The notes below the pieces were generated by a model. That model did not search any database. It was not told the origin of the DNA and saw nothing but the letters and a program-made list of their open reading frames with translations. Source: Paenibacillus sp. BIHB 4019 (GTDB lineage: Bacteria; Bacillota; Bacilli; Paenibacillales; Paenibacillaceae). Taken from it: DNA of 64,000 nt. Below, piece after piece: positions 1-64,000 of the stretch. A program made the translations under genes and the position numbers. Where the stretch lies: contig NZ_CP016808.1 of the NCBI RefSeq assembly GCF_002741035.1, forward strand, positions 3,162,001 to 3,226,000. The letters are read 5' to 3'. How positions within the stretch are numbered: the stretch's first letter is position 1; each line of letters begins with the position of its first letter.

Positions 1-1205
1 ATGATGAAATTCCGGCAGAAGATTTGCGGGCGATGGTGGATGCCAGCTACGGAACATTCCGCGACCCAGGCGTAACGCCTGTTCGCCGTTTGAAGGACAA
101 CCTGTATTTGCTGGAGCTGTTCCACGGCCCAACCTTTGCATTTAAGGACATTGCGCTGCAATTTATGGGCGAATTATATACGTATGTATCCCGCAAGCAG
201 AACAAGACGATCCATATTCTTGGCGCGACATCCGGCGATACAGGCGCATCGGCGATTCAAGGCGTGCGCGGCAAAGACGGCATTAAAATTTGCATTTTGC
301 ATCCGCATGGCAAAGTCAGCAAGGTGCAGGAGCTGCAAATGACGACGGTGCCGGACGACAACGTCTTGAACTTGTCGGTCGACGGCAATTTTGACGACTG
401 CCAGCGCATTATCAAGGATTTGTTCGCTGATTTGGAGTTTAAGTCCGCGAACCATCTGTGTGCGATTAACTCCATTAACTTTGTGCGCATTTTGGCGCAG
501 ACGGTTTATTATTTCTATGCTTACTTCCAGGTTGCGAAGCAGCAGGATGTGCAGGAAGTCAATTTCAGCGTGCCGACGGGCAACTTTGGCGATATTTTTG
601 CAGGATACCTTGCGAAGCGCATGGGCCTTCCGGTGAACAAGCTGATTTTGGCAACGAACGAAAACAACATTTTGGAGCGTTTCATCAAGGAAGGCGTGTA
701 TATGCCGGGAGATTTCCGCAGCACGTACAGCCCTTCGATGGACATTCAAGTAGCAAGCAACTTCGAGCGTTATTTGTATTATGTGCTGGGTGAAAATCCG
801 CAGTTGATTACAGAGCTGATGAACCAGTTCCGCAAGGAAGGCAAGCTCGTTATTTCTGGAGACGATTTGCAGCGGGTGCAAGCTGAATTCGGCGCTCATG
901 GCGTTGGCGGGCAGGAATGTCTTGATACGATCAGCAAATACAACGCGGAAAGCGATTATTTGCTTGATCCTCACTCCGCTTGCGGCGTGGCGGCAGCCGA
1001 TCAATGTGCTGAAAGCGGCGATGTAACGATTTCGCTGGCTACAGCGCATCCGGCCAAGTTCGACGAGGCGATTCGCCTTTGCGGCATTGAGCAGGCATTC
1101 CCTGAGCAAATTTCGTCCTTGTTTGAGAAAACGCAGCGTCAGACTCGCGTAGAGGGAACGCAACAAGCGATTGTCAGCGAGCTGTTGAAGTTTTATAACG
1201 CTTAA
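1..1205 (+). CDS. thrC: Threonine synthase, 5' end outside window
   Basis: Threonine synthase, the PLP enzyme that turns O-phosphohomoserine into threonine. The frame is open to the left edge (first full codon at base 3), so the true start lies upstream and about 400 codons are visible. The PLP lysine sits in HGPTFAFKD near residue 40 of the visible part, and the phosphate-gripping loop SGDTGASA follows. SVPTGNFGD is also typical. The long form with an extended C-terminal half matches the E. coli/yeast class rather than the short B. subtilis type. No threonine-pathway neighbour is visible to the right. The identification is secure; only the N-terminus is unknown. Confidence 0.95.
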   Translation, partial: DEIPAEDLRAMVDASYGTFRDPGVTPVRRLKDNLYLLELFHGPTFAFKDIALQFMGELYTYVSRKQNKTIHILGATSGDTGASAIQGVRGKDGIKICILHPHGKVSKVQELQMTTVPDDNVLNLSVDGNFDDCQRIIKDLFADLEFKSANHLCAINSINFVRILAQTVYYFYAYFQVAKQQDVQEVNFSVPTGNFGDIFAGYLAKRMGLPVNKLILATNENNILERFIKEGVYMPGDFRSTYSPSMDIQVASNFERYLYYVLGENPQLITELMNQFRKEGKLVISGDDLQRVQAEFGAHGVGGQECLDTISKYNAESDYLLDPHSACGVAAADQCAESGDVTISLATAHPAKFDEAIRLCGIEQAFPEQISSLFEKTQRQTRVEGTQQAIVSELLKFYNA

Positions 1206-1226
1206 TTCGCGCATAAAAGGCGGGAG

Positions 1227-1262
1227 CAGCCGGTCAGAGCCTATCTGATCGGCTGTTTGTGC
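1227..1262 (+). terminator. Weak terminator after thrC
   Basis: CAGCCGGTCAG pairs with CTGATCGGCTG (one mismatch) across a 7-nt loop and is followed by a short T-rich stretch (TTTGT). It lies 20 bp after the thrC stop and before the next ribosome site. The short T tract makes it a weak or partial terminator. Confidence 0.45.
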
Positions 1263-1295
1263 ATAAGGAAGGGAAACAGAGGAGGCAGCTGATCA

Positions 1296-2042
1296 ATGGA
1301 CTACAGTGGAAAAATAGTGCTGGTAACCGGCGCCGCGCGCGGCATCGGCTTGACTGTTGCGACTAGCTATGCGAGGCAAGGAGCTCTTGTCATTGCGGCA
1401 GACCGGGACAGCGAAGGCGCTGAGGCCGCCGCCGACCGCATGCGAAGCGAGGGCGGCAAAGCTGCTGCGTATGCTATCGATTTGGCTCAGCCAGCCGAAA
1501 TCGAAGCGATGTTCGCTTTTATCAGCGAGAACTACGGCGGCCTGGATGTGCTGATTAACAACGCGGGTTATGCGGTGTGGAAGTCGCCTTACGACCTTGC
1601 GGTTGAAGAATGGGATGCGCTGCTTCATACGAATTTGCGCGGCACTTTTTTATCCGCAAGGGAAGCTGCTAAGCTGATGCGCGCCAACGGAGGCGGAGCC
1701 ATCGTCAATATGGCCTCGACCCGCGCCTTAATGTCTGAGCCCAATACGGAGGCGTATGCGGCCTCCAAGGGCGGCATCGTTGCGCTGACGCATGCGCTGG
1801 CCCTTTCTTTTGGCCCGGACCGCATTCGCGTCAATGCAATCAGCCCCGGCTGGATCGAAACCGGCGATTATGAAGCACTGCGGGCGGAGGATCACAGCCA
1901 GCATCCATCCATGCGGGTCGGCAAGCCGGATGATATCGCCAAAGCTTGCTTTTATTTGACCGATCCGGGCAATGATTTCGTTAATGGCATTAATCTCGTC
2001 GTCGACGGCGGCATGACGCGCAAAATGATTTACGAGGAGTAG
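1296..2042 (+). CDS. SDR family NAD(P)-dependent oxidoreductase
   Basis: Classical short-chain dehydrogenase of 248 residues, the usual length. It shows TGAARGIG (dinucleotide-binding glycine motif) near the N-terminus, NNAG in the middle, the catalytic YAASK motif with an upstream Ser in MASTRA, and a VDGG end typical of 3-oxoacyl-ACP reductase-like and glucose dehydrogenase-like members. The ATG at 1296 is preceded by AGAGGAGG at 1278-1285. An Asp after the second beta strand (AADRD) suggests a preference for NAD(H), by inference. The substrate cannot be told from the sequence, and the neighbours give no pathway. Confidence 0.85.
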   Translation: MDYSGKIVLVTGAARGIGLTVATSYARQGALVIAADRDSEGAEAAADRMRSEGGKAAAYAIDLAQPAEIEAMFAFISENYGGLDVLINNAGYAVWKSPYDLAVEEWDALLHTNLRGTFLSAREAAKLMRANGGGAIVNMASTRALMSEPNTEAYAASKGGIVALTHALALSFGPDRIRVNAISPGWIETGDYEALRAEDHSQHPSMRVGKPDDIAKACFYLTDPGNDFVNGINLVVDGGMTRKMIYEE

Positions 2043-2086
2043 CGCCATTTCGTATCAGCATCGCAAGCCCTAAGCCTAAGCTACTA

Positions 2087-2115
2087 TTGCAACTTGCCTA
2101 GCGCTGGCGTAGAAT
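2087..2115 (+). promoter_or_regulatory. SigA-type promoter for the 28-codon mini-gene
   Basis: TTGCAA at 2087-2092 (4/6) and TAGAAT at 2110-2115 (5/6) are separated by exactly 17 nt. The pair sits 40 bp upstream of a short ORF with a strong ribosome site and a terminator, so it plausibly drives a small transcript of about 150 nt. Confidence 0.55.
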
Positions 2116-2155
2116 AAGACAAAATCAAGAAGGAATAAAGGAAGGAGATGGGAAT

Positions 2156-2242
2156 ATGGAGCGAAAGCCAAGGCAATGGGACAGCCGATTTTGCCCGTCC
2201 AGCCCGAAGCGCGTTTCTATTTCCATTCCTTTGAAACACTAA
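2156..2242 (+). CDS. 28-residue small protein candidate
   Basis: A 28-codon frame starting at ATG 2156, beginning MERKPRQWDSRF and ending in PLKH. A GGAAGGAG Shine-Dalgarno lies 7-8 nt upstream. A SigA-type promoter is placed upstream and a hairpin with a T-run starts at the stop codon, so promoter, ribosome site, ORF and terminator form a complete mini-gene. The product would be basic and soluble, with no membrane segment. It is not recognised as a known family. It could instead be a leader peptide whose terminator belongs to an attenuator, but no downstream gene lies close enough to make that obvious. Confidence 0.5.
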   Translation: MERKPRQWDSRFCPSSPKRVSISIPLKH

Positions 2243-2269
2243 GGCATATTATGCTTTGGTGTTTTTTTA
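2234..2269 (+). terminator. Terminator of the mini-gene
   Basis: An almost continuous hairpin in which AAACACTAAGGCATA faces TATGCTTTGGTGTTT, with G-U pairs, followed by a run of T. It begins within the last codons of the 28-codon ORF. Confidence 0.7.
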
Positions 2270-2456
2270 TGCTTTTTTTTCAAAATATAAGACTTTATAA
2301 GTTTCATCCTTATACCCGCTTAGAATTATCCGACAAAGCTCTTCGCAAGTCCTAGAAGGACGACCAAGCTGTTTTTGCTTAAGTTGCTAATTAAATGGTT
2401 CAGTCCCCAATGTTCTGCTTCTTGCGAACGTTAATTTAACTGGAGGTGCATGATTG

Positions 2457-3203
2457 ATGATGAATAACAAGTATAAGAGAGTGCTGATTAAGCTGAGCGG
2501 CGGAGCGGTTGCGGGTGGAAGCGAGTTTGGCTTTGAACCCGAAAAGCTGGAGCATATTGCAAGAGAAGTGCTGTCCGTTGTGAAAATGGGCGTGGAGGTG
2601 TCGCTCGTTATTGGCGGCGGCAATATTTTTCGCGGCAATATGGGCGAAAGCTGGGGCATTGAACGCGCAGAAGCGGACAATATTGGTACGCTGGCGACCG
2701 TGATTAACAGCCTCATGCTCAGAGGCGTGCTGAAAGCCAGAACGAAGAAGGAAGTGCGCGTCATGACGGCGCTGCCAGTCAGCAGCGTTGCCGAGCCTTA
2801 CATCCGTTTGCGGGCGGTGCATCATTTGGAGAAGGGGTATATCGTCATTTTTGCAGGCGGCAACGGACAGCCGTATGTGACGACGGATTATCCATCGGTG
2901 CAGCGGGCCATTGAGGTAGGCTGCGATGCTCTGCTGGTCGCGAAGCAGGGCGTAGACGGCGTGCTTGACGCCGATCCCAAGCTGCACAAGGGCGCGCGGA
3001 AATTCAAATCGCTGCACTATAATGATGTGCTGGACCAGCAGCTTAAGGTGATGGACCAGTCGGCGTTTATTTTGGCACGGGACTATAATCTGCCGATTCA
3101 TGTGTTTAATTTCGACCAGCCGGGCTCGATGAAGGCGATTTGCCATGGCAGCCATGTCGGAACGCTGATCAGCAACAGCTCTGTGCTGGAGATGGATGCC
3201 TGA
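2457..3203 (+). CDS. UMP kinase-like protein, divergent PyrH paralogue
   Basis: Amino acid kinase family protein of about 248 residues, closest to bacterial UMP kinase (UMP to UDP). It keeps the frame of the family: KLSGG at the start, GGGNIFRG, the RAEADNIGTLATVIN helix, EPYIR, GVDGVLDADPK and LKVMDQSAF. It differs from housekeeping PyrH where that enzyme is highly conserved: LSGGAVAG instead of LSGEALAG, and TTDYPSVQRAIE instead of the TDT-TAALRA type. It is not beside tsf or frr, where pyrH normally sits. I chose ATG 2457 because GGAGGTG ends 8 nt upstream. It may be a second UMP kinase or a related kinase with altered regulation. Confidence 0.8.
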   Translation: MMNNKYKRVLIKLSGGAVAGGSEFGFEPEKLEHIAREVLSVVKMGVEVSLVIGGGNIFRGNMGESWGIERAEADNIGTLATVINSLMLRGVLKARTKKEVRVMTALPVSSVAEPYIRLRAVHHLEKGYIVIFAGGNGQPYVTTDYPSVQRAIEVGCDALLVAKQGVDGVLDADPKLHKGARKFKSLHYNDVLDQQLKVMDQSAFILARDYNLPIHVFNFDQPGSMKAICHGSHVGTLISNSSVLEMDA

Positions 3204-3333
3204 GCTTTTCATCGCCCTCCTCTTCATCCCCAAGAAATGAATGTCTGAACAGCCAAATAGCCATCCAGCTGCAACCTTCCAATTGGGAATGCCGTCCATA
3301 TAGGCAGCTTGTAAATGGTCATTGGGGGTAGTG

Positions 3334-4869
3334 ATGAAGATGGTCAACATATCGACGACAAGGAAATCTAATAAGAGCGGGAAGGCTTGGCGCAGCTTGC
3401 TGGCACTTCCCCTTCTAGCAGCGCTTATATGGACGGGCGGCCCGCACAGTGCGGCGATTGCCAGCGGAGAGCAAGCAGCAAGCCGGTTGCAAGAGCAAGG
3501 GCAGGAGCAAGCTGCTGAGGCCGCCCAAGCCGTCCCCAAAAGCTTCACGCAAATAGAAGCCGCCCATAACTATACGATTGCGCTGCGCAGCGACGGCACG
3601 GTTTGGGCTTGGGGACGCAATTTGTGGGGAGAGCTTGGGCTGGAGGGAAATCCAGGCTTTCGCAATACAGTAGCTCCTGTTCGTTATTCCGGACTTTCCG
3701 ACATTGTCTATATTCATATCAATAAGAGCGATCAGAACTATATGGCGGTAAAGGCTGACGGAACGGTCTGGACTTGGGGCCACAATGATAGCAGCGGGAA
3801 AAATGCGAATGGGCTTCGGCAGGTGGCAGGCGCTGCTGGCGTAGCGAAGGTGGCAGGCGGCTACGGCTATGATATAGCTTTATTGAATAATGGTACGGTC
3901 TCAACATGGACGAAGCAGCAAGACGACACCGGCAAGCTCAGCTTTGGAAAACCAGCTGCCGTGAAGGGCTTAAATCAAATCGTGCAGGTAGCATACGGAT
4001 ACCCTAAGGCTTACGCCGTGAAGAAGGATGGAACAGTATGGAGCTGGCAGCCTGTGGCGACGCCCCGCGATGGCGCGGAGACGATTAAGCCTACAGCTCC
4101 GGCTAAAATATCCAGCTTGTCCGGCATAACCTCCATCGTCGCGTATAGCGGCGGTCTAATGGCATTAGATACGAAAGGAAAAGCGTGGAGCATTGCTGAA
4201 AATGGCAAAAAACAAGCGCTGTATCCGATACTGACGCTAAAGGAGATAAGCGGGAGTGCGGGAAGCTTGCTTATGCTGACGACCGATGGCGAGGTTTTTG
4301 CATATGGAAATACCGCTACTGGCAAGCAGGGCAAAGTGCGAGGGCTCACCCGGATCAAGCATATCGCAGCGGGGGAAGACCACGGCGTCGCCATTGATGA
4401 GGATGGCAAGGCATGGGGCTGGGGCCACAACAAGTTTTATGAAGCGGGCGGACCATCCGTACGCAGCGATGGCATGGTTTATACGCCCATGCAGGCAAGG
4501 CCGGCTGTTGATACGTTTATAAATGGACAATGGCTAAGCAGCATATACCCTGCCCTGCCGCAAGGCGAGACGGTATATGTGCCGATAAAGGACGTGGCCA
4601 AACAATTGGGCATGACATTGAGCGCCGTTCTTACTAAAGAAGGCTTCAGAATTTATACGCTTAAATACAAGGAACGCTCAGCAACCTTCCGTATAGGGGA
4701 TACCCAGGCGAAAGCAGGCAATACGTCGTTTGAGATGCCAGAGGCGCCGATTGTTTATTCCGGTGCGACGGCCGTTCCTTATCAGCTGCTTGAGCAGGGG
4801 TTTGGCCTATCGGTTCAATGGAACGAGAAGCTTAGCCAGTTGGCGATATCGGATCAGTCTGACGAATAA
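3334..4869 (+). CDS. Secreted RCC1-repeat protein with copper-amine-oxidase-N-like C-terminus
   Basis: About 511 residues. The N-terminus has basic residues followed by a hydrophobic core (SLLALPLLAALIW) and small residues, reading as a Sec signal peptide. Residues about 70-390 hold repeated RCC1/BNR-type blades with the pattern ALRSDGTVWAWG and VDEDGKAWGWG, predicting a beta-propeller. The last 110 residues (FINGQW, VYVPIKDVAKQLG, TAVPYQLLEQGFGL) match the copper amine oxidase N-terminal-like domain common on Paenibacillus surface proteins. The role is unknown, probably in the cell envelope. ATG 3334 was chosen over the TTG at 3322 because a G-rich ribosome site lies just before it. Confidence 0.8.
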   Translation: MKMVNISTTRKSNKSGKAWRSLLALPLLAALIWTGGPHSAAIASGEQAASRLQEQGQEQAAEAAQAVPKSFTQIEAAHNYTIALRSDGTVWAWGRNLWGELGLEGNPGFRNTVAPVRYSGLSDIVYIHINKSDQNYMAVKADGTVWTWGHNDSSGKNANGLRQVAGAAGVAKVAGGYGYDIALLNNGTVSTWTKQQDDTGKLSFGKPAAVKGLNQIVQVAYGYPKAYAVKKDGTVWSWQPVATPRDGAETIKPTAPAKISSLSGITSIVAYSGGLMALDTKGKAWSIAENGKKQALYPILTLKEISGSAGSLLMLTTDGEVFAYGNTATGKQGKVRGLTRIKHIAAGEDHGVAIDEDGKAWGWGHNKFYEAGGPSVRSDGMVYTPMQARPAVDTFINGQWLSSIYPALPQGETVYVPIKDVAKQLGMTLSAVLTKEGFRIYTLKYKERSATFRIGDTQAKAGNTSFEMPEAPIVYSGATAVPYQLLEQGFGLSVQWNEKLSQLAISDQSDE

Positions 4870-4894
4870 TGGAACAAAGCTTCTAAACAACCTC

Positions 4895-4942
4895 AAATCC
4901 CCCTCGGCCCACATTGCTTCGTGGACCGAGGGGGATTTTTTG
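4895..4942 (+). terminator. Strong terminator after the RCC1 gene
   Basis: AAATCCCCCTCGG pairs with CCGAGGGGGATTT, with CCAC/GTGG inside, an 8-nt loop and a T-run. It starts 26 bp after the stop codon. Confidence 0.85.
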
Positions 4943-4944
4943 AG

Positions 4945-5036
4945 TTATAGGAAAGGATAGGATATCCCAGGCCTTTCTCTATATTTCTCGGAATGAAACG
5001 CGCTGCGCCTCCAGAGGAAGGCGACAGCCGTTTCAC
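4945..5036 (+). repeat. Single copy of the dispersed two-hairpin repeat
   Basis: Contains the ATAGGAAAGGATA ... CCTTTCTCTATATTTCTC block followed by GAAACG ... GGCGACAGCCGTTT. The same two blocks recur in tandem at 35381-35722 and once at 36817-36889. Each block is an imperfect inverted repeat. The copy lies between convergent genes. Confidence 0.65.
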
Positions 5037-5140
5037 CGTGCATAAGCCGCTATATAATTTGCTGATTCGGCAAGCAGGGTAAAGCGAGCGTCCTGTCGAA
5101 AGTAATGGGATACCAAGACATCCACTTATGACACATCACT

Positions 5141-6403
5141 TTAATAGTGCAAGACGCTATTGCTGAATCGCTCTTCTCCTGTTACAACAAGCTCTGTCGC
5201 TGATTTCTCAAACTGCTCTAATTGTTCAAGCGCCTTCAATTTGCTGCTGCCATTCATAAAATGAGCCACAATTGCTTCGCCGGGGGCGACGACGGCTATG
5301 TCTCCGTGAGTTCTCTCCCCGATGATTGCACCGTCATGAATAACGGCGTTTTCGCCAATAATGGCTCTATGAATAATAACATTGCGCCCAATTTTTGCAC
5401 CGGGCATAATGATGCTTTCGGCGATGCCGCTGCCTTTTCCAATGCTGACTCCTGCACCGAGCACCGAGCGTGAAATCCGGCCCTCAATGGTGCAGCCTGG
5501 ATGAGCAATGCTGTTGCTCAGCACGGCTTGCGGGCTGACATAGGGCTTGCGGACCTGCTGAACCTCTTTGGACCGAAGAGGCCAAGTTTCTGTAGACAGG
5601 CTCATCTCGCCGTCAAGCAGCTCCATATGCGCTTCCCACAGGCTTTCCACAGTGCCGACATCACGCCAGTAGCCCTCGTATGGATAAGCATTCAAGTTTT
5701 CCTCGGCAGCCAAAATGGCGGGAATAATATCTTTGCCAAAGTCATGGCTTGAGAGGGGGTTAGCGGCGTCCTCCAGCAGGAAACGTCTTAAATCTTGCCA
5801 GCGGAACAAATAAATGCCCATAGAAGCCAAGTTGCTTTCCGGGTTCGCCGGCTTCTCCTCAAACTTCATGATGCGGGACTGCTCGTCCGTATGCATAATG
5901 CCGAAGCGATGGGCTTCACGCCATGGCACCTGTTTGACGGCAATCGTTGCCATCGCCTGGTTAGCCTTGTGAAATTCCAGCATCGGGCGATAATCCATTT
6001 GGTAAATGTGATCGCCTGACAAAACAAGCACATGCTCGGGATGATGCTCGTCCACATAAGCAATATTGCGAAGAAGGGCATCAGCCGTTCCTGTGTAACA
6101 GCCTGAGCTTGATACCCGAGAAGCAGGCAGCATCGTAATTTCGCCAGAATGCTTCGTCGTTGCTGAGCGAAGCCAAGCTTCTCCATCGGTAATGTGGTCG
6201 TGAACCGAGTCAGAGCAATATTGGGTAAGCACGCCAATGGTGCGAATGCCCGAGTTAATGCAATTGCTTAATGGAAAATCAATCATGCGGAAGCGGTCGC
6301 CGAAAGATACGACGGGCTTGGCCATTTGGCCTGTAAATGGGGCTAAACGGCTTCCTTGTCCTCCAGCTAGCAGCATAGCGATGCAATCGGTATTATTAGG
6401 CAT
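5141..6403 (-). CDS. glgC: Glucose-1-phosphate adenylyltransferase
   Basis: ADP-glucose pyrophosphorylase, 420 residues, makes ADP-glucose from glucose-1-phosphate and ATP for glycogen synthesis. The N-terminal nucleotidyltransferase part shows LLAGGQGSRLAPFT, KPVVSFG, RMIDFPLSNC, LSGDHIYQMDY and KFEEKPANPESNLASMGIY. The C-terminal third has hexapeptide-type repeats (left-handed beta-helix). The start is ATG 6403 with GGAGGG about 10 nt upstream. It is transcribed divergently from glgB-glgA, and no glgD partner is present, so a GlgC homotetramer is likely. An unusual insertion-poor region (HSGEITMLPASR) replaces the common NGGVTVLPP segment. Confidence 0.93.
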   Translation of the reverse strand: MPNNTDCIAMLLAGGQGSRLAPFTGQMAKPVVSFGDRFRMIDFPLSNCINSGIRTIGVLTQYCSDSVHDHITDGEAWLRSATTKHSGEITMLPASRVSSSGCYTGTADALLRNIAYVDEHHPEHVLVLSGDHIYQMDYRPMLEFHKANQAMATIAVKQVPWREAHRFGIMHTDEQSRIMKFEEKPANPESNLASMGIYLFRWQDLRRFLLEDAANPLSSHDFGKDIIPAILAAEENLNAYPYEGYWRDVGTVESLWEAHMELLDGEMSLSTETWPLRSKEVQQVRKPYVSPQAVLSNSIAHPGCTIEGRISRSVLGAGVSIGKGSGIAESIIMPGAKIGRNVIIHRAIIGENAVIHDGAIIGERTHGDIAVVAPGEAIVAHFMNGSSKLKALEQLEQFEKSATELVVTGEERFSNSVLHY

Positions 6404-6565
6404 AAGGCTTTTCCCTCCAGGCCGTCCGTGACGGGTTGTTGTTAGGTATTTTTAAACGACTGAAGGGCGCTTGAAACGGTTGAGTCAAAATCAATTTTTA
6501 AGGTTAATATTAGCTTTCGTGTGCTTTACTATACGTTCATTGCGAACATAAAGCGGGTGAAATGG

Positions 6566-8482
6566 ATGGAAATCTCCACATTGTCCGAAGAGGAAATATT
6601 TCTATTTCATGAAGGAACATGGGCGCATAGCTATCGAAAAATGGGCGCTCACCCATCAACAGAGCATGGAATCGAAGGCACTCGCTTTAACGTTTGGGCG
6701 CCGGAGGCGCGAGAGGTTCGTCTGGCTACGGATTTTAACGGGTGGCATGGCGGCAATGAGCCGCTAACCCGGCTTAACAAGTCCGGCATATGGACAGGCT
6801 TCTTCCCGAATATGCCGAAAGGCGCTTTGTATAAATATGAAATCATAGCCCAAAATGGTGAGAGGCTGCTCAAAGCTGATCCTTATGCCGTATATGCCGA
6901 AGTAAGGCCGCAAACCGCATCGCGCGTCTGGTCGCTGGACGGTTATTCGTGGCAGGATGAGGCGTGGATGCGCGGAAAAAAAGCGCCTTACGCCCGTCCG
7001 ATGAACATTTACGAGGTGCATCTGGGCAGCTGGCGGAGGCATAAGGACGATACTCTGCTTTCCTACAGCGAGCTGGCTGATCAATTGGTCGCGTATGTAG
7101 CGGACATGGGGTATACCCATCTGGAGCTGCTGCCGCTGACCGAGCATCCGTACGATAAATCATGGGGCTATCAGCCGACAGGCTATTATGCCGCAACTTC
7201 CCGCTACGGTGAACCGCAGCAATTGATGGAGCTGGTAGACCTGTGCCATCAAAACGGTATCGGTGTCATTCTAGACTGGGTGCCGGGGCATTTTGCCAAG
7301 GATGCGCATGGCTTGCGCCGCTTTGACGGCTCGGCTCTGTTTGAAAATGATGACCCGCTCATTGCCGAGAAGCCTGGCTGGGGAACACTCGCCTTCGATT
7401 ACGGAAAACCGGAGGTTCGCAATTTTTTAATTTCCAATGCCTTGTTTTGGTTCGATCTGTTTCATATCGATGGCTTGCGCGTTGATGCAGTCACCAGCAT
7501 TTTGTATCATGATTTTGATAAAAAACCAGGCCAGTGGCGTCCGAATGAATTCGGCGGCAAGGAGCATCTGGAAGGCATCGCTTTTTTGCGCCAGCTGAAT
7601 AAGGCGGTTTTTCAATATAATCCGCATGCCCTTATGATGGCCGAGGAGTCGCATGCTTATCCCGGCGTTACGAAAGCGGTCGATGAAGGCGGGCTTGGCT
7701 TTAATTATAAGTGGAATATGGGCTGGATGAATGACACGCTCAGCTATGCCAAGGAGCATTTTTTCAACCGTAAAACCAAACATAATCTGCTGACCTTCCC
7801 GATCTGGTATGCCTGGCAGGACAATCATGCGCTGCCGCTTTCCCATGATGAGGTCGTGCATGGGAAAAAATCGCTGCTGAACAAAATGCCGGGAAGCTAT
7901 GAGCAGAAATTTGCCGGACTGCGGCTATTCTACGGCTATATGATGACGCATCCTGGCAAAAAGCTGCTGTTCATGGGCGGCGAATTTGCCCAGTTCATCG
8001 AGTGGAAGGACGACGCGGAGCTGGACTGGCTGCTGCTGGATTATGAGCCGCATTGGCGGATGCAGGCTTATACCCGCAGGCTGAATCAGCTGTATGCCCA
8101 GGAGAAAGCACTGTGGAAGCTAGACCATGATTACAGGGGCTTTGAATGGATAGAGCACGAGGATGATTTGCAAAGCGTCCTCTCGTATCGCAGGTTAGCC
8201 AGCCCGAAGGGGGAAGCGCTCATTATGCTGTGCAATTTTACAGATTACGCGCATCCGGTTTACCGCATTGGCGTACCGAGCGCAGGCGATTATGAAATCG
8301 TGCTGAACAGCGATGAGCCTGCTTATGGCGGATCGGGTTTTCAAGCGGAGCTGCTGCGGGAAGGCGGATCTATTGCCTCGCAGCGCATCAGCTGGCATGA
8401 TAAGAAAAACAGCGTAGAGCTTCCGCTGCCGCCGTTATCTATCCTTATTTTGCGGCGAGTAAAGGTTCAGCGTTCCCGTTAA
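6566..8482 (+). CDS. glgB: 1,4-alpha-glucan branching enzyme
   Basis: GH13 glycogen branching enzyme, about 638 residues from ATG 6566. It has an N-terminal CBM48-type module (TRFNVWAPEAREVRL, FNGW) and a catalytic barrel with YEVHLGSW, the nucleophile Asp in GLRVDAVTS, the acid Glu in MMAEES, and LPLSHDEVVHGKKSL. A C-terminal beta domain follows. A GTG at 6521 would add 15 residues, but it has no ribosome site and MEISTL is the more natural start, with GGGTGA just upstream. glgA begins 54 bp after the stop, so the two genes are probably co-transcribed. It introduces alpha-1,6 branches into glycogen. Confidence 0.93.
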   Translation: MEISTLSEEEIFLFHEGTWAHSYRKMGAHPSTEHGIEGTRFNVWAPEAREVRLATDFNGWHGGNEPLTRLNKSGIWTGFFPNMPKGALYKYEIIAQNGERLLKADPYAVYAEVRPQTASRVWSLDGYSWQDEAWMRGKKAPYARPMNIYEVHLGSWRRHKDDTLLSYSELADQLVAYVADMGYTHLELLPLTEHPYDKSWGYQPTGYYAATSRYGEPQQLMELVDLCHQNGIGVILDWVPGHFAKDAHGLRRFDGSALFENDDPLIAEKPGWGTLAFDYGKPEVRNFLISNALFWFDLFHIDGLRVDAVTSILYHDFDKKPGQWRPNEFGGKEHLEGIAFLRQLNKAVFQYNPHALMMAEESHAYPGVTKAVDEGGLGFNYKWNMGWMNDTLSYAKEHFFNRKTKHNLLTFPIWYAWQDNHALPLSHDEVVHGKKSLLNKMPGSYEQKFAGLRLFYGYMMTHPGKKLLFMGGEFAQFIEWKDDAELDWLLLDYEPHWRMQAYTRRLNQLYAQEKALWKLDHDYRGFEWIEHEDDLQSVLSYRRLASPKGEALIMLCNFTDYAHPVYRIGVPSAGDYEIVLNSDEPAYGGSGFQAELLREGGSIASQRISWHDKKNSVELPLPPLSILILRRVKVQRSR

Positions 8483-8535
8483 ACGTTAAATCGGCATTGC
8501 AGCATTATGAAACCAAAGAGCAGGGGATGAAATGC

Positions 8536-9966
8536 ATGAACGTATTGTTTGCGGCAGCGGAATGCGTGCCATTTATGAAGACGGGAGGCCTTGCTGATGT
8601 AGCAGGCTCACTGCCGGAAGCATTGAATGAGAAAGGCGCCAATGTGCGCGTCATTATGCCGCTTTATGCTTCGGTGAAGGACGTTTATCGAGCGCAGATG
8701 AAGGAGCTTGGCTTCATTTATGTATCGGTAGGCTGGCGGCACGTTTACTGCGGCATCAAGGAGCTAACGCATGAAGGCGTCGTCTATTATTTTATCGACA
8801 ATGAGCATTATTTCCGGCGCGGTTCGGCTTATGGCTATGGCGATGATGGGGAGCGTTATGCCTTTTTCTGCCGGGCGGTGCTTGATGCGCTGCCGGTAAT
8901 GGGCTTTATCCCCGATGTGCTGCATTGCCATGATTGGCATACGGGCATGATTCCCGCCCTGCTCAAGCATCATTATTGGCATCGCCCGGAATATTCCCGC
9001 GTGAAGACGGTGTTCACCATTCATAATTTGCAATATCAAGGCAATTATCCGCATCATGCGCTGGGCGATTGGCTGGGATTGCAAAATGAGATGTTTACCC
9101 CGGACGGAGTCGAATATCATGGTTTGGTGAGCTTTATGAAAGCGGGCATCCAGCTTGCAGAACGGGTGACGACCGTCAGCCCGACCTATGCCAACGAAAT
9201 CCGAACTGCTGAATGCGGGTATGGGATGGATGGCACCCTGCGTGCAAAAGGCGACCGGCTTCTCGGCATTGTCAACGGCATCGACGCCCGCAGCTACAAT
9301 CCGGAGACCGATCCGTTCATTCCATTCCCATACAAGGACAGCCTTAAGGTGAAAAAGCAAAATAAAGCCGCACTCCAGCAGGAGCTCGGACTGCCGGTCA
9401 ACGATGCCATTCCCCTCATCGGAATGGTCGGCAGGCTAGTGGATCAGAAAGGGCTGCCCCTCGTGCTGGAAGTGCTGGACGAGCTGCTGCAAACGGAAAA
9501 TATCCAGCTTGTGCTGCTCGGTACGGGCGAGCCCGAGATGGAGGATGCATTCCGCGCAGCCCAGCATCGTTATCCGGACAAAATGGTATCGTGGATCGGC
9601 TTTGATGATGGCGTAGCCCGCCGTATTTATGCTGCCTCCGATATGTTCCTCATGCCGTCGCTATTCGAGCCGTGCGGCATCAGCCAGCTTCTGGCGCTGC
9701 GGTATGGCAGCTTGCCTATCGTGCGAGAAGTAGGCGGGCTGAAGGACACCGTTCATAGCTACAACGAGTGGACGGGAGAAGGCAACGGCTTCTCCTTCAC
9801 CAATTACAATAGCCAAGAAATGCTGAATACGATTCGCTATGCCATTCATATATGGTGGAATGAGTCGCACCGAGGCAAGCTCACCGCCGCAGCCTTTGCT
9901 GGAGATTACAGCTGGGGAGCATCTGCGGAGCGTTACATAGCACTTTATACGGAGCTGGCTTTATAA
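8536..9966 (+). CDS. glgA: Glycogen synthase (ADP-glucose)
   Basis: GT5 glycogen synthase, 476 residues from ATG 8536. It adds glucose from ADP-glucose to the growing alpha-1,4 chain. KTGGLADV near residue 15 binds the nucleotide sugar. GMVGRLVDQKGL and the C-terminal FEPCGISQL with its catalytic Glu are present. A run of GGGG 9 nt before 8536 supports this start over upstream in-frame codons (ATG 8527 is possible). It follows glgB in the same direction. The next gene overlaps its stop codon as TAATG, suggesting translational coupling. Confidence 0.93.
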   Translation: MNVLFAAAECVPFMKTGGLADVAGSLPEALNEKGANVRVIMPLYASVKDVYRAQMKELGFIYVSVGWRHVYCGIKELTHEGVVYYFIDNEHYFRRGSAYGYGDDGERYAFFCRAVLDALPVMGFIPDVLHCHDWHTGMIPALLKHHYWHRPEYSRVKTVFTIHNLQYQGNYPHHALGDWLGLQNEMFTPDGVEYHGLVSFMKAGIQLAERVTTVSPTYANEIRTAECGYGMDGTLRAKGDRLLGIVNGIDARSYNPETDPFIPFPYKDSLKVKKQNKAALQQELGLPVNDAIPLIGMVGRLVDQKGLPLVLEVLDELLQTENIQLVLLGTGEPEMEDAFRAAQHRYPDKMVSWIGFDDGVARRIYAASDMFLMPSLFEPCGISQLLALRYGSLPIVREVGGLKDTVHSYNEWTGEGNGFSFTNYNSQEMLNTIRYAIHIWWNESHRGKLTAAAFAGDYSWGASAERYIALYTELAL

Positions 9967-10892
9967 TGATTGAGAAGGAACTTGGTTCTGAAAAAGGAGT
10001 GCGACCGTTGATGATAGAGCGCTTATTGGAGCTGCAGCAGCGTATTTACCAATATCAAATGGACATTAAGCAAAGCTATGGCCCGGAGCACGCTATTTGG
10101 TCACCCGGCAAGGATGCTAAAGTCAGCTTTGCCCAGGTTGGCGACCAGTACGAGCTGATGTTTTACGGCGTTGGCTTTGATGAAGATCCTTCGATTGCCG
10201 CAGATGATTTCGACTACGAGACGAACTATCCTTTTGTGAAGTTTCTGGAGTTTATTTGTTTGCCTGAGGTGGCTCCCCATCTTGCATCGCTCACCTTCAC
10301 GGGGCCTGATGAAGGCGCGAACGGTCTAAATGAATGGAATTTCTCGCGCATCGTGCATTCGGAGGCGGAGTTTTCGGCACTGCGTTCCTTCCTCATACAG
10401 CTCACAGATTCAGGCGATCATAACGTCCGCTTCATCGGGAGCGACTATGAAGAGGAGCATGGCATGGTGACAAAACTGCTTGCCAAAATGCCAGCCGTGC
10501 TCATCTTCCAGACGCCGACTGTGCCGGATGAAGCTTTTTTCGCTATTGAAGGCCACCCGCTCCGCGAATTGAGGTTGCAGGTAGGCTTCACAGAGGAAGC
10601 CTTTATTACCCGTCTCGCCGACTGTCCCTATTATACGGAATTGCGACAGCTGGACTTTTCTGAGCGCATTGAAACGATTGATGACGTGCCGGAGGATGCA
10701 ATTCCTTATACAAGCTATGAAGCATTGTTCGCCTCTGGCCGTTTTAAGCGCCAGCCGCATTTTCATTTCAAGCTGCGCCATTCTACGTTAACCTTGGATG
10801 AGGTAATTGCCCTCGGCAAACTCCAGCCCAATGTGCAATTTCTGTTCATTGAGGGGCGCGGCGGGCGCTATGCTTCGCATTTATCCGATTAA
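9966..10892 (+). CDS. Uncharacterised leucine-rich protein coupled to glgA
   Basis: 308 residues, not recognised as a named enzyme. The N-terminal half has the acidic stretch FDEDPSIAADDFDYE and the segment FTGPDEGANGLNEWNFSRI. The C-terminal half (LRELRLQVGFTEE, LRQLDFSERIETID, STLTLDEVIALGKL) has leucine spacing reminiscent of degenerate LRR proteins of the STM4015 type. No signal peptide or membrane segment is seen. The ATG overlaps the glgA stop. A second in-frame ATG at 10011 has a better AAAGGAG ribosome site and may be the true start. Its position suggests co-expression with glycogen genes, but a role in glycogen metabolism is only inference. Confidence 0.7.
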   Translation: MIEKELGSEKGVRPLMIERLLELQQRIYQYQMDIKQSYGPEHAIWSPGKDAKVSFAQVGDQYELMFYGVGFDEDPSIAADDFDYETNYPFVKFLEFICLPEVAPHLASLTFTGPDEGANGLNEWNFSRIVHSEAEFSALRSFLIQLTDSGDHNVRFIGSDYEEEHGMVTKLLAKMPAVLIFQTPTVPDEAFFAIEGHPLRELRLQVGFTEEAFITRLADCPYYTELRQLDFSERIETIDDVPEDAIPYTSYEALFASGRFKRQPHFHFKLRHSTLTLDEVIALGKLQPNVQFLFIEGRGGRYASHLSD

Positions 10893-10899
10893 GCAGCAC

Positions 10900-10943
10900 A
10901 AAAAAAGGACAGGCCCCGAAAAAACCGATGCCTGTCCTTTTTT
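10900..10943. terminator. Bidirectional terminator between convergent genes
   Basis: AAAAAAGGACAGGC pairs with GCCTGTCCTTTTTT. A/T tracts on both flanks allow use from both strands, serving the glg transcript and the opposing amylase gene. Confidence 0.85.
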
Positions 10944-10979
10944 GCTGCCTATGCAAGCTCTATTCAAGCTGCTTTTACT

Positions 10980-12725
10980 TCAAATGTTCCGGTACAAAAT
11001 CCGGTAGCCCATCGGCTCCAGCTCAATGCGAAGCTGCTCCTCGAACGTTGCCACTTCTTCCTCGGTAAGCGCATCGCGCCAGCCGCCAGCCAGCATCGGG
11101 TGGGCGAGGAATACATTTTCCTCTGTATTGTTCATCCAAATCGTGAAATGCTGCTTATTGTTCATCCGCTCATAGACGAACGTGCCTTTCTCGCTGCTCG
11201 CTTGCAGGAAGCGGAAGCGGCCGCAGCGCAGCGCCTCATGCTTTTTGCGGAGCGCAATGATGATGCGATAAAAATCATGCAAATCCCGATCCTGCTTCGC
11301 CTCGTCCCATTCCATGCATTTGCGGCAATCGGGGTCGCCGCCGCCTTGTAAACCAACCTCATCGCCGTAGAAGACGCAAGGAACGCCCATCGACGTCATC
11401 ATAAATACCGCTGCCAGCTTGGCCCGCCGTTTATCGCCGCCCATTCTGGTCAAGGAGCGCGGAATGTCATGGCTTGACAGCAGGTTAAGCAGCGCTTCGT
11501 TCGTCTGCTGTGGATAACGCACGAGCAGGCGGTTCACCTCTTCGGCGAAATCCGATGCATGCCTGCCGCTGTTTGAGAAAAAATCGAGCACGCTGTTCGT
11601 AAAGGGATAGTTCATCGACGAATCGAACTGGTCGCCCTGCAGCCAGCGCATTGCATCCCCCCACACCTCGCCGATAATGTAGGTCTCATGCTTCACTGCC
11701 TTGACTGCGCCGCGGAATTCCCGCCAGAAATGATGGTCGATCTCGTCGGCGACATCAAGCCGCCAGCCGTCAATATCCGCTTCGCGAATCCAATGGACGG
11801 CGACGTCGAGCAAATATTTTTTTACTTCAGGATTGGCGGTGTTGAGCTTGGGCATGTTGCCATAAAAGCCGAACGTATCATAGTTCGCTTTGCCATCCTG
11901 TACAGCGACCGGAAAGTGGTTCAAATGAAACCAGTCCTTGTATTTGGACTTTTCGCCGTTTTTTAGCACATCCTGAAAATGGGGGAATTGCTCGCTCACA
12001 TGGTTGAACACCGCATCCAGCACGACGCGAATGCCGCGCCTGTGGCACTCGTCGACCAGCTTCTTGAGCAGCTCAAGATCGCCGAACTGCGGATCAATCT
12101 TATGATAATCAACCGTATCGTATTTATGATTGGAGGGCGAAGTGAATAGCGGTGTCAAATAAATCGCATTTACGCCCAAATCGCTAATATACTCCAGCTT
12201 ATCTAAAATCCCCTGCAAGTCGCCGCCAAAATGCGAATGAATATCCGGCGTTTCTCCCCAAGGCCTAACGTAATCGTGGTCGTTTTCCTTGTTTCCGTTA
12301 TTGAAGCGGTCTACCATGATTTGATAAAAAACCGCGTTTTTCGCCCAGTCAGGCGCATCGAACAAGTCGATCTCATGAATGTAGGGCACTTCAAAATACC
12401 CGCCTGGAGGCGTCGGCTGCTGCGCATAAAATCCGGTCTCGATCTTCCACATCGTCTCTGTGCCGGCATGCAGACGGAAGCCATAGGAGAAGCGTTTGTA
12501 TTTAGGGATGATTACGCCTTCCCAGTAATCAAACAGCTGATCGGAAGCTATTTTTTCCATTACAATTTCCTGAAGGTTTCCATTCCAGTCGTATTTATCT
12601 CCGGCGACCATGACGACATCCTCCACATCGTTTTTTTTCGTGCGCAGCCGGATGTGATAGGTGCTCAAATCATAGGCGTAGGCCCATTTGTGGCTTGGGG
12701 TGTGGTGGATGGCTTCTCTTAGCAT
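10980..12725 (-). CDS. Neopullulanase / cyclomaltodextrinase-type GH13 enzyme
   Basis: 581 residues, the usual length for the neopullulanase, cyclomaltodextrinase and maltogenic amylase group. The N-terminal 120 residues form the extra N-domain of that group. The barrel then shows VFYQIMVDRFNNG, DAVFNHV, the nucleophile in GWRLDVADEIDH, the acid in IGEVWGDA, and LLSSHDIPR. No signal peptide is visible, so it is probably cytoplasmic and acts on imported maltodextrin or cyclodextrin. It lies 40 bp downstream of an SDR gene on the same strand, with GGAG about 11-15 nt before ATG 12725. Placement next to glg genes fits alpha-glucan turnover. Confidence 0.88.
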   Translation of the reverse strand: MLREAIHHTPSHKWAYAYDLSTYHIRLRTKKNDVEDVVMVAGDKYDWNGNLQEIVMEKIASDQLFDYWEGVIIPKYKRFSYGFRLHAGTETMWKIETGFYAQQPTPPGGYFEVPYIHEIDLFDAPDWAKNAVFYQIMVDRFNNGNKENDHDYVRPWGETPDIHSHFGGDLQGILDKLEYISDLGVNAIYLTPLFTSPSNHKYDTVDYHKIDPQFGDLELLKKLVDECHRRGIRVVLDAVFNHVSEQFPHFQDVLKNGEKSKYKDWFHLNHFPVAVQDGKANYDTFGFYGNMPKLNTANPEVKKYLLDVAVHWIREADIDGWRLDVADEIDHHFWREFRGAVKAVKHETYIIGEVWGDAMRWLQGDQFDSSMNYPFTNSVLDFFSNSGRHASDFAEEVNRLLVRYPQQTNEALLNLLSSHDIPRSLTRMGGDKRRAKLAAVFMMTSMGVPCVFYGDEVGLQGGGDPDCRKCMEWDEAKQDRDLHDFYRIIIALRKKHEALRCGRFRFLQASSEKGTFVYERMNNKQHFTIWMNNTEENVFLAHPMLAGGWRDALTEEEVATFEEQLRIELEPMGYRILYRNI

Positions 12726-12765
12726 AAATAGTTGTTTCTCCTCTCCTGCCCTGCAGTTGGTCTAG

Positions 12766-13578
12766 CTAGCCGTGGAGCAAGGATTCCGCTCCGTCAATGT
12801 AAACCGTTGTGCCTGTAATGTGATGCGAATCATCCGAGCCCAAGAACAGCGCAAGCTGGGCGACTTGCTCAGGGGAGCCAGGCCCCTTCTCCAGCGGCTG
12901 GTCGCCTTCCGGGAAGTTGACCGGAATTTGCACCTCCTCCAAATAAGGCGAGCGTTTCGTGCTTTTATCAATATTCGTCTTAATCGAGCCGGGGCAGATC
13001 GCATTGACGCGAATGCGGTAATTCGCCAGCTCCAGCGCCGCCATCTGAGTGAAAGCGACCTGCGCCGCCTTCGTGCTGCTGTATGCGCTGAACCCGATAT
13101 TCGAGAAGACGCGGTTGCCATTTATGGAACTCGTAATCAAAATGCTGCCGCCCTGTTCCTTGAGCGCTGGAATGGCATGCTTCACGGTTAGAAACGTGCC
13201 GTTCAGGTTAATGTTGATCGTCTTGCTCCAATCCTCCAGCTTCATCAGCTCAATGGGCGCCATGGAGCCGTTAATACCAGCATTGGCGTAGACGATGTCC
13301 AGCTTACCCAGCTTGTCTAACGCCACTTTATACGCCGCTTCGATCGCTTCCTCGCTTGAAATATCGGTCACGGCTGTTGCGCAAGTGACGCCGAAAGCTT
13401 CGGCCTCCTGCTTGACCTTGGCCAGCCCGTCCTCATTCACATCGAGCAGTGCCAGATCAGCGCCTTCCTTGGCGAACAGCAGTGCCGCTGCGCGGCCGAT
13501 GCCAGAGCCGGCTCCCGTTATTAGAGCAGCTTTGCCTGCCAGTCTGCCGCTGCCTGTTCTCGTTTGTTCATTCGCCAT
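12766..13578 (-). CDS. SDR family oxidoreductase
   Basis: Short-chain dehydrogenase of 270 residues with TGAGSGIG, Asp in LLDVNED after strand 2 (NAD preference inferred), NAG in YANAGING, Ser in ITSSINGN, the catalytic pair in YSSTKAA, and the substrate-side segment NAICPGSIKTNI. AGGAGG lies just upstream of ATG 13578. It probably forms a transcript with the amylase gene that follows. The residue pattern is close to glucose dehydrogenase/acetoin reductase-like SDRs, but the substrate is not determined. Confidence 0.83.
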   Translation of the reverse strand: MANEQTRTGSGRLAGKAALITGAGSGIGRAAALLFAKEGADLALLDVNEDGLAKVKQEAEAFGVTCATAVTDISSEEAIEAAYKVALDKLGKLDIVYANAGINGSMAPIELMKLEDWSKTININLNGTFLTVKHAIPALKEQGGSILITSSINGNRVFSNIGFSAYSSTKAAQVAFTQMAALELANYRIRVNAICPGSIKTNIDKSTKRSPYLEEVQIPVNFPEGDQPLEKGPGSPEQVAQLALFLGSDDSHHITGTTVYIDGAESLLHG

Positions 13579-13768
13579 CGTCGAAAACCTCCTGCAATGT
13601 ATAATGATGTTTAGGGAACATGTCCTGCAAATGCGTATTCTGTTAAGATGATCTAATTTCTCTTACCCTAAACCAATCTGGTGTTCCCAACTATTTCATA
13701 TTTTATTTTGCGGCTTCTGCTGGACAATCGGCGGCCACAGCGCACATATCCATTCTTTGTTCATATAT

Positions 13769-13788
13769 GTTTACAAGTTGGAAACAAG
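13769..13788 (+). promoter_or_regulatory. 20-bp motif shared with the lipoprotein promoter region
   Basis: GTTTACAAGTTGGAAACAAG lies 88 bp before the response regulator start. An 18/20 identical copy (GTTTACAGGTTCGAAACAAG) lies upstream of the lipoprotein gene at 16177. This is a candidate binding site for the encoded OmpR-type regulator, which would make the locus autoregulated. Confidence 0.5.
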
Positions 13789-13875
13789 TTCGATATATTG
13801 GCGTTGCAAAATTGCATTATGCTGCGTTCTAATGGGTAATCTGGGTTAGATAGGCATAGGTAGGAGCGGTGATGG

Positions 13876-14700
13876 ATGACAGGTCAGATGATAGATAAAA
13901 AAATATTGGTCGTAGATGATGAAGCGAGTATCGTCAGCGCCGTTGCATATGCTTTCAGACGCGAAGGCTATTTGGTCGAGACGGCTGGCGATGGGGAAGA
14001 GGCGCTGGAGAAGGTAGCCGTCTTTCAGCCACATGTCATTATTTTAGACGTCATGATGCCGCGAATGAACGGCTACGAAGTGTGCAGGAAGCTGGAGAAT
14101 CGCCATGGCGTCGGCATTATTTTGCTCACGGTCAAAAATGACATCGTTGACAAAGTGCTGGGGCTTGAGCTGGGCGCCGACGATTATATGACGAAGCCGT
14201 TTGATTTGCGCGAGCTTGTTGCCAGAGCGAAAGCGCTGATGCGGCGCGTCGAGAAGCTGGCGGGGCGCGAGGAGGAGCCGGATGTGTATGAGCTGGGCAG
14301 CATTCGCCTGAACATGCAGCAGCGGCTCCTTACGGCTGGCGGTGCTGCGCTTGAGCTGACGCCAAAGGAATTTGATCTGGCGGCGCTGCTGCTGTCGCAT
14401 CCCGAGCGGGTTTATACCCGGGAGGAGCTGCTTGATTTGGTCTGGGATATGGAATACGCGGGCGGAACGCGCACGGTAGACATTCATATTCAGCGGCTGC
14501 GCAAAAAGCTTGGCGATTCGAGCCAGACGCTGCTCCAGACCGTATATGGCATCGGCTACAAAGCTTCCAAGGCAGGAGCGGCAACAGCTAGGGCATCAAA
14601 GATAAGCAATGGATCTGAGAATACGTTGGACAATTCGCCGGAGTCAGTCTCGTCGTCGATAAAAGCGGATGAGCCGGAGCAATCTGGTGAGCCGTCATGA
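13876..14700 (+). CDS. OmpR/PhoB-type response regulator with extra C-terminal tail
   Basis: Receiver domain (residues 8-120) with acidic DD at 14-15, phospho-acceptor Asp58 in VIILDVMMP, Thr85 and Lys107 in YMTKPF. It is followed by a winged-helix DNA-binding domain (about 135-230) with LTPKEFDL and TVDIHIQRLRKKLGD. The last 40 residues are Ser/Glu-rich and look disordered, longer than usual for this family. TAGGAG lies 9 nt before ATG 13876. The stop overlaps the kinase start by ATGA, so the pair is translationally coupled. It likely regulates itself and the downstream lipoprotein through the shared 20-bp motif. Confidence 0.92.
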   Translation: MTGQMIDKKILVVDDEASIVSAVAYAFRREGYLVETAGDGEEALEKVAVFQPHVIILDVMMPRMNGYEVCRKLENRHGVGIILLTVKNDIVDKVLGLELGADDYMTKPFDLRELVARAKALMRRVEKLAGREEEPDVYELGSIRLNMQQRLLTAGGAALELTPKEFDLAALLLSHPERVYTREELLDLVWDMEYAGGTRTVDIHIQRLRKKLGDSSQTLLQTVYGIGYKASKAGAATARASKISNGSENTLDNSPESVSSSIKADEPEQSGEPS

Positions 14701-16166
14701 GAATCAGCTTGAAGCTGCGAATGAGCATTGTGCTGGTCGTGCTGCTGGCGCTCACCGTAAGTGTACTGAGCATGATGGTGCTGGGCGGGATCAAGCGCGA
14801 TCAGCAGGAGCGTACCGAGAAGCTGCTGGCCAAGCAGAGCGAGGTAGCGGCGCAATACGTTCGGCAAAGCTTCGCTACTAGCGAGCCGCCGCTTGCCCTC
14901 GATGCCTTCATGCCGTTGAGAGGGCAGCGGCTGGCGCTCTACATTTCAATGATCAGCGGCATGCAGACGACGCTTTATGATACGCAGGGCAAAGAAGCCG
15001 GCAGCTCCATTCCCGTTGGCGGGGAGAAAGGAGCAAATTTGTCCGACACGCTGCAATATGCCCTGGATGGCAAAATCGCCTATCAGACAGCGGGGGATTC
15101 GCTTATTTATTTTGCTCCTTTGCAGGGCGAAGACGGCTTGCTTGGCGTAGTCAGCTTCCATTACTCGTTGAAAAATGACCATCAGTTCGCCCAGACCATC
15201 CGCGAGCTGTTTCAAACGGCGGGCATTATTGCCGTAGTGGCAGGGGCCGCCATGGGCTATGCGTATTTTTATAGGCTTGCCGCGGTCATTTCCCGGCTGA
15301 GAAGCGCAGCGGGCAACATCCGAGAAGGGCGGTATTTGCAGCAAAATCCCGTACGCAGGCGCGATGAGCTGGGCGATTTAAGCCAGGATATTTTTTTTAT
15401 GAGCAGTGCCATTGAACGGCATATTGAAGAAATGAAGGAGGAGCAGCGCAAGCTTACGCTCGCCATCCTCAAGCTGCAGCAATTGGAGCAGCAGCAGAAG
15501 CAGTTCATCGGCAACATCAGCCATGAGTTCAAGACGCCGCTCACGTCGATTCGGGCGTATGTGGATTTGCTGGATATGTACCGCGATGATCCGAAGCTCA
15601 TAGATGAGGCGATTCAAAGCATGGGCAAGGAGTCCGGGCGGCTGTACGATATGGTCGAGAAGGTGCTGCATTTGGCGGCGCTGGAAAAGTATGAATTCGA
15701 GCAGCAGGCAGAGGTATTGCAGCTGGATGAGCTGCTGCTGGATTTGTGCACGCGCATGCAGGGCAAGGCGGCAAAATTTGATTTGTTGCTGCAAACGCAG
15801 CTGGAGCCTGCTGTCATCTGGGCGGATCGGGAGAGCCTGATGCAAATATTCATTAACTTAATTGATAATGCCATTAAATATAATCGTCCTGGCGGACAGA
15901 TTGAGGTTGCGCTGCATGTGGACGGAAATCGGGTCAATGTTGTCGTGCGGGATACGGGCATTGGCATTCCAGCGGAAGCGCATGACAAAATTTTTGAGCC
16001 GTTTTATACCGTCAACCGCGACCGCTCCCGCATATCGGGAGGAACGGGACTTGGCCTGTCGCTCGTTAAGCAGCTTGCCGAGGCGCAAAAGGGTGAGCTT
16101 GTACTAGTTAGGTCGGGCGACGATGGAACGACGTTCAAGGTCTATTTTCCGCTATATAACGGTTAA
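14697..16166 (+). CDS. Membrane sensor histidine kinase
   Basis: 489 residues. A first membrane helix spans about 8-30 and an extracytoplasmic sensor region about 31-172. A second helix lies at about 175-195, a HAMP-like linker follows (RLRSAAGNIREGRY), and a Gln/Glu-rich coiled coil runs to 268. His276 in NISHEFKTPLTSIR is the phospho-accepting residue. The ATPase domain shows N box NLIDNAIKYN, DTGIGIP and GGTGLGLSLVK. All catalytic motifs are intact. It starts inside the stop of the response regulator gene and forms its cognate pair. The sensed signal is unknown. Confidence 0.92.
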   Translation: MRISLKLRMSIVLVVLLALTVSVLSMMVLGGIKRDQQERTEKLLAKQSEVAAQYVRQSFATSEPPLALDAFMPLRGQRLALYISMISGMQTTLYDTQGKEAGSSIPVGGEKGANLSDTLQYALDGKIAYQTAGDSLIYFAPLQGEDGLLGVVSFHYSLKNDHQFAQTIRELFQTAGIIAVVAGAAMGYAYFYRLAAVISRLRSAAGNIREGRYLQQNPVRRRDELGDLSQDIFFMSSAIERHIEEMKEEQRKLTLAILKLQQLEQQQKQFIGNISHEFKTPLTSIRAYVDLLDMYRDDPKLIDEAIQSMGKESGRLYDMVEKVLHLAALEKYEFEQQAEVLQLDELLLDLCTRMQGKAAKFDLLLQTQLEPAVIWADRESLMQIFINLIDNAIKYNRPGGQIEVALHVDGNRVNVVVRDTGIGIPAEAHDKIFEPFYTVNRDRSRISGGTGLGLSLVKQLAEAQKGELVLVRSGDDGTTFKVYFPLYNG

Positions 16167-16176
16167 AGGTGTAAAG

Positions 16177-16196
16177 GTTTACAGGTTCGAAACAAG
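16177..16196 (+). promoter_or_regulatory. Second copy of the 20-bp regulator motif
   Basis: GTTTACAGGTTCGAAACAAG matches 18 of 20 bases of the site at 13769. A further half-motif, GGTCGAAACATT, follows about two helical turns later. The copy lies 10 bp after the kinase stop and 71 bp before the lipoprotein start, marking a separate regulated promoter. Confidence 0.5.
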
Positions 16197-16266
16197 CTGG
16201 AGACGAGGTCGAAACATTCGCTGATTACAATAAGCGCATAGCAATAAGGGAGAGGGGAAATACGAG

Positions 16267-17361
16267 ATGAGACAAACCCATTTTAAATGGATAAATACAG
16301 GCGCGGCTGCCTGTTGTGTGGCTTTGCTGCTGGCGGGCTGCGGAGACGGTACTGCCCCGACACGCGAAACGATTCAAAAGCCGGATAAAACAATTACCGT
16401 CGTAGAGCCGGGCCAATCGACCGATACGAAGGTTGCTGTCAGCCAAATAACGCAAATAGACCGAACGCGGGGGATTAGCTTTATTACCGATGAGCAGTTG
16501 GTCATCGTCAAGCGCAATGAAAATGAGCAGAAAATAGCGGTGGAAGGGGAAATGATGTTTCCCAACAATTTGTATTTGCACGATCTGGCAACGAAGCAGG
16601 AGGAGGCTTTACATGAGCAGCCTGCGCATCAGGGATTTGCCAAGCCGTCACCGGATGGGAAATATTTATTTTATAAGCTGAATAACGAAGAAAGTGCCCA
16701 TGGCTACATGATGAATTTGGAAACAAGAGAATCGGTGGAGCTAGGCAGCGATGTGATCGATACGACGACAGGCATGTGGATGGACGATACGCATGTGCTC
16801 TTTATGACGGTCGAGGGCAAAGTAATCAAGGCAAGCGTTGATGGCGCATTGGAGACGATTTTGAGCAGCGATCATCGGATATTTACGGCGGTGCCTGGCG
16901 AGGGCGGCATTTATTATGTGGTGAATGAAGTGCTGTATTTTCTTCCCGATGGCAGCAAGCAGGCGGAGAAGCTGGCGACGGACGTCGTCTGGGTAATTCC
17001 CTCGCCAGAGCGCAAGCAGCTCGCATTGGTGAAGCGAACATCTAATACGACACGTACGCTGATGATTACGGATGCCAAGGGCAATGAGCCGATTGAGCTG
17101 GGAAGCGCGACGCAAGTATTTGGCACAAGCTGGTCGCCAGATGGCAAGAAGCTGGCCTACAGCCTGACATCGGAAGGAACGGACGGCGACAACGGCGTAT
17201 TTGTGGCAGATGCGATTAGTGGCGATACGGTGCCGATCAAGCTGGATGTCCAATATTTATCCGATGATCTCGGCTGGAGTCCCTCCGGCAAAAAAATCGT
17301 CGCCGCAACTTATTCCCAGGAGCAGAACGATTTTATTACGTTTGTGATTACGTTGAAGTAG
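16267..17361 (+). CDS. Lipoprotein with TolB/WD40-like beta-propeller
   Basis: 364 residues. The signal peptide ends in the lipobox LLAGC (Cys about residue 25), so the protein is predicted to be anchored to the outer face of the membrane. The mature part has repeated PD40-type motifs (PSPDGKYLFYK, WSPDGKKLAYS, WSPSGKKIVAA) and reads as a beta-propeller similar to TolB C-terminal domains. It follows the two-component genes after 100 bp that contain the regulator motif, and may be their target or an accessory sensor. The ribosome site is GAGAGGGG before ATG 16267. Confidence 0.82.
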   Translation: MRQTHFKWINTGAAACCVALLLAGCGDGTAPTRETIQKPDKTITVVEPGQSTDTKVAVSQITQIDRTRGISFITDEQLVIVKRNENEQKIAVEGEMMFPNNLYLHDLATKQEEALHEQPAHQGFAKPSPDGKYLFYKLNNEESAHGYMMNLETRESVELGSDVIDTTTGMWMDDTHVLFMTVEGKVIKASVDGALETILSSDHRIFTAVPGEGGIYYVVNEVLYFLPDGSKQAEKLATDVVWVIPSPERKQLALVKRTSNTTRTLMITDAKGNEPIELGSATQVFGTSWSPDGKKLAYSLTSEGTDGDNGVFVADAISGDTVPIKLDVQYLSDDLGWSPSGKKIVAATYSQEQNDFITFVITLK

Positions 17362-17380
17362 ATCTGCATCATTCTATTTA

Positions 17381-17430
17381 TGAAAAAATAAGGATGTCCA
17401 TAATAGCTAGTTGCTGCTTAAGGACATCCT
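17381..17430 (-). terminator. Terminator for the minus-strand tiny-gene pair
   Basis: AGGATGTCC at 17391-17399 pairs with GGACATCCT at 17422-17430. Read on the minus strand the hairpin is followed by TATTTTTTC; on the plus strand there is no T-run. It sits 10 bp after the stop of the 32-residue membrane protein, supporting transcription of that tiny operon. Confidence 0.65.
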
Positions 17431-17439
17431 CTTCATGGT

Positions 17440-17538
17440 TCATTTAAAATGCTTTTTTGATTTCTTAAATAAAATCCAAACAAATAATCCGACTAAGGAA
17501 AAAGAAGCAATGGCGTAGAGAATGGATACAAAATTCAT
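17440..17538 (-). CDS. 32-residue single-pass membrane protein
   Basis: A 32-codon frame that starts MNFVSILYAIASFSLVG and continues through LFVWILF to a lysine-rich end (KKSKKHFK). It reads as one membrane helix with a positive cytoplasmic tail. Its ATG overlaps the stop of the preceding 32-codon ORF as ATGA, and it has no ribosome site of its own, which points to translational coupling. A strand-specific terminator follows directly. The architecture resembles small membrane regulators and type I toxin peptides, but no family is recognised. Confidence 0.6.
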   Translation of the reverse strand: MNFVSILYAIASFSLVGLFVWILFKKSKKHFK

Positions 17539-17633
17539 AGGCTATTCAAAAAACAAGGAAGCTCTGAATGTACTAGCGCTGCTCTAATCTCCTGTATACT
17601 TAAACCCATTAAAGATTTTGTTGTAAGCTTCAT
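17535..17633 (-). CDS. 32-residue small protein, first of a tiny operon
   Basis: A 32-codon frame beginning MKLTTKSLMGLSIQEIRAAL, ending in FLNSL. AGGAGG at 17640-17645 lies 6 nt before its ATG, the best ribosome site in this 1-kb region. The product is amphipathic, without a clear membrane helix. The stop overlaps the start of the membrane peptide by four bases. It could be a partner or leader for that peptide. The family is unknown. Confidence 0.55.
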   Translation of the reverse strand: MKLTTKSLMGLSIQEIRAALVHSELPCFLNSL

Positions 17634-17788
17634 GAGGAACCTCCTGATTTATATGAAGTTATTTTAGCGGTATTACGTGAACGAAAATGAGCTAGAATTG
17701 GACCGTAATTAGCGTCACACGTCTTTCCGATAAACTTGGCGGACACAGCCGCAGCTATTTTAACAGGATCACGGGTTATGGCACAGAC

Positions 17789-17920
17789 CGCGGACTTAGG
17801 AGCCGCTAATGCGCTGTAAATGGACATTTTATTGGGAAAATGGTAGTGATAATGGCTCTCCTGTCCGCTTACGTCCTGAAATCGGCTCAAAAGTCAGAAT
17901 AGCGGAATCTCAGTCCTCAG
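17789..17920 (+). repeat. Dispersed intergenic repeat, copy A
   Basis: Begins CGCGGACTTAGGAGCCGCTA and ends near CGGAATCTCAGTCC. The reverse complement of 31393-31523 aligns along its whole length, with shared blocks such as CTAATGCGCTG, CTCCTGTCCGC and CTGAAATC. It lies outside genes at both places. A related half-unit (GGCGGACACAGCCGC) lies just upstream. Confidence 0.6.
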
Positions 17921-18175
17921 TCCCGATCTGGTTGCATATGTGCCCTAGCAGGCCCGTTGTGAAATGTTATTATAACACTTTCAACTGTGAATTTTGTTTT
18001 GTTTATCCATAATAATAAAAAATCCTGAATGATAAAATTTAGTCGCTGGCGTAAATATTGAATTAGGCAGGCAAGTGTTTAAATGAATTCAGACGATGAT
18101 GAATCTATGCTTATCCATGCAATCGAGCGATTAAACGTCCGTCGTAATTGTAACCCCGAACGAGGTGGTAGGTTA

Positions 18176-18279
18176 ATGTTTAATTTAACGAGCTTTGGAA
18201 AACGATCCTTCCGCTGTTCATGCTTGCTCTAATCATAGCCTATCTGATATTGATCTTTGCTTTGAGAAAAAAAGTGTGA
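18176..18279 (+). pseudogene. Frame-broken small membrane protein gene
   Basis: ATG 18176 has a good AGGTGG ribosome site but its frame ends after 18 codons. Shifting by one base near 18187 opens a frame that encodes LWKTILPLFMLALI, AYLILIFAL and RKKV before TGA at 18277. That would be a single membrane helix with a basic end, like the peptide at 17440. The likeliest reading is a one-base change in a 34-residue small membrane protein. A sequencing error or an unrelated overlap cannot be excluded. Confidence 0.35.
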
Positions 18280-18388
18280 GAGCATAAATCATGCATGCCT
18301 CGATTTAAAATGGATTCACCGAAGCGGGAATTCCTTACTTTCGCATGAAGATTTTTAAAGCAAAACGTTGGACCTAATGGCGGAAATA

Positions 18389-18417
18389 TTGACTTAAGGC
18401 GCTATAAAGGGTATTAT
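18389..18417 (+). promoter_or_regulatory. SigA-type promoter of the small Cys protein gene
   Basis: TTGACT at 18389-18394 and TATTAT at 18412-18417 with a 17-nt spacer. It lies 38 bp upstream of the proposed start at 18455. Confidence 0.7.
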
Positions 18418-18454
18418 TACACAATCTTGAATACGAACAGTAAGGGTGAAAATC

Positions 18455-18733
18455 TTGAATTCGAAACTGCAGATTAAGAACGTTATTTTAGCCGACAAAG
18501 ATCTTGCCTCAGGGTTATATCAGTTCATCATGACACTTAGTGAAGGTTCTAAGGCGCGTTTGTTCTACAGCCAGAAGCCAGTATGGAGATTAACAGGCGT
18601 TACGCGTATGCTGAACGTGCCGTGTCCATTGTGCCGGAAAGACTACTACTGTAATTGCTTTGAGAAGAACATTGCTCATTTCAATCAGCAGATCATCGAG
18701 AAGGATCTTATTCCGGAACCGACGAATAGCTAA
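18455..18733 (+). CDS. 92-residue conserved-looking protein with Cys cluster
   Basis: About 92 residues from TTG 18455, chosen because AAGGGTG lies 6 nt upstream; a GTG at 18446 is the alternative. The middle is rich in basic and aromatic residues. Residues about 55-70 contain CPLCRKDYYCNCF, four cysteines that could bind a metal or form disulfides. No signal peptide or membrane helix is seen. A near-consensus promoter and a strong terminator frame it, so it is a single-gene transcript. The family is not recognised with certainty. Confidence 0.75.
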   Translation: MNSKLQIKNVILADKDLASGLYQFIMTLSEGSKARLFYSQKPVWRLTGVTRMLNVPCPLCRKDYYCNCFEKNIAHFNQQIIEKDLIPEPTNS

Positions 18734-18753
18734 TACTTGTTTGAAAAAAGATT

Positions 18754-18800
18754 AAAAAAACAGGCATCCCCGCCGCTGGCTGGTGGATGCCTGTTTTTTT
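18754..18800. terminator. Bidirectional terminator between convergent genes
   Basis: AAAAAAACAGGCATCC pairs with GGATGCCTGTTTTTTT. A- and T-tracts on both sides allow it to serve the Cys protein gene and argS. Confidence 0.85.
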
Positions 18801-18811
18801 GCGCTTTATGC

Positions 18812-20509
18812 CTAAATTTCCTTCGGCGTCTTCAAGCCGAGCAGCTCTAAGCCTTCCTTAAGCACATCGGCAGCCACCTGCACCAGCTTAAGCTTAACGA
18901 TCCGCTCCCCAGCGTCCCCAGCGAGCACCTTGTCGTGATGATAGAAACGGTTGAACGCTTGGGCGAGCTGAATCAAATATCTGGCGAGAATGGATGGCTC
19001 ATGCCGTTTGGCGGCGTCTCCAAGGACTGCTGTGTAGCGCAAAAGCATCTTCATTAGCAGCCAAGCATAATCGCCTGTCACATACTCATAATCGGCAGGC
19101 TGAGGTGCTGCGGCGACGTCGCTGCCGGCCGCTTTTGCCAATATCCGCTGCGTTCTGGCGTAAGCATATTGCACGTACGGGCCCGTTTCCCCTTCAAAAT
19201 TCAGTACATCCTCCAGCACAAAATCGACCGCAAGCAATCTCGTATTTTTGAGATCCCCGAACACGACGGCGCCGATGCCAACCGCTTCGGCTACCTCGGC
19301 CTTTCCTGCTAGCGCTGGATTCTTTTCCTCTATTTTTTGCAAAGCCCGCTGTACCGCTTCATCCAGCACTTCTTCTAGAAAAACGACCTTGCCGCGGCGA
19401 GTGGACATTTTTTGCCCATCCAGCTTCATAAGCCCGAACGGGATATGCTTGCAGGCGGCTGCCCAGGCAAAGCCCATTTTCTCAAGCACGAGAAACAGCT
19501 GGCGGAAATGCAGCGATTGCTCCGAGCCGACAACATACAGCAGCTCGCTGCCCTTCATTTCTTCATGGCGATATATGGCGGTCGCCAAGTCGCGCGTCGC
19601 ATAGATGGATGTGCCATCGGATTTTCGAATGAGGCAGGGCGGCAGCTCATGCTCATCCAGCCGGACGACCTGTGCGCCTTCACTTTCCTCCAGCAGTTGC
19701 TGCTCCTGAAGCTGCTGGACGACGGCGTCCATTTTATCGTTATAGAAGCTTTCGCCGAGAAAATGGTCAAAGCTCACGCCTAGCCGTGCATACAGCTTAT
19801 TGAACTCCTTCAGGCTGTCGGCAATAAACTGGCTCCAGCAGCGAATCGCTTCAGCATCGCCAGCTTCCAGCTTGGCGAACCAGCTGCGCGCCTCATCCTC
19901 CAGCGCGGGATGCTGCTCTGCCTCTTCGTGAAAACGCACATACAGCTCCAAATAGCCCTTAATGGGATCTGCTGCAAGCTGCTGCTCGTCGCCCCATTTC
20001 AGATAGGCGGTAATCATCTTGCCGAACTGCGTGCCCCAATCGCCCAAATGATTGACGCTGACCGTCTCATAGCCAACCTTGCGCAAAATATGGTACAGCG
20101 CATTGCCGATCATCGTCGAGCGCAAATGCCCAATGCCAAACGGCTTCGCAATATTGGGCGAAGACATGTCGATGATGACGCGCTCTCCATTCCCAATGGC
20201 TGCGTGCATGAGGGTTCCGCTCTTCCAATCTGCAATAAGCTGCGCGGCTGCCAGCTCCCGGTTCCATTTGAAATTCAAATAGGGTCCGGCAGCCCGAACG
20301 CTCCAGCCCGCATCTGCCAGCAGGGGCTCAAGCCAAGCAGCGATGCTAGCGGGGCTTTGTTTCATCGTGCGAGCTAACGTGAAGCAGGGGAAGGCGACAT
20401 CGCCAAGCTCCTCATCGGGCGGGTATTCCAGCAGGGGCCGAATTTCTGCTTCGGGCAGAGCGAGGGCTTTCGCCAAAGCCAGCGCAATTTTGTCCATTAA
20501 CAGCATCAT
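18812..20509 (-). CDS. argS: Arginyl-tRNA synthetase, Streptococcus/eukaryote-like type
   Basis: Class I synthetase of about 565 residues that charges tRNA-Arg. An N-terminal Arg-tRNA-synthetase additional domain is followed by the HIGH-type motif in FGIGHLRS, NHLGDWGTQFGK, the KMSKS-type KMSTRRGK, and the DALR anticodon-binding C-terminus ending ELLGLKTPKEI. The motif wording (SSPNIAKPF, HLGDWGTQFG, GETGPYVQYAYAR) follows the streptococcal/yeast form and not the B. subtilis housekeeping form. GGAGAGG precedes a run of four ATG codons at 20515-20504; 20509 has good spacing. A T-box leader lies upstream. It may be a second, regulated copy. Confidence 0.9.
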   Translation of the reverse strand: MMLLMDKIALALAKALALPEAEIRPLLEYPPDEELGDVAFPCFTLARTMKQSPASIAAWLEPLLADAGWSVRAAGPYLNFKWNRELAAAQLIADWKSGTLMHAAIGNGERVIIDMSSPNIAKPFGIGHLRSTMIGNALYHILRKVGYETVSVNHLGDWGTQFGKMITAYLKWGDEQQLAADPIKGYLELYVRFHEEAEQHPALEDEARSWFAKLEAGDAEAIRCWSQFIADSLKEFNKLYARLGVSFDHFLGESFYNDKMDAVVQQLQEQQLLEESEGAQVVRLDEHELPPCLIRKSDGTSIYATRDLATAIYRHEEMKGSELLYVVGSEQSLHFRQLFLVLEKMGFAWAAACKHIPFGLMKLDGQKMSTRRGKVVFLEEVLDEAVQRALQKIEEKNPALAGKAEVAEAVGIGAVVFGDLKNTRLLAVDFVLEDVLNFEGETGPYVQYAYARTQRILAKAAGSDVAAAPQPADYEYVTGDYAWLLMKMLLRYTAVLGDAAKRHEPSILARYLIQLAQAFNRFYHHDKVLAGDAGERIVKLKLVQVAADVLKEGLELLGLKTPKEI

Positions 20510-20550
20510 CATCATCCTCTCCAAATAATCGTTCAGGCCAGAGCGGCACG

Positions 20551-20815
20551 CAAAAAAGACCCCGTCTCTAAAAATAAGAGACGAGGCCTGTTATCCCCGC
20601 GGTACCACTCTTGTTGCCGCCTCCGCACAGAAGCATAGAGGGGCATCTCGCCGTTGTAACGGTGCTGAACCGGACGTCCCTAGCACGATTGCTCGTTTCA
20701 GGCCGCCATCTCCCGGGTGCGCTTCACCTAATTGTCCATTGCCGGCTCCCACTGTCCCGGCTCGCTTGAAATGGCACCCATATAGGTTACTCTCCCGTTC
20801 CTTGATGTTAATTAA
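20551..20815 (-). promoter_or_regulatory. T-box riboswitch of argS, specifier CGC
   Basis: On the minus strand the leader contains GAGTGGTACCGCG (T-box core, about 20597-20612), then a terminator hairpin with GAGACGGGGTCTTTTTT ending at about 20551. The Stem I part lies at about 20700-20815. GAAG-CGC-ACC at 20717-20725 has the form of a specifier loop; CGC is an arginine codon and matches the downstream gene. Uncharged tRNA-Arg would stabilise the antiterminator and switch argS on. Confidence 0.88.
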
Positions 20816-20876
20816 CAGCTATCATATCGGATACGATCAGAAAAATCAATCCGTTTTTAATCGGCCAAGCTTGCAG

Positions 20877-21842
20877 CTATTCTTTCTCGGTTACGAGGCA
20901 TAGGCTCTCAATTGCCTGGCGTATAATCGAGCATGAGCGCTCCATCAGCCGCTGCTCCCGCGACGTCAGCTTGAGCTCGACGATTTCCTTAACCCCGCAG
21001 CGGGCGATGATGGCAGGGACTCCGGCGCATACTTGCCGCTGGCCGTATTCGCCGTTTAATATCGCAGACACGGCAATAATGCGATGCTCATCGTTTAGAA
21101 TAGAGCGGGTAATATGTGCCAGCGCATTGCCGATGCCAAAGCTGGTCGAGCCTTTGCGCGTATAGATTTCCCAGCCGGCATTGCGGGTCTGCTCCGCGAG
21201 CGCTCCGAGCTTCACATGCCCGAAGCGCTCGGGATGCTGGGCCAAAATATGCAGCAGCGGCTTGCCGCCAACCGTCACATGCGACCAGGCGGGAAACTGC
21301 GACTCGCCATGCTCTCCAAGCACATAGCCCTGCACGCTGCGGGCATCCACAGGAAAATGCTCGCAGAGCAGCGTCTTGAGCCGCGAGGAGTCGATGGACG
21401 TTCCGGTGCCAATCACTTGGCAACGCGGCATGCCGGACAGCTCCCACACGACATACGTCACAATATCCACAGGATTGGCGGCCGCTACAAAAATTCCGTT
21501 GAATCCGCTGTTCATAATGCGCGGAATCATCGTTTCATAAATCTCGCGCACTGTATGCAGCACATCGAGCCGATCGTCGCTGCCGACGGGGTATGCTCCG
21601 GCACATAGAAGAATAACGTCCACATCTCCGCATTGCTCCAGCGTTCCAGCAGCAACCTTTGTGCGGCCATGGACAAAGTCCATGCTGTGCGACAAATCGA
21701 GCGCCTGTGCGTAGGCCCGGTCGAACGTGCGGTCAATGAGCAGCAGCTCATCGCAAATCGACTGGTTAATTAAGGCATACGCGCAGCTTGAACCGACCTG
21801 ACCGACTCCTACAATGGCGACCTTGCGCGCTTTGTTTGCCAT
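20877..21842 (-). CDS. ldh: L-lactate dehydrogenase-like, altered specificity loop
   Basis: 321 residues of the LDH/MDH family with Rossmann motif GVGQVGSS, Asp151/Arg154 and catalytic His178 in GEHGES. The catalytic Arg is kept at residue 91. The mobile specificity loop normally reads AGANQKPGETR, but here it is AGAYPVGSDDR, so the lactate-determining Gln (Q102 of standard numbering) is Pro85. The overall length and the rest of the site fit LDH. The loop change may alter the 2-keto acid accepted, which is inference. The gene stands alone, downstream of the DnaA-box region and before the argS leader. Confidence 0.85.
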   Translation of the reverse strand: MANKARKVAIVGVGQVGSSCAYALINQSICDELLLIDRTFDRAYAQALDLSHSMDFVHGRTKVAAGTLEQCGDVDVILLCAGAYPVGSDDRLDVLHTVREIYETMIPRIMNSGFNGIFVAAANPVDIVTYVVWELSGMPRCQVIGTGTSIDSSRLKTLLCEHFPVDARSVQGYVLGEHGESQFPAWSHVTVGGKPLLHILAQHPERFGHVKLGALAEQTRNAGWEIYTRKGSTSFGIGNALAHITRSILNDEHRIIAVSAILNGEYGQRQVCAGVPAIIARCGVKEIVELKLTSREQRLMERSCSIIRQAIESLCLVTEKE

Positions 21843-21962
21843 CCTTATGCATCTCCTCCGCCGTTAACCTCGTTACGCTATTATATGCGGCATCCAGCCC
21901 ATGATGTGACGGCCATGTTCAATCCATGTTTGTCTATGTCACATGGAAGCAAAAGCGTGAAA

Positions 21963-22114
21963 ATATGCACATTTTGATCTGCCAGCCAATGGAGGATAGC
22001 GCTGTGCTTGTCAACATATCCACAGAGTTATGCACATTATCAACAGTGTTCAAATGGAGTATTTTCCGCCACCTCCAATACTTATCCACAAGTGAACAGG
22101 GAGGATTGTCCACA
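21963..22114 (+). promoter_or_regulatory. Cluster of DnaA-box-like sites
   Basis: Six 9-mers within 152 bp, all in the same orientation: ATATGCACA (21963), ATATCCACA (22016), TTATGCACA (22028), TTATCAACA (22037), TTATCCACA (22082, the exact strong box) and TTGTCCACA (22106). Two fit TTATNCACA exactly and the rest have one mismatch. They occupy the divergent gap between ldh and the DMT transporter gene. Possible roles are DnaA titration or DnaA-controlled transcription. The 90-codon ORF that crosses them is not convincing. Confidence 0.6.
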
Positions 22115-22243
22115 CTGTACAGGTCGGAAGTCCTAAGGTTGAATATAGATAAACCGCTTATTTTCGTACATTTACAATCTAACTTTCAGCTGTCATGATA
22201 GGGAAAGTATATGTGGGCAGACACAGATGGAGGAATGGATTTC

Positions 22244-23320
22244 ATGTGGCTTGTATTATCCTTGCTGGCGGCGACGAGCTTTGGGCTGCGGGGGATTTTG
22301 TATCATTGGACGAGCCAGCAGGCGCTTAATCGCAATGCGCTGCTGTGCGGTGTATTTTTCTCAGGGGCGCTGATTACACTTGTTTGTACGCTGGCGACTG
22401 GAGCATCTTTCACCGTTTCATCGCTTATTGGCGTGCAGATGGGACTGCTCTCTTTCGGAGCAAATGCGAGCATGTTCAAGGGCTTTGCCGTGGGCAAAGC
22501 CTCTATTGTTGCGATTTTGACCGCGCTTCCTTCGGCAATTGTCGTCGTTGTCGCCTTCGCGGTATGGGGCGAGACGCTCAATATTGCGCAGCTCAGCTCC
22601 TTTATTATCATTATTGCGGGTATATTGCTGGTGCGTTATTCCAATGATATTACCCGTGGCAATTTGCAAGGAGCGCAATGGGGGCTGCTGGCGATGCTGC
22701 TGTTTGCCGGAAACGATTTATCGGGAAAATGGTCGACGATGATGGATGCGCCGTTGTTTCCGACGCTTGTCTGCATGTTCAGCAGCGGCTCGATCTGCTT
22801 TGGGCTTTGGTGGCTGCGCGACCTGCGCTCCGTACGTGCTGCTTCTGCGGCAGCAGGCCAAGCAGCGCAGGAGATAGCGGCAGGTGCCGCTGCAACGACT
22901 CTTAATGCTGTTCATTCTCTTAATGCTCCTGCTGTTCTTAATATTGTTAATGTGGTTCAAACTGATATTACGGGCGGCGCCAGAAACGGGACTGCGAGTC
23001 CAAGCACTCAGCCAATCGTGAGCGCGGCAGTTCCAGCGGCCAACCGGGCAGGCACAGCAGGCAAACGCAGCTGGAGCTTCCGCCGCACGTTTTCCGTCGG
23101 GATGGCGGTCGGCATTACCAATGCTGTGGGCATGATGTTTATTGTGACGGCCTTTGATGTGGGGAAGGCGGGGCTGGTGTCGGCCGTAACGGCGCTTAAT
23201 GTGCTAATTGTACTGCTCTATACGCGGTTTGTAGTGAAGGAGCGGTTCTCCAAACTGGAGACGATCGGGATTTCAACCGCGTTCGCAGGCATCCTGCTCT
23301 TGCGTTTGTATGGCTCTTAA
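22244..23320 (+). CDS. EamA/DMT-family transporter with long central loop
   Basis: About 358 residues from ATG 22244 (GGAGG 10 nt upstream; the ATG at 22211 has only a weak site). Ten hydrophobic segments form two EamA halves: residues about 1-140 and, after a loop, 280-358 (FSVGMAVGITNAVGMMFIVTAF, GILLLRLYG). Between helices 6 and 7 there is a loop of about 85 residues rich in Ala, Thr and Asn, unusually long for the family. The protein is an inner-membrane exporter or importer of small metabolites; the substrate is unknown. Confidence 0.83.
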   Translation: MWLVLSLLAATSFGLRGILYHWTSQQALNRNALLCGVFFSGALITLVCTLATGASFTVSSLIGVQMGLLSFGANASMFKGFAVGKASIVAILTALPSAIVVVVAFAVWGETLNIAQLSSFIIIIAGILLVRYSNDITRGNLQGAQWGLLAMLLFAGNDLSGKWSTMMDAPLFPTLVCMFSSGSICFGLWWLRDLRSVRAASAAAGQAAQEIAAGAAATTLNAVHSLNAPAVLNIVNVVQTDITGGARNGTASPSTQPIVSAAVPAANRAGTAGKRSWSFRRTFSVGMAVGITNAVGMMFIVTAFDVGKAGLVSAVTALNVLIVLLYTRFVVKERFSKLETIGISTAFAGILLLRLYGS

Positions 23321-23373
23321 TGTGAAGCGGACCGCGCTGAATACAGGCGAGTTAAGTACGAAACGTCTATAAC

Positions 23374-23402
23374 TTTAGAAAACTCAGTGAAAGTGTTATA
23401 AT
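23374..23402 (+). promoter_or_regulatory. SigA-type promoter of the alcohol dehydrogenase gene
   Basis: TTTAGA (23374-23379, 4/6) and a perfect TATAAT (23397-23402) with a 17-nt spacer, 43 bp before ATG 23446. GTGAAAGTG overlaps the spacer. Confidence 0.65.
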
Positions 23403-23445
23403 ACAACCGTTCACTTATTTTACTTAACGGGAGGTTTCACTTACT

Positions 23446-24609
23446 ATGAAAGATTTTGAATTGTACAACCCAACCAAGCTCATATTCGGAGCAGGGAAGG
23501 TACAGCAGCTTGGAGAGCTGGTCAAGCCATACGGGACGCAAGTTCTGCTCGTATACGGCGGCGGAAGCATCAAGCGTTCGGGGCTTTATGACGAAGTGAT
23601 TTCCCAATTAAATAGCATTGGCGCAACCGTTCATGAACTGTCTGGCGTGGAGCCGAATCCGCGCCTGACGACAATTAATAAAGGGATCGACATTTGCCGC
23701 AGCGAAAAAATCGAGTTCGTGCTCGCCGTAGGCGGCGGCAGCGTGCTGGATGCTTCCAAGGCAATTGCGGCTGGGGCGCTCTATGATGGCGATGTGTGGG
23801 ATTTCACGATCCGCAAAGCAGTCATCCAAGAGGCATTGCCGATCGGCACCGTGCTGACGCTTGCCGCTACCGGCTCGGAAATGAACGGCAACGCGGTTAT
23901 TTCCAACTGGGAAACGCAGCAAAAACGCGGCCTCGGCAGCAAGCTTGTTTATCCGAAGTTTTCGATTCTTGATCCGAAGCTGACGTATTCCGTGCCGAAG
24001 GATCAGACGGCGAACGGCATCGTCGACATCATGTCGCATGTGTTCGAGCAATATTTCTCCCTAACGACCAATACGCCGCTGCAGGAGCGCTTTGCAGAAT
24101 CCATTTTGCAAACGGTCATTGAAAATGGGGAAAAAGCAATCGAAAACGGCTCCGACTATGACGCCAGAGCGAATTTGCTGCTCGCTGGCACCTTTGCGCT
24201 CAACGGCACACTGCCGATTGGCGTCGTGACGGACTGGGCGTCGCATGGCATTGAGCATGAGGTAAGTGCGATTTATGATATCGCGCATGGCGCAGGACTT
24301 GCGATCATCTTCCCTAACTGGATGAAGCATGTGTATCAAGAGCGTATTGACCGCTTCGTGCAATATGCGGTACGGGTATGGAACATCGATCCGAGCGGCA
24401 AATCCGATGAGGAAGTGGCGCTTGCGGGTATCGAAGCGACACGCGCCTACTTTACGCGCATTGGCGAGCCTGCAACACTTGGCGAGCTGGGCATTGGGGG
24501 CGAGAACATTGACCGAATGGCGGCGGAAGCGACCGTATTCGGCCCAATCGGCTCCTTCAAGAGCTTGGACAAGGAAGCGGTCAAGAGCATCTTGACGGCG
24601 AGCCTGTAA
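23446..24609 (+). CDS. Iron-type alcohol dehydrogenase (YqhD/BdhA-like)
   Basis: 387 residues of the Fe-dependent alcohol dehydrogenase family, NAD(P)H-linked aldehyde reductase. The start [15 protein letters not shown], the nucleotide loop [21 protein letters not shown], and metal ligands in the D...H...H pattern ([29 protein letters not shown]) are all present. The wording is close to B. subtilis YugJ/YugK and clostridial butanol dehydrogenase. A GGGAGG ribosome site lies 12 nt before the ATG. It is a single-gene unit with its own promoter and terminator. The physiological substrate is not known. Confidence 0.9.
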
Positions 24610-24631
24610 GCCAGGAAGTCAAGCTTTTATA

Positions 24632-24680
24632 AAGCATTCAGGTACTGCTGCGCAAGCAGCACGCCTGAGTGCTTTTTTTT
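24632..24680 (+). terminator. Terminator of the alcohol dehydrogenase gene
   Basis: AAGCATTCAGG pairs with CCTGAGTGCTT, with an inner GCTGC/GCAGC stem, then a run of eight T. Confidence 0.85.
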
Positions 24681-24841
24681 CTGGCGAGCAAGGGGGTCAG
24701 TTGTGCTCCAATCCTTGAAATTTCAATGATGGAATAGAAAATCTCTATTATCCGTGCCGTTGACCGCTGCATATATGGAGTGATAAGTTAAATTCATATA
24801 AAATAATCGGAATAATCGGATATTAGAGGAGGCTTTTTCAG

Positions 24842-26071
24842 ATGGGAGATCAAGCAGCAGCGTATCGTTTTGCCCGCAACTTGCCCGCACGATCAATTGG
24901 CGGAACGAAGGTGACAGACCCGCAGCATGTTCATTTGTCCTACGGCTTTCCGGCAACGGACTTGCTGCCGGTTGAGGAGCTGCATGCAGCGGCGGCGGAA
25001 GCTCTTAAATGGGACCGGGCGGATGCGCTCCATTATTCGGGAGCGAAGGGGCCAGCCCGCGTCAGGGATTGGGTGCTGGCACGTTCCCGCAAGTTCGGCA
25101 TTCATGCTGGGGCAGAAAACTTTATTCCGACCTTTGGCGCCATTCAAGGCATTGACCTGACCGCGCGAATTTTGCTAAACCCGGGGGATGAGGCTTGGGT
25201 AGAAGGGCCGACCTTCTTTAATGGCTTGCAGGCGTTCCGCGCAGCGGGTGCAGTCATCAAGTCGATCCCCGTCGATGAGGAGGGCCTTCAGGTCGAGCTG
25301 CTGGAAGCGGCCTTGAAGCAGGCAGCTGCAAGCAATGAGCCGATACCGAAGCTGCTGTACTGCATGCCGAACTATCATAATCCGACGGGTGTGAGCCTGT
25401 CGCTTGAGCGCAGGCGGAAAATTGCGGAGCTGGCGGTGGCCTACAATTTCCTCGTTTTGGAGGATGATGCTTATGCCGAGCTGAACATTAGCGGGGAGAC
25501 GCTTCCTGCGATCTATTCGTTTGCGCCTGAGCAGGTCATCTATGTCAGCACGTTCTCGAAGACGCTAGGCCCTGGACTGCGCCTCGGCTGGGCAATTGCC
25601 GCACCGGAGGTCATTACGCATATGGCGACGCTGTCGCTGGGAAGCCAGCTTAATCCTTTTACCCAAGAGGTTGTTGGCGAATTGCTGCAGCATTATGGGT
25701 TTGATGAGCAGGTAGCAAAACTTGCCGAGCGTTATAAATTGCAGCGCGATACGATGATTCAAGCGCTCAGGAGGGAATTTGCGGAGCATATTGCGGTACA
25801 GGCGCCGGATGGCGGATTTTTCGTCTGGGTGACGTTTGACGAGCAGGTGGATGTGCGGCAGTTTGCGCCAGCAGCGCTTGCGAAGGGCGTCAGCTTTGTG
25901 GCGGGCAATGCTTTTTTCGCGGATGGGCAGGGCTCCCGCCATTTGCGGCTGTGCTTTAGCTTCTGCAACACGGAGCAGATCGAACGCGGCATTAAGGCTT
26001 TGGCAGAAGCTTATTATGAAGCTTTGCAAGGCCTAGCGGCGCAGCAAGCTGTTCCCGAGCTGCAAGCCTAG
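24842..26071 (+). CDS. PLP-dependent aminotransferase, class I/II, MocR/LysN-like
   Basis: 409 residues with fold-type I aminotransferase features: SYGFPATDLLP, YSGAKGPARVRDW, CMPNYHNPTG, LVLEDDAYAELN, the PLP lysine in STFSKTLGPGLRLGW, and GGFFVWV. The pattern fits the 2-aminoadipate/aromatic aminotransferase group that also forms the C-terminal half of MocR regulators. No DNA-binding N-domain is present. GAGGAGG lies about 10 nt before ATG 24842. It is a monocistronic unit. The exact amino donor is not determined. Confidence 0.87.
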   Translation: MGDQAAAYRFARNLPARSIGGTKVTDPQHVHLSYGFPATDLLPVEELHAAAAEALKWDRADALHYSGAKGPARVRDWVLARSRKFGIHAGAENFIPTFGAIQGIDLTARILLNPGDEAWVEGPTFFNGLQAFRAAGAVIKSIPVDEEGLQVELLEAALKQAAASNEPIPKLLYCMPNYHNPTGVSLSLERRRKIAELAVAYNFLVLEDDAYAELNISGETLPAIYSFAPEQVIYVSTFSKTLGPGLRLGWAIAAPEVITHMATLSLGSQLNPFTQEVVGELLQHYGFDEQVAKLAERYKLQRDTMIQALRREFAEHIAVQAPDGGFFVWVTFDEQVDVRQFAPAALAKGVSFVAGNAFFADGQGSRHLRLCFSFCNTEQIERGIKALAEAYYEALQGLAAQQAVPELQA

Positions 26072-26147
26072 ATCCGAGCTTAACTGGCCGGGGCGTAACT
26101 GGCGATCCGTACCCTCTTGAGATCCACCTTATTCGATTCCCGACATA

Positions 26148-26204
26148 AAGCGCGAAGCCTCTCCGTCAGCAGAAAATCTGCGAGGCGAAGCTTCGCGCTT
26201 TTTT
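26148..26204. terminator. Terminator between convergent genes
   Basis: AAAGCGCGAAGC pairs with GCTTCGCGCTTT, with an inner GCCTC/GAGGC stem and a T-run on the plus side. It ends the aminotransferase transcript and may also serve the opposing DUF1963 gene. Confidence 0.75.
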
Positions 26205-26235
26205 AATATTCCCTTTGCTCCTATCGATGTGAAGG

Positions 26236-27141
26236 TTAGCTGGAATACAGCGAGCAGTAGGTGCGGCTGAAATTGCGAGCCAGCAGGTCCTCTTTTCGAA
26301 TGAAAAAATGAATGACGCCAGCATTTTGCCACTGGTAGCCGACTAGTTCATTGCTGTCTATTTCCAGCAGCATAATCATATCCGCGATTTCCGCTTCGGC
26401 CCGCTCCCGGCTTCCATGGAGCCTGTCCATCAAATGCTTCATCGCCTTCTCGCTGTCATTTTCGGTCGTCTTATCTGCCAAAATGAACAGTGCCGCTTCC
26501 TCCTCAGCATCGTGATGCTGCCCGGCCGGATAGCCGAACATCGTTCCCCAATGGGTTGTGCGATCCCCCTGCATCTCGGCGGCAAGCTCAAAATAGCGGT
26601 CGGTCGAGCCCTCCTCAAAATCAATGACTTCATAATCCACATAAGGCATGTTCGGCAGCTCGACCGCTGAAAAGGCTGCGGCTTTGTAAGGATGAAACGA
26701 CGTTTCATAAATATCCTCAAGAATCGTTGCCGTCTCGGGATGGCGTAGAGCAAGCTGCTGCGGGTATTCGACAAAAATAATGCGGTGCTCGACGTTCGCA
26801 GCCGCTTCGTCCATGCCGATAAAGAAATAAAGCATGCCTGCTTCCGGCAGCCAGCCCTGTCTGCATGCAGGCGCTATGTCCGCCATATTCAGCTGGGCGA
26901 GCGGGGTCATCAGCTTGCCAGACGATTCCGTCGGCCATTCCATCGCTTGCGGAAGGTCTGGATAGCCGCCGACGCGCGAGTTGCCGACCTTCTCATATAA
27001 ATCAGGCTCTATTGCAGACAGCCTCACTGTGCTGCGGGCTTGCGGGAGCAATTTTTCGGCAGCGGGAGATAGTTGATGCTCATTCAGCAATTGTTCCAAC
27101 GCTTGTGACAGCTGTTCGTTAAGGTAATTGGACATAAGCAT
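26236..27141 (-). CDS. DUF1963 (YwqG-like) protein
   Basis: 301 residues similar to B. subtilis YwqG and other DUF1963 proteins. Typical features are GGYPDLPQAMEWP near residue 60, LAQLNMADIAP, GMLYFFIG, the segment HWGTMFGYPAGQHHDAEEE, and a C-terminal LLEIDSNEL...GVIHFFIRKEDL. It is cytoplasmic, with no signal peptide. GGAGG lies just upstream of two in-frame ATG codons (27141 and 27135). The biochemical role of the family is unknown. YwqG-type proteins often sit near polymorphic toxin genes, but no such gene is next to this one. Confidence 0.8.
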   Translation of the reverse strand: MLMSNYLNEQLSQALEQLLNEHQLSPAAEKLLPQARSTVRLSAIEPDLYEKVGNSRVGGYPDLPQAMEWPTESSGKLMTPLAQLNMADIAPACRQGWLPEAGMLYFFIGMDEAAANVEHRIIFVEYPQQLALRHPETATILEDIYETSFHPYKAAAFSAVELPNMPYVDYEVIDFEEGSTDRYFELAAEMQGDRTTHWGTMFGYPAGQHHDAEEEAALFILADKTTENDSEKAMKHLMDRLHGSRERAEAEIADMIMLLEIDSNELVGYQWQNAGVIHFFIRKEDLLARNFSRTYCSLYSS

Positions 27142-27329
27142 AAATCCTCCATTCTGGGATTGAGTAAGTCGTCAAAAATCAAGTCGTATTGAACCATTAC
27201 CCTGCTGCGAGGAAAGCTTACCAAATTCGTATGGCGCGCTAGATAGAGATTGCAGATAAAAGGGTATATTTTCCTATGTAATGTTTTACCTAACTCAAAG
27301 TACGATAGAAATAAGGGGCTGATAGACAG

Positions 27330-28454
27330 ATGGAAGAATTGAAAAGCTGGAGTAAAGCTTGGAATGCCGAGACGTTAACGGATACGGTTGGCCAAGTGAC
27401 CCTATTGAAGCATCCGGGCGGCATCTCTCCAAAAGGAGCCATTGCTGCCCCGAGCGGCGGCACGGTGATTGCGGCTTATGCCTATCATGACAATCAAAGC
27501 GGTCTTTACGATGTCGTCTATATCCATCTGGATGAGAGCGGCAGTCTTATTGATACGCAGCATGAGCAGGAGGGCGTTTTGCCTGAGCTGTTTCATAGCC
27601 CGGATGGCGCGGTTTGGGTATCGCTTGGCACTACGCATGGCAAGGAGCTTGATATAGCGCTGCCGCTGTACGGACGCAGCGACCATGACGCTCCTAAAGG
27701 GAGCCGTCCTTTTCCAGGGAAATATGCCGCTTCGGCAGGGACATCAGCCTGGTTCCACGATGAGGATTGGTTCAGCGATAAGAAGCCGGACCGCCTGCTG
27801 CGGCTGGAATTTGCGGATGGCCGCATCCAGTCGAACAAGGTTATCAAGCTGCCGATGCCCAAAAACAATAAAATCTCCCTTGATCCGGAGGGCAAGCTTC
27901 ATCTGCTCACAGTTCTCCATCAGGAGGAGGAACTGCTGCACCGTACGCTAGACAGCCAAGGGAACGTTATGGAAGAACACCGCTTGAGCGGGTTCGATGC
28001 GGATTTGCTTGAGGTGCTGGAGCTCGGAAGCGAACGGGATATGCGGGTTATTTTCACGCTCGGAAATGCTCTGAATCTTGGTGTTGTTGCGCCGGATGGG
28101 CGGCGGGAGACGCATGCACTGCATGAGCTGCCAAGCCCGTTTTACAGCGTCTGGGAGCCTGTGCGCCTTGCGGACGGGGTGGATATTATCCGCTTTACTT
28201 TTGAAGAGGGCAATGGGTGGGCAATTGTGCAAAATACGGAGCTGCGTGCGATTTTTACGCATAGCGGAGAACGCGGCTACACGAATCAGCTGACAGGCGA
28301 GCTGCTGCCTATTCCAGCCAGTCCAGCCAGCGAATCGCTCGTATTAAACGATATTTGCCGCGTCAGCGATCAGGCATACCGGGTCATTATTTATCCGATG
28401 ATGAATGGTGCTGCCAAACCCCAGCAATTGTTTATCGCGCAATTGGAGCTGTAG
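27330..28454 (+). CDS. Uncharacterised protein, propeller-like
   Basis: 374 residues without a recognised domain. There is no signal peptide or membrane helix. Short beta-rich segments with recurring PDG/PEG turns (HSPDGAVWVSLG, LDPEGKLHLLTVL, VAPDGRRETHAL) suggest a beta-propeller. A GGGG site lies about 10 nt before ATG 27330. The stop is followed by a hexanucleotide tract and then the SMI1-LRR gene, with which it may be co-transcribed. Confidence 0.65.
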   Translation: MEELKSWSKAWNAETLTDTVGQVTLLKHPGGISPKGAIAAPSGGTVIAAYAYHDNQSGLYDVVYIHLDESGSLIDTQHEQEGVLPELFHSPDGAVWVSLGTTHGKELDIALPLYGRSDHDAPKGSRPFPGKYAASAGTSAWFHDEDWFSDKKPDRLLRLEFADGRIQSNKVIKLPMPKNNKISLDPEGKLHLLTVLHQEEELLHRTLDSQGNVMEEHRLSGFDADLLEVLELGSERDMRVIFTLGNALNLGVVAPDGRRETHALHELPSPFYSVWEPVRLADGVDIIRFTFEEGNGWAIVQNTELRAIFTHSGERGYTNQLTGELLPIPASPASESLVLNDICRVSDQAYRVIIYPMMNGAAKPQQLFIAQLEL

Positions 28455-28482
28455 AAGCTGGGGCAAGTGAGTGGGAGAGGGC

Positions 28483-28600
28483 AAGGAAAAGGGCAAGTGC
28501 AAGAGCAAGAGCAAGAGCAAGAGCAAGTGCAAGAGCAAGTGCAAGTGCAAGTGCAAATGCAAATGCAAATGCAAGGACAAGGACAAGGGCAAGGGAAAGA
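28483..28600 (+). repeat. Hexanucleotide tract (CAAGAG/CAAGTG/CAAATG)n
   Basis: About 19 consecutive 6-bp units drifting from GCAAGA to GCAAGT, GCAAAT and GGACAA, all with a CAA core. The period is a multiple of three, so the open frame through it encodes a Lys/Cys/Ser string, but ribosome-site evidence places the downstream start at 28666. Unit number is likely to vary between strains. A 16-bp duplication (GCGGAAGGATGGAGAA twice) follows at about 28630. Confidence 0.8.
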
Positions 28601-28665
28601 AGCACAGCAGTAGAGCGCTGAAGTGGACAAGCGGAAGGATGGAGAAGCGGAAGGATGGAGAAGCG

Positions 28666-30249
28666 ATGAGCATCATCACATATATGGAGGAAATCAAGGA
28701 GCTGCTTAAGGAGGAACTGCCGGAACTGGCCGCATCGTTGAACGGACCTGCAACGGAAGCGGAAATCGTCCAAGTGGAATCGCGGCTGGGCCTTTCTTTT
28801 CCAGACGAGCTGCGAAGCTTGTATTTGCTGCATAACGGCGAGCAGAGTGAGGGGCCGGGCCTGTTCATGGGGCTAAGGTTTCTGTCCTTGGAGGAGCTTG
28901 CGTCAGAGTGGCAGGTGTGGGCAGATTTGGAGGCGGACTTTGGCGAGGAAAGCGGCCATTATTCCGTTCCGCTTGGCTGGATAGAGGAACGTTACATAAA
29001 TCGCGGCTGGCTGCCGATCAGCGAGGATGGCGGAGGCAATCACCTCGGTGTAGATATGGCGCCTGCGCCGAGCGGCGTAACGGGCCAGATCATTAATTTT
29101 GGCCGGGATGAGGAGACGAAATATGTCATTGCTTTAACGCTCGGCGAGCTGCTGAAATTTGTTCGCGATACGGTCAAGGAAGGGCAGTACAGCATCAATC
29201 GGGATGAGGAATGGGTATTCTGGAACTATGGGCGGGAAGGGGATGGACATTTCCATGACGCCGTACGTGCTTTGCCGCCGCCACTAGGGCGTTCAGCTCT
29301 AGAAGCTGGCCATGGTGGACTTGAAGAGGATAGAGCACTTGGAGCCAATTTGGCAGTGCAGCTGGAGCAGTCGCTGGGTGCCGACTGGCTGGCGCGCATT
29401 AAGGAAAAGTCCGGCTCGGTCGCTGCTTTTTTGAAGGCGAAGCAGCTTTATTTTATTAAGGAGGGGCTGACGGACGCGGAGCCCTTCGCTTATTGCAGCG
29501 AGGTGCGGGAACTGGTGCTAAGCGCCAATGAAATTAGTGATGCTGCGCCGCTCAGCGGTTGTACGCAGCTTAAGGTGCTATACATTGGCGGCAATCCGAT
29601 TATGGATGTGAGCGCGCTGTCGGAGCTTGCTTATTTGCAGGAGCTGTATTTGACGGGAACCGGTGTTGTGGATATTTCCCCACTGGCTAAGCTGCCAAAG
29701 CTTAAAAAGCTGGCGGCTGAAAATGTGCCGATTGTCGATTTTTCACCCCTTGCCCAGTCCAAAAGCTTGCGCCGTCTTGCCGTCTCAAACATCAACGGGG
29801 AGCAACTGCGCGCAATCTGTGAATTGGAGCAGCTGCAGGAGCTTTCGATACAAGGCTTCGCGGATGAAGCGGCCAAGCAGCAAATCGGTCTGCTCAGCAA
29901 GCTGAAAAAGCTGAAGTCGCTAGAGCTGAAGCAGCTGGAGCTAGATGATCTTACATTCGCAGCCGCGCTTTCCAAGCTGGAAAGCCTGAAGCTGGAGCAT
30001 ACAACTGTTGTGAATATGTCAGCTGTAGCCGAGTGCAGCAGCTTGAAGGAACTTGAGCTAAACGGCTGCGAGCAGCTTGGCCAATTGGAAGCGGTGGGGA
30101 AATCGGCCTCGCTGCAGCAATTCGCTGGCAGCTTTGCACAATTTAATGTGCTGAAGGATCTTTTTACGCAAAAGGTAGATATGAGCAAAATGATCGGCAG
30201 CATGACAGACGAAGAAGAGGAAATTTGGCTGGCATATAATAGGGCATAG
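28666..30249 (+). CDS. SMI1/KNR4 domain protein with leucine-rich repeats
   Basis: About 527 residues from ATG 28666, which has GGAG at good spacing. Upstream codons would only add the Lys-rich repeat translation. Residues about 1-170 form an SMI1/KNR4 domain (ATEAEIVQVESRLGLSFPDELRSLYLLHNG, here given in part, and GWLPISEDGGGNHLGVD). From about residue 250 to the end run LRR units of the internalin-like spacing (VRELVLSANEISDAAPL, LKVLYIGGNPIMDVSAL, LQELYLTGTGVVDISPL). SMI1 domains often act as immunity proteins in toxin systems. Here no toxin is adjacent, so the role is open. Confidence 0.82.
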   Translation: MSIITYMEEIKELLKEELPELAASLNGPATEAEIVQVESRLGLSFPDELRSLYLLHNGEQSEGPGLFMGLRFLSLEELASEWQVWADLEADFGEESGHYSVPLGWIEERYINRGWLPISEDGGGNHLGVDMAPAPSGVTGQIINFGRDEETKYVIALTLGELLKFVRDTVKEGQYSINRDEEWVFWNYGREGDGHFHDAVRALPPPLGRSALEAGHGGLEEDRALGANLAVQLEQSLGADWLARIKEKSGSVAAFLKAKQLYFIKEGLTDAEPFAYCSEVRELVLSANEISDAAPLSGCTQLKVLYIGGNPIMDVSALSELAYLQELYLTGTGVVDISPLAKLPKLKKLAAENVPIVDFSPLAQSKSLRRLAVSNINGEQLRAICELEQLQELSIQGFADEAAKQQIGLLSKLKKLKSLELKQLELDDLTFAAALSKLESLKLEHTTVVNMSAVAECSSLKELELNGCEQLGQLEAVGKSASLQQFAGSFAQFNVLKDLFTQKVDMSKMIGSMTDEEEEIWLAYNRA

Positions 30250-30392
30250 AGCACCGCAACGGGCATAAGGCTATTCTACGGGGCGCAAGGATACCCTGCC
30301 GCGGACAAGGATAATGGAGATAGTGGACTTAAACATAATGTGATCTTATAATGCGGTTGCAGCCAGATGAGATTTTTGGCGGCAGCCGCTGT

Positions 30393-30944
30393 TTAATTTT
30401 TTGGGGGAAATGGCTTGATTAAGGTATCATCCCATACTTGCACTTCTATATATCTTTCCGGGCCTTTGTCTCCATGGGCATTCCATGCTTGGGGCAGGCC
30501 GTAGCTTGTTATAATATCGGCAATCTCACTGATTGTATACACTTGACCGCGATAGGGCTTCCCGTCGTTGCATCGCATTGCAGGAAATAAATCGCCATAA
30601 GTGAAGCTTAGGATGCCAGGTTCAAAGTCGGAGATGGAAAATGCAATAGCTTTGCCTTGTGGATACCAATCCAGCAGCCAAGGGCACTCTTCAAGAGTCA
30701 TATAGTGAGGATATTTTAGCAAAGGCTTGCCTCCCTTAACAATGAATAAGTCTCTCGCCCTCTCTTCAAGCATACGCCGAATGTCTAGATAATCCGTGGT
30801 ACGGCTACTTGCAAATCCCCTTTTCTGAAATCGAATTTGTTGAAGAACCTTTTCGGCCTCCTGCGGTTCTAGAGCGGATAGATTGCGAAATGGACCTGTA
30901 GATTCATCGTAATAATGATACAGCTTCATTTTCATCGTCATCAT
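30393..30944 (-). CDS. Conserved hypothetical protein, about 180 residues
   Basis: Begins MKLYHYYDESTGPFRNLS after a short Met-rich lead (ATG codons at 30944, 30941, 30935 and 30929 all in frame; GAGGTGA lies just upstream). It contains DYLDIRRMLEERARDLF, KYPHYMTLEECPWL and LSFTYGDLFPAM. I recall similar proteins across Firmicutes without a known role. No membrane segment. The pattern of conserved aromatic and acidic residues suggests an enzyme or binding fold, but no catalytic motif is recognised. Confidence 0.7.
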   Translation of the reverse strand: MMTMKMKLYHYYDESTGPFRNLSALEPQEAEKVLQQIRFQKRGFASSRTTDYLDIRRMLEERARDLFIVKGGKPLLKYPHYMTLEECPWLLDWYPQGKAIAFSISDFEPGILSFTYGDLFPAMRCNDGKPYRGQVYTISEIADIITSYGLPQAWNAHGDKGPERYIEVQVWDDTLIKPFPPKN

Positions 30945-31162
30945 GCTTCACCTCACCTATTCCTAATTTAATTAGCTGGCTTAAGTATTAATATATCAAA
31001 TTTATGGAAGGAAATCGTTCTAGGGTATGCAAAAAAAAGGAGTTGCTCAGCTGCTCTTGTTGCTCCTTGTCTAGCGCTTATTCAAGGCAAATCTCATCTG
31101 ACGATTCAAGGTTGGGGAATCGCTGCATGCGATTGTTGCAGAGACCATTTGCAGGGGCTTCA

Positions 31163-31338
31163 GAAACTGAGTCCGCTGAAACTGAACCCACTGTAACTGA
31201 ACCACCTGAAACTGAACCTGCTATTACTGAGCCCGCTGGAACTGAACCCACTGTAACTGACGCCGCTATTACTGAGCCCGCTGAAACTGAACCTGCTATT
31301 ACTGAACCTGTTATTACTGAGCCTGTATTACTAAGACT
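31163..31338 (+). repeat. 15-bp tandem repeat, ACTGAACC(T/C)GCTGAA type
   Basis: About twelve imperfect 15-bp units alternating GAAACTGAACC, GTAACTGAACC and ATTACTGAGCC. An open frame reads them as TEP-based pentapeptides (ETEPA, ITEPA, VTEPT). No ribosome site or signal peptide belongs convincingly to this frame, so I treat it as a non-coding or decayed tract. Confidence 0.65.
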
Positions 31339-31392
31339 GTTGGAATCACTGTTGCCGAGACGTCACAGTCAGGAACGTTCACTTCTTCTTTT

Positions 31393-31523
31393 GGCGGACT
31401 GAGTTTCCGCTATTTTGGCTTTTAAGCTGATTTCAGACCGTACGCGGACAGGAGATCCGTTATTGCTCTCATTATCCTGTCAAAATAGCTATTTGCAGCG
31501 CATTAGTGTCTCTTGAGTCCGCG
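31393..31523 (-). repeat. Dispersed intergenic repeat, copy B
   Basis: The reverse complement of the element at 17789-17920, with matching ends and length of about 131 bp. It runs directly into the 51-bp tandem repeat at its left-hand end, which shares the GAGTCCGCG start. Confidence 0.6.
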
Positions 31524-31667
31524 ACCTATGCCAGAATACGTGTCTCTGTTGAAATAGCGTCTTCAGAGTCCGCGACCTATGCTAGAATCTGTGAATTTGT
31601 TGAAATGGTGGCCCCTGAGTCCGCCGCCTATCCCAAAATCTGTGATTCAGTTGAAATAGGCGCTTTA
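31515..31667 (+). repeat. Three 51-bp tandem repeats
   Basis: Units start at 31515, 31566 and 31617 with GAGTCCGC(G/C)(A/G)CCTATG and each contain GTTGAAAT. The exact 51-bp period keeps one frame open (17 residues per unit, SATYARI-type), but no ribosome site supports translation. This looks like expansion of the end of the dispersed element before it. Confidence 0.7.
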
Positions 31668-31945
31668 GGCGGTGCTGCGTCCACCAAGTCTATTTTTATG
31701 CAGGGAGCAAACCGCTGAACCGAAAAGCATGAGGCTGACCTTCGTACGTAGGTTCACATTCATGATGGATATCATTCGCGGTAGTTGCGGGAATACGTTT
31801 GACGCTGGCTTCAAGCAAAATCCGCTCTGGATCTAATCTGAATCTAATCCCGATCTAATGCAAATCCGCTCTGAATCGGCTCTTGCTTGTTTAAGTTTGC
31901 ATGCAAGCCCTAATATGCAATGCCTATCCTATTTCTAAAAGTCTC

Positions 31946-31997
31946 TTGACATTCAATTACTCTAATGTTAGAGTAATTATATTCTAATATTAGAGTA
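31946..31997 (+). promoter_or_regulatory. Promoter with two palindromic MarR-type operators
   Basis: TTGACA at 31946-31951 and TAGAGT at 31969-31974 have a 17-nt spacer. Over the -10 lies an almost perfect palindrome (31955-31978) with arms ATTACTCTAA and TTAGAGTAAT around TG. A second, TATTCTAAT/ATTAGAGTA, follows at 31980-31997. The TCTAATnTTAGA core is shared. These are the likely binding sites of the MarR regulator encoded as third gene of the operon. Confidence 0.7.
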
Positions 31998-32036
31998 AAT
32001 AATTTAAGAATAAAAACGACTAGTGGGGGAATTAAA

Positions 32037-32393
32037 ATGAGTATTGTATCTATTGTGATTCAAGTTTTGTTAGGTCTGGGTTTTCTTATGTTTGGTTTGA
32101 TGAAGCTGGGCTCGAAGCAAATGGTCGATGAGTTCAAGCGTTACGGCTTGCCTTCCGGCGTTCGGCTGTTCACAGGCGTGGCTGAAATTGCGGCGGCGGC
32201 TCTTGTTGTGGTGGGTATTTGGTACAGCGGTCTGGCTGCTTGGGGCAGCTTGCTTATCGTAGTTATTATGGCGGGCGCCATTGCTACTCATCTTAAAGTT
32301 AAAGACCCTGGGTCGAAAATGGGCATGCCGCTCGTATTGCTGGTGCTTGGCCTGATCGTATTGCTGCTCAACTGGAGCGCATTGGCGGGTTAA
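32037..32393 (+). CDS. DoxX-family membrane protein
   Basis: 118 residues with four hydrophobic helices, the usual DoxX layout: IVIQVLLGLGFLMFGLMKL, LFTGVAEIAAAALVV, LAAWGSLLIVVIMAGA, and MPLVLLVLGLIVLLLNW. GGGGGA lies before ATG 32037. First gene of an operon with a pirin and a MarR regulator, under twin operators. In B. subtilis, MhqR-type MarR regulators control DoxX-like MhqP in the quinone/electrophile response. A similar role here is inference from that layout. Confidence 0.85.
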   Translation: MSIVSIVIQVLLGLGFLMFGLMKLGSKQMVDEFKRYGLPSGVRLFTGVAEIAAAALVVVGIWYSGLAAWGSLLIVVIMAGAIATHLKVKDPGSKMGMPLVLLVLGLIVLLLNWSALAG

Positions 32394-32464
32394 TATGGCA
32401 ACGAACGTAACCGATTCGTTAAAGCAATAATATTTTCATCCTCAATCAAAGGAGATGCATTCAA

Positions 32465-33235
32465 ATGAAAATACGAATTATAAGTCCGGATGAGCAGGGC
32501 ATAGGCGAGTTTGACGGTGGCAAAATAAAAGAGCAGAAGCCAATCGGCTTTTCTGGCGAAGGCTCTATTTTCAACCGGCTCGGTCCTTTGTTTTATTGGG
32601 CATGGGGACATATCGAGGAAGCGGGCCAAATTGGCGAGCATCCGCATAAGGGCTTTGAAATTATAACCTATGTGCTGGAAGGCAAGAGCTCCCATCGGGA
32701 TTCGCTCGGTACGCATAGCGTCGTGGGCGAAGGAGGCGTTCAGGTGATGCAGACTGGCTCCGGGATGTGGCATGCAGAGGGCTCGGACGGCCCGGCAGAG
32801 CTGTTCCAAATTTGGCTGGAGCCGCATTTAAGCAAGGCGGTGAAACGGGAGCCGATATATAATAAATATACGCATGAGCAATTTCCGCGAACTTCCGAGA
32901 ATGGAGTATCGGTGAAAACGATTTTGGGCGGACAATCGCCCATTAATCTCGTAGCCGATGCAGCTATGGTTGATGTAGAATTGGAAGCCGGGGCGCAGCA
33001 TACGTACAGCTATTTGCTAGGACGCAGCCGCATTGCGGGCGTATTGGTCATCAGAGGCGAAGGCACGATTGATAGCGAGCAGGAGATTTCATTTGCAAAT
33101 AAAGATTTTATAGTGGTACAGTCAGAGGATGGCGGAGAAATACGCATAAGCAATCCAGGTCAGGAACGGCTGCGCTTCAGCATCATTGACGTTCCGGAAG
33201 AGGTAGATTACCCGCTGTACAACAAACCGCTGTAA
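32465..33235 (+). CDS. Pirin-family bicupin protein
   Basis: 256 residues, YhaK/YhhW-like. The N-terminal cupin holds the metal-binding pattern HPHKGFEIITYVLEG and SSHRDSLGTHSVV, GGVQVMQTGSGMWHAEG. The C-terminal cupin (VELEAGAQHTYSYLLG, GVLVIRGEG) is less conserved. Some pirins are quercetin dioxygenases or redox sensors. AAAGGAG lies about 10 nt before ATG 32465. It sits between DoxX and MarR genes, so its expression is probably induced by the same stress. Confidence 0.88.
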   Translation: MKIRIISPDEQGIGEFDGGKIKEQKPIGFSGEGSIFNRLGPLFYWAWGHIEEAGQIGEHPHKGFEIITYVLEGKSSHRDSLGTHSVVGEGGVQVMQTGSGMWHAEGSDGPAELFQIWLEPHLSKAVKREPIYNKYTHEQFPRTSENGVSVKTILGGQSPINLVADAAMVDVELEAGAQHTYSYLLGRSRIAGVLVIRGEGTIDSEQEISFANKDFIVVQSEDGGEIRISNPGQERLRFSIIDVPEEVDYPLYNKPL

Positions 33236-33272
33236 CGGGTTTATTTTAGACGGGAAAGGAGGTTGGGTATAG

Positions 33273-33722
33273 ATGTATCAAGCCGATGAGCGCACCGGGC
33301 TGGACTTGCGGCTGTTCCGTGTATGGAGCAAAGCTTCTATGGCCGTATTCGGAAATGTCAAAAAAGACATTGCAAGCCACGGCATTGAGCCGGAGCAATT
33401 CATTATTCTTGAGCTATTATACAGCAAGGGGCCACAGCCAATTACGAAAATTGGCGAAACCTTCTCCATTCCAACCGGAAGCATTACTTATGTCGTAGAC
33501 AAGCTGGAGAAAAAAGGATACGTCAAGCGGCATCCTAGCCCGACCGATCGCAGAGCCTCCAATGCCGCGCTTACCGAATCGGGCACGCAGCTGTTTAATG
33601 AAATTTTTCCTAAGCATGCGGAAATGATTTCACGCAGCATGTCATTCATTGATGATTCGGAGAAAGAGCTGCTGATCCAGCTGCTCAAAAAAATCGGGCT
33701 TGGCGCAGAACAGTTAAGCTGA
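33273..33722 (+). CDS. MarR-family transcriptional regulator
   Basis: 149 residues with the MarR winged helix: ITKIGETFSIPTGSITYVVDKLEKKGYV and the wing RHPSPTDRRASNAALTESG. There is no conserved N-terminal Cys of the MhqR/OhrR type (no cysteine is visible), so a thiol switch is unlikely and direct ligand binding is more probable. AAAGGAGG precedes ATG 33273. It is last in the doxX-pirin operon and probably represses its own promoter at 31946-31997. Confidence 0.88.
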   Translation: MYQADERTGLDLRLFRVWSKASMAVFGNVKKDIASHGIEPEQFIILELLYSKGPQPITKIGETFSIPTGSITYVVDKLEKKGYVKRHPSPTDRRASNAALTESGTQLFNEIFPKHAEMISRSMSFIDDSEKELLIQLLKKIGLGAEQLS

Positions 33723-33769
33723 TGCTTGTATAACGGCAGAGCTATTTCCGTCTAGTACCGAAAAAGGCC

Positions 33770-33823
33770 AATAGCCCCGCAAGATCATGAAGGCAAGCTT
33801 CGTGATTTAGCGGGGCTATTTTT
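33770..33823. terminator. Bidirectional terminator
   Basis: AATAGCCCCGC pairs with GCGGGGCTATT, with an inner ATCATGA/TCGTGAT part, a T-run on the right and A-rich sequence on the left. It separates the MarR operon from the convergent symporter gene. Confidence 0.85.
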
Positions 33824-33833
33824 CATAGGCATA

Positions 33834-35189
33834 TTAAGCGGGGCTTAGTTCAAGCTCATCATTATCGTTGCTGTTAAACACATCGCGATCCAGCTCCCCT
33901 TCGGCTTGAGCGACGAGCACGGAAGTGACCGTCGTTCCCGTTGCATTGACAGCTGTGCGGCCCATATCAATAAGCGATTCGACAGCGACGACAAGTGCCA
34001 GTCCTTCCAGCGGCAGGCCGACGGCAGTGAGCACGACAGTTGTCGAGATGGAGGCAGGGCCCGGAACGCCAGCAACACCGATCGACGAAATAACGCTGAC
34101 GAGCACGATCAGAATATACTCGGTAACGCCGAGCGGAATGCTGTAAATATGCGAAACGAATACGGCAACTACGGCAGGCCATACGCCTCCGCAACCATTG
34201 AAATTCATCGTAGCGCCAAGCGGAGCGACGAAGCTGGCAACTTTGGGCGATACGCCGAGGCGCTTCGTAATGACCTCCAAATTGATTGGCAAGGTTGCGT
34301 AGCTGCTGCGCGTCGTAAATGCGACTGCAATGGTCGGATACGCCTTCTTGAAAAAGCGCAGCGGATTCAGCTTGGCAACGAAGGAGATGAGTCCGCCAAA
34401 TACGAGCACGAAATGCAAAATGAGGGCAATGTAGGTGACGATAATAAGCATGCCGAGCGGCTTTAAGGTTTCAAGGCCGTATTTGGCGGCCATCACGGCA
34501 ATTAGCGCATACACGCCGTATGGCGTGAAGCGAAGCACGAATTTGACGACCTGATGCAGCACCTCGGTGAGCGAGGCGAACAGCGCTTTAACAGGCTGGA
34601 CGGCATCGGGCTTCTTCGCGCCAACCTTGACGATGGCAATGGCAATGAAGATGGCGAAGATCAGCACCGGAAGCACCTTGCCGGTTGCCGCTTCATTAAT
34701 CGGATTGGAAGGCACCTGGTCCAAAATAACCTGGAAGAAGCTCGGCACTTCCCTGGCCTCAAAGCCTTCCGGCGAAGTCGCTTCGAAAGTGCCTGCCGGG
34801 TTCAGCGCTACGGCGACGAGCAGGCCGATAATTGCGGCAACGCCTGTGGTGGCGAGAAACCAGGACACAGTCTTGATGCCGATCTTTTTCAGGAAAGCGA
34901 TATTGGTGATGGAAATAATGCTGTTCACGACGAGCACGAAGACGAGCGGAATAACGATCATGCGAATTAAGCTGATATAGATAGAGCCGATGGTGCCAAC
35001 CCCTTCAAATTGCAGCTCGAATTTATTGAAAATAATGCCGGCGACAAGTCCGAGGCCAAGCGCCAGCAGTACCCTCGTGCCGAAGCCTACGCGTTTCTTC
35101 GCGAGATAATAAAGCGCGGCGAGAATGACTGCCGATACGAGCAGCGATAGCCAGTTGTTCTGAAAAGCGGCTACTAAATTGTTTTCCAT
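33834..35189 (-). CDS. Dicarboxylate/amino acid:cation symporter, TcyP-like
   Basis: About 451 residues from ATG 35189, where AAAGG lies 9 nt upstream. The DAACS family features are SLIRMIVIPLVFVLVVNSI, the serine-rich re-entrant TTRSSYATLPINLEV, and the NFNGCGG and VAGVPGPAS hairpin. Eight membrane helices and two hairpins are expected. Wording (PLGATMNFNGCGGVWPAVVA) is close to the L-cystine transporter TcyP and YhcL. It imports an amino acid or dicarboxylate with Na+ or H+. The gene is monocistronic. Confidence 0.88.
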   Translation of the reverse strand: MENNLVAAFQNNWLSLLVSAVILAALYYLAKKRVGFGTRVLLALGLGLVAGIIFNKFELQFEGVGTIGSIYISLIRMIVIPLVFVLVVNSIISITNIAFLKKIGIKTVSWFLATTGVAAIIGLLVAVALNPAGTFEATSPEGFEAREVPSFFQVILDQVPSNPINEAATGKVLPVLIFAIFIAIAIVKVGAKKPDAVQPVKALFASLTEVLHQVVKFVLRFTPYGVYALIAVMAAKYGLETLKPLGMLIIVTYIALILHFVLVFGGLISFVAKLNPLRFFKKAYPTIAVAFTTRSSYATLPINLEVITKRLGVSPKVASFVAPLGATMNFNGCGGVWPAVVAVFVSHIYSIPLGVTEYILIVLVSVISSIGVAGVPGPASISTTVVLTAVGLPLEGLALVVAVESLIDMGRTAVNATGTTVTSVLVAQAEGELDRDVFNSNDNDELELSPA

Positions 35190-35380
35190 CTTCAACATCC
35201 TTTCAGCTATGACGAGCAAGAATATTATATAATTCCTACCTGTTTACTAAGTATTATAGTACGAAATGTAATATAGCACTCGTCTTTCGTTCCTGTCAAT
35301 TATAAATTTGGCAAAAAAGAGGGAAACCGCTTACTTGCGGCTCCCCTCCTCAAATTGTTATTATGCTTAGTTTTCTTTGC

Positions 35381-35722
35381 GAAACGGAAGCTTTGCCGCC
35401 AGAGGAGGCGCACGCCGTTTACGCTTGAAATATAGGAAAGGATATGAATTTTGCATCCCTTCTCTATATTTCTCCGCGAAACGAAAGCTTTGCCGCCAGA
35501 GTATGGCAACAGCCGTTTACGCTTGAAATATAGGAAAGGATATGATATTTCCATCCCTTCTCTATATTTCTCCGCGAAACGGAAGCTTTGCCGCCAGAGG
35601 ATGGCGACAGCCGTTTACGCTTGAAATATAGGAAAGGATATGAATTTTGCATCCCTTCTCTATATTTCTCCGCGAAACGGAAGCTTTGCCGCCAGAGGAT
35701 AGCGACAGCCGTTTACGCTTGC
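35381..35722 (+). repeat. Tandem array of the two-hairpin dispersed repeat
   Basis: Units begin with GAAACGGAAGC at 35381, 35478, 35576 and 35674, a 97-98 bp period. Each has hairpin 1 (AAACGG...GCCGCCA / TGGCGAC...CCGTTT) and, between units, hairpin 2 (AAATATAGGAAAGGAT / ATCCCTTCTCTATATTT). Four copies of hairpin 1 and three of hairpin 2 are present. The last unit runs into the final codons of the AraC gene and supplies its stop codon. Single copies occur at 4945 and 36817. Confidence 0.85.
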
Positions 35723-36594
35723 TCCGCTGGCGTTGCTTTTTTATAGGCCGCAGGCGTTTGTCCGGTTACTTTTTTGAACATGCGGTGAAAATGGGGCAGG
35801 CTCTCGAAGCCGCAGGCGTCGGCAATGAGCCGAATGTTCTCGTCGCTTGCCAGCAGCAGCTCCTTGGCGCGAATAATGCGCTTCGCCGTCACATAGTCGG
35901 TGACATTCATGCCGGTGAGCTGCTTAAATACGCGGGAAAAATGGGCTGGCGTGACCGCCGCCATTTGCGCCAATACGGACAAGCCGAGCGGGACATCGGG
36001 ATGCTCATCAATATAGTGGAGAATGTTCCGCATCCATAACGGGCCAATCAGCGGGCCATCCGCCTTGGCATATTCGCGGCTGCTTGCAATAATCCGGCGG
36101 TTCATCAGCAGCAAAATATGCTCCAGCTGCAGCAATATCGCCTGCCGATAGCCGGGCTGCTGCTCGCGCTGCTCCAGCTCAAGCTCATCAATGAGCTGCA
36201 CCAGCTTAAGCTGCTCCTGCGTTGTCGGCTCAAATTTGTAGCGTTTATGTTTTTTGGCATGGTCGAAGCAGCGCAAATACGAGAAGGTATCTCCGAATGA
36301 CGCCGTCTGGACAAATAAGGTGCTGAAAAAAATCGCCGTCGACGTCACCGGCTCCTCCTTGTCGGGAAACGAGCGATGTATCGTATTGCCCGGAATAATG
36401 AACAAATCGCCGGGCTTCATATCGTAAAAGGTTTGGTCAATAAAAAAAGTGCCTTTGCCCTCATAAATATAGACAAGCTCATACCAGTCATGCAGATGAT
36501 CGGGCAGCTCCGTCTGCCAATGCTTGCGGTCACGGTAGACGAAATCGAAGGGAAATGAGCTGCCAACCTCGAACGGCTTGCGAAACGGCTTCAT
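35713..36594 (-). CDS. AraC-family regulator with N-terminal cupin
   Basis: About 293 residues from ATG 36594, where AAGGAGGAG lies 9 nt upstream. The N-terminal half is a cupin sensor (HLHDWYELVYIYEGKGTFFIDQ in part, LFIIPGNTIHRSF). The C-terminal 100 residues hold two helix-turn-helix motifs (LSVLAQMAAVTPAHFSRVFK, IRLIADACGFESLPHFHRMFKK in part). It is divergent from the five-gene sugar operon at 36922 and is its probable activator, responding to L-galactose or a related sugar (inference). Its last codons overlap the end of the repeat array. Confidence 0.88.
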   Translation of the reverse strand: MKPFRKPFEVGSSFPFDFVYRDRKHWQTELPDHLHDWYELVYIYEGKGTFFIDQTFYDMKPGDLFIIPGNTIHRSFPDKEEPVTSTAIFFSTLFVQTASFGDTFSYLRCFDHAKKHKRYKFEPTTQEQLKLVQLIDELELEQREQQPGYRQAILLQLEHILLLMNRRIIASSREYAKADGPLIGPLWMRNILHYIDEHPDVPLGLSVLAQMAAVTPAHFSRVFKQLTGMNVTDYVTAKRIIRAKELLLASDENIRLIADACGFESLPHFHRMFKKVTGQTPAAYKKATPAEQA

Positions 36595-36787
36595 ACGCGA
36601 ACGGCTCCTCCTTGCGCCAGCATGGGCTAAGCGCGCAATGTTTCTATAGTCCAGCATAGCAAAAATCAAAATACAGTACAAATATGCAGGAATACGTTAT
36701 TTTTAATATCATTATTGGCATTTATAATGAGATCAAAGGGATAGATAGCAGCGGGCGCAGGTTTTTGTTTTAGAGCAGCTGCTGCTA

Positions 36788-36801
36788 TGAAAACGTTAAC
36801 A
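36788..36801 (+). promoter_or_regulatory. cre site (CcpA) upstream of the L-galactose operon
   Basis: TGAAAACGTTAACA matches the CcpA consensus TGWAANCGNTNWCA at every position. It lies 121 bp before the lactonase gene, in the divergent region, and suggests catabolite repression of the operon. Confidence 0.7.
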
Positions 36802-36816
36802 ATTATATGTTCATTT

Positions 36817-36889
36817 AAAAATATAGGAAAGTATATGATTTTGCTATCCTTTCTCTATATTTCTCGGACTGAAAGCCGTTTCACCTTGT
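36817..36889 (+). repeat. Single copy of the dispersed hairpin repeat in the operon leader
   Basis: AAAATATAGGAAAGTATATG pairs with ATCCTTTCTCTATATTT, followed by a shortened GAAAGCCGTTTCACC block. It lies between the cre site and the first gene of the operon, so it may be transcribed as part of the leader. Confidence 0.65.
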
Positions 36890-36921
36890 GTGAAAATATC
36901 GTTTTATAGGGGGCAGCAACG

Positions 36922-37752
36922 ATGAGGATTGATGCGCATCAGCATTATTGGGCAATTGAGCGGGGCGATTACGGCTGGATTACACCAGAGGTACCTGTGC
37001 TTTATCGCGATTTCGGACCAGAGCATTTGCAGGCAAGCCTGAATCGGCATGGCATTAGCTATACGATCGCAGTGCAAGCCGCTCCAACGCTGGCTGAGAC
37101 CGATTATTTACTCGCGTTGAGCGACCGCACGGAGTCGATTGCGGGAGTTGTCGGTTATCTCGACCTGTTCGATCCCGAGCATCTAAGCCATTTCGAACAT
37201 TTTGAACGTCATCAGCGGTTCGTGGGGTTCCGCGTGATGATTCAAGAGCTGCAGGATGCGGGTGTGATTTTGCAACAGACGTTTGTTGAGGCGCTGAAGG
37301 AGTATGAGCAGCGGGATACGCCGATTGATCTGCTCCTCACCTCGCATCAGCTCGATTCGCTCGTTCAGCTTATGAAGCAGGTGCCGAATTTGCGCGGTGT
37401 TATCGATCATTTGGCGAAGCCGCGGATTGCGGCGGGCGAGCTTGAGCCTTGGCGCAGCCAGCTGACGGAGCTGGCACGTTATCCGAAGCTGTATTGCAAG
37501 CTGTCGGGAATGGTCACAGAGGCAAGCCACGAGAGCTGGCGGCCGGAGCATTTTATCGCCTATATTCGCCATGTGCTGGAGGTTTTTGGCCCGGACCGGG
37601 TCATGTTCGGCAGTGATTGGCCGGTGTGCCTGCTGGCGGCGGGCTATGATGAAGTTGTGGATGTGCTGGAGCAGGCGCTGCCAGCCTCTTGGGGAGATGC
37701 GGAGCGCAGCAAGCTGTTCGGACTAAATGCAAAGGAGTTTTATAAACTATGA
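36922..37752 (+). CDS. COG3618 amidohydrolase, probable L-galactono/L-fuconolactonase
   Basis: 276 residues of the metal-dependent sugar-lactonase group. Metal and catalytic residues are visible as DAHQHYW at the N-terminus, VIDHLAKP in the middle and MFGSDWPVC near the C-terminus, with CKLSGMVTEA. Such enzymes open 1,4- or 1,5-lactones of L-fuconate, L-galactonate or L-rhamnonate. The neighbours (L-galactose dehydrogenase-like AKR and L-galactonate dehydrogenase-like ADH) favour L-galactonolactone. First gene of the operon, GGGGGC site before ATG 36922, overlaps uxaB by ATGA. Confidence 0.85.
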   Translation: MRIDAHQHYWAIERGDYGWITPEVPVLYRDFGPEHLQASLNRHGISYTIAVQAAPTLAETDYLLALSDRTESIAGVVGYLDLFDPEHLSHFEHFERHQRFVGFRVMIQELQDAGVILQQTFVEALKEYEQRDTPIDLLLTSHQLDSLVQLMKQVPNLRGVIDHLAKPRIAAGELEPWRSQLTELARYPKLYCKLSGMVTEASHESWRPEHFIAYIRHVLEVFGPDRVMFGSDWPVCLLAAGYDEVVDVLEQALPASWGDAERSKLFGLNAKEFYKL

Positions 37753-39263
37753 GCCAGTTAAATAAGTCGCTTCTGGGACAGGAAGACCGCGAACGGTACG
37801 AGGCGGTTCAAGCAGGGAAAATAACGGTGCTGCAAATCGGCGAAGGCAACTTTTTGCGCGGCTTTGCCGATTGGATGCTGCAGGAATGCCATAAGCAGGG
37901 GCTGTTCAGCGGTGGAGTCGCGGTGACGCAGCCGCGTCCGGGCGGCAAGCCGAAAATTGACGCTTTGGCCAAGCAGGACGGCCTTTATACGCTGGTCATT
38001 CGCGGATTGGAAAATGGCGCGGCTGTCCAGCGCAAGGAAGTCGTCACCGTATTTGCGAAAGCATTCGATCCTTATTCGGAGTGGGAAGCGCTGGTGCAGC
38101 TTGCGGAAAGCAAGGATTTGCGTTTCGTCGTTTCCAACACGACAGAAGCTGGACTTGCCTACAGGCCGGAGCCGCTGCAGGAAGGCCAGCCGGTTCAGTC
38201 TTACCCGGGCAAGCTTGCTTATTTGCTGTATCGCCGTTTTCTCGCCTTCGAAGGCGCTGCGGACAGCGGCTTGATCTGCCTGCCTTGCGAGCTGCTGGAG
38301 CGCAATGGCGACGAGCTGAAAGCTTGCGTCCTGCGCTATAGCGAGGATTGGGGCTTTCCGCAGGCGTTCAAGGAATGGGTGGAGCAGGACAATCGCTTCT
38401 TGAACTCGCTTGTAGACCGAATCGTGACGGGCTATCCTGATGAGCAGCAGGCGCAGCAATGGTTTGAGGAGTGGGGCTATGAGGACCCGATGCTGACGAC
38501 AGCGGAGCCGTACCATTTTTGGGCGATTGAAGCGGAGCCGGAGCTGGATGAGCAGCTGCCGCTGCGCCGGGCAGGACTGAACGTGCATTTTGTAGAGGAT
38601 TTAAAGCCGTTTCAGCTGCGGAAGGTACGGATACTGAATGGCGCTCACACGCTGATGACGCCGCTTGCGCTCGTCCATGGTCTGGAGCAGGTGCGCGAGG
38701 TGATGGAGCATGCGGAGTTTGGCCCCTACGTTCGCGATGCAGTCGAACAAGAGATCATTCCTGCGCTGCCGCTGCCCGAGGGCGAGCTTAAGGATTATGC
38801 CGCTGCGGTGTATGAGCGGTTTCTCAATCCGTTCATTCGCCACCGGCTTGCCGATATTGCGATGAACAGCATTAGCAAGTTCAAGGTCAGGCTGCTGCCA
38901 TCGCTGCTGGATTATGCAGATCGCGGTCAGCCAGTGCCAGCACGCCTGGTGCGCGCTTTTGCCGGATTGCTGCGCTACTATAAAGTAGAGAGCGATGGAT
39001 CAGGCGCATACACAGGTACGGATTTGCTCGGCACCGTCTATACGGTGCGCGACGATGCAGGAGCACTAGCGGCGCTTGCAGCGGCGTGGGCTTCGGAAGG
39101 AACGGCTCAAGGTGCAGAAGCAGCGGCGGGCTCGGCACAAGCGCAAGCAGAGCGGCTGCTGGCCCTGAGCGAGCTATGGGGACGCGACTTGCAGGCAGTG
39201 CCAGGCTTGGCGGAAGCGGTAGCTTCACAATTAGAGGAACTGGAGCGTGGTGCGCATGAATAA
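37749..39263 (+). CDS. uxaB: Tagaturonate reductase (altronate oxidoreductase)
   Basis: 504 residues of the mannitol dehydrogenase family. It reduces D-tagaturonate to D-altronate with NADH. IGEGNFLRGFADWML at the N-terminus, VSNTTEAGL, the FLNSLVDRIVTGYP block, and KVRILNGAHTLMTPLALVHG are characteristic of UxaB. The C-terminal part has an Ala-rich insertion of about 25 residues (GTAQGAEAAAGSAQAQAE) not usual for the family. It starts in an ATGA overlap with the lactonase and overlaps uxaA by 8 bp, so translation is coupled. Confidence 0.92.
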   Translation: MSQLNKSLLGQEDRERYEAVQAGKITVLQIGEGNFLRGFADWMLQECHKQGLFSGGVAVTQPRPGGKPKIDALAKQDGLYTLVIRGLENGAAVQRKEVVTVFAKAFDPYSEWEALVQLAESKDLRFVVSNTTEAGLAYRPEPLQEGQPVQSYPGKLAYLLYRRFLAFEGAADSGLICLPCELLERNGDELKACVLRYSEDWGFPQAFKEWVEQDNRFLNSLVDRIVTGYPDEQQAQQWFEEWGYEDPMLTTAEPYHFWAIEAEPELDEQLPLRRAGLNVHFVEDLKPFQLRKVRILNGAHTLMTPLALVHGLEQVREVMEHAEFGPYVRDAVEQEIIPALPLPEGELKDYAAAVYERFLNPFIRHRLADIAMNSISKFKVRLLPSLLDYADRGQPVPARLVRAFAGLLRYYKVESDGSGAYTGTDLLGTVYTVRDDAGALAALAAAWASEGTAQGAEAAAGSAQAQAERLLALSELWGRDLQAVPGLAEAVASQLEELERGAHE

Positions 39264-40770
39264 CTGGGTTCGGCTTAATGAGAAGGATCAGGTCGTTATT
39301 GCGCTTACGCCGCTTTCCCAAGGGGATAAGCTGGCACTTGAAAATGGCAGGGAGCTGGAACTGCTCGAAGACGTGCCGAAAGGGCATAAAATCGCCTCTA
39401 CTCCAATTCCGCAGGATGCACATGTACTCAAGTTTGGTTATTCCATCGGCATCGCCAAGTCGGATATTCCAGCAGGCAGCTGGGTGCATACGCATAATAT
39501 TGGAACCGGACTGAAAGGCTTTCTGGAATATTCGTATGATCCGGCAAAAGGCCGCGAGGAATCGGCAGCGCCAGCTGCGAGCTCGGCGAATCGTGCGAAC
39601 CAGACGTTTCAAGGCTATGTGCGGGATGGCGGCGAGGTCGGCATTCGCAATGAGATCTGGATTATTAATACGGTCGGCTGCATTAACAAAACCTGTGAAA
39701 TCGTAGCGCGGCGGGCTGATGCGATGTATGCGGGGCGCGTCGATGGCGTTTATCATTTTGCCCATCCGTTTGGCTGCTCGCAGCTTGGCGATGATCTGCA
39801 GCACACGCAGAAGCTGCTTGCTTCGCTTGTGAATCATCCGAATGCGGCAGGCGTGCTCGTAATGGGGCTCGGCTGTGAAAATAACCAGATCGACCTGTTT
39901 AAGCAGGCGATTGGCGACTACAATCCGGAGCGCGTCAAGTTTATTAAATCGCAGGAGGTTGAAGATGAGCTGGAGGCTGCGCTTGAGGAAATCGACGCTC
40001 TCGTCGAATTCGCAGAGCGCTTCAAGCGGGAGCCGGTGCCGGTCGCGAAGCTCAAGCTGGGGCTCAAATGCGGCGGCTCAGACGGCTTGTCCGGCATTAC
40101 GGCGAACCCGCTTGTCGGAACGGTATCCGATCGCTTGATTGAAGCGGGCGGAACGGCGATTTTGACCGAGGTGCCGGAAATGTTTGGTGCGGAAACGATA
40201 TTAATGAATCGCGCAGACAATGAACAGGTATTTGGTAAAATCGTCCATTTAATTAACGACTTCAAGCAATATTTTATCCGTCATGATCAGGAAATTTATG
40301 AAAACCCTTCGCCGGGCAACAAGGCTGGCGGCATCAGTACGCTGGAGGAGAAGTCGCTTGGCTGTACGCAAAAGGGCGGTCACGCGCTGGTCAAGGACGT
40401 TGTGCCTTACGGCGAGCGGATTTCGCATACAGGCTTGAATTTGCTTGAAGCGCCGGGCAATGATCTCGTATCGGTAACGGCTTTGTCTGCGGGCGGCGCG
40501 CATATCGTTCTGTTTACGACAGGTCGGGGAACGCCGTTCGGCGGCCCGGTTCCGACAGTGAAGATTGCAACGAACAGCGAGCTGGCGGGACGCAAAAAGA
40601 ACTGGATCGATTTCAACGCAGGACAGCTGCTCGAAGGCAAGACGATGAATGAGCTGACCGATGAGCTGTGGGATCAGCTGCTGGCGCTCGCTTCAGGCGA
40701 AGCGAAGACGAATAATGAACGCAATGGCTTTAAGGAAATTGCGATTTTCAAAGACGGCGTTATTTTGTAA
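39256..40770 (+). CDS. uxaA: Altronate dehydratase
   Basis: About 504 residues from ATG 39256; an upstream GTG is less likely. It converts D-altronate to 2-keto-3-deoxygluconate. The N-terminal SAF domain (about 1-95) has VHTHNIGTGL. The C-terminal dehydratase part shows GYVRDGGEVGIRNEIW, HPFGCSQLGDD, GLGCENNQ, KCGGSDGLSGITANP and GRGTPFGGPVPT, with cysteines that bind the metal centre. Both parts are fused, as in E. coli UxaA. Third gene of the operon. Confidence 0.93.
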   Translation: MNNWVRLNEKDQVVIALTPLSQGDKLALENGRELELLEDVPKGHKIASTPIPQDAHVLKFGYSIGIAKSDIPAGSWVHTHNIGTGLKGFLEYSYDPAKGREESAAPAASSANRANQTFQGYVRDGGEVGIRNEIWIINTVGCINKTCEIVARRADAMYAGRVDGVYHFAHPFGCSQLGDDLQHTQKLLASLVNHPNAAGVLVMGLGCENNQIDLFKQAIGDYNPERVKFIKSQEVEDELEAALEEIDALVEFAERFKREPVPVAKLKLGLKCGGSDGLSGITANPLVGTVSDRLIEAGGTAILTEVPEMFGAETILMNRADNEQVFGKIVHLINDFKQYFIRHDQEIYENPSPGNKAGGISTLEEKSLGCTQKGGHALVKDVVPYGERISHTGLNLLEAPGNDLVSVTALSAGGAHIVLFTTGRGTPFGGPVPTVKIATNSELAGRKKNWIDFNAGQLLEGKTMNELTDELWDQLLALASGEAKTNNERNGFKEIAIFKDGVIL

Positions 40771-40784
40771 TCGGAGGGAAAACG

Positions 40785-41750
40785 ATGAAATATCGCAAAT
40801 TAGGCAAAACCGGACTGGATGTATCAGTACTCAGCTTCGGCGCATCTTCCCTCGGTTCCGTATTCCGGGAGACGAATGAGGAAGAGGCGATTCGTACCGT
40901 TCACAGCGCTTTGGATGCGGGCATCAACTATATCGACGTTTCGCCGTATTACGGACTGACGAAGGCGGAGACGGTGCTCGGCAAGGCGATTAAGGAGCTG
41001 CCGCGAGACCAGTTTCTGCTCTCGACTAAAGCAGGCCGATACGGCGTGGACAGCTTCGATTTTTCCGAAAGCCGGATTATTAGCTCTCTTGAAGAAAGCT
41101 TGCAGCGGCTCAATACGGACTACGTAGATTTTATGTTCCTTCACGATATTGAGTTTGTTTCGCCTGAGCATGCGGCACAGGGCATTCCGGCGCTGCAAAA
41201 GCTCAAGGAGCAGGGCAAAATCCGCCACTACGGCATTTCCGGCTTGCCGCTGCAGCTATTCGAGAAATGGCTGCCGCATACGGAAGTCGATGTCATTTTA
41301 TCCTATTGCCATTATTCATTAAATGATACATCGCTGCTTGGCCTGCTGCCGCTCATTGAGCAGCATAATGTCGGCTTGGTTAGCGCATCACCGTTGTCGA
41401 TGGGTCTGCTTGGCACAAGAGGCACGCCTGATTGGCATCCGGCGAGCGCCGGGCTGAAGGCCGCCTGTCTGCGTGCTGCCGAGCATTGTGCAGCGCAAGG
41501 TACCGATATTGCGAAGCTGGCGATGCAGTTTGCAGTAGCGAATGAGCAAATTCCGACGACGCTGGTCAGTACAGCGAATCCAGAAAATATCCGCCGCAAC
41601 GCGGCATGGATAGAGGAGCCTATGGACGAGAGGCTGCTTAAGGAAGTGCTTGAATTGCTGGCGCCCGTTGCCAATGAAAGCTGGATCAGCGGCTTGCCGG
41701 AATATAATGAGCAAATCAGCGGCGGAGCCAGGCAAAGGAGCGCAACATGA
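40785..41750 (+). CDS. Aldo/keto reductase, L-galactose dehydrogenase-like
   Basis: 321 residues. The wording follows plant L-galactose dehydrogenase closely as I recall it: FGASSLGSVF, DVSPYYG, GRYGVDSFDFS, FLHDIEF, IPALQKLKEQGK, GISGLPLQLF, VDVILSYCHYSLND, SASPLSMGLL, DWHPAS. Catalytic Tyr (SPYYG), Lys (STKAGRYG) and His (FLHDIEF) are present. It would oxidise L-galactose to the 1,4-lactone with NAD(P)+, supplying the lactonase in the same operon. GGAGGG lies before ATG 40785. L-fucose is a possible alternative substrate. Confidence 0.88.
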   Translation: MKYRKLGKTGLDVSVLSFGASSLGSVFRETNEEEAIRTVHSALDAGINYIDVSPYYGLTKAETVLGKAIKELPRDQFLLSTKAGRYGVDSFDFSESRIISSLEESLQRLNTDYVDFMFLHDIEFVSPEHAAQGIPALQKLKEQGKIRHYGISGLPLQLFEKWLPHTEVDVILSYCHYSLNDTSLLGLLPLIEQHNVGLVSASPLSMGLLGTRGTPDWHPASAGLKAACLRAAEHCAAQGTDIAKLAMQFAVANEQIPTTLVSTANPENIRRNAAWIEEPMDERLLKEVLELLAPVANESWISGLPEYNEQISGGARQRSAT

Positions 41751-42796
41751 TGAAAGCGATTGTGTGCGAGCAGCCGGACAGCCTCAAGCTGACGGAGCAG
41801 GAGCAGCCTGCTTTTGGCGGCGGCAGCGGTGAAGATACATTCGCGGCTGGCCCAGAGGATGCTATTATTCGCATTCGCCGCATTGGCATTTGCGGGACAG
41901 ATATGCATGCCTACAAAGGCAATCAGCCTTTCTTTCAATATCCTCGTGTTCTCGGACATGAGCTGGCGGCTATTGTAGAAGAGGTTGGCGAAAATGTAGC
42001 CGGACTTGTGCCAGGCGATCAAGTCAGTGTCATTCCGTATATGCACTGCGGTACTTGCATCGCATGCAGGCGCGGCAAAACAAATTGCTGCACCGCCATG
42101 CAGGTGCTGGGCGTACATCGGGACGGCGGCATGCGCGAGCTTATTGCGGTTCCCGCTACCCATCTGATTAAGACGGATGGCTTGACGCTGGACGCGGCGG
42201 CGATGCTGGAGCCGCTTAGCATCGGCGCCCATGCTGTGCGCCGTGCGGAGCTGGAAGCGGGCGAGACTGTGCTCGTCATCGGAGCAGGGCCGATCGGCCT
42301 TGGCGTCATGGCGTTTGCCAAGCACCGGGGAGCGCGTGTTATTGCGATGGATATTAATGAGGAGCGGCTTGCTTTTTGCAAGGATTGGGCTGGTGTGGAT
42401 GAAACGGTTCATGCCTTGCAGCAGCCGAAAGAGCGGATCGCTGAGCTGACAGAGGGAGAATATCCAACCGTCGTATTTGACGCAACGGGCAATGCCCGTT
42501 CGATGACGGATGCCTTCGGCCTGACAGCGCATGGCGGCAAGCTGGTCTATGTTGGACTCGTGAAGGCGGATATTGCCTTTCATGATCCCGAGTTTCACAA
42601 ACGCGAGCTGACGCTGATGGGAAGCCGCAATGCAACGCGTGAGGATTTCGATATCGTCATTGAAGCGGTATCCAGCGGCAGCGTTAACGTAGACCGATTA
42701 ATTACGCATCGCTCGTCCTTTGAAGGCATGCTTGATGTATTCGACGAGTGGCTGAAGCCGGAGTCGAAGGTCATTAAAGCGGTAGTCGAACTGTAA
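41747..42796 (+). CDS. Zinc alcohol dehydrogenase, L-galactonate 5-dehydrogenase-like
   Basis: 349 residues of the medium-chain family. Catalytic zinc ligands lie in GICGTDMHAYKG and LGHE. The structural zinc cysteines are in CGTCIACRRGKTNC, and the cofactor loop is VIGAGPIGLGVMAF with Asp in AMDINEERL (NAD). The wording matches LgoD/YjjN-type enzymes that oxidise L-galactonate at C5 to D-tagaturonate, the substrate of the UxaB encoded two genes upstream. It starts in an ATGA overlap with the AKR, with AAAGGAG in place. Last gene of the operon. Confidence 0.87.
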   Translation: MMKAIVCEQPDSLKLTEQEQPAFGGGSGEDTFAAGPEDAIIRIRRIGICGTDMHAYKGNQPFFQYPRVLGHELAAIVEEVGENVAGLVPGDQVSVIPYMHCGTCIACRRGKTNCCTAMQVLGVHRDGGMRELIAVPATHLIKTDGLTLDAAAMLEPLSIGAHAVRRAELEAGETVLVIGAGPIGLGVMAFAKHRGARVIAMDINEERLAFCKDWAGVDETVHALQQPKERIAELTEGEYPTVVFDATGNARSMTDAFGLTAHGGKLVYVGLVKADIAFHDPEFHKRELTLMGSRNATREDFDIVIEAVSSGSVNVDRLITHRSSFEGMLDVFDEWLKPESKVIKAVVEL

Positions 42797-42909
42797 CCTA
42801 ATGTTGCTATTGCTCATCATGTACGAATTATGCTAAAGTAAGTTTAGCTTTTCTGATCCTGTGTGAGCTAAGCTTACGTAGATGGCATCGGCTGTGCAGG
42901 AAGGATAAT

Positions 42910-42939
42910 GAAGGGAGAGCTGCGGCTCTTCTTTTTTTA
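42910..42939 (+). terminator. Terminator after the L-galactose operon
   Basis: GAAGGGAGAGC and GCTCTTCTTTT form a short hairpin around TGCG followed by a T-run, about 115 bp after the stop of the zinc alcohol dehydrogenase gene. Confidence 0.5.
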
Positions 42940-43005
42940 TATAGGGACAGGCTTTTATTCATGAGATAAAGGGCTGTCTGGCAATAGCAGAGGGGGAAAT
43001 GAAGG

Positions 43006-43572
43006 ATGAGTATTGTAAATGATTTATTGTCATATAATGAGAAATTTGTTGAGGAAAAACGTTATGAACAGTTTCTGACCGACAAGTTCCCAGCGAAAAA
43101 GCTGGCGATTTTGACGTGTATGGATACCCGTCTTGTTGAGCTGCTGCCGCAAGCGCTGAATTTGCGCAATGGCGATGCCAAAATCATTAAAAACGCCGGC
43201 GCGATTTTGACTCAGCCGTTCGGTAGTGCGATGCGCAGTATTTTGGTCGCTGTCTATGAGCTGGGCGTAGAAGAAGTGCTCGTTATTGGGCACCACGGCT
43301 GTGGCATGAACAATTTGGATACGCAGGGCATGGTCAATAAATTCAAGGAAAACGGCATTTCCGAAGTCGTTATCGAGACGCTTGAGAGCTCCGGCATTAA
43401 GATGGACCGTTTCTTGAAGGGGTTTGATAAGGTAGAGGAAGGCGTCATGGACAGTATCGGCATTATTCGCAACCATCCGCTGATGCCTGCGCATATTCCT
43501 GTGCATGGCTTCGTTATTGATCCAGAGACAGGACGCCTCGATTTGGTGGATGAAGGATATAAGAAGGAATAA
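43006..43572 (+). CDS. Beta-carbonic anhydrase, YtiB-like
   Basis: 188 residues. Zinc ligands and catalytic residues are visible: Cys38-x-Asp40-x-Arg42 in LTCMDTRL and His95-x-x-Cys98 in IGHHGCGM. The short form fits the plant-type beta class found in Bacillus (YtiB). It interconverts CO2 and bicarbonate in the cytoplasm. GGGGG lies before ATG 43006. The gene has its own terminator and appears monocistronic. Confidence 0.9.
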   Translation: MSIVNDLLSYNEKFVEEKRYEQFLTDKFPAKKLAILTCMDTRLVELLPQALNLRNGDAKIIKNAGAILTQPFGSAMRSILVAVYELGVEEVLVIGHHGCGMNNLDTQGMVNKFKENGISEVVIETLESSGIKMDRFLKGFDKVEEGVMDSIGIIRNHPLMPAHIPVHGFVIDPETGRLDLVDEGYKKE

Positions 43573-43589
43573 TATATTTAAAAAATAAC

Positions 43590-43636
43590 AAAAAAACAAG
43601 CCCCTTGCGCATGAATCGCGAGGGGCTTGTTTTTTG
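43590..43636. terminator. Bidirectional terminator
   Basis: AAAAAACAAGCCCCTTGCG pairs with CGCGAGGGGCTTGTTTTTT. It is placed between the carbonic anhydrase gene and the convergent VOC gene. Confidence 0.87.
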
Positions 43637-43662
43637 TATGCTTAAGTTAGGTGTGCGTGGGG

Positions 43663-44073
43663 TTAAGCTTGACTCGTCTTCGCAGCCGTCGTAATCATCC
43701 ACGGAATGCCGAATTTATCTTCCAGCTGCCCGAACAGCGAACCCCAAAATTCCGGGCTCAGCTCTTTTTTCACCGTTCCGCCCTCTGACAGCTTACTGAA
43801 AGCCTCATGAGCTTCCGCTTCGCCTTCGAACTCCAAGCTTAGATTAATGGCGCTTCCATGAGTCAGCTTCTGGTACACAGCATCGCATAACATGAAATGA
43901 ACACCAGCGGCCTTCATCTCAAGATGAAGAATTCTGTCCTTTGCATCCTCTTGCGTATTCGGCAAATCCCCGAATTTCATAATGGAGATGATTTCCCCTC
44001 TAAGCGCCTGAATATAAAAATCAGCCTGTGCTTTAGCATCCTCCGAGAAAAAATAAGCAGTGAGCTTCGCCAT
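43663..44073 (-). CDS. VOC-superfamily (PhnB/glyoxalase-like) protein
   Basis: 136 residues of the PhnB-like branch of the vicinal oxygen chelate fold: LTAYFFSEDAKAQADFYIQA at the N-terminus, ILHLEMKAAGVHFMLCD, INLSLEFEGEAEAHEAFSKL, and the end WGSLFGQLEDKFGIPWMI. Such proteins are often annotated as 3-demethylubiquinone methyltransferase-like without evidence. The usual metal-ligand positions are not obvious, so function is unknown. It stands alone on the minus strand. Confidence 0.83.
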   Translation of the reverse strand: MAKLTAYFFSEDAKAQADFYIQALRGEIISIMKFGDLPNTQEDAKDRILHLEMKAAGVHFMLCDAVYQKLTHGSAINLSLEFEGEAEAHEAFSKLSEGGTVKKELSPEFWGSLFGQLEDKFGIPWMITTAAKTSQA

Positions 44074-44235
44074 TGTTCAGCTTCCTTCCCATTATGAAAT
44101 GTATAGACTTGTACCTTGTTTAGTATAGCCTATTTTTCGGAAATATCTTTATTTTTGATTGTTTTGGGCGCGATAAATGTGTAAACGAGGTAAATAACCA
44201 ATAAAAACAAGTTAAAAAACAAGTAAAATTTTAAG

Positions 44236-44291
44236 TTGACTTTAAGTAAAAATCATAATAGAATTTTACTCAGGCAATGCAAGCGTTTTCA
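44236..44291 (+). promoter_or_regulatory. Promoter and cre/LacI-type operator of the sugar ABC operon
   Basis: TTGACT (44236-44241) and TAGAAT (44259-44264) have a 17-nt spacer. Downstream, TGCAAGCGTTTTCA at 44278-44291 fits the CcpA/LacI-type consensus in all but one position. It lies just past the expected transcription start, a position for roadblock repression by CcpA or by the LacI regulator encoded at 48175. Confidence 0.7.
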
Positions 44292-44389
44292 AAAAATAGA
44301 AAGCTTGCCTCAGAACGGCATGCTGCAAGCAGCAGCCATTTCGTTTATGCACAGAAATACAGTCATATCATTATGAGGGGGAATTTCAC

Positions 44390-45715
44390 ATGAACAAATC
44401 TTTCAAATCAGTTATCACTTTACTGCTGTTAACGGTCGTGCTGGCAGCATGCGGCAGCAATAACAGCGGAACAGGTACTACAAGCAATGCAAGTCCTGAA
44501 AGCGCTAACAACGGAGAGAAAGTGAAATTGACGGCTTGGGCTTGGAACGTAAACGTTGGTGCGTTAAATGAAGCGATTACGGCTTATCAGCAGGATCATC
44601 CGAATGTAGCGCTAGAGGTTCAAGACATTGGGCGCCTTGATGTATATGACAAACTGTCCACGGGTCTAGCTGCAGGCGGCGCTGGCCTCCCTGATATCGT
44701 GCTTGTGGAGGATGACAGGCTGCAAGGATATCTCGACGCTTTCCCTAAGGGCTTCGTGAACCTTTCGGAGAAAGGCTTTGATGCCAAGCTTTCCGAGTTT
44801 CCGACGTTCAAACAAGAGCTGACGAAAAAAGATGGCGTAAGCTATGCCTTTCCTTTCGATGCAGGCCCAACTGGCGTATTCTACCGCACGGATTTGTTTG
44901 AGCAAGCAGGCGTTGATGCTTCCAAGATTGAGACTTGGGATGACTACCTCGCAGCAGGCAAGCTGATTAAAGAAAAAACAGGTGCGCAGCTGTTCCCTGT
45001 AGATAAATTTAAAGATGATGCAACGCTTCGTATTATGCTCAATGAGCAAGGCGCGTTCTACTTTGACAAAGATGGCAAAATCGACTTTAACAACCCGAAA
45101 TACGTGAAAGCGCTGGAAACATTGAAAAAATTCGATGAGGCTGGCCTAATCAAAGACGTTAACGGCTGGGATGGCACCGTTTCTGCAACGGTTGACGGCA
45201 CGATCGCTTCCATTGCATTTGGCGCATGGTACACAGGCACAATTACTGACCAAGCGAAGGATTTGAGCGGCAAATGGGGCGTATTCCAAGTTCCGGCCTT
45301 TGAAAAAGGGGGCAACCGCGCAGCTAACCTTGGCGGCAGCAGTTGGGCTTTGACTTCCACAAGCAAAAATGTAGATGCCGCTTTCAGCTTCATGGAATAT
45401 TTTTCAACATCGCCAGACGTTCAAAAAGTAGCTATGGAAAAATACGGCTTGTTCCCATCGCTGACGAGCGTTTATAACGAAGATATTTTTACAACGGGCG
45501 TTGAGTTTTTCAGCAATCAAAACATCTGGATGCTGTTCGCGCAAGAAATGAATGCGGTACCGACACCTTACTACACGAAAGATTATTCCGTTGCTCTTGA
45601 TGAATCGGTGAAAGCACAATCCGACGTATTCAACGGCAAAGCTGCGGCTGATGCATTGAAGGAAGCGGCAGCACGCCTGAAGGACCGCACAAGCCGCGAA
45701 GTAAACGGCGGTTAA
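44390..45715 (+). CDS. Sugar ABC transporter substrate-binding lipoprotein
   Basis: 441 residues. The signal peptide ends at the lipobox VLAACG (Cys about residue 22), followed by a Ser/Asn/Thr-rich linker. The rest is a CUT1-type solute-binding fold (LTAWAWNVNVGALNEAIT, FPFDAGPTGVFYRTDLF, IAFGAWYTGTI, NLGGSSWALTSTSKN). GAGGGGG lies before ATG 44390. It delivers a sugar or oligosaccharide to the permeases encoded after a 550-bp gap. The sugar cannot be determined. Confidence 0.9.
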   Translation: MNKSFKSVITLLLLTVVLAACGSNNSGTGTTSNASPESANNGEKVKLTAWAWNVNVGALNEAITAYQQDHPNVALEVQDIGRLDVYDKLSTGLAAGGAGLPDIVLVEDDRLQGYLDAFPKGFVNLSEKGFDAKLSEFPTFKQELTKKDGVSYAFPFDAGPTGVFYRTDLFEQAGVDASKIETWDDYLAAGKLIKEKTGAQLFPVDKFKDDATLRIMLNEQGAFYFDKDGKIDFNNPKYVKALETLKKFDEAGLIKDVNGWDGTVSATVDGTIASIAFGAWYTGTITDQAKDLSGKWGVFQVPAFEKGGNRAANLGGSSWALTSTSKNVDAAFSFMEYFSTSPDVQKVAMEKYGLFPSLTSVYNEDIFTTGVEFFSNQNIWMLFAQEMNAVPTPYYTKDYSVALDESVKAQSDVFNGKAAADALKEAAARLKDRTSREVNGG

Positions 45716-45801
45716 TTGATCCTCGGCTCCTAGCCTGTTGTATAACCAGGTTTAACCAACCTGCATATGAAGAACCGAATAAGCGAAAAAAGCAGTCCGA
45801 T

Positions 45802-45835
45802 AAGAGATCCAGCGCTTACGCCTGGATCTCTTGTT
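45802..45835 (+). terminator. Hairpin after the binding-protein gene
   Basis: AAGAGATCCAG pairs perfectly with CTGGATCTCTT over a 9-nt loop and is followed by a T/C-rich stretch. In ABC operons such a hairpin often terminates most transcripts and protects the 3' end of the binding-protein mRNA, which would keep that protein in excess over the permeases. Confidence 0.65.
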
Positions 45836-45837
45836 CC

Positions 45838-45900
45838 CTTCTGCTCTTCTGCTCTTCTGCCCTTCTGCTCTTCTGCTCTTCTGCCCTTCTGCTCTATGCT
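45838..45900 (+). repeat. 9-bp tandem repeat (CTTCTGCTC)n
   Basis: About seven 9-bp units of the CTTCTGCTC / CTTCTGCCC type, fading into CTTGTGCTCTTGTTCTC and similar pyrimidine-rich copies up to about 45990. An open frame crosses it (LPFCSSAL pattern), but there is no ribosome site. Confidence 0.75.
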
Positions 45901-46020
45901 CTTGTGCTCTTGTTCTCGTATGCTCTTGTTCTCGTATGTTCTTGTTCTCTTATGTTTTTATTCCCTTATGTCTTTATCTCTTTATGTCCTTATTTACTTA
46001 ATCTTTTGTATTAAAAATTG

Positions 46021-46048
46021 AAAAAACAGGAGGTTATCCCCTGTTTTT
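46021..46048 (+). terminator. Second hairpin in the binding-protein/permease gap
   Basis: AAAAACAGG pairs with CCTGTTTTT around AGGTTATCC. The T-run on the right makes it a plausible terminator for readthrough from the binding-protein gene. Confidence 0.6.
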
Positions 46049-46068
46049 CAACGGCCTATAAAAATGAA

Positions 46069-46237
46069 ATCTACGGTGAAAGTCGGAGCGGAGTGAAAAG
46101 CTTGAGCTGGAGAAGCGGCAGCGTTCGCTTTTACCCTTGAATTTCCCTCTTGGGGAAACAAATTCGAAGAAATTCAAGGGTAATGGCGATCGGAAGCCAA
46201 GCTTTTCACGCAGCGCAGACTCTTTCTCACCGTAGAT
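46069..46237. repeat. 169-bp nested inverted repeat
   Basis: Three arm pairs are arranged symmetrically: ATCTACGGTGA (46069) with TCACCGTAGAT (46227), GTGAAAAGCTTG (46093) with CAAGCTTTTCAC (46198), and TACCCTTGAATTTC (46132) with GAAATTCAAGGGTA (46169). Arm lengths are 11, 12 and 14 bp, all perfect. It would fold into a long cruciform or RNA hairpin with bulges. It looks like a MITE- or REP-like element placed inside the transporter operon. Confidence 0.75.
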
Positions 46238-46268
46238 TCATAAATCCAACTTAGAAAGAAGGGTGAAT

Positions 46269-47117
46269 ATGAGAACAAAAGCGTTTGTTCCGTATTTGTT
46301 TCTTACCCCGGCACTCGTGCTATTCGCCATATTTATGGGCTATCCAATCCTTTATTCGCTGACGCTGAGCTTCCAGACCAGCCAAGGCGGAGAACTCGTA
46401 TTCACTGGTCTCGACAATTACGCTAAGCTGTTCAGCGATAAAATATTTGGCAAAGCGTTGTTAAACACGTTTATTATTTTGATCATCCAAGTGCCGCTCA
46501 TGCTGTTCGCTTCCTTGCTGCTCGCGACGCTGCTGAATTCCCTTAAGCGCTTTAAGGCGCTGTTCAGAGTCGCTTTTTTCATGCCGGCTGTAACGTCGCT
46601 CATTGCGGCATCGATTATTTTTTCAATTATGTTAATGAATGACGGGATTTTGAATCAGCTGCTCGGGGCAGTGGGCATTGATCCGATACCGTGGCTGTCC
46701 CATCCTGTATGGGCGAAAGTATCGCTTATTATCGCGATGACCTGGAGATGGACGGGTTACAATATGGTCATTTATTTGGCCGGCTTGCAAAACGTATCGG
46801 AATCTCTCTATGAAGCGGCAAGCATCGACGGGGCAACCCGCGTCCGCCAATTTTTCAACATTACGATTCCGCAGCTGAAGCCGATCATATTGTTCACGGC
46901 GATTTTGTCCACGATTGGTACGCTGCAATTGTTCGAGGAGCCTTATACGTTGACCAAGGGCGGTCCAAGCGATGCGACGATTACGATCGGCATGTATTTG
47001 TACCAGACGGGCTTCCGCTATTTCAACTTCGGTTATGCTTCAACGCTAGCGTATGTCATCGTTATTTTGATCGGCATTCTCAGCTACATTCAATTTAAAG
47101 TAACGGGGGATGAGTAA
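46269..47117 (+). CDS. Sugar ABC transporter permease, MalF-type
   Basis: About 282 residues from ATG 46269 (AAGAAGGGTG site; a GTG two codons earlier is possible). Six membrane helices, beginning VPYLFLTPALVLFAIF. The coupling motif EAASIDGATRVRQFFNITIPQLKP contacts the ATPase subunit. No ABC ATPase gene is present here, so the transporter probably uses a shared MsmX/MsmK-type ATPase encoded elsewhere. It is directly followed by its partner permease. Confidence 0.92.
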   Translation: MRTKAFVPYLFLTPALVLFAIFMGYPILYSLTLSFQTSQGGELVFTGLDNYAKLFSDKIFGKALLNTFIILIIQVPLMLFASLLLATLLNSLKRFKALFRVAFFMPAVTSLIAASIIFSIMLMNDGILNQLLGAVGIDPIPWLSHPVWAKVSLIIAMTWRWTGYNMVIYLAGLQNVSESLYEAASIDGATRVRQFFNITIPQLKPIILFTAILSTIGTLQLFEEPYTLTKGGPSDATITIGMYLYQTGFRYFNFGYASTLAYVIVILIGILSYIQFKVTGDE

Positions 47118-47942
47118 ATGGTAGCCAAACGTGTACGCGTCTCTATAACAACTCTGATTTTGCTAATTGGCTCCTTTATCTCCCTATTCCCTTTCTATTG
47201 GGCGATTATTGGAGGAACGAACGAGAGCGGTAAAATTTTCGCCAAACCGCCTGTGCTCCTGCCAGGAAACCACTTGTTCGAAAACATCCGGAATTTGAAT
47301 GATTCCATCGGCATTGGCCGGGTGATGTTCAATTCCTTGTTTGTTACAATCGTTTATACGGTGCTGGCGCTTATCGTCTCGACGATGGCGGGATACGTGT
47401 TCGCGAAGTTTAATTTTAAAGGAAAAACGCTCATTTTCGGCGTATTTCTGCTGTCGATGATGATTCCTTACCATGCTATTGTCATTCCAGTGTTTAAAAT
47501 GATGGCGGCCTGGGGCTGGCTGGGTACCTATAAGGCCTTGATTTTGCCCAACATTGCTTATCCATTCGCGATTTTCCTCATGCGCCAGAACATGATGGCC
47601 GTGCCTAACGCCATGATGGAAGCGGGGCGGATTGACGGCGTAAGCGAGTGGGGATTGTTTACTAAAATTATTTTGCCATCCTCCAAGCCTGCGCTTGCGG
47701 CGACCGCTATTTATTTGTTCATGTACCAGTGGAACAACTTCCTCTGGCCGCTCATTTCCGCGACTTCAGAGGATATGTATACGATGCCTGTCGCGCTGTC
47801 GAGCATGTTCGGCTTATCGCGCATTGATTACGGCCAAGTTATGGCGGGGGTTACGCTTGCGACCTTCCCGATTATTCTTTTTTTCCTTCTGCTGCAAAAA
47901 TATTTCATTCAAGGGATGCTCGGAAGCTCCGTCAAGGAATAA
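47118..47942 (+). CDS. Sugar ABC transporter permease, MalG-type
   Basis: 274 residues with six membrane helices. The N-terminal LILLIGSFISLFPFYWAIIG and the EAA loop (MMEAGRIDGVSEWGLFTKIILPSSKPAL) are typical of the second CUT1 permease. The ATG immediately follows the TAA of the MalF-type gene, so translation is coupled. It pairs with the 46269 product to form the membrane channel. Confidence 0.92.
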   Translation: MVAKRVRVSITTLILLIGSFISLFPFYWAIIGGTNESGKIFAKPPVLLPGNHLFENIRNLNDSIGIGRVMFNSLFVTIVYTVLALIVSTMAGYVFAKFNFKGKTLIFGVFLLSMMIPYHAIVIPVFKMMAAWGWLGTYKALILPNIAYPFAIFLMRQNMMAVPNAMMEAGRIDGVSEWGLFTKIILPSSKPALAATAIYLFMYQWNNFLWPLISATSEDMYTMPVALSSMFGLSRIDYGQVMAGVTLATFPIILFFLLLQKYFIQGMLGSSVKE

Positions 47943-47982
47943 ACCGCCTGAGCAGAATTTCCGTAAGGAGGAACTTATTAGG

Positions 47983-48099
47983 TTGGTCGGGGTAGACTAT
48001 TTTATTGAGGATTGGCCCGAGGAGCAAATGGAGCAAATCAAGTTTTTTCGCGGACATGACCTGTGTCCATATGCTAGTATTGTAATAAATCCCTGTTAG
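47983..48099 (+). CDS. 38-residue ORF with strong ribosome site, doubtful
   Basis: AAGGAGGA at 47965-47972 is followed 11 nt later by TTG 47983 and a 38-codon frame (starting VGVDYFIEDWPEEQ, ending IVINPC). The ribosome site is the best in the gap between the permease and LacI genes. The product is acidic then hydrophobic, with two cysteines. It may be a small protein, or the remnant of a longer gene. No family is recognised. Confidence 0.3.
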   Translation: MVGVDYFIEDWPEEQMEQIKFFRGHDLCPYASIVINPC

Positions 48100-48120
48100 T
48101 TAGGTGGCGGTAAAGCCTGA

Positions 48121-49182
<1,062 letters not shown>

Positions 49183-49253
49183 TAACAGAGTGAAAAAGGC
49201 TCATCGCTGCATGAATGGTTGGGCTTCCCTTGCGGTTCCCCCTCTTCAGCCTG

Positions 49254-49282
49254 TTTACGAGCAGGCCCCGTTATGATATAAT
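49254..49282 (+). promoter_or_regulatory. SigA-type promoter of glpD
   Basis: TTTACG (49254-49259, 4/6) and a perfect TATAAT (49277-49282) with a 17-nt spacer. The transcript would start near 49290 and contain a 150-nt leader before glpD. Confidence 0.65.
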
Positions 49283-49320
49283 GTGGGCATAAGTTAATAT
49301 TCGGTCGGAGAAACGGAGAC

Positions 49321-49381
49321 ACCGCAGAAACCTTTTGCATTGCGCTAGATGTTGCGCAGCTTAAGGTGTTTGCGGTTTTTT
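49321..49381 (+). promoter_or_regulatory. Attenuator-like terminator in the glpD leader
   Basis: ACCGCA with AACCTT pairs with AAGGTGTT and TGCGGT, followed by TTTTTT. It lies between promoter and gene, so it must be read through for glpD expression. In B. subtilis glpD is controlled by GlpP-dependent antitermination at a leader hairpin, and the same control is likely here. The preceding GGAGAAACGGAGACACCG may be the protein-binding part (inference). Confidence 0.65.
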
Positions 49382-49438
49382 CGTTTTCTTTTTTTTCAGG
49401 ATATTGCATAAGGACTAGCTGAAAAGGTGGAATAGACG

Positions 49439-51136
49439 ATGAGCAAACAGACAGGATCGGCAGAACAAGGTGCTTTTAGCGCATTAAATAGGGAACAGCT
49501 TTATCGCAGTTTAGGCGAGGAAACCTTCGATTTGCTCGTTATCGGCGGCGGCATTACGGGAGCAGGCATTGCGCTTGATGCCCAGACGCGCGGTATCAAG
49601 ACAGCGCTTGTAGATATGCAGGATTTTGCGGCAGGAACATCGAGCCGTTCGACGAAGCTTGTTCACGGCGGTCTGCGTTATTTGAAGCAGCTGGAAATCG
49701 GCGTCGTAGCGGAAGTTGGCAAAGAGCGCGCGATTGTATATGAGAACGGGCCGCATGTGACGACGCCCGAGTGGATGCTGCTGCCTTTTTATACAGGCGG
49801 CACCTTCGGCAAATTTTCGACCTCGCTCGGCCTGCGCGTCTATGATTTTCTGGCTGGCGTTAAACGCGGCGAGCGCCGCAAAATGTTCAGCGTAGACGAG
49901 ACGATGAGCAGAGAGCCGCTGCTGAAGCGCGAGGGCATGAAGGGCGGCGGCTATTATGTGGAATACCGCACCGATGATGCGCGTCTGACGATTGAAGTGA
50001 TGAAGAAGGCTGTAGATATGGGCGCTTTGGCGATCCCTTATGTGAAGGTGGAATCGTTCATTTATGAGGATGGCAGAGTTGTTGGCGCTAATGTGCGCGA
50101 TCTGCTGTCGGGAGCCGAGAGCAAGGTGCGTGCCGTTAAAGTTGTCAATGCGACAGGCCCATGGGTCGATACGCTGCGTGAGCAGGATGGCTCGAAGCAG
50201 GGCAAAACGGTTCATTTGACTAAAGGCGTGCATTTGGTATTTGACCAATCGCGTTTCCCGCTGCACCAAGCGGTGTATTTCGATACGCCAGACGGACGTA
50301 TGGTGTTCGCCATTCCGCGTGACGGCAAAACGTATATTGGCACGACCGATACGAACTATAAGGCAGATAAGGCGCATCCGCGCATGACGAAGCAGGATCT
50401 GGACTATATTTTGCAGGCAGCGAATTTCATGTTCCCTTCGATCAAGCTGAAAGACTCCGACGTGGAATCGAGCTGGGCAGGCCTCCGTCCGCTCATTCAC
50501 CAAGAAGGCAAAGACCCTTCGGAAATTTCGCGTAAGGATGAGGTATTCGTTGCAGGGTCTGGACTGATCTCGATTGCAGGCGGCAAGCTGACGGGCTATC
50601 GCAAAATGGCGGAAAGCGTCGTGAACACGGTAAGCACGCAGCTCACAGCGGAAGGCCGCAGCGGCATTCGCCCAAGCGGCACGAAAAATCTGCCATTGTC
50701 GGGCGGCGACTTCGGCGGCTCCTCCCATTTCCCAGCCTTCGTTGCCAAGAAAACGGAGGAAGGCGTTCGTGCGGGGCTGTCTCGTGCAGAGGCTGAGCGG
50801 CTTGCCCGCCATTTTGGCACCAATGTGGACCGAGTCATTGGCCTTATCCCGCAATACAAGGACCAGGCAGCAGCTAGCGGCCAAGAGCTTCCGCTCAGCC
50901 TGCGCATTGAGCTGATGTACGCTCTGGAATATGAGCTGACGACGAAGCCGGCGGATTTCTGGATTCGCCGTACAGGCAATCTGCTGTTTGACCGCGCTCG
51001 CGTTCTGCAGTGGAAGGAAGCGGTGCATGCCGAGATGGCCGCACTGTTCGGCTGGTCGGAAGAGACGAGTGCAGCTTATGCTGCCGAGCTGGAGCAGGAG
51101 CTGCATTATGCAGTGACGCCAGTGGAGCAGGAATAG
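49439..51136 (+). CDS. glpD: Aerobic glycerol-3-phosphate dehydrogenase
   Basis: 565 residues, FAD-dependent, oxidises sn-glycerol-3-phosphate to dihydroxyacetone phosphate and feeds electrons to the quinone pool from the inner face of the membrane. The FAD-binding motif LLVIGGGITGAGIALDA, DFAAGTSSRSTKLVHGGLRYL, YVEYRTDDARLT, and the C-terminal DAO domain (ELPLSLRIELMYALEYE) are all present. AAAGGTGG lies about 10 nt before ATG 49439. glpF and glpK are not in the window. Confidence 0.95.
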   Translation: MSKQTGSAEQGAFSALNREQLYRSLGEETFDLLVIGGGITGAGIALDAQTRGIKTALVDMQDFAAGTSSRSTKLVHGGLRYLKQLEIGVVAEVGKERAIVYENGPHVTTPEWMLLPFYTGGTFGKFSTSLGLRVYDFLAGVKRGERRKMFSVDETMSREPLLKREGMKGGGYYVEYRTDDARLTIEVMKKAVDMGALAIPYVKVESFIYEDGRVVGANVRDLLSGAESKVRAVKVVNATGPWVDTLREQDGSKQGKTVHLTKGVHLVFDQSRFPLHQAVYFDTPDGRMVFAIPRDGKTYIGTTDTNYKADKAHPRMTKQDLDYILQAANFMFPSIKLKDSDVESSWAGLRPLIHQEGKDPSEISRKDEVFVAGSGLISIAGGKLTGYRKMAESVVNTVSTQLTAEGRSGIRPSGTKNLPLSGGDFGGSSHFPAFVAKKTEEGVRAGLSRAEAERLARHFGTNVDRVIGLIPQYKDQAAASGQELPLSLRIELMYALEYELTTKPADFWIRRTGNLLFDRARVLQWKEAVHAEMAALFGWSEETSAAYAAELEQELHYAVTPVEQE

Positions 51137-51259
51137 GAACTAGCAGTAGTAGAAGTAGCAAAATTGAAGCGAATGAACTTCACAATAATAGCAATATAGC
51201 GGTAATATAGCGGCAAAACAGGCAACAGCCAGTGTGTGCACAAGCTGCGTCCGCCTGCT

Positions 51260-51310
51260 AAATAAGCTTCCTTTATACACCATTCGTGTATGAAGGGAGC
51301 TTATTTTTTT
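51260..51310 (+). terminator. Strong terminator after glpD
   Basis: AAATAAGCTTCCTTTATACAC pairs with GTGTATGAAGGGAGCTTATTT (given by halves; loop CATTC), followed by a T-run. It marks the left border of the spike/toxin locus. Confidence 0.88.
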
Positions 51311-51498
51311 GATGCCTTTTTATTGAAATTAAGGTTGTTCTATTAATAAACGAACTTATAAAGTCGATATATATTTTATTATTATAGTATAAGTATGTAA
51401 ATTAGTCCTGTTATATATCATTTAGACTGTAACAATATTCCCTGTACTATAACTTTATGGTACAGCTGGAGCGTAAGGATATTGAAGGAGATGACATA

Positions 51499-53076
51499 AT
51501 GGCCTTATTTTCAGTTAGCTATGAAGAATTGCGAATCCTTCCTTTTGACATGAGATTGCATCATGTGCTGCTCGTCAAGAAAGTTCATGATCACGCCAAA
51601 TTGACGTTTACGGGCATTATTCCGGAGGAAAAGGAAGATTATTATGTTCGCATGGCGGATGATCAAACCCCTATCGAGCTTCTTTATACCGAAAAAAGCG
51701 GGAGGCAGCATCGGCTGTTTCATGGCATGATCATGAAGCTCCACGTTCGTGTAGAAAACCACGTTTATTGGCTGGAGGCGGAAGCCGTGTCGCATACACA
51801 TGCGATGGATCTCAAGCCGCAAACCCGCTCCTTCCAAAACCAAGCGATGCTCCTCCCCGATCTCATGCAGCAAATCAGCAGCTATTACCCCAAAGGACAA
51901 ACGTTCAATACGTTCGATGAAAATAAAAAGCTTGGTGCCTATACGCTGCAATATCAGGAAACCGACTGGCAGTTTTTGAAGCGTCTCGCTTCCCGCTATC
52001 ATTCGGTGCTTGTTCCGGTCACAACCGAGGACTGCATCCGCGTTTATATAGGCATTCCAGACAATCGGGATGCTGGCAAGATAGAGGCGACACATTACCG
52101 GATGTTCAAGGACTTGGTTGCTTATAAACAGGAAGCAGCAATGGAGAAGTCCGGCCTTAGCGAGCAGGATTACATTTGCTACGAAATTGTGCTGAACAAT
52201 CGGGTGCTTGAGCTGGGCGATAAAGTGACGTTCAAAGGGCATAAGCTTCATGTATTCGAGGCGCGGACGGAAATGCAGCAGGGGCTGCTCACCCACAGGT
52301 ATACGCTTTGCCTGAAGAGCGCGGCTTATCGCCGCAAGCGGCATAATGCCAAGCTGATTGGCGCGTCGATTTCGGGGAAAGTGATGGAGGTTGTGCGCGA
52401 CGAGGTAAAGGTGCAGCTGGATTACGATCAGAACTGGAGCCTCGCCATCGCCAGCCCATTCCCTTATTCCACAATGTACGCGTCGGACGATCAGACCGGC
52501 TGGTATTGTATGCCGGAGAAGGGCGACAGCGTGCGGATTTATTTTCCGAATGCGAAGGAAGCCGAAGGGATTGCGCTTAGCTCGGTGCGGAAGAAGGTGC
52601 CGGAGGAAGCGATGAGTGTTGGGGCACAGACAGGTTCAGGAAACGGCGGCGCATCCGCATCGGCTGGATCAACAGGCGGACAAAGCCAAAATGTAACGAC
52701 GACGGTTGTCCAGCAGGAGCAGCTGCAGCCGGTCATTAACTACGATAAGGATTTGAAGGACGATTTAATGGCGAATCCGAATACGAAGTTTTTGCTGACG
52801 CCAACAGGGCAAAAGATCACGTTCGAGGAAGATAAAATCACCATCACGGGCGCGACCGGAGGTGCCACGATTACGCTGACAAGCGCAGGCACGATCATTT
52901 TGAACTGTGAAAATAAAATTATGCTGCAAGCGAGCAAGCAGATTGAGATGGTCGGCGAATCGATCATGATGGTGGCGAACCAAATCGAAATGTCCACGAA
53001 GGACGGCAACGGGGGAATTACGATTGACCAAGGCCAGGTCGTCATTAAAGGGATTGAAGTGCTGATGAATCAGTAG
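51499..53076 (+). CDS. VgrG/phage late-control-D-type spike protein without toxin
   Basis: About 525 residues from ATG 51499 (GGAGATG 7 nt upstream). Residues about 1-280 match the gp27-like hub of phage D/VgrG proteins (ETDWQFLKRLASRYHSVL, SYEIV-type, LEARTEM region). The following part is a gp5-like OB segment (GASISGKVMEVV, VRIYFPNAKEAEGIA). A Gly/Ser/Thr linker leads to a beta-helix (ITITGATGGATITLTSAGTII, NKIMLQASKQIEMVG). It ends without a toxin domain. First gene of the locus; sheath and tube genes are absent from this window. Confidence 0.85.
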   Translation: MALFSVSYEELRILPFDMRLHHVLLVKKVHDHAKLTFTGIIPEEKEDYYVRMADDQTPIELLYTEKSGRQHRLFHGMIMKLHVRVENHVYWLEAEAVSHTHAMDLKPQTRSFQNQAMLLPDLMQQISSYYPKGQTFNTFDENKKLGAYTLQYQETDWQFLKRLASRYHSVLVPVTTEDCIRVYIGIPDNRDAGKIEATHYRMFKDLVAYKQEAAMEKSGLSEQDYICYEIVLNNRVLELGDKVTFKGHKLHVFEARTEMQQGLLTHRYTLCLKSAAYRRKRHNAKLIGASISGKVMEVVRDEVKVQLDYDQNWSLAIASPFPYSTMYASDDQTGWYCMPEKGDSVRIYFPNAKEAEGIALSSVRKKVPEEAMSVGAQTGSGNGGASASAGSTGGQSQNVTTTVVQQEQLQPVINYDKDLKDDLMANPNTKFLLTPTGQKITFEEDKITITGATGGATITLTSAGTIILNCENKIMLQASKQIEMVGESIMMVANQIEMSTKDGNGGITIDQGQVVIKGIEVLMNQ

Positions 53077-53107
53077 GCAATGAACACCATAGATAGGAGT
53101 ACAAGCG

Positions 53108-54265
53108 ATGCATGATATGGAAATGTGGCAGCATTTTTTAGAAGAGGATGTTATCCCGCAGCGCAATGCGCAAATTCGGGCGTTGCATCATTATTATGTG
53201 AAAAATAAAGCGTTGATCGCGGCTGAGTTCACCGCGCTGTTTGACCGATTTTGCCAAGCGGTGCTGGCTCGGCAGCAGGAAGGGCTTTTGCAGAAATGTG
53301 CCTATATCCACATCTCCTTGCTGCGGACAAGCCTGAATGAAGGGCATCCGGTGTATATGCTCGAAGCGAGCGACAGGGAGACGGATGGCAAGGTGGGGCT
53401 GACTCCTTTTCGCTATGAGGCAGGGTGGATTTATGGCTTCGCAGAGGCTTGGGACCTGGGCTGCGAGGAGCGGCGCAAGCGTTATATGAACCGGATTGAG
53501 CGCCATTCGTTTGAGGTTTGGATGAAGGAGCAGCTGTATCCGTTTCATGTATATATGGTGCATGCGGCGCGGTATGCGATGGATGCGATTCGGGAGCTGG
53601 CTTCTTTTCAGGAGATCAAGAAGGATGATTCGTTTGAGGTGCGCGTGGGCGAATATCGGGATCGGGAGGTTAGCGAGTCGGTCTATTGCGTGAAGGAGCG
53701 GCAGCGGACGTCGATAACGTGCAAGGGCTGGCTGGAAAACAAGCTGGATCAGGACTATATCTATGAGCATATCGCTGGCGTGAACCTGATGCGAGGGCAG
53801 TACGAAGGAATCGACGTGAATTATACGAGATTCGAAGAGGTGACGCTGACGGGCAGCTCACTTGCCAGCAGCCGCATGCTGGGCACGCGATTCGAGCGGT
53901 GTGTGTGCGATCAGGCGGATTTTCTAGATTGCCTCTTATATGATGCCGATTTTCGCCATTGCGATCTGACCTATGCGCGGTTCGATGGCGTCCTCGGCAA
54001 TCGGGACTATGTGGCAGAAGCGCATGGTCTGGTGTTCGGGATGAACGGCGTACAGTTTCAAGGGGCAGACCTGACGTATGCGAGTTTTCGGGGTGCGAAA
54101 ATCGCGGCAGATTTTACGGGAGCCGAGCTGCTTGAGGTAGATTTCACCGGAGCAGATTTAACAGGCAGCCGCATGCTGGAGCGGGATTCGCTGCGGGTGG
54201 AGCTGACGGAGGAGCAGCGGCAAATGATTTGCTGGGTAAAGGAGCCGTTGCATGAGCATGCGTAG
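53108..54265 (+). CDS. Pentapeptide-repeat protein of the spike locus
   Basis: 385 residues. The first 230 residues are helical and charged, with no recognised domain. From about 235 to 360 run pentapeptide repeats (VNLMRGQYEGIDVNYTRF, ADFLDCLLYDADFRHCDLTYARF, GADLTYASFRGAKI, GADLTGSRM) that form a right-handed beta-helix. A GGAG site lies before ATG 53108. It sits between the spike and the Imm11-like gene, which overlaps its end by 14 bp. It may serve as an adaptor or chaperone for the toxin spike; this is inference from position. Confidence 0.82.
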   Translation: MHDMEMWQHFLEEDVIPQRNAQIRALHHYYVKNKALIAAEFTALFDRFCQAVLARQQEGLLQKCAYIHISLLRTSLNEGHPVYMLEASDRETDGKVGLTPFRYEAGWIYGFAEAWDLGCEERRKRYMNRIERHSFEVWMKEQLYPFHVYMVHAARYAMDAIRELASFQEIKKDDSFEVRVGEYRDREVSESVYCVKERQRTSITCKGWLENKLDQDYIYEHIAGVNLMRGQYEGIDVNYTRFEEVTLTGSSLASSRMLGTRFERCVCDQADFLDCLLYDADFRHCDLTYARFDGVLGNRDYVAEAHGLVFGMNGVQFQGADLTYASFRGAKIAADFTGAELLEVDFTGADLTGSRMLERDSLRVELTEEQRQMICWVKEPLHEHA

Positions 54266-54842
54266 AGAGTGGGGAGAAGAAGGGGATTGGCACTCGCATG
54301 AGCTGGAGGCAGGGATGGAATATTTCGTGCTGGAGCATGATCGGCGCCTGCCGGCAAACGGGGCAAATCTCGCTTTCCCCGAGCACATGCTGAGAGGCTA
54401 CCGCTATGCGGAGCAGCAGGAGATGGTGTACGTCAAGAAAGGGAGCCGTCTGAATCCGGGTTGTATGATTGAAAATCCGCTGCTGCTCGTAGGCGCTGAG
54501 CTGCGGGCGGTCGTCAGCCGAATGGTTCCAAATATTAACTATAAGAGCGTCATCGTCATGGATTTGGAGCAGCAGGGACAGTTTTTTTATGACTGGATGG
54601 ATGTGCAGGAGGTGCCTTGCTTAGCGCCAGAGCGGACCGTGACGGAAAACGGGCGGGTGAGCAAAATGTGGGTAGATCCATGGGCGCTGCAGGATGCTGC
54701 GATTTTTCAAATTCCGTACTATAGGAGCCGCGTGCTGGTGGTGCGTGTAGATATAGCGGAGGGGCTGCTGCGGAAAAGCCTGTATGGGCTGAGTGTGAGA
54801 CGAATTGAGTTGGTAGGGGGAATGGGCTCAAATGGGGCATAG
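54252..54842 (+). CDS. Imm11/DUF1629-like protein
   Basis: 196 residues. The C-terminal 125 residues carry the pattern of the Imm11 (DUF1629) family: NPLLLVGAELRAVVSRMVP, YKSVIVMDLEQQG, the CLAPERTV segment, AIFQIPYYRSRVLVVRVDIAEGLLRK, GLSVRRIELV. Members occur as immunity or accessory proteins in polymorphic toxin loci. It starts inside the end of the pentapeptide gene and its own end overlaps the DUF4280 gene, so the three are translationally coupled. Its place before the DUF4280 gene suggests an assembly role rather than immunity. Confidence 0.75.
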   Translation: MSMRREWGEEGDWHSHELEAGMEYFVLEHDRRLPANGANLAFPEHMLRGYRYAEQQEMVYVKKGSRLNPGCMIENPLLLVGAELRAVVSRMVPNINYKSVIVMDLEQQGQFFYDWMDVQEVPCLAPERTVTENGRVSKMWVDPWALQDAAIFQIPYYRSRVLVVRVDIAEGLLRKSLYGLSVRRIELVGGMGSNGA

Positions 54843-55515
54843 GGAAACGATCTTGAAAAAAACGACACTTAAGGCTTTGCTGGAGTCTCCGTGGCGAAGC
54901 GAGGATACGTATGTGACGGCAGGGGCCTATATGCATTGCTCCTACGGTTCTCACGAGGAGGTGCTGAATAAGCCGGAGCCGAATGGCATTTATATTAACG
55001 GCAGCCCGATGCTGACGGTGGAGGATTGCAAAGTGTCCCTGTCAACGCCCAATACCATTGTGGGGATCCCCTTTGATCGTATGGGTCAAGAAATTGACGG
55101 GAATTTTTATTCCTTTGGCTTTTGCCGAAGTGAGCAGCATCCAATGAAACTGGCGGAATCAGCAGGTGCGGGCATGCCTTCGGACCCCTCTTATATCATT
55201 GATACGGATCCAGAGGAGCCTACTTTTAACCTGCCTGTTTACCCCTGTGCGCCCAAGCTGATGGCAGCTCCGGCTCCAGCGGGAGCGCCATTTAAATCTG
55301 CGCCGCCGATCGGACTGCCAAGCGGATTGCCATCGCTTAGTGCGATGCTGGAGAAGCTGAAAGGGCCGCAATGGACAAACGGCAGCCCGAGTGTATCGAT
55401 ACAAGGGGCAGCTGCGTTAACGAGCAAATCCTGTTTGTTTTGCCAGTATGGGGGACAAATTCGGCTGCTGACCAATGGGATGGATCCGGCACCTCCGGAG
55501 TTTTCCGTGAGATAA
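54832..55515 (+). CDS. DUF4280 PAAR-like tip protein
   Basis: 227 residues of the DUF4280 family, which resembles PAAR spike tips. Conserved elements are GAYMHCSYGS, NGIYINGSPMLTVEDC, FYSFGFCRSEQHPM, the C-terminal SCLFCQYGGQIRLLTNG and a Pro/Ala-rich middle (APAPAGAPFKSAPP). Paired cysteines fit a metal-bound tip. It starts within the last codons of the Imm11-like gene and is followed by the toxin-bearing spike after 22 bp. It likely caps the spike for cell puncture. Confidence 0.82.
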   Translation: MGHRETILKKTTLKALLESPWRSEDTYVTAGAYMHCSYGSHEEVLNKPEPNGIYINGSPMLTVEDCKVSLSTPNTIVGIPFDRMGQEIDGNFYSFGFCRSEQHPMKLAESAGAGMPSDPSYIIDTDPEEPTFNLPVYPCAPKLMAAPAPAGAPFKSAPPIGLPSGLPSLSAMLEKLKGPQWTNGSPSVSIQGAAALTSKSCLFCQYGGQIRLLTNGMDPAPPEFSVR

Positions 55516-55537
55516 GGGGAAGAAGGGAGGTGACGGC

Positions 55538-58500
55538 ATGGAAGTGAACTATGAAGGAGACGGCTACCAGCTGGTATGGCCTTATAAGCTTAAGGCCGTG
55601 CGCAGCTTTCGCATCGAGCGGAAGTTCAATGCGCATGCGAAATGCACCTTTACGGCGGAAATGACGGAAGAGGAAGCCGAAGCTTGTATAGGCAGAAGCA
55701 GCTTCGAGGACAGCCTAATCATGCGCAAGCCCGCTGAGCCTAAGGCGGAAAGCTGGTTTGCCGGGGGCATTACGCATGTAGACATTGAAATGGAGGACGG
55801 CATTCCGCATGTGAAGGTCGAGGCGATGTCGCGCACGTATGCGATGGATTTGGAGCCGAAAAATCGGTCCTATCAGAATAAGCATCTGACGTATACGGAC
55901 GCAATTCTGCAGCTGGTCAAGAACTATCCCCGCGGAGACGCGCAAAATATGGCGACGAGCGATCAAGCGACACTCGGCTCCTTGATGGTCCAGTTCGAGG
56001 AGACGGATTGGCAGTTTCTAAAGCGGTTGGCGTCGCGGGTTGGAACGGTCATTTTGCCGGATGTGGTGATGGATACCCCGCGCGTGTATTTTGGCGTACC
56101 GGACTTGTCCTGGGGGAAGGAGCTGAAGGCGAAGCGTTATACGGTTCTGAAAAATCGCGCTGCCTATGAAGAGCTGAAAGCCCATGCGGAAGGCAGTGAT
56201 GCGGATCGTATTCATGAAGCGGACTTCGTCAGCTACCGCATAACCAGCGAGCAATTTTGCCAGGTTGGGGACGATGTCGTATTCAAGAAGCAGATGTGGG
56301 TCGTAGCTGAGTCGATCATCAGCTATGCCTCGGGGCTGCTGACCTATGAATATATGCTCGTCCGGCGCCAGACACTGAGGCGGAAATCTCGGCAAAATGA
56401 AGGGATTCAGGGTGTGTCTCTGGAAGGTCGCGTCGTGAAGCGGGCGAACAATATGGTCAAGGTGCATCTGGATATCGACAACGCACATGACGAGCAGGGG
56501 AACTGGTGGTTCCCGTATTCGGGGGAAGGCAACAATATGTTTCACGTGCTGCCGGATGAGGGGGCGCGGATAAAGGTCTATTTTCCAAACGGTGTGGAAA
56601 AGAAAGCGATGGCGATCAACTCGGTGCGAGGCGGCAGCGAGGAGATGAAAAGTCGAACGGTGTTCCAGAAGCCAACGACGAAGGTGTTTGAATCGCCGGG
56701 AGCGGCCAAGATGCAGCTGGGGGACGATGGGGTTCTTTTTGAAAAAGGAACGGTCAGCCTGCATTTGGATGGCGGAAACATTACGGTGAATGCGAGTGAA
56801 GATGTGCTGCTGGTCGCGGGCAATAAGGTGGAGTTGGGCAGCGGCAGTGAGAAAGGGATCCTCGAATCGATCCGAATGCGGGCGACGAATCAGATCGCAT
56901 TGCAAACGAATGCGGAGCATTATGTGCTAATCAGCGATAACCGTGTCGGCATCAAGAGCAGCAAGCTGGATTTTCAGAAGGTGGAAGTACCGTTCACCGA
57001 GCTGCTGACGGATGAAGAGATGGAGCAGATGTATCTGGATGAACAGTTGTCCGAGCAGCTTGCTGCGAATATGGAGCAAGAAAAGCAGAAGTATAATGGG
57101 GCTCCAATCTCGGAGGAATATTTGTACCAGAAGGTTCATCCTGCAACCAAGGAGCAAATGAAAAATGATCCGAACTTAGGCGCTAAAGCGAAGGACTGGA
57201 TCAAGACTCAATCGACGGAAAAGCAGCAAGAGATTTATCAGAAGAGGTATGGTCCGAAATCGAGTGAACCAAGCAAAGATAGAGAGGGAGAGCTTGCGCG
57301 TAGACAGCAGGTGTATGATCAGCAGGATCGGGACCGAACGGCCGTGCATAATTGGAATCAAGAGGTAACGGCGATCAGCAAGCGTGGTCAAACGGAAGGG
57401 AAGTCGGTAGCGGAGATCCAGTCGATGCTGCCCGCGCCGCCTGTGCTTTCGTCTAGTCCTCCAAAGGAGAACATGTTGTCAGGAATGATCCACGAGGTGC
57501 TGAATGCACCTGGGGTTCAGAGCTTCCTGGAACAAATGGTACCTGCGCTGGATGCCTGGGCGTTGGAAAATATGATTCCGCAAAAGCCGGACTATCTGAG
57601 CAAGCAGACAGCAAAAACGGTATACTTATCTCGATATACGTATGAGGAATTAATATTAGGTCCGCAAATGCTGATAGCAGAGTTCAATCTTATTTTTGGG
57701 GTTATTGCGATTATTGCGGCGATACCGTCAGGCGGGGGATCACTTTACCTCTTAGTAGCGGCTGACGTTGCTTTAGGCGCAGCCATGATTTGGGTCAATG
57801 CAGAGAAATTAATGGATTTGAGGAACGGTGATGATAGCACCAACCCTTCCTTATTTGGCATCGACCAGTCTATGCTGGACAAGCTAGGTATTGCGCTGAC
57901 AGTTGTGAACTTGGGTATTTTGCTGAAGCATGGCTTGTACGCCGCTGCGAATAAACTAGCGAATGGTCGGAATGTAGCAGCGCTGGATGATACTTGGACG
58001 AAGTTCAAGCTGGAAAATGTCAAACCTAAACCGAAGGAACCGCCTGCGCCGCCGCAAACGAAGACAACAACGAAAGAACCTTCAAAAGACGTACCTGGTG
58101 TAAATCGGCCGATTGATGAGTTTGATGATGCGGCGATTTATCAGGGGGCAGGTAAAGGTAGATCGGAGCATCCGAATGCAACAGGTGGGGAAGTAGGGGG
58201 GACAGGTAATTCTGCAAAGATACCTAGAACAGGACCAGAGTGGGATGAGTATTTCCGTTCAAAATATGGCGATCAGAATGTGGACTGGAAAACGAGTTCA
58301 GAATATAAACTATATGGTGAAAAACATATTCCTTATACACCTAAAATTAGACCAAATGCTATCATTACAAAGCCTTCATTACCTAAGGGTGGCAAACCAG
58401 TAGGAAACTACGCTGAAGCTAATGGAAAAGATACTCGAGGAATAGATAGACAAAATGAAGCAGCGGATGTGCTGGCGGAAAATGGATATCGCACGATAAT

Positions 58501-58831
58501 GCTTGACGAAGTCCCCAATGGAAATGGTTTTGGTGGAAACGGCTATGGTATTGATCCTCAAAAAAGTCCAGACTTCATAATTGAAGGACAAGTATTTGAT
58601 TGTTATGCTCCTGATTCAACTAATCTAAAAAACATTCTTGACACACTTAGAGCAAAAACTACTAAACAGGCTAGACGAATAGTGTTAAATTTAAATGATT
58701 ATCCTGTTGAAAAAAGAGCTGAGCTTATTGAGTTTATATTAAGTCAAACACACAAAGATTTAAAAAATTTAAATGAACTATTGATTATTGAAGGTCGAGA
58801 AGTAACTAGAGCGTACTGGAGGTTTGAGTAA
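55538..58831 (+). CDS. Spike protein fused to a CdiA-CT-like nuclease toxin
   Basis: 1097 residues. Residues about 1-280 form a phage-D/VgrG-type hub (ETDWQFLKRLASRVG shared with the first spike). About 280-480 hold the OB and beta-helix part, and 490-650 a Gln/Lys/Glu-rich helical linker. About 690-770 have two hydrophobic stretches (LIFGVIAIIAAIPSGGGSLYLL, given in part) that may aid membrane passage. A Pro-rich linker (PPAPPQT) follows. The C-terminal 130 residues (RQNEAADVLAENGYRT, KSPDFIIEGQVFDCYAP, QARRIVLNLNDYP) resemble CdiA C-terminal nucleases, with candidate catalytic E, D and D. The tip is visibly AT-richer than the hub. Confidence 0.85.
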   Translation: MEVNYEGDGYQLVWPYKLKAVRSFRIERKFNAHAKCTFTAEMTEEEAEACIGRSSFEDSLIMRKPAEPKAESWFAGGITHVDIEMEDGIPHVKVEAMSRTYAMDLEPKNRSYQNKHLTYTDAILQLVKNYPRGDAQNMATSDQATLGSLMVQFEETDWQFLKRLASRVGTVILPDVVMDTPRVYFGVPDLSWGKELKAKRYTVLKNRAAYEELKAHAEGSDADRIHEADFVSYRITSEQFCQVGDDVVFKKQMWVVAESIISYASGLLTYEYMLVRRQTLRRKSRQNEGIQGVSLEGRVVKRANNMVKVHLDIDNAHDEQGNWWFPYSGEGNNMFHVLPDEGARIKVYFPNGVEKKAMAINSVRGGSEEMKSRTVFQKPTTKVFESPGAAKMQLGDDGVLFEKGTVSLHLDGGNITVNASEDVLLVAGNKVELGSGSEKGILESIRMRATNQIALQTNAEHYVLISDNRVGIKSSKLDFQKVEVPFTELLTDEEMEQMYLDEQLSEQLAANMEQEKQKYNGAPISEEYLYQKVHPATKEQMKNDPNLGAKAKDWIKTQSTEKQQEIYQKRYGPKSSEPSKDREGELARRQQVYDQQDRDRTAVHNWNQEVTAISKRGQTEGKSVAEIQSMLPAPPVLSSSPPKENMLSGMIHEVLNAPGVQSFLEQMVPALDAWALENMIPQKPDYLSKQTAKTVYLSRYTYEELILGPQMLIAEFNLIFGVIAIIAAIPSGGGSLYLLVAADVALGAAMIWVNAEKLMDLRNGDDSTNPSLFGIDQSMLDKLGIALTVVNLGILLKHGLYAAANKLANGRNVAALDDTWTKFKLENVKPKPKEPPAPPQTKTTTKEPSKDVPGVNRPIDEFDDAAIYQGAGKGRSEHPNATGGEVGGTGNSAKIPRTGPEWDEYFRSKYGDQNVDWKTSSEYKLYGEKHIPYTPKIRPNAIITKPSLPKGGKPVGNYAEANGKDTRGIDRQNEAADVLAENGYRTIMLDEVPNGNGFGGNGYGIDPQKSPDFIIEGQVFDCYAPDSTNLKNILDTLRAKTTKQARRIVLNLNDYPVEKRAELIEFILSQTHKDLKNLNELLIIEGREVTRAYWRFE

Positions 58832-58832
58832 A

Positions 58833-59336
58833 ATGGATTTCCGATTATCAATTGGTTTTGATTTACCTAGGGAGGACTTGAGAAAAATATTTTATGATAT
58901 GATACGTGATGCTTTAATTTTGGAATTAAATATATATGAAGCAGAAATAAGTGATTGGTCTGACGCTCAACAAGTGAGCATTAGTTGTACTTATTTTTCT
59001 CTAAGTATAGATTTAGATGACGAGGAGGAATATTTAGAACGTTTTCGAGAGATGAATCTTGAAGCGTACGGTGTGGATACAAATGTTCTTGTAAATATTC
59101 AATTTATAACGCGTACATTTGATATAGGATGGTTGAAGTTATTGGAAATGATAGGAAAATTATTGAATATAAATGACAGAGATTTGATTTTAGAGGATGA
59201 TTCCACATATCCATTACTGAAAAGAATTAAAGGATCTTTACTTATCAATAGTAATTTAGATGAATATAGGACTTGGTATATGACTAAAGAAAAACTAGCA
59301 CTACTGAACAAACCATATCTAGAAGAGGATTTTTAA
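58833..59336 (+). CDS. Probable immunity protein to the spike toxin
   Basis: About 167 residues, acidic, with no signal peptide. The GGAGG site lies inside the last codons of the toxin gene and ATG 58833 follows its stop by one base. Such tight linkage and small acidic character are typical of immunity proteins. It is AT-rich like the toxin tip. A homologue sits behind the displaced toxin at 60708; shared stretches include AQQVSI-CTYFSLSIDLD, RFREMNLE, TFDIGWLK and KGSLLIN. It presumably binds the nuclease domain. Confidence 0.78.
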   Translation: MDFRLSIGFDLPREDLRKIFYDMIRDALILELNIYEAEISDWSDAQQVSISCTYFSLSIDLDDEEEYLERFREMNLEAYGVDTNVLVNIQFITRTFDIGWLKLLEMIGKLLNINDRDLILEDDSTYPLLKRIKGSLLINSNLDEYRTWYMTKEKLALLNKPYLEEDF

Positions 59337-59560
59337 AGATAGTAGTTTATACACAGTTCTGAGTAAGAACGTCCAATAGTTTTCATAATAGGATCGTACA
59401 ATAAAGCCAACTAAGCCACAATGCGAGATTGCTATCCGTATTGTGGTCTTCTTTTACCCATGTCCCTGTTTTAATGCTTGAAGAGTAGCCCCACTCGGTA
59501 AAAACGGTATACTTATCTCGTTATACGTATCAGGAATTAGAACTGAACCCCCAGATTTTG

Positions 59561-60706
59561 ATGGCACAAATGAACATCGTATTTGGAACCGTGACCATCG
59601 TTCTGGCTATTGGAACGGGTGGGGGATCGTTGTATGTCTTAGCAATAGCGGATGGCGTTCTAGTCGCGGCAATGGTTACGGTGAATGGAATGAAGGCGTA
59701 CGCCTTGTCTCACGGTAATGTAGTTACACCCCTATTGGATCTGGAGCAGAAAATACTGGATGACCTAGGAATAACCTTGGCGGTCGTGAATTTAGCGCTC
59801 CTGCTGAAGCATGGTGTATATACGGTAGCGAACAAGATGGCGAATGGTCGGAATATAGCAGCGGTGGATGATGCTTGGAAAGCGTTCAAGCTAGATAATG
59901 TCACACCGCCTAAACCGATGGAACCGCCTGCGCCGCCGAAAACGAAAGGACCTTCAAAAGGCGGTCCTGGTGTAAATCAACCGATTGATGAGTTTGATGA
60001 TGCAGCGATTTATCAGGGGGCAGGTAAGGGTAGACCGGAGCCTTCGAATGCAACGGGTGGGACAGTTGAGGGGCGGGACAATTCTGCAAAGATCCCTAGA
60101 AATGGATCAGAATGGGATGGAGATTTTCGTTCAAAATATGGCGATCAGAGTGTGGACTGGAAAACGAATTCAGAATACAAACTATATGGTGAAAAACATA
60201 TTCCTTATACACCTAAAATTAGACCAAATGCTATAATTACAAAGCCTTCATTACCTAAGGGTGGCAAACCAGAAGGAAATTATGCTAAAGATACAGGTAA
60301 AGATGCTCGAGGATTAAAAAGACAAAATGAAGCTGCTGATGTTCTTGCAGAACAAGGATATCGTACAATAATGCTTGACGAAGTCCCCAATGGAAATGCA
60401 TTTGATGGAAATGGCTATGGCATTGATCCCTCTAAAAGTCCAGACTTTATAATTGAAGGACAAGTATTTGATTGTTATGCTCCAGATAAAGGTACTAGTT
60501 TACAGAATATTCTTACTACACTCAGAAGTAAAACTACAAAACAAGCTAGAAGAATCGTATTAAATTTAAATGATTATCCTGTTGAAAAGAGGCGAGAACT
60601 TATTGATTATTTAATAAGTCAGACACACAAGGATTTAAAACATCTAGACGAACTATTAATCATTGAAGGTCGTCAAGTAACAAGAGGGTATTGGAGGTTT
60701 GATTAA
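59561..60706 (+). CDS. Orphan C-terminal toxin module
   Basis: About 381 residues from ATG 59561, without a visible ribosome site. It corresponds to the C-terminal third of the spike toxin: a hydrophobic part, the Pro-rich linker, DWKTNSEYKLYGEKHIPYTP and the nuclease tip (RQNEAADVLAEQGYRT, KSPDFIIEGQVFDCYAP, RRIVLNLNDYP). All candidate catalytic residues are kept. Homology extends upstream to about 59500, past the ATG. With no hub and no translation signal it is likely silent, a store that could recombine onto a spike, like orphan cdiA-CT or rhs tips. Confidence 0.72.
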   Translation: MAQMNIVFGTVTIVLAIGTGGGSLYVLAIADGVLVAAMVTVNGMKAYALSHGNVVTPLLDLEQKILDDLGITLAVVNLALLLKHGVYTVANKMANGRNIAAVDDAWKAFKLDNVTPPKPMEPPAPPKTKGPSKGGPGVNQPIDEFDDAAIYQGAGKGRPEPSNATGGTVEGRDNSAKIPRNGSEWDGDFRSKYGDQSVDWKTNSEYKLYGEKHIPYTPKIRPNAIITKPSLPKGGKPEGNYAKDTGKDARGLKRQNEAADVLAEQGYRTIMLDEVPNGNAFDGNGYGIDPSKSPDFIIEGQVFDCYAPDKGTSLQNILTTLRSKTTKQARRIVLNLNDYPVEKRRELIDYLISQTHKDLKHLDELLIIEGRQVTRGYWRFD

Positions 60707-60707
60707 A

Positions 60708-61226
60708 ATGGATTTTAGGGTATCTATTGGTTCTGATTTGCCTAGAGAAGCCTTGCGAAAGATACTTTACGATATGATATGCGAAGTGTTTTTTGTAGAA
60801 TTAATTAATTATGAAGTGGAAGTAAGGGATCGATCTGGTGCTCAGCAAGTGAGTATTGGTTGCACTTATTTTTCACTAAGTATAGATTTAGATGAAGAAG
60901 AAGACTATATTAAACGCTTTCGAGAGATGAATCTCGAAGATCATGGAGTAGATACAAATGTTCCTATTAGTTTTCAATTTATATCGCGTACTTTTGATAT
61001 TGGGTGGTTAAAGATGCTTGAAGTTATTGGGAAACTACTGCAGTTGAACGATAAGGATTTGGTTGTTGAAGATGATACCTCCTATCCATTAATAAAAAGG
61101 GTTAAAGGGAGTTTACTGATCAATACCCATTTAGATGAATATCAAACGAGTTATTTGGCTAAGGAAGATTTAGAACTACTGAACTACCCCTATCTAGAAG
61201 AGGATTTTTTTAAAGATAGAGAGTAA
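60708..61226 (+). CDS. Immunity protein of the orphan toxin
   Basis: About 172 residues from ATG 60708. GGAGG at 60693-60697 lies in the toxin's last codons, as in the first pair. It is similar to the 58833 product but clearly diverged, for example in residues about 25-45 (FFVELINYEVEVRDRSG) and with an extra C-terminal FKDRE. The intact ribosome site and frame suggest it is still expressed, perhaps protecting against sister strains. AT-rich. Confidence 0.75.
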   Translation: MDFRVSIGSDLPREALRKILYDMICEVFFVELINYEVEVRDRSGAQQVSIGCTYFSLSIDLDEEEDYIKRFREMNLEDHGVDTNVPISFQFISRTFDIGWLKMLEVIGKLLQLNDKDLVVEDDTSYPLIKRVKGSLLINTHLDEYQTSYLAKEDLELLNYPYLEEDFFKDRE

Positions 61227-61301
61227 AAAAGCAGCCACTCTTTATTTGCTGAATAACAGGAACATTCAATCCTGTGAATGAGAGCCAAAAATGAGTGGGA
61301 G

Positions 61302-61342
61302 AAGAACAGTTTTGCAGCACAGGCTGCAAGCTGTTCTTTTTC
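61302..61342 (+). terminator. Terminator at the right border of the toxin locus
   Basis: AGAACAG and TTGCAG pair with CTGCAA and CTGTTCT around CACAGG, followed by TTTTTC. It ends the spike-toxin transcript. Confidence 0.8.
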
Positions 61343-61418
61343 TATAAAAGTCGAAATTGCACGGAGTATCTATAGCAACAGTATTTAAATAGCTAATTTT
61401 AAGAAGGCAGGTGTTGAA

Positions 61419-62132
61419 ATGGGAGAGCAGTCGAATGATTTAGCAAAAGTTATGGAGAAGATTAATAGAGTTCGATTAGAAGAAGGAATACTGGATTACT
61501 TAGAGATAGGCGGGCTGGATCTATCTTTTTCAGACTTATCAGAGCTAAGGGCAGATCGAATAATGGCTCATGGTACGAACCTGCGAGGCTCTGAGCTACT
61601 GCGTGTCTCCTTGCGTGATTGTGAATTTGGCAAGGCACATCTGGAAAGCTGTAATTTGGAGGAAGCGGATATCGCTGATTGTGTATTGAGCGAGGCGAAC
61701 CTGCGTAAAGCTCAGATGAAGTATGCACAGATAAAAATAAGTACGTGTATAGAGACTTGTTTTGACGAGGTGGATTTTTACCATGGCCATTTATCTGGAA
61801 CGACTTTCAATGGAGCTGCATTTCGCCAGGCGAATCTAATGGGAATTATTGCAATCGGGGCCTATTTTGATGAAGCCATCTTTTCTGGTGCTGTTCTCAT
61901 AGATGGAAACTTTGAAGGATCTGATTTCATTAAGGCTAATTTATCCGAAGTACAAGCTAGGAATGCGAATTTTTCAGGAGCTGATTTAACTGGAGCTACA
62001 CTATGGAATGGTCATTTTGAAGCAGCTGACTTTACAAATGCTAAACTTGACGATGTGATTTGGAAAGGGGCTAACATAGAAGGAGCTAAGTTCGATAAAG
62101 GTGTTAGAGAACAAATCTTAAAACAGCTGTAA
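61419..62132 (+). CDS. Pentapeptide-repeat protein
   Basis: 237 residues, nearly all pentapeptide repeats from about residue 30 (GGLDLSFSDLSELRADRIM, GTNLRGSELLRVSL, CNLEEADIADCVLSEANL, GADLTGATLWNGHFEAADFTNAKL). Predicted right-handed quadrilateral beta-helix. An AAGGCAGG site lies before ATG 61419. It has its own transcript after a terminator. Some such proteins mimic DNA and protect gyrase (Qnr/MfpA), others have no known role. Adjacency to the toxin locus may be meaningful but is not proof of a link. Confidence 0.8.
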   Translation: MGEQSNDLAKVMEKINRVRLEEGILDYLEIGGLDLSFSDLSELRADRIMAHGTNLRGSELLRVSLRDCEFGKAHLESCNLEEADIADCVLSEANLRKAQMKYAQIKISTCIETCFDEVDFYHGHLSGTTFNGAAFRQANLMGIIAIGAYFDEAIFSGAVLIDGNFEGSDFIKANLSEVQARNANFSGADLTGATLWNGHFEAADFTNAKLDDVIWKGANIEGAKFDKGVREQILKQL

Positions 62133-62243
62133 AAGGTATGATCATGCTGTGGACTACTGGCGATGATGCCACCACCTCAGGCTGTATCCCTGATAAAGCC
62201 GCAGTTTTAGTCATGAATACATATAACGAAAGGTCCAAACAAA

Positions 62244-62924
62244 ATGGAAAATAAAATAACCGCAAGCTATAATGCCATTCAACAGGATTTAGTTCAACAA
62301 ATTAAGTTGGAAAATCATTTTAAAATAGAAGATATTAAGCTCATTGCCGGAGTGGATCTAGCGTACTGGGAGGAAGCTGGAAAGACAATTGCAGTGTGCT
62401 GCATATGTGTCGTAGATTTTCTGACGAAAGAGGTTGTGGAAATACAGTCATTAAAAGCTGAAGTTAAGGTGCCTTATATACCGGGCTATTTATCTTTCAG
62501 AGAATTGCCTTTAATTATCGAAACCTTTAAGCTGCTGACTAGCGATCCAGATATGATCATGTTTGATGGCAATGGATATTTGCACCCTAGAAATATGGGA
62601 ATCGCCACACATGCGTCCTTCCATCTGAATAAACCGACGATAGGCATGGCGAAAACTTATTTGAAAATCGATTCGGTTGATTTTGATATGCCGGCGAATG
62701 AAGCAGGGGCGTTCACCAATATTGTAATTAACAACATCGTATATGGACGAGCGCTAAGAACGCATAAAGACGTGAAGCCTATTTTTATTTCATGCGGCAA
62801 TTGGATCGATATAGATACAGCGACCGCCGTCACGCTAGCGTTAATTAATAAAGAAAGCAGACTGCCTATACCTGTAAGACTGGCGGATTTAGAAACTAAA
62901 AAAAAGAGAGAGCATTTTAGATAG
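62244..62924 (+). CDS. nfi: Endonuclease V
   Basis: 226 residues. Endonuclease V cuts DNA or RNA near deaminated bases such as inosine. Catalytic acids are visible in GVDLAYW, YIPGYLSFRELP and MIMFDGNGYLHPRNMGIATHASF. The Tyr wedge in YIPGYL is present. Length is usual. The ribosome site before ATG 62244 is AAAGG. It is a single gene with a terminator after it. Confidence 0.92.
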   Translation: MENKITASYNAIQQDLVQQIKLENHFKIEDIKLIAGVDLAYWEEAGKTIAVCCICVVDFLTKEVVEIQSLKAEVKVPYIPGYLSFRELPLIIETFKLLTSDPDMIMFDGNGYLHPRNMGIATHASFHLNKPTIGMAKTYLKIDSVDFDMPANEAGAFTNIVINNIVYGRALRTHKDVKPIFISCGNWIDIDTATAVTLALINKESRLPIPVRLADLETKKKREHFR

Positions 62925-62929
62925 CATAT

Positions 62930-62978
62930 GAAAAGGCTCGTTCCACTTGGGCTTCAAGTAGGAATAAGCCTTTTTTTA
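62930..62978. terminator. Terminator between nfi and the HxlR gene
   Basis: AAAAGGCT and GTTCC pair with GGAAT and AAGCCTTTT, followed by a T-run. It serves the convergent genes on both sides. Confidence 0.75.
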
Positions 62979-62998
62979 GAATAGCTTTAGAAAAGCCT

Positions 62999-63361
62999 TT
63001 ATTTATTCAAAACGCTATCCTCCAGCATCGAATACTTATCGCCATAAATTCGGATAATATGCTCTTCTCCCCAGTTGCAGAGGGCGCTCAAAATGCTATC
63101 GAGGCTGAGTCCGTATTCGGTCAGCTCGTATTCGACTTTAGGCGGCACCTGATTATACGTAATCCGGTTCACGATTCCATCGTCCTCCAGCTCGCGGAGC
63201 TGCTGAGTGAGCATTTTTTGCGTAATGCCTGGCATGAGCCGTTTCAGCTCGCTTGTCCGCTTCTTGCCGTGGGTGAGATGGCACAGAATGACGCATTTCC
63301 ATTTCCCTCCGATAACCTCAAGCGTCGCTTCTACGGAAATATTGTATTTCTTCTTCGTCAT
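62999..63361 (-). CDS. HxlR-family transcriptional regulator
   Basis: 120 residues with the HxlR winged helix: VIGGKWKCVILCHLTHGKKRTSELKRLMPGIT-type start, KMLTQQLRELEDDGIVNR and the wing PPKVEYELTEYG. One Cys lies in the first helix (KWKCVILCHL contains two), so redox sensing as in HypR/YodB is possible. AGGAGG lies before ATG 63361. It is divergent from the MFS gene and probably represses it through the palindromes at 63393-63430. Confidence 0.9.
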   Translation of the reverse strand: MTKKKYNISVEATLEVIGGKWKCVILCHLTHGKKRTSELKRLMPGITQKMLTQQLRELEDDGIVNRITYNQVPPKVEYELTEYGLSLDSILSALCNWGEEHIIRIYGDKYSMLEDSVLNK

Positions 63362-63392
63362 GCTGCTCCTCCTTGCTGATCGGTATTTATGG

Positions 63393-63430
63393 GTACTTTT
63401 TAGTGCCTACAGTACTGAAAAGTACGTACT
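63393..63430. promoter_or_regulatory. HxlR-type palindromic operators
   Basis: GTACTTTT at 63393-63400 faces AAAAGTAC at 63418-63425, and AGTACGTACT at 63421-63430 is itself a perfect palindrome. They lie in the divergent gap between the HxlR and MFS genes. GTAC-based dyads are known for HxlR-type regulators. Confidence 0.6.
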
Positions 63431-63538
63431 ATTCATTTGGATAGATATAACCTATCATAGCATTTATCGATCCATTGCGGCTACTCGCGAAGTGAACCGT
63501 ACCCAATAGATACACGACAGGATAGGAGGCAATATAGC

Positions 63539-64000
63539 ATGACTATTAATCAAAAAAGAAGCATATTGGCATTGCTGGCTCTCGCCGTTAGCGCCTTTGC
63601 CATTGGTACCACGGAATTTATAAGCGTCGGGCTGCTGCCGCTGATTTCAGAGGACTTGCAGGTATCGCTGCCGACAGCGGGGCTAACTGTTTCCCTTTAT
63701 GCACTAGGTGTAACGATTGGAGCTCCCATTCTTACATCTCTAACGTCCAGCTTGTCACGCAAAACGCTGCTCATGTGGATTATGCTCATCTTCATTATCG
63801 GCAACAGCTTAGCGGCCGCATCGGCTAGCATTGAGGTGCTGCTGATTGCGCGCATCGTATCGGCTTTCTCGCATGGCTTATTTATGTCGATTGGCTCGAC
63901 GATTGCGGCTGATCTTGTTCCGGCGAACCGCCGTGCCAGCGCGATTTCGATTATGTTCAGCGGATTGACCGTTGCGACGGTAACCGGTGTGCCGCTCGGT
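63539..64000 (+). CDS. MFS transporter, AraJ/YtbD-like, 3' end outside window
   Basis: The first 154 codons are visible, running open to the right edge. ATG 63539 has AGGAGG 9 nt upstream. The N-terminus reads ALLALAVSAFAIGTTEFISVGLLPLI, typical of drug/sugar exporters of the AraJ/YceJ/YtbD group. SLYALGVTIGAPILTSLTS and SRKTLLM (helix 2-3 loop) follow. At least four or five helices are present. It is probably induced when the divergent HxlR regulator senses a toxic compound. Confidence 0.87.
   Translation, partial: MTINQKRSILALLALAVSAFAIGTTEFISVGLLPLISEDLQVSLPTAGLTVSLYALGVTIGAPILTSLTSSLSRKTLLMWIMLIFIIGNSLAAASASIEVLLIARIVSAFSHGLFMSIGSTIAADLVPANRRASAISIMFSGLTVATVTGVPLG

Follow-up and report, generated by a model that had tools for sequence, protein, structure and literature searches.

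Which sugar is broken down by the products of five adjacent open frames on the plus strand (36922-42796) of a 64,000-nucleotide stretch of contig NZ_CP016808.1 from Paenibacillus sp. BIHB 4019, here called the window? As judged from the genes and their relatives, it is very probably L-galactose, a rare sugar of plants and algae. The features of the locus, with positions in the window, are the following.

35713..36594, minus strand: gene for an AraC-family regulator, divergent to the operon; relatives stand divergent to AKR operons and lone uxaBA pairs in the genus
36663..36682, plus strand: proposed operator AAATCAAAATACAGTACAAA, a weaker copy of a genus-wide 20-bp motif with the consensus ATATCAAAATAGAGTATAAA
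36787..36802, plus strand: cre-like site ATGAAAACGTTAACAA, found in the window and the three nearest genomes only
36922..37752, plus strand: COG3618-type amidohydrolase, proposed L-galactono-lactonase (family profile, alignment to 4dlf)
37749..39263, plus strand: UxaB, tagaturonate reductase, single copy in the genome
39256..40770, plus strand: UxaA, altronate dehydratase, single copy in the genome
40785..41750, plus strand: AKR, proposed L-galactose 1-dehydrogenase (D51, Y56, K82 and H120 present)
41747..42796, plus strand: LgoD-like Zn-dependent dehydrogenase (ADH), proposed L-galactonate 5-dehydrogenase (family profile, identity to E. coli LgoD)
42910..42935, plus strand: possible intrinsic terminator, a stem 3' of the ADH gene; weak, the scan giving 7 sites in total against 7.3 in shuffles

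The earlier note on this DNA had described a tightly coupled five-gene set, and its frames, coordinates and products were borne out when re-checked. The lactonase and UxaB genes share an ATGA (37749-37752), as do the AKR and ADH genes (41747-41750); UxaB and UxaA overlap by 8 bp (UxaA ATG at 39256, UxaB stop ending at 39263), and a gap of 14 bp, with GGAGG ahead of the AKR start, separates UxaA from the AKR. No sugar transporter or hydrolase gene lies within the five-gene operon. A cre-like site and a LacI gene of their own accompany the ABC genes at 44390-47942, where the 20-bp motif is missing.

The best explanation of the five genes, already put forward in the earlier note, is an L-galactose catabolic operon; we consider it highly probable. 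In this route, whose substrates and reaction directions we infer, the AKR would convert L-galactose to L-galactono-lactone and the lactonase would convert this to L-galactonate, which the LgoD-like enzyme would oxidise at C5 to D-tagaturonate; UxaB would then form D-altronate and UxaA would dehydrate it to 2-keto-3-deoxygluconate (KDG), to be consumed by a kinase and an aldolase encoded elsewhere in the genome. The enzyme families support this five-step route, as does the grouping of the genes, which recurs within the genus and, differently arranged, in further phyla.

The AKR (Pfam match, 180 bits) is assigned to the L-galactose dehydrogenase group. Its five best PDB relatives all bear that name (287-353 bits, the next at 125; 48-55% identity), and in the tree it groups with these chains, two distant AKRs being placed inside the same group on a long branch; unlike the phylogeny that the earlier note proposed, this comparison included no L-fucose dehydrogenase of proven function. 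A Sinorhizobium AKR shares 31.1% identity with it and a Rhizobium protein annotated as pyridoxal 4-dehydrogenase 32.8%, and the next best match in its own genome reaches 36% over residues 1-211. Residues D51, Y56, K82 and H120 are those that we take to be the AKR catalytic tetrad.

These relationships bear on L-fucose as the substrate, degraded by a non-phosphorylated pathway, which we consider very improbable. The names among the 120 AKR relatives listed include one D-threo-aldose 1-dehydrogenase and one L-fuco-beta-pyranose dehydrogenase beside several L-galactose dehydrogenases; the best family model of the lactonase is L-fucono-1,5-lactonase, though at 233 it is below the NCBIfam cut-off of 400, and 10 of the 42 loci have, next to the AKR cluster, a gene of GH95, a family that comprises both fucosidases and L-galactosidases. 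A profile search of the five proteins found no fuconate dehydratase among them, however, and fucose lacks the 6-OH that is needed for UxaB and UxaA and then for phosphorylation of KDG. Moreover LguA, a described member of the same AKR group, has a kcat/Km 40-fold higher on L-galactose than on L-glucose, and activity on L-fucose was not detected (PMC12632266).

The other four enzymes agree with an L-galactose route to differing degrees. The lactonase (Pfam Amidohydro_2, 162 bits) aligns to 4dlf across residues 1-275, with HQH and GSDWPV common to both, and fits COG3618; L-galactonolactone is its proposed substrate. UxaB exceeds the NCBIfam cut-off for tagaturonate reductase (579 against 359) and is 41.9% identical to E. 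coli UxaB. UxaA (Pfam GD_AH_C, 343 bits) is 52.5% identical to E. coli UxaA and scores 280 for NCBIfam galactarate dehydratase, below the cut-off of 731; since both it and the lactonase score below curated cut-offs for named equivalogs, their exact substrates are not fixed by these models. The ADH falls in the Zn-ADH family by profile search, and its 348-aa alignment with E. coli LgoD shows 41.7% identity. At the sequence level, from identities to PDB chains and E. coli enzymes, the assignments made earlier for AKR, ADH, UxaB and UxaA hold, and the tagaturonate reductase, altronate dehydratase and L-galactonate 5-dehydrogenase that the pathway requires are predicted to be present. The window contains no KDG kinase or aldolase, as had been noted; two PF01081 proteins over the cut-off are KDPG aldolase candidates encoded outside it, as are KDG kinase candidates with 27-32% identity to E. 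coli KdgK.

Across 51 genomes of the genus, including that of the window, the AKR is present in 43, and 24 of these (the window's included) have the five genes in the same order, other genomes having other orders; one (G014) carries the set in two parts, AraC|UxaB-UxaA-ADH and AKR-lactonase. Of the 43 genomes with the AKR, 40 also have UxaB, which none of the 8 genomes without the AKR has (Fisher p 2.6e-7, genomes being counted as independent despite their relatedness); the three with AKR and no UxaB are G001, G039 and G044, the last 63% complete. This genus-wide occurrence of the AKR operon, the recurrent five-gene order and the motif shared by these loci are new. Co-occurrence alone does not exclude galacturonate as the substrate, because UxaC, present in 45 of the 51 genomes, is found in all 40 that bear UxaB; as proof of L-galactose use the argument was dropped, since the co-occurrence of UxaC with UxaB is about as close as that of the AKR with UxaB.

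The locus might be mainly a D-galacturonate system, in which UxaB and UxaA receive tagaturonate from a UxaC encoded elsewhere and AKR, lactonase and ADH are side activities. The genome has a single uxaC (C1:4137022), searches for a second uxaB and a second uxaA in it found none outside the operon, and uxaBA lie directly behind uxaC in 7 genomes. This reading is nonetheless quite improbable: instead of forming a uxaCBA-type operon in the window, the only uxaC is far off, next to a different AraC gene (product 30% identical) and without the motif, whereas lone uxaBA loci have the AKR-type AraC in 7 of 8 cases and the motif in 8 of 8; two genomes (G016, G021) possess UxaC and neither AKR nor UxaB; and three of the five genes have no established role in galacturonate use. 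Shared use, compatible with the L-galactose operon, is a possibility of some weight, if well short of even: the operon's uxaBA would serve both sugars, with growth on galacturonate dependent on an L-galactose-controlled operon. In its favour, uxaBA and uxaC are single-copy and at separate loci, although UxaC could instead serve glucuronate via fructuronate.

The divergent AraC gene reported in the earlier note was confirmed. It probably starts at ATG 36594 and not at the TTG 36681 of the longer frame, because alignments in related loci (L010-L018) begin at its residues 24-30. The AraC protein, with a ligand and mode of action that we infer, probably activates the operon via the 20-bp motif at 36663-36682, where the score of 16.5 is the highest in the 64 kb (10 shuffled windows, 8.5-16.3). 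For the motif search L065-L067 were removed as near-copies, 45 stretches were thinned to 37, and the weight matrix was trained on 26 AKR intergenics only; 7 uxaBA intergenics were, however, among the sequences that gave the consensus from which it started, so that the hold-out is not fully independent. Apart from the window's, 11 AKR intergenics were held out; 10 of them were without a site, at least most of these having been cut short on the araC side, and a scan of whole loci recovered it in all 10. In 41 of the 42 loci, among them 15 of the 16 untrained ones, the motif stands less than 300 bp upstream of a pathway gene and on that gene's strand; none was found near the AKR of L106. Seven lone uxaBA intergenics scored 7.9-27.3, six above the shuffled 99th percentile (8.5), and in another lone uxaBA locus (L152) a site scoring 21.2 lies 164 bp ahead of UxaB, whereas eight UxaC-locus controls reached 4.1 at most. 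The AraC proteins divergent to 7 of the 8 lone uxaBA loci are 47-57% identical to that of the window.

Perfect matches to the pattern number 34 in the 51 genomes: 26 ahead of AKR operons, one ahead of uxaBA-ADH, one ahead of a lactonase gene unlinked to the operon, two ahead of GH95 genes and four elsewhere. The motif outlines in this way a putative L-galactose regulon of AKR operons, lone uxaBA, one unlinked lactonase and two GH95 genes. Strong scores also arise by chance in coding DNA, because both perfect matches in the window's own genome (L244, L251), the orthologues of the first (L245, L246) and L204 sit inside coding frames; the last, scoring 22.2 near the best KdgK-like gene, was rejected as evidence for a KDG kinase in the regulon.

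The perfect cre site to which the earlier note ascribed control does exist (ATGAAAACGTTAACAA), but it is local to the window's four-genome group: it was seen in 4 of 41 intergenic stretches and, after extension towards araC, in 3 of 40 plus the window. Across the window the cre pattern is matched 3 times, two of these matches being a single palindromic site at 44277; the expected number is 0.51, and 3 or more arose in 3 of 100 shuffles. As the main control it was set aside in favour of the 20-bp motif, which marks the regulon genus-wide; in this species group, catabolite repression may act through the site as a further control.

The L-galactose itself would come from GH95 action on plant cell-wall L-galactosides. 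The position proposed to mark L-galactose specificity is Thr in all 10 operon-linked GH95 proteins and equally in all 40 background loci picked from the matches listed (one of them, L179, is the same gene as the linked L101). A fucosidase with Thr has been published (PMC8245568). It is conceivable, though rather doubtful, that GH95 release, oxidation by AKR, lactonase and ADH, and the uxaBA step make up a single Bacillota regulon under one AraC branch with its 20-bp operator, uxaBA having been taken once into an L-galactose operon, which would put galacturonate use under L-galactose control.

The pathway as such is already documented for gut and soil bacteria outside Bacillota, in Phocaeicola vulgatus (BVU_0219, BVU_0222; Hobbs et al., 2014, as cited in PMC12632266) and in Luteolibacter LG18 (PMC12632266); for Bacillota, a literature search, beyond whose reach most subscription papers lay, gave no paper on L-galactose catabolism. 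With this operon the route, so far described for Bacteroidota and Verrucomicrobiota, would also be present in Bacillota, in a large genus of soil bacteria. The locus names one operon, one regulator and one operator as targets for the study of soil-bacterial use of plant cell-wall L-galactose, and its dehydrogenases for L-galactose and L-galactonate are candidates for use elsewhere as a source of such enzymes.

The lguABCDEF cluster of LG18 (2025; Verrucomicrobiota) likewise encodes an AKR L-galactose/L-glucose dehydrogenase, altronate dehydratase, tagaturonate reductase, L-galactonate/L-gluconate dehydrogenase and a divergent AraC-type (Btr-annotated) activator, but includes KDPG aldolase and fructokinase, and the word lactonase, an enzyme of the window operon, is absent from the main text of that paper (PMC12632266). 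The common AKR group, regulator and uxaAB-type enzymes would also suit a dual L-glucose/L-galactose pathway of the LG18 kind; this is unlikely, as L-glucose requires the C-4 epimerase LguG and is presumed absent from nature (PMC12632266). The products of the window genes would account for every L-galactose step as far as KDG, and they are likened to the Lgu proteins by predicted function. The LG18 authors, who mention AKR relatives in Bacillota, found no organism with the lgu set minus lguG; the loci described here are candidate L-galactose gene sets of the kind that they sought, without success, as orthologs of their own genes (PMC12632266). P. vulgatus, as cited there, shares the AKR dehydrogenase and an L-galactonate dehydrogenase yielding tagaturonate.

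In E. coli, lgoTRD with uxaB and uxaA provide LgoD-, UxaB- and UxaA-type enzymes (42%, 42% and 52% identity), but the route begins at L-galactonate, the genes are scattered and AKR and lactonase are absent beside lgoD. A plasmid cluster of Bacteroides finegoldii holds LacI, AKR (50% identity), amidohydrolase, FucP and ADH (34%), uxaAB not being annotated in the 14.5 kb shown; we take it to be the P. vulgatus arrangement, and the P. vulgatus pathway presumably includes a COG3618 lactonase. A plasmid cluster of Catenovulum adriaticum, known from annotation only, differs in having its altronate dehydratase on the opposite strand, a GH2 gene inside, sulfatase genes beside it, no AraC annotated in the stretch shown and a mannitol-dehydrogenase-family gene only 24% identical to the window UxaB, yet it brings this gene together, within about 9 kb, with a Zn-ADH (49%), an amidohydrolase (38%), an AKR (53%) and the altronate dehydratase (51%).

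The five genes for which the earlier note had proposed a route from L-galactose through L-galactono-lactone, L-galactonate, D-tagaturonate and D-altronate to 2-keto-3-deoxygluconate (KDG) lie where it had placed them, on a single strand, joined by ATGA or 8-bp overlaps plus one 14-bp gap. The source genome is one contig of 7.25 Mb (C1), of which the window covers positions 3162001-3226000; the nearest named record by AKR is Paenibacillus algorifonticola (97% identical). The features of the region are as follows:

35372-35721: tandem array of three 98-bp units on the downstream side of araC
36663-36682: 20-bp motif, proposed AraC operator
36787-36802: cre-like site
36819-36865: single copy of a 47-nt hairpin shared with the 98-bp repeats, after the cre-like site and ahead of the lactonase start
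36922-42796, plus strand: lactonase, UxaB, UxaA, AKR (proposed L-galactose 1-dehydrogenase) and LgoD-like ADH, with a divergent AraC gene
44277-47942: genes of a sugar ABC transporter, encoding a binding protein and two permease-like components, preceded by a palindromic cre-like site
48175-49182: LacI-type gene, downstream of the transporter genes

The upstream hairpin copy, present in two near relatives and missing from a third (locus L067), looks like an insertion; no copy of repeat or hairpin occurs in 12 other stretches of the source genome checked. The motif of the AKR operon is absent from the transporter and LacI-type region, and therefore the sugar ABC genes probably belong to a different regulon.

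The AKR has five PDB relatives (287-353 bits, 48-55% identity), every one named L-galactose dehydrogenase, the next match being at 125 bits. A 28-row tree places the AKR in one group with plant and bacterial members. Two distant rows, joined by a very long branch, also fall inside it; one is a Rhizobium protein that carries the annotation pyridoxal 4-dehydrogenase (32.8% identical), the other a Sinorhizobium AKR (31.1%). Because of these rows and of deep branches weak in several places (11 of 25 open), a separate AKR clade is not proved by the tree alone; judged by sequence identity, a clear gap divides the group members from the two distant AKRs. UxaB exceeds the cut-off for the tagaturonate reductase family, UxaA shares 52.5% identity with the altronate dehydratase of E. 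coli, and the ADH shares 41.7% with LgoD. The lactonase is alignable over its whole length to 4dlf, an entry named merely 'Amidohydrolase 2', which we take to be the structure of an L-fucono-lactonase. The source genome has no second copy of this-group AKR, uxaB or uxaA (next best matches 36% for AKR, 28% for UxaB, none for the UxaA domain); its uxaC is at C1:4137022, where a GFO/IDH oxidoreductase gene precedes it. Two genes of the KDPG-aldolase family and three for kinases distantly similar to KdgK are also located elsewhere in the genome.

Of 51 Paenibacillus genomes, 43 contain the AKR (E up to 1e-60), 40 contain UxaB, with a single match per genome (E up to 1e-50), and 45 contain UxaC; UxaB is missing from all eight genomes lacking the AKR and from three of the 43 having it (Fisher p 2.6e-7, uncorrected for relatedness). 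Gene order was compared in all 42 AKR loci besides the window (L009 duplicates L066). The order AraC(divergent)-lactonase-UxaB-UxaA-AKR-ADH recurs in 23, hence in 24 of the 43 AKR-bearing genomes with the window included; ten have AraC-lactonase-AKR-ADH, seven AraC-AKR-ADH-lactonase, with a lactonase just 38-39% identical, one AKR-ADH with the lactonase apart and one AKR-lactonase. The uxaB gene lies in the operon in 24 genomes, behind uxaC in seven, alone in eight and within a decayed second copy of the operon in one (G045). In that genome, a broken second five-gene operon (contig C65, locus L158, 6048-9490) consists of a full-length lactonase match followed by fragments of UxaB, UxaA and AKR. 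In the UxaB tree, whose bootstrap is unsettled, the 24 operon copies and that of genome G014 form one group (support 87/94, below the 95/80 mark of the tool), and the seven uxaC-linked copies a separate one (100/99).

An AraC gene also adjoins lone uxaBA in seven of eight loci, its product being 47-57% identical to the window's AraC, against 28-30% for the AraC proteins adjoining uxaC; in a FastTree tree rooted on the latter (support values not considered), the seven nest among AKR-operon AraCs. A Gibbs search of 37 thinned intergenics gave the 20-bp motif at 16.5 bits versus 9.3-9.7 in six shuffled sets. After retraining on 26 AKR intergenics, it scored 7.9-27.3 in all seven uxaBA intergenics, for which shuffled sequence gave 5.2 at the 95th percentile and 8.5 at the 99th, and at most 4.1 in eight uxaC controls; at the eighth lone uxaBA pair, devoid of AraC (L152), a site scoring 21.2 precedes UxaB. 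Fewer than 300 bp separate the best site of a locus from the operon or lactonase downstream of it in 41 of 42 AKR loci (15 of 16 untrained loci). Locus L099, of AraC-AKR-ADH-lactonase order, has a second strong site (18.9) at 14632-14651. Scanned across the genus with up to one mismatch, a related pattern gave 99 matches versus 40 for the reversed control; the window's own site, a weaker match, is not matched by this pattern. The 34 perfect matches precede AKR operons (26), a uxaBA-ADH set (G014), an unlinked lactonase (G043) and GH95 genes (two, in G039 and G045), with four elsewhere. In G045 the GH95 site reaches into the last part of the reading frame before it; in G039, a genome lacking UxaB, ABC-transporter-like genes, read from sequence, follow the GH95 gene.

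Ten of the 42 AKR loci contain a GH95 gene, and all ten have arrangements other than the five-gene one; P. cellulositrophicus has GH95 too, beyond a regulator and ABC genes that come after AraC-amidohydrolase-AKR-ADH. Since GH95 enzymes, according to PMC4491172 and PMC10063614, release L-fucose or L-galactose, these neighbours point to one of those two sugars as the substrate. The presence of UxaA, UxaB and an LgoD-type ADH favours L-galactose over L-fucose, and the operon of the window is very probably an L-galactose operon.

Outside the genus, an AKR cluster on an Acidisarcina polymorpha plasmid (L210) contains FucP, ADH and a gene annotated tagaturonate epimerase family, with no uxaAB annotation in the stretch examined. 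On Sinorhizobium meliloti pSymB (L212, 3409-10854), a distant AKR adjoins an altronate dehydratase family gene, an ABC transporter and a Zn-ADH, possibly a parallel sugar route. In Luteolibacter sp. LG18 the route is backed by enzyme assays and gene disruptions, and the P. vulgatus route is cited in the same source (PMC12632266). That paper notes Bacillota sequences in the cluster of the AKR LguA and reports no organisms with the gene set minus lguG, the C-4 epimerase gene. The present operon is therefore a further case of a route already described, the kind being known and the lineage, judged by the papers searched, new; the Paenibacillus operon has its own gene order and its own regulator motif.
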